A stretch of DNA of 9,160 nt from a bacterium (lineage in GTDB: Bacteria; Blakebacterota; Blakebacteria; Blakebacterales; Blakebacteraceae): contig JALGWK010000040.1 of assembly GCA_025774205.1 (NCBI GenBank), positions 1 through 9,160 of the forward strand, given 5' to 3'. Under the pieces are notes generated by a model. It did no database searches, was not told the origin of the DNA, and was given only the letters and a program-made list of their open reading frames with translations. The translations under genes and the position numbers were made by a program. Shown here one piece after another: positions 1 through 9,160 of the stretch (positions within the stretch are counted from its first letter, which is position 1; every line of letters begins with the position of its first letter).

Positions 1-494
1 GTCCATCCCTCCGGGAGCGGGAACCGGAAGGTGAGACCGGGGTGGTTGAACCAGCCGTCACGGACAAAGCCCTGTCGGGGATCAGCCCCGTAGACGAGAC
101 CTTCGATCAGCTGCAGGTAATCCTCCTGGTTCACCAGAAGGGTGGCGTGCTCAACCTTCCCCCGCCACTCTTCGGCAAGTTCCCGGACCGATTCGACTCT
201 CTTCTCAGGCGCGGGATGAGTTGATAACCAGTCGGGCAGTCCACCGCCGCTCTTCGGGCGCATCCGTTCCAGGGTAGCGAAGAAATTCGCCATCTCACCC
301 GCGGCCCATCCCCCGGTGGTGGCGTACTCGATCCCGAGACGATCCGCCTCCCGCTCGTTATCCCGGCTGAAGCTCAGCATGAGCTGCCGTTTCCCCGTGA
401 CGGGATTCACGGCGCAGGCCGTCGCGACCGCTGCGGAGATCAGCAGGAACAGAACGATCGCATGAATGCGCCGGATGGATGAGAGTCTACTCAT
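1..494 (-). CDS. M48-type metalloprotease lipoprotein lacking its HExxH core; 3' end cut by the window edge
   Basis: The frame is open from an ATG at 494 to the left edge (164 residues). A GGCGAGG Shine-Dalgarno (501-507) lies six bases upstream of the ATG, and the gap to the preceding SDR stop is 16 bases. Residues 1-27 are basic and then hydrophobic, ending in VATAC, an acceptable lipobox, so Cys27 may be lipidated. NPVTGKRQLML (30-40) is the usual N-terminal signature of periplasmic M48 lipoproteins of the BepA/LoiP kind. It runs directly into SFSRDNEREADRLG (41-54), which in intact members lies well after HExxH and carries the third zinc ligand (Glu47 of ExxAD). The later family blocks LPDWLSTHP (86-94) and VYGADPRQGF (134-143) follow in order. 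The segment with HExxH, well over 100 residues in known members, is absent with no frameshift. The product should not be an active peptidase. It could be a decaying gene, a non-catalytic variant or an assembly collapse. Family assignment is firm; status is not. Confidence 0.82.
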   Translation of the reverse strand, partial: MSRLSSIRRIHAIVLFLLISAAVATACAVNPVTGKRQLMLSFSRDNEREADRLGIEYATTGGWAAGEMANFFATLERMRPKSGGGLPDWLSTHPAPEKRVESVRELAEEWRGKVEHATLLVNQEDYLQLIEGLVYGADPRQGFVRDGWFNHPGLTFRFPLPEGW

Positions 495-510
495 GGGTCG
501 CCTCGCCGAT

Positions 511-1266
511 TCAGCCCTGGCTGGCCAGACCGCCGGCGATCTCACCGCCGTCGATCACGAACGACTGCCCCGTGATGAACGACGCCTCCTCCGAAGCCAG
601 GAACGCGAAGAGGGCGGCCACTTCCTCAGGCGTGCCGAGACGTTCCAGAGGGAGTTTGGATGAGTAAGCGGTCTTCATCTCGGGGGTGTACTCGGCATCC
701 TGCATCGGTGTCAGGATGAATCCGGGACAGACCGCGTTGACGCGTATCGCCGGACCGAGTTCGAGGGCCATCGAGCGGGTGAGTTCCACCACTCCGGCCT
801 TCGAGGCGTTGTAGTCGGCATAGTGGTGATACCCGGTCATCGCGTTGGTGGAACCCATATTCACGATCACTCCGCCCTCACCGGTGAGCATCAGTTCCGC
901 CGCGCCTCTGCCGACCAGGAAAATCCCGTTCAGGTTCACGTCGATGACCCGGCGCCACTCCTCGGGGGTGATCTCCATGAAAGGATGCCGGATGCTGATA
1001 CCGGCGTTGTTGATGAGGATGTCGAGTCCTCCCAGCATCCCCTGTGCCTCGCCGAATGCTCTCGCGACCTCATCGGGCTCGGTGACATCGGCGCTGATGA
1101 GGCCGGCGAGGCCGGCGATCTCCCCGGCGGCGCGGTTCAGCGCCTCCTCTTCCCGGTCCCAGATGACGACCTGCGCGCCCTCCTCAAGGAAACGTCGGGC
1201 AGTCGCCGCGCCGATACCGCCGGCGCCGCCCGTGATGACCATTCTCTTGTTGAACAATCCCTTCAT
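511..1266 (-). CDS. Classical short-chain dehydrogenase/reductase (SDR), NAD-type
   Basis: A 251-residue Rossmann-fold oxidoreductase of ordinary SDR length. Visible motifs are the cofactor glycine motif TGGAGGIG (12-19); Asp37 at the end of the second beta strand (VVIWDRE), which favours NAD(H) over NADP(H); the adenine-contact Asp60 (ADV); NNAG (86-89); Asn111; and the catalytic Ser139, Tyr152 and Lys156 (YNASK). PG (181-182) and the C-terminal ITGQSFVIDGG complete the fold. The start at 1266 is preferred over an in-frame ATG at 1314 because GAGGAG lies six bases upstream and the protein then begins just before the first beta strand. It lies 54 bases after the M64 peptidase stop. The substrate cannot be read from sequence. 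Its position in a sugar and amino-acid salvage run suggests oxidation or reduction of a sugar, polyol or hydroxy acid, but this is inference. Confidence 0.93.
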   Translation of the reverse strand: MKGLFNKRMVITGGAGGIGAATARRFLEEGAQVVIWDREEEALNRAAGEIAGLAGLISADVTEPDEVARAFGEAQGMLGGLDILINNAGISIRHPFMEITPEEWRRVIDVNLNGIFLVGRGAAELMLTGEGGVIVNMGSTNAMTGYHHYADYNASKAGVVELTRSMALELGPAIRVNAVCPGFILTPMQDAEYTPEMKTAYSSKLPLERLGTPEEVAALFAFLASEEASFITGQSFVIDGGEIAGGLASQG

Positions 1267-1272
1267 GTACCA

Positions 1273-1278
1273 CTCCTC
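1273..1278 (-). promoter_or_regulatory. Shine-Dalgarno of the SDR gene (decides its start)
   Basis: GAGGAG on the minus strand sits six bases upstream of the ATG at 1266-1264. The longer in-frame ATG at 1314 would add 16 residues before the Rossmann fold that resemble no SDR N-terminus and would start almost at the stop of the preceding gene. The short start is therefore chosen. Confidence 0.8.
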
Positions 1279-1320
1279 AGTTTGAACGAGCCCGCCGGGC
1301 AATCGAGCCACCAAAACTGT

Positions 1321-2817
1321 TCATCCAGCAGGCGACAATCCGCGATAGTACCTGATCATGCAGAGCACCGCGTCCCGGCAGACGACGCAGAGGGTCCTGT
1401 TTTCAGATGAGTTCCGGAACATGAGGCAGTCCCGCATCGGCCGATAGAGTCCGGAGGTGGAATATCCGGCACCCTCGTAGGCCCCGACCGCCGCGCTCTC
1501 CGGAAGGCCGGTCAGGATCTCCTCTCTCCGATCCCCAAGTTCCTGTACTGCCTGCTCCATCTCGTCCTCAACCCGTTTGATCGCTTCCTCCGAGGCGCCC
1601 TCCTGCCGCAGCCGATCCACCCTCGCCCGCGCCTCCTGTCGGAGTTCACGCTGCCGGGCCGGGATGCCTTCGTACTCCTCTTTATCCCATGGCGTGGGGA
1701 GGGGGGTACCCGGTTCGACCAGGTGACGCCACTTCAGCCGATCGGGATCGAGCAGGGCGGTGATGTTCGGTTCGGCAGGTTCGATCCCGGCCGGATAGAA
1801 CTCGTTGTAAGCGACGGTTGAAGTGTAGTACTCGTCGGCCAGACCGGCGAAGGAATGCCCGAATTCATGCAGGAATACGTGCCCGCTCAGTTCGTCGTCG
1901 ACCGTTGATATGGCATAGAGGTTGTAGATCCCGCCACCGCCGTATCGCTCGGAATTCACCATGATCACGATGGCGTCACAGGGAACATTCCCGGCGATGT
2001 CGCGAAGGGTCCGGTTGTCTTCGGTCAGCAGGTACCGGGGCAGTCCCAGGGCATTGAATCCGGAGTTGACCGCGGTGCGCCGCCAGAGTCCCCTGGTGGG
2101 CTCATCGACGCCGCTCTCGGCAGAAGCCCGGAAAACCCCGTAGATGTTGAAATGCTCACGATTCGACTGGTACGGCTCCTCGCTGAACATGATCTCGATC
2201 CACCTCTCGAGATCGTTAACCGCCTTCGCGCGTTCATGCTCGGCGTATCCTTCGGCGATGAAGGCGATATCGACACAATCGTGGGGATCGCCACTCCGCA
2301 GCATCTCGATCGTGTCCACCCGCTCAGCGGGTGGCTCCCGGATGACACCGACACCTCCCGGATCGATTGTCGAGCTGAAGATCTCGCGGAAGGAGTTGTC
2401 CCGTTCACGAACTTCGAGGGTAAAATGAATCGGTTGTTTCGGGCAGGGGAGGAGGGCCGACTCGTGATAGGTGCGCGGAATGCCTGCCGCGGCCGGATCG
2501 GTCGTCTGGTACTCGCCGAAGTAACTGTTGAACCCTCTCGAAAAGAGAAGTTCTCCCGAGGCCTCGTCGCTGACCCTGATGAAATAGCGTCCGTTGTCGA
2601 AGGGATCGATCAGGTTGGTGAGACTGCCCGCCCACGTTCCCCGGACGTAGACCTGGTCGAGAGAGACCACTTCGTTCACGGCATCCCCGGTATGGAAATA
2701 ATCGATCCGCATGGTCTCATCGGTGAACCAGCGCTCGAATCCGTTACTCTGCCGCGCCTGCGAGGCCGCCGGAGTGAGCAGGAGCACAGCGATCGTCGCG
2801 GTGATGACAGGTCTCAT
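1321..2817 (-). CDS. Secreted M64-family zinc metallopeptidase
   Basis: The product has 498 residues. The N-terminus MRPVITATIAVLLLTPAASQA is a clear Sec signal peptide, with likely cleavage after about residue 21, so it acts outside the cytoplasm. The zinc site HEFGHSFAGLADE (317-329) matches HExxHxxxGxxDE of peptidase family M64 (IgA-peptidase-like): His317, Glu318 and His321, with Asp328 or a neighbour as the likely further ligand. GGGGIYNLY (293-301) just before it and a Cys-rich C-terminus (Cys464, 477, 480, 486) also fit the family. Residues 120-240 hold an M64-type domain (DIAFIAEGY). Between the zinc site and the Cys cluster lies a highly charged Arg/Glu stretch (about 388-435) that looks like a helical coiled-coil insertion. 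AGAGGA (2828-2833) gives a Shine-Dalgarno ten bases from the ATG, and the start is 16 bases after the kinase stop, so it should be co-transcribed. Family members are secreted proteases of mostly unknown specificity. The IgA label comes from one studied enzyme and need not apply here. Confidence 0.9.
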   Translation of the reverse strand: MRPVITATIAVLLLTPAASQARQSNGFERWFTDETMRIDYFHTGDAVNEVVSLDQVYVRGTWAGSLTNLIDPFDNGRYFIRVSDEASGELLFSRGFNSYFGEYQTTDPAAAGIPRTYHESALLPCPKQPIHFTLEVRERDNSFREIFSSTIDPGGVGVIREPPAERVDTIEMLRSGDPHDCVDIAFIAEGYAEHERAKAVNDLERWIEIMFSEEPYQSNREHFNIYGVFRASAESGVDEPTRGLWRRTAVNSGFNALGLPRYLLTEDNRTLRDIAGNVPCDAIVIMVNSERYGGGGIYNLYAISTVDDELSGHVFLHEFGHSFAGLADEYYTSTVAYNEFYPAGIEPAEPNITALLDPDRLKWRHLVEPGTPLPTPWDKEEYEGIPARQRELRQEARARVDRLRQEGASEEAIKRVEDEMEQAVQELGDRREEILTGLPESAAVGAYEGAGYSTSGLYRPMRDCLMFRNSSENRTLCVVCRDAVLCMIRYYRGLSPAG

Positions 2818-2833
2818 GGTCTGAGGATCCTCT

Positions 2834-4150
2834 TCATTCGATTGAGCGCGCCAGGGCCGGACCGGAGGGTCGCATGATCAGGGTCGTGCTGCCCGCCGCC
2901 TCAGCCGGAAAGGTCCGCCGGTACGATCCGATCCAGGTCCCTGCGAAGTCCTCGGCAGACGACTCCGGTACCAGGGCCCAGACACTGCCGCCGAAGCCCG
3001 CGCCGAAGGCCGACGAGGCCAGCGCCCCCTCCTCCCGGGCCAGACGCTGCAGCGCGTCAGTCTGGGGTATCTGGTTCTCGAGTCCCCTGGCGGCACCCTG
3101 ATGAGAGGCGTCCGCGAGTATCCCGAGTTTCTCCACGGCTCCCGTGCGGAACGCCTCGGCGGCGCCCGGCACATATTCCATCTCCTCATGGTAGAACTGT
3201 TCGAATCGGGTTGAAAGCCGCATGTCCCGGAGCCGGTCATCATCGCGTTCGGCGGCCGTCAGCATCCCGGACACCTCCGTCAAACCGGTACGGACCGCGT
3301 ATTCAGCACAGTCCAGGAGGTTATCAAGATCCGCTCCGCTGACCTCGCTCAGAATCCGGATGATCGCTGCCGCCCTGCGCGAGGCGCGGTTGTAAGAGTT
3401 GAGGGCGTCGCCCGTCTTCTCGGCCGATACTCCGGAGGTGGCGACCACCAGGCGTAGGGTATCGTCCCAGGTGAGGCGTTCCATCAGACGGATCGGAGCG
3501 TACCGGAAGAGTCCGAGACGGCCTGGCTGTGAACAGAGCATGGCGGTGTGGTCCTCGCTGCCGCCGAAGGTGCCGACTCCCGTTTCGCCGTCCAGCGTCT
3601 GGAAAGAAGCTCCGTTTTCAACGCTGCCGAGGTACTCCGCCAGGGTTTCATCGGAGGTGATGTTCTCCCGCCACGGTTCCGTCTCTTCGAGCCGGTTGAG
3701 TCGCGCCAGGACAAGGAAGGTTGCCACCATGAAGGCGCTGCTGCTGCTCATGCCGTCGGCCCGCGGAAGATCGCTCTGGAAAGCGATATCGGCCCCTTTG
3801 AGGCCGGTACTCTCCCCGAAGTTGAGGGCGATCCGGCGCGCGGTGGTAGCGGGATAGTTCAGCCAGTGTCCCGGCGGAAGAGTCGGGGAATCCCCCTGTA
3901 TAAATGAGCCGGCGTCGGCGGGGGAGTCGGCCGGGATCATCCTGATGACGGCATCGTCGCGCGGCCTGGCCGCCATCCGGAAACCACGGTCGGTCGCGGC
4001 AACAATGCTGCTTCCGCCGGCGTAGTCGGTGTGCTTGCCGAAGAGTTCGATCCGGCCCGGCACGAACGACTCGACCGTGGCCGGCTTGTCGCCTGAACTC
4101 TCCAGGGTTTCATGGCAGGCCTGCAGGAGGGGGTCGTCGTGCCGGTTCAT
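2834..4150 (-). CDS. Galactokinase-like GHMP sugar kinase
   Basis: A 438-residue kinase with the GHMP motifs in order. The galactokinase-type sugar motif GRIELFGKHTDYAGG is at 32-46. The ATP-binding loop LPRADGMSSSSAF is at 128-140. GGSEDHTA (197-203) supplies Asp200 where galactokinases have the catalytic Asp of MDQ. The C-terminal glycine motif GAGFGGS is at 383-389. Length and layout fit galactokinases, which phosphorylate the anomeric carbon of a sugar using ATP. However, the motif departs from the classical GRxNLIGEHTDYN: Lys39 replaces the Glu that contacts the sugar in known galactokinases, and Glu35 replaces the Asn. The substrate may therefore differ, for example a pentose or a uronic acid. 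Its ATG overlaps the stop of the upstream nucleotidyltransferase by four bases (ATGA), so the two are translationally coupled and probably act in sequence on one sugar. It acts in the cytoplasm. Confidence is high for a GHMP sugar-1-kinase and low for the exact substrate. Confidence 0.9.
   Translation of the reverse strand: MNRHDDPLLQACHETLESSGDKPATVESFVPGRIELFGKHTDYAGGSSIVAATDRGFRMAARPRDDAVIRMIPADSPADAGSFIQGDSPTLPPGHWLNYPATTARRIALNFGESTGLKGADIAFQSDLPRADGMSSSSAFMVATFLVLARLNRLEETEPWRENITSDETLAEYLGSVENGASFQTLDGETGVGTFGGSEDHTAMLCSQPGRLGLFRYAPIRLMERLTWDDTLRLVVATSGVSAEKTGDALNSYNRASRRAAAIIRILSEVSGADLDNLLDCAEYAVRTGLTEVSGMLTAAERDDDRLRDMRLSTRFEQFYHEEMEYVPGAAEAFRTGAVEKLGILADASHQGAARGLENQIPQTDALQRLAREEGALASSAFGAGFGGSVWALVPESSAEDFAGTWIGSYRRTFPAEAAGSTTLIMRPSGPALARSIE
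4147..4150 (-). other. ATGA stop/start overlap coupling nucleotidyltransferase and kinase
   Basis: The minus strand reads ATGA: TGA (4149-4147) ends the nucleotidyltransferase and ATG (4150-4148) starts the GHMP kinase. This arrangement normally allows re-initiation by the same ribosome and tends to keep the two proteins in matched amounts. Confidence 0.85.
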
Positions 4151-5004
4151 GGCATGATGGTCGGGAGTGAGATCGGAATGGCGCGCGTCATCTCCTCGAC
4201 CGCGGTCACATCGTGGATGCTTGTCAGGTCATACACCGGGAGCGAGAAGCGGGCAGTCCTCAGGCAGCATCCGACATCGGTCATAAGGTGGAGCGCTGCC
4301 GAGGGAAGCTCATACTCCTCCCTGACCGGATGGGGAGGGATCACCCGGCAGGCATCGTAGATCTCAGGCCCGAAGTGCCACGAATTCATCGAGATCGCGG
4401 CGGTACTGTCAAAGGTAGCCGATTCCTCCCGTCCCGGTTTCTCGATCATCCGCGTCAGGCAGCCCTCCTCATCTGTCTCGACGAGTGACATGTCGGCCAG
4501 CCGTTCCGGGGGGATGTTACCCCGGAGCAGTCCTTCGCGATCGAACAGGGTCAGGGCAGGCGGGGGCATCTCCTTCAGGGTCCGGAGGGTCTCGACGGGG
4601 TAGAGGTTGTCACAGTTGACGATCACGAACGGTTCTTCGCCGGTGAACGTCTCGGCCGAGAGGAGAGCGTGGGCTGTACCAAGGGGTTCATCCTGGATCG
4701 CGAACACCAGTTCCGCTTCCGTCAGGGCCTCCGCCAGGGCCTCGTAGTAATCCCAGAGCCGGTTCCGGGCAGCCGAGATGACCAGGCAGATGTCATCGAG
4801 TCCCGCGTCGATCAGATACTGGATCACATAATCGATGAAAGGGCGATCGTGGAACCGGATCAATCCTTTCAGGCCTTCCCGCGCGGCCTCGCGGTTCTCA
4901 GGATCGATCAGGTCGGGATCACCGCGGCGCATCCGTGAACCGGCGCCGGCAGCCAGTATTACCGCTTTACGGGTCGAACGGGACTCATGCTGACTGCTGG
5001 ACAT
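4147..5004 (-). CDS. Sugar-1-phosphate nucleotidyltransferase (NTP_transferase family)
   Basis: A 285-residue single-domain cytoplasmic enzyme. LAAGAGSRMR (17-26) is the nucleotide-binding GxGxR loop. A charged insertion of about 18 residues precedes the conserved Lys46 (GLKGLI). QDEPLGTAHAL (104-114) is the base and sugar-phosphate loop of glucose-1-phosphate nucleotidyltransferases. VNCDN contains Asp132, the expected Mg2+ ligand. EKPG (188-191) and EYELPSA (230-236) match downstream substrate-site blocks. No left-handed beta-helix acyltransferase domain follows, unlike GlmU. The start at 5004 is chosen because AGAAGG lies six bases upstream; ATGs at 5010 and 5022 lie on or before that site. 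The gene overlaps the symporter end by 20 bases and the kinase start by four. It probably converts the sugar-1-phosphate made by that kinase, plus an NTP, into an NDP-sugar. The nucleotide and sugar cannot be told from the sequence. Confidence 0.9.
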   Translation of the reverse strand: MSSSQHESRSTRKAVILAAGAGSRMRRGDPDLIDPENREAAREGLKGLIRFHDRPFIDYVIQYLIDAGLDDICLVISAARNRLWDYYEALAEALTEAELVFAIQDEPLGTAHALLSAETFTGEEPFVIVNCDNLYPVETLRTLKEMPPPALTLFDREGLLRGNIPPERLADMSLVETDEEGCLTRMIEKPGREESATFDSTAAISMNSWHFGPEIYDACRVIPPHPVREEYELPSAALHLMTDVGCCLRTARFSLPVYDLTSIHDVTAVEEMTRAIPISLPTIMP

Positions 5005-6790
5005 CGACATCCTTCTCCTCACCGGTGAATCCCAGGCCGGGCAGCAGTTTCAGCAGGAACCAGGCCGAGACGAGAAAGAGAGTGGTGCAGATGATGGCCA
5101 GCAGGGTCTTTCCGTAGAGGAAGAAGCCGGTCCCGAAGAGGGCCGAGTAGACGGTCGCTATGCCCAGGAACCAGCCGAGGAAGGACGCGGTCAACGTCTC
5201 TCCACTAGCTTTGACATCGCTGGTGTCCACTGCCTTCTTCCAGCCCGGCCCGAGCGGGCGGATCCGGTCGTAGAACGACTGGAGCGTTTCCCGGCTGGCC
5301 GGCCGGGTGAGCAGCATGACCGTGAACCAGCCGGCAGTGGTGATGCCAACCCCGAGCACCAGGCGCATCGAGGGATGTATCTCGGCGAATCCGAGGGTGC
5401 CATGCAGGAATTCGAAATAGATCGCCACCAGGAATGAGATGACCATCGCGGCGATCTCTGCCCAGGCATTGATCCTCCACCAGAACCATCGGAGCAGGAA
5501 AATCAGACCGGTTCCGGCCCCGATCTGCAGCAGGATGCGGAAGGCCTGCAGGGCATTCTCCAGCCAGAGGGAGACCACCGAGGCTATGACGATGAGGAGG
5601 ACGGTCGAGATCCTGGCTACCAGTACATAGTGGCGATCCCCCCTGTCACGGGAGATGAAGCGCCGGTAGAAATCGTCGACGATGTATGATGAGCCCCAGT
5701 TCAGGTGGGTGCTGATGGTACTCATATAGGCGGCAGCGAGGGAGGCAATCGCCAGTCCGAGCAATCCGTGAGGCAGGAAGACGAGCATGGCGGGATAGGC
5801 CAGATCGTGACCGATGATGCTCGGGTCGAGGTCGGGGAACGCCGCCTGGATCGAGTCGAGGGTCGGGTAGACCAGGAGGGAGCAGAGCGCGACCAGTATC
5901 CACGGCCATGGACGGAGCGCGTAGTGGGCCACGTTGAACCAGAGGGTGGAGAGCATCGACTCTTTTTCATTTCTGGCAGCGAGCATTCTCTGGGCTACAT
6001 ACCCCCCGCCACCCGGTTCAGCTCCGGGGTACCAGGTGCTCCACCATTGCACCGCGATCGGCACAATGAAGACAGGCAGGAGGGTGTGCCAGTCGGTGAA
6101 ATCGGGCAGGAAGTTCAGCTTTCCCGCGAGTTGGGGACTGGAGATGAGTCCGCTCAACCCGCCGACGGCAGGCTGCTGCAGAGCGAAGATGGCCGCCGCG
6201 ACCGATCCAATCATCGCGATGACGAACAGGAGAAGGTCGGTAACGACTACTCCCCACAGGCCGCTGGAGGCTGAATAGATCGCCGTAACGGTGGCGCAGA
6301 CCACCACTGTGGTGTACTTGTCGACGCCGAGCAGAACCCCGGAGATCTTGATGGCCGCCATGGTGACCGTGGCCATGATCATGACGTTGAAGAACACTCC
6401 GAGGTAAATGGAACGGAATCCTCGGAGGAACGCCGCCGGGCGGCCGCTGTAGCGCAGCTCATAGAAGCCCATGTCGGTAAGGGCACCCAATCGTCTCCAC
6501 AATTTCGCGTAGAAGAAGACGGTGCACATGCCGGTGATCAGGTAGGCCCACCAGATCCAGTTGCCGCTGACACCGCCCGTGCGGACGATATCGGTCACGA
6601 GATTCGGCGTGTCGGTGGAGAAGGTGGTGGCCACCATCGAGGTGCCGAGCAGCCACCAGGGGAGTTTCCTGCCGGAAAGGAAGAACTCGTCCACTCCCCG
6701 TCCGGCCCGCTTGATGAAGTAGAGGCCTACGCCCAGGGCCAGCACCGCGTACCCTGCCATGACCGCCCAGTCGATTCCCGCTAACCGCAT
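4985..6790 (-). CDS. Sodium:solute symporter (SSS family) membrane transporter
   Basis: A 601-residue polytopic inner-membrane protein with about 13-14 hydrophobic segments, beginning at 9-27 and ending with a pair near 536-582. The first helix and re-entrant motif read SGRKLPWWLLGTSMVATTFS (39-58), a hallmark of the LeuT-fold SSS family (PutP, SGLT). PGAEPGGGGYVAQRMLAARN (255-274) corresponds to the family's central signature loop. AAAYMSTISTHLNWGSSYIVDDF (352-374 region) is the helix that carries the Na2-site Ser/Thr residues. A long hydrophilic loop occupies about 497-535. The start is supported by GGGAAGG (6801-6807) ten bases upstream, and the gap from the serine dehydratase stop is 42 bases. 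The family couples Na+ entry to uptake of sugars, proline or other small solutes. Neighbours allow either a sugar (kinase and nucleotidyltransferase immediately downstream) or an imino/amino acid (dehydratases upstream). The tight overlap with the sugar genes makes a sugar somewhat more likely. Confidence 0.93.
   Translation of the reverse strand: MRLAGIDWAVMAGYAVLALGVGLYFIKRAGRGVDEFFLSGRKLPWWLLGTSMVATTFSTDTPNLVTDIVRTGGVSGNWIWWAYLITGMCTVFFYAKLWRRLGALTDMGFYELRYSGRPAAFLRGFRSIYLGVFFNVMIMATVTMAAIKISGVLLGVDKYTTVVVCATVTAIYSASSGLWGVVVTDLLLFVIAMIGSVAAAIFALQQPAVGGLSGLISSPQLAGKLNFLPDFTDWHTLLPVFIVPIAVQWWSTWYPGAEPGGGGYVAQRMLAARNEKESMLSTLWFNVAHYALRPWPWILVALCSLLVYPTLDSIQAAFPDLDPSIIGHDLAYPAMLVFLPHGLLGLAIASLAAAYMSTISTHLNWGSSYIVDDFYRRFISRDRGDRHYVLVARISTVLLIVIASVVSLWLENALQAFRILLQIGAGTGLIFLLRWFWWRINAWAEIAAMVISFLVAIYFEFLHGTLGFAEIHPSMRLVLGVGITTAGWFTVMLLTRPASRETLQSFYDRIRPLGPGWKKAVDTSDVKASGETLTASFLGWFLGIATVYSALFGTGFFLYGKTLLAIICTTLFLVSAWFLLKLLPGLGFTGEEKDVDVQQSA
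5011..5020 (-). promoter_or_regulatory. Shine-Dalgarno of the nucleotidyltransferase, inside the symporter coding end
   Basis: The minus strand reads GAGGAGAAGG here, within the last codons of the symporter (EEKD). It points to ATG 5004, six bases away, rather than ATG 5010, which abuts it, or ATG 5022, which precedes it. Translation of the two genes is therefore likely coupled. Confidence 0.7.
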
Positions 6791-6832
6791 CTGCCGTTAT
6801 CCTTCCCTTCCAGTCCGTCGTGATGGAGGCGT

Positions 6833-8392
6833 TCAGCGGAGACGCTTCAGCTCCTTTGCGGAGGGTGCGAGAGCAAGTCCGCCGAGCGCTGTGCACCGCA
6901 GCTCCGGAGGCAGTCTCCGGCCCGTATCGTACACTGCGTCGATGGTCTCATCGAGGGGAATGGGATTGCTGTAGCCGCCCATGACGAGGTCGGCACAGAC
7001 GAACGCGCTCGAGGCAGCGGTGGCGTTCCTGGTGTGACAGGGGATCTCCACCATACCCTGGACCAGGTCACAGACCGAGCCCATGGAGTTCTGATAGGAG
7101 ATGGCCGCGGCGTCGACCGCGTGCCGGGCGGTTCCGCCGCTCACCTCCACGACCGCCGCTGCCGCCATGGCGCCGGCGGCACCGATCTCGACCTGGCAGC
7201 CTGCTACCTCCGCCGCGAAGGTGGCCCGCTCTGCCGTGATGACTCCGATGGCACCGGCCGCCATCAGAGCCAGGCTGGCCGCTTCAGTATCAAGATCCAG
7301 CTCTTCCCTGAGGGTGGTGATGACCGCGGGTATGACCCCGGCCGAGCCGGCCGTCGGAGCGGCGCAGACCACCCCCATCCCGGCATTCACATGCATCACC
7401 GCCATCGCCCGGGCCGCGGCCCGCGTGTGGAGGCCACCGATCGGCAGGGAACCGTCCGCTTCAGCCGTGATGATGCTTCCCGCTGACGGATGGAGGAGCT
7501 GCATGGCGGGCAGATCGTTCGCCAGTCCAACGATGACGGCCTCCTCCATGATACGGAGTCGATCGGCCGCCTCGGCCAGCACGTCCCCGATCGGCAGGCC
7601 CAGAAGTACCGCTTCGTATTCGAGGGCGATGGTTCCCAGGGAAATCCCGCGCTCGGTCGCCATGTTCACCATGCCGGCCGCGTCATCGAAGAGCGGTATA
7701 CCCCGCTGGACGAAGAAGATCGGTTCGATTGTCCAGACATCCTGCACCGTAGAGGTCGAACGGAGTCGTTCTTCCGCTTCTTCCGGCAGGGGAGCGAGGC
7801 GCCGGCAGTGCAGCAGGGTCAGGCCTTCCCGTGAGATCTGTTCGATCTCGACGGTCTCGTTCTCATCAGGTGAAAGCTGTGCCAGTGTCTTACTGATCTC
7901 CTTGCCGGAGGTTACCACCAGCACATCGTGGTAGCGGCCGGTTATCAGGAGCGGCCAGCCATTCACCCTGGTGATCTCGACCGATCCTCCACCGGTGGAG
8001 ACCGCGGTCACGTTCAGCTCACGGCCTTCGCTGTCGACGATCCCGATCGAGACGGTGTTCGGATGCTCAGCGTCCGGGAGCCGTTCCATGAGGAAACTCG
8101 CCGCCAGACCATTCTCCGTGGCGAGGTCGAGCATGGCGGAGAACCGCTCGTCGGTGATCCCGGCGCCGAGCAGGCCGGCCAGGAAGGCCAGGTCCGCGCC
8201 CTGTTCCCGGTAGACATTGCCCCACGAACCGGCGGGATCGAACGTGAACCGCGCTGCAACCGGCGGGGCGTCAAGCATGGAGGAGAGGAGACGGCCGATG
8301 TGATAGGCTCCGGCCGTATGGGAACTTGACGGCCCGCGCATGACGGGGCCGATGACATGGTTCAGTATGCTGATTCGGTTATTCGCTGTCAG
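6833..8392 (-). CDS. sdaA: Iron-sulfur L-serine dehydratase, single-chain (beta-alpha fusion)
   Basis: Deaminates L-serine to pyruvate and ammonia using a [4Fe-4S] cluster, in the cytoplasm. Counting from the first ATG at 8341, the 502 residues hold a beta-type domain with GPSSSHTAGA (3-12), an ACT-like stretch STGGGSVEITRVNGWPLL (115-132), a linker (170-205), and an alpha-type domain with APTAGSAGVIPAV (328-340) and GCQVEIGAAGAMA (381-393). Cys382, Cys424 and Cys435 have the 42 and 11 residue spacing of the cluster ligands in structurally known serine dehydratases. Cys483 may serve as the extra cysteine seen near the C-terminus of the family. The family block before the SSSHT motif, read here as SILNHVIGPVM, lies upstream of that ATG in the same open frame, which has no ATG, GTG or TTG before a stop. 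I therefore place the start at CTG 8392, which overlaps the preceding TGA as CTGA. The conservative start is 8341. Function is well supported; the start is not settled. Confidence 0.9.
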   Translation of the reverse strand: MTANNRISILNHVIGPVMRGPSSSHTAGAYHIGRLLSSMLDAPPVAARFTFDPAGSWGNVYREQGADLAFLAGLLGAGITDERFSAMLDLATENGLAASFLMERLPDAEHPNTVSIGIVDSEGRELNVTAVSTGGGSVEITRVNGWPLLITGRYHDVLVVTSGKEISKTLAQLSPDENETVEIEQISREGLTLLHCRRLAPLPEEAEERLRSTSTVQDVWTIEPIFFVQRGIPLFDDAAGMVNMATERGISLGTIALEYEAVLLGLPIGDVLAEAADRLRIMEEAVIVGLANDLPAMQLLHPSAGSIITAEADGSLPIGGLHTRAAARAMAVMHVNAGMGVVCAAPTAGSAGVIPAVITTLREELDLDTEAASLALMAAGAIGVITAERATFAAEVAGCQVEIGAAGAMAAAAVVEVSGGTARHAVDAAAISYQNSMGSVCDLVQGMVEIPCHTRNATAASSAFVCADLVMGGYSNPIPLDETIDAVYDTGRRLPPELRCTALGGLALAPSAKELKRLR

Positions 8393-9160
8393 CCGCCGTA
8401 GGATCGGTGTTCAGTGCGGGCGATGATCTCGTCCTGGAGGACCTTCCCCAGGTCACAGAAATAATCACTGTAACCGGCGACACGGACGATCAGGTCCCGG
8501 AAATCCTCCGGACGTTCCTGGGCTTCCTTCAGCATTTCCGAATCGACCACGTTGAACTGGATATGATGGCCGTCCATCCGGAAGTACGACCTGACCAGGT
8601 CGACGAAGCGGTCGAGTCCGTTCTCGCCTTCGAGCAGATGGGGGGTCAGTTTCTGGTTGAGCAGGGTGCCGCCGGTGCGTTCGTGGTCCATCTTGCCGAC
8701 CGACTTCAGAACCGCGGTGGGGCCTAATCGGTCGGCCCCCTGGACCGGGGAGACCCCCTCGGATAGCGGCCGACCTGCCCGCCGCCCATCGGCGCTGGCG
8801 CCGCAGACCGAACCGAAGTAGATGTGGCAGGTGGTCGGCAGCAGGTTGATGTGGTAGCGGCCGCCGCGGGTGTTCGGGCGTCCTTCGATGGCCTGGTAGT
8901 AGATCTCGAAGAGCCGGCGCATGACCTCGTCGGCATAGTCGTCATCGTTGCCGTACTTCGGGGTCTTCTCGGTGAGGAGATGCCGCATCCGCTCGTGATC
9001 CTCGAAATCGCCGGAGATGGCCTCCAGCAGTTCACTGATCGGGATATCTTCCTGGTCGAAGACGTGGTATTTCACGGCCGTGAAGGAGTCGGTCAGGGTG
9101 CCGAGACCGACACCCTGGATATAGGAGGTGTTGTAGCGCGCTCCGCCCGCGTGATAGTCG
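8389..9160 (-). CDS. hypD: Glycyl radical enzyme, trans-4-hydroxy-L-proline dehydratase-like, C-terminal part
   Basis: The frame is open to the right edge, so only the last 256 residues are visible; the GTG at 9075 is internal. The first visible residues, GGARYNTSYIQGVGLGTLTD (5-24), and later blocks KTPKYGNDDDYAD (65-77), LLPTTCHIYFG (106-116), KMDHERTGGTLLNQ (156-169) and MDGHHIQFNV (195-204) follow the C-terminal half of glycyl radical enzymes. DLIVRVAGYSDYF (222-234) carries the radical Gly229 (codon 8475-8473). As I recall the characterised Clostridioides difficile hydroxyproline dehydratase, nearly all these blocks match it closely, more so than choline, glycerol or pyruvate enzymes. 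That enzyme removes water from trans-4-hydroxy-L-proline to give pyrroline-5-carboxylate. The active-site Cys and substrate residues lie outside the window, so specificity is inferred. The enzyme is oxygen-sensitive and needs a radical-SAM activase, which is not seen here. The symbol is the dehydratase hypD, not the hydrogenase maturation gene. Confidence 0.88.
   Translation of the reverse strand, partial: DYHAGGARYNTSYIQGVGLGTLTDSFTAVKYHVFDQEDIPISELLEAISGDFEDHERMRHLLTEKTPKYGNDDDYADEVMRRLFEIYYQAIEGRPNTRGGRYHINLLPTTCHIYFGSVCGASADGRRAGRPLSEGVSPVQGADRLGPTAVLKSVGKMDHERTGGTLLNQKLTPHLLEGENGLDRFVDLVRSYFRMDGHHIQFNVVDSEMLKEAQERPEDFRDLIVRVAGYSDYFCDLGKVLQDEIIARTEHRSYGG

Follow-up and report, generated by a model that had tools for sequence, protein, structure and literature searches.

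Hydroxyproline is a major component of animal matrix and algal cell walls, yet the gene sets by which sediment anaerobes channel it out of glycoproteins and into central metabolism have been poorly described. Among the systems closest to the locus reported herein is the trans-4-hydroxy-L-proline dehydratase (HypD) of C. difficile with its activase (6vxc, 6vxe; PMC7077986). The structural study tied residues F152, R156, H160, W277, D278, K326 and S334, and further D339, F340, C434, E436, Y450 and T645, to hydroxyproline or to the radical (PMC7077986). In Bacteroides thetaiotaomicron, BT4240-50 encodes an O-glycoprotein peptidase, a GH109 enzyme, an inner-membrane sugar transporter and a sugar kinase that act together on N-acetylgalactosamine (GalNAc) glycoprotein (PMC11992087). 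For the Latescibacteria, hydroxyproline-rich and GalNAc glycoproteins were inferred to be the food of sediment anaerobes, GH109 being present (PMC4454575); that proposal was drawn from whole-genome gene content and mentions neither such an operon nor a glycyl radical enzyme. HypD, M64 peptidases, GH109-based GalNAc scavenging (PMC11992087) and the idea that sediment anaerobes use hydroxyproline-rich glycoproteins (PMC4454575) are, then, already known. In the open-licence literature we found no published operon joining M64, a glycyl radical enzyme and hydroxyproline, nor any published linkage of HypD, aminopeptidase P and M64.

The locus resembles the C. difficile system in the score of the sister-species HypD, which exceeds the family cut-off, in 14 active-site residues and in the adjacent activase. 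It differs in that HypD shares its operon here with a sugar block and the gene of a secreted peptidase, and in that pyrroline-5-carboxylate (P5C) dehydrogenase is present in these genomes and P5C reductase was not found. Its likeness to BT4240-50 (PMC11992087) is functional only, comprising a peptidase, a sugar transporter and a kinase, with GH109 linked to the sugar block in other genomes. BT4240-50 has an M60-like peptidase, a phosphotransferase-family kinase and SusC/D, whereas this locus has an M64 peptidase, a GHMP kinase and a nucleotidyltransferase, adds hydroxyproline and serine breakdown, and is without GH109 or SusC/D. No M60-like glycopeptidase, SusC/D or phosphotransferase-family GalNAc kinase was found by Pfam in the window. 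We put at roughly 0.5 the probability that this is one operon for the anaerobic use of a hydroxyproline-containing glycoprotein, in which two modules are joined by a shared substrate; an uncultured bacterium may in this way exploit such material for its protein as well as its sugar.

Layout of the locus and of its sister

The window, the whole stretch of DNA analysed, is an entire 9160-base contig (C113) of a genome of 3.09 Mb in 527 contigs (85.9% complete). Because it ends with the contig, an earlier interpretation made from these letters (the sequence-only reading) had no view upstream. As that reading had described, all the listed genes lie on the minus strand and form, read from the right end, one co-directional run in which neighbouring genes overlap or lie close together. 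The order is the C-terminus of a glycyl radical enzyme, an L-serine dehydratase, an SSS-family symporter, a nucleotidyltransferase, a kinase, an M64 peptidase, a short-chain dehydrogenase/reductase (SDR) and an M48 peptidase, the last two extending the run. Read in this direction, successive genes are separated by 47, 42, -38, -4, 16, 51 and 16 bp. The predicted SDR (511..1269, minus strand; PF13561, 230 bits) is found at the same place in the sister with 80% identity, and the M48 metallopeptidase (3..494, minus strand; PF01435 and NF052400, BepA-like), cut here by the contig end, is a protein of 493 aa there (L023:13655-15136).

The single congener available (G001) carries the same eight genes in identical order, with nearly equal gaps of 47, 85, -38, -4, 7, 55 and 16 bp. 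A gene order kept in no relative had been named beforehand as what would count against the operon; in the sister both order and gaps are kept, at protein identities of 69-93% across the operon. The sister locus (L023, public record JALGVQ010000010.1, the same locus as in G001 and also indexed as L092) continues upstream, where a glycyl radical activase overlaps a complete HypD. Conservation of the whole gene order stops at the genus; in other genomes the two halves occur apart.

Hydroxyproline, serine and the M64 peptidase

The piece of glycyl radical enzyme (8389..9159, minus strand), open at the contig end, comprises the C-terminal 256 aa. It matched positions 532-783 of the NCBIfam profile glycl_HYPD with 434 bits, and its best PDB match was HypD (6vxc); being cut, it cannot reach the whole-protein cut-off of 1100. 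The rest of the enzyme, its N-terminal two thirds, is missing from the assembly of this genome. The piece shares 87.5% identity with the HypD of the sister, which is complete (793 aa) and scored 1277 bits against that curated cut-off. With the radical glycine (G765 in C. difficile HypD numbering), assigned by alignment, the residues of the structural study make a set of 14, and 14 of the 14 are kept in the sister enzyme; they include the substrate residues D278, D339, S334, F340, Y450, T645 and H160 as well as Cys434, Glu436 and the radical Gly765. The window piece covers T645 and G765 and keeps both. Directly upstream in the sister, the radical-SAM activase gene (L023:2425-3360) overlaps that of HypD by 23 bp; its best family is T4HPD_activ_SAM (358 bits, below the cut-off of 425). 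The hydroxyproline-dehydratase identity first proposed from the letters was thus upheld by the sister's score and all 14 residues, and the two checks named for it, an active site compatible with hydroxyproline and an activase upstream, both came out in its favour in the sister genome. From its family and active site, the enzyme is predicted to be a HypD that dehydrates trans-4-hydroxy-L-proline.

P5C reductase had been expected as the next step. This was rejected, as ProC (TIGR00112) gave no match in the four genomes of the family, the same search having found it in 14 of 14 control genomes. Each of the four has P5C dehydrogenase instead, encoded on another contig than the operon; in two genomes the protein scores above the cut-off, and in the other two it is truncated at a contig end. 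Since the reductase was not found and the dehydrogenase is present, the simplest route probably runs from hydroxyproline through P5C to glutamate; the absence of ProC is good but not final evidence, because the four genomes are 63-86% complete. As a separate observation, with the dehydrogenase present and no reductase found in G000-G003, the lineage may lack the usual step of proline synthesis.

The adjoining gene (6833..8392, minus strand) encodes a predicted Fe-S L-serine dehydratase with fused beta and alpha parts (TIGR00718, 204 bits, and TIGR00719, 107 bits, both below cut-off). PF03313 scored above its cut-off and PF03315 just under; the best PDB match was the L-serine dehydratase 4rqo, with which the three cluster cysteines, in the motifs GCQ and CDxVxGMVEIPC, were aligned. 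Its first ATG lies at 8341, and on the minus strand between 8341 and 8392 no ATG, GTG or TTG stands ahead of the conserved GPVMRGPSSSHT. The candidate start in this interval is a CTG at 8392; in either species it overlaps the stop codon of HypD, the two forming CTGA. This CTG is probably the start, because it is in frame and the N-terminus then resembles that of the homologue in G002, a genome of another genus of the same family (MNAVSIFNDVIGPVMRGPSSSHT).

At the other end of the sugar block lies a predicted secreted metallopeptidase of family M64, the IgA peptidase family (1321..2817, minus strand; PF09471, 282 bits, and PF16217; PDB 3p1v and 4df9). It has a hydrophobic, signal-like N-terminus and the HExxH zinc motif as HEFGHSFAGLADE at 317. 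The association of such peptidases with HypD recurs in another phylum, where HypD is common (39/82 genomes) and M64 occurs about once per genome (62/81). In five genomes of that phylum (G047, G392, G400, G401 and G449), genes for M24/aminopeptidase P and M64 follow HypD within a few kb, the cluster of G047 also having a POT-family peptide transporter; G403 is a probable sixth, its aminopeptidase P being split over two contig ends, beside HypD on one and M64 on the other. Both genes occur in 35 genomes, among which chance would place them within 10 kb of each other 0.16 times; five such cases were observed (P ~8e-7). This value treats genomes as independent, although relatives are so only in part; the linked genomes, five in number, represent four families. 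In a tree of 33 M64 proteins, the window and sister peptidases fell in a clade with 100/100 support together with eight others, all of the other phylum: the five linked to HypD, that of G403, and two from genomes that also have HypD. None of the 22 M64s outside this clade is linked to HypD. Given the clade and this pattern of linkage, the window peptidase is assigned by sequence to a HypD-associated lineage of M64, and the recurrence backs the earlier pairing of peptide cleavage with hydroxyproline use. HypD, aminopeptidase P and this M64 clade form a conserved linkage that can be tested beyond the genus.

The sugar block and its linkage to GH109

The symporter (4985..6790, minus strand; PF00474, TIGR00813) is a vSGLT-like SSS Na+/solute symporter and a probable sugar importer, its best PDB matches being sodium/sugar cotransporters. 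It is followed by a predicted sugar-1-phosphate nucleotidyltransferase (4147..5022, minus strand; PF00483; AglF, 81 bits, below cut-off; PDB YngB), for which the nearest model and structure, AglF and YngB, are UTP-glucose-1-phosphate uridylyltransferases. The third gene (2834..4150, minus strand; PF10509, PF00288, PF08544) encodes a predicted GHMP sugar 1-kinase related to galactokinases, with galactokinase and GalNAc kinase as best PDB matches. Kinase and nucleotidyltransferase score below every curated cut-off. The kinase, at 99 bits with TIGR00131 (cut-off 227), falls short of the galactokinase (GalK) score, and in the alignment it has K39, in GKHTDYAGG, where galactokinases have the Glu of GEHTDY. 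In G002 the kinase motif (L094, L093) is GNHTDYAGG, with Asn at the Lys39 site, so that Lys is not universal at this position. Because the score is below cut-off and Lys or Asn replaces Glu, the enzyme is, on sequence grounds, galactokinase-related and not a standard GalK. In galactokinase structures the residue at this site touches the distal side of the sugar. The invariance of Lys39 in 48 kinases was discounted, as FGKHTDYA was among the search patterns; in kinases found free of this bias the residue is Lys in G334 and Asn in G002.

Salvage routes that pair a sugar 1-kinase with a nucleotidyltransferase include AmgK-MurU and fucokinase/GDP-fucose pyrophosphorylase. As in these, an anomeric kinase followed by a nucleotidyltransferase would yield a nucleotide sugar; the window kinase differs from theirs in subfamily. 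The proposed sugar activation agrees with the two enzymes, and breakdown of the sugar seems less likely: the pair looks like, and is probably, salvage into a nucleotide sugar.

The three genes occur as a block in Acidobacteriota and Gemmatimonadota; in Actinobacteria and archaea the block is reduced to its last two genes. Relatives of the symporter that are 52-63% identical adjoin the nucleotidyltransferase, the kinase and GH109, the alpha-N-acetylgalactosaminidase family. Neighbours were identified by direct tblastn, which replaced an all-ORF clustering of the relatives (antisense ORFs in G+C-rich genomes). Of 59 loci collected by means of peptide patterns, about 17 have a GH109 gene adjoining the kinase block, nearly always co-directional. 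A further search, free of this bias, covered 386 genomes. Outside the window's family it yielded two kinases (G334 and G204), each in a contiguous run of GH109, symporter, nucleotidyltransferase and kinase. The linked GH109 proteins have a Tat-type, twin-arginine signal (RRDFL or RREFL), and their best PDB matches are 6t2b, a solved GH109, and 2ixa, an alpha-N-acetylgalactosaminidase. Most economically, in these loci GH109 would free GalNAc outside the cell, the symporter would import it, and the kinase and nucleotidyltransferase would turn it into a nucleotide sugar. The association of this exported GH109 with the symporter, the nucleotidyltransferase and the unassigned galactokinase-like kinase is a second linkage testable beyond the genus, and either conserved linkage would assign a function to proteins named today by family alone. 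Within the window, no GH109 or other glycosidase accompanies the block. In the window's own family, G001 and G002 carry GH109 on contigs that do not hold the block, and none was found in G000. The G001 gene lies near two sulfatases (L145:6909-14806), as in sulfated glycan loci. In six loci, mostly of Acidobacteriota, the kinase is followed by a protein of about 695 aa without a Pfam match (L041:11303-13390, L029, L032, L034, L055, L057).

The sequence-only reading had assigned the operon to plant or green-algal hydroxyproline-rich glycoproteins, with the kinase and nucleotidyltransferase acting on arabinose, galactose or galacturonate. The kinase is indeed of the galactokinase family, and the Lys at its Glu site could suit a C6 carboxylate. 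Use of hydroxyproline-rich glycoproteins has also been proposed for sediment anaerobes from Latescibacteria gene content (PMC4454575). Against these points, the arabinofuranosidases and galactosidases that were to be looked for are absent among the identified neighbours of the block, where GH109 is the recurrent glycosidase, and we regard this version as unlikely. The linkage to GH109 makes a GalNAc-like sugar a likelier import than arabinose or galacturonate.

That the symporter instead carries hydroxyproline, proline or serine, in an operon for amino-acid uptake and fermentation with a stray kinase pair, is very improbable. HypD and serine dehydratase lie immediately upstream of it and the SSS family includes PutP, but the PutP model TIGR02121 gave only 61 bits (cut-off 515.5), the best solved relatives are sugar cotransporters, and across phyla the subfamily accompanies the nucleotidyltransferase, the kinase and GH109. 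The Na+ symporter of the earlier interpretation is present; as it travels with sugar genes and best matches sugar symporters, it is on this evidence no carrier of hydroxyproline or peptides and most likely serves sugar. Sugar specificity could not be read from the galactose-binding residues of vSGLT, and the attempt was dropped, as N64, Q69, E88, N260 and Q428 are not kept and N142 is. Between the two species the symporter shows 93% identity, compared with 69-88% for its neighbours. A recent shared transfer was rejected; the divergence at four-fold sites (0.42) is only slightly below that of the neighbours (0.47-0.60), which points to unusually strong selection as the simpler cause.

Proposed pathway and history of the operon

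In the favoured reading, a single glycoprotein-using operon, the secreted M64 would cut proline- and hydroxyproline-rich chains outside the cell, and the cleavage of the resulting peptides would be completed elsewhere after their uptake. The radical-SAM enzyme that adjoins HypD in the sister would activate it, and HypD would convert trans-4-hydroxyproline to P5C, from which the P5C dehydrogenase of the other contig would make glutamate, and serine dehydratase would convert serine to pyruvate and ammonia. The symporter would import a sugar freed from the same material, most likely GalNAc or a close galacto-sugar; judging from the conserved linkage to exported GH109, the kinase would form the sugar 1-phosphate, which the nucleotidyltransferase would convert into a nucleotide sugar that the cell itself uses. 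The activities, the common substrate and the identity of the sugar are deduced from the sequences. It is a tentative extension of this reading that the operon handles both peptide and glycan of an O-GalNAc-type glycoprotein, combining radical dehydration and serine deamination with a previously undescribed GalNAc salvage by a GHMP kinase and a uridylyltransferase.

The full gene combination is limited to two genomes of one genus, so no independent recurrence shows a shared substrate. Neither the sugar block nor serine dehydratase was present in other HypD neighbourhoods (about 50 examined). In G002, the block has a divergent serine dehydratase beside it, and HypD and M64 were found neither near it nor elsewhere in the genome, which is 72% complete. 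From this block without HypD or M64, we read the operon as what looks like an older unit of serine dehydratase and sugar genes around which HypD/activase and M64 were set. The same history would fit two unrelated functions on a shared transcript, the older block salvaging sugar for envelope synthesis and HypD-M64 having been added round it with no common substrate. The separation of the two modules everywhere outside the genus agrees with this, as do the archaeal and actinobacterial kinase and nucleotidyltransferase copies, which lie without a relative of the window's peptidase nearby. Yet in both species the block stands between HypD and M64 with conserved gaps, the GH109 linkage makes the block one for O-glycoprotein scavenging in many genomes, and G002, the supporting case, is incomplete; we consider this explanation possible but doubtful.

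With a shared glycoprotein as the favoured substrate, its possible sources are animal collagen or mucus and algal cell walls; GalNAc, if it is the sugar, would favour an animal-type O-glycoprotein. Upstream of the sister activase lies a hybrid histidine kinase gene (L023:109-2280), which may encode a regulator of the sister operon, and on the opposite strand a gene of the 3-keto-disaccharide hydrolase family.
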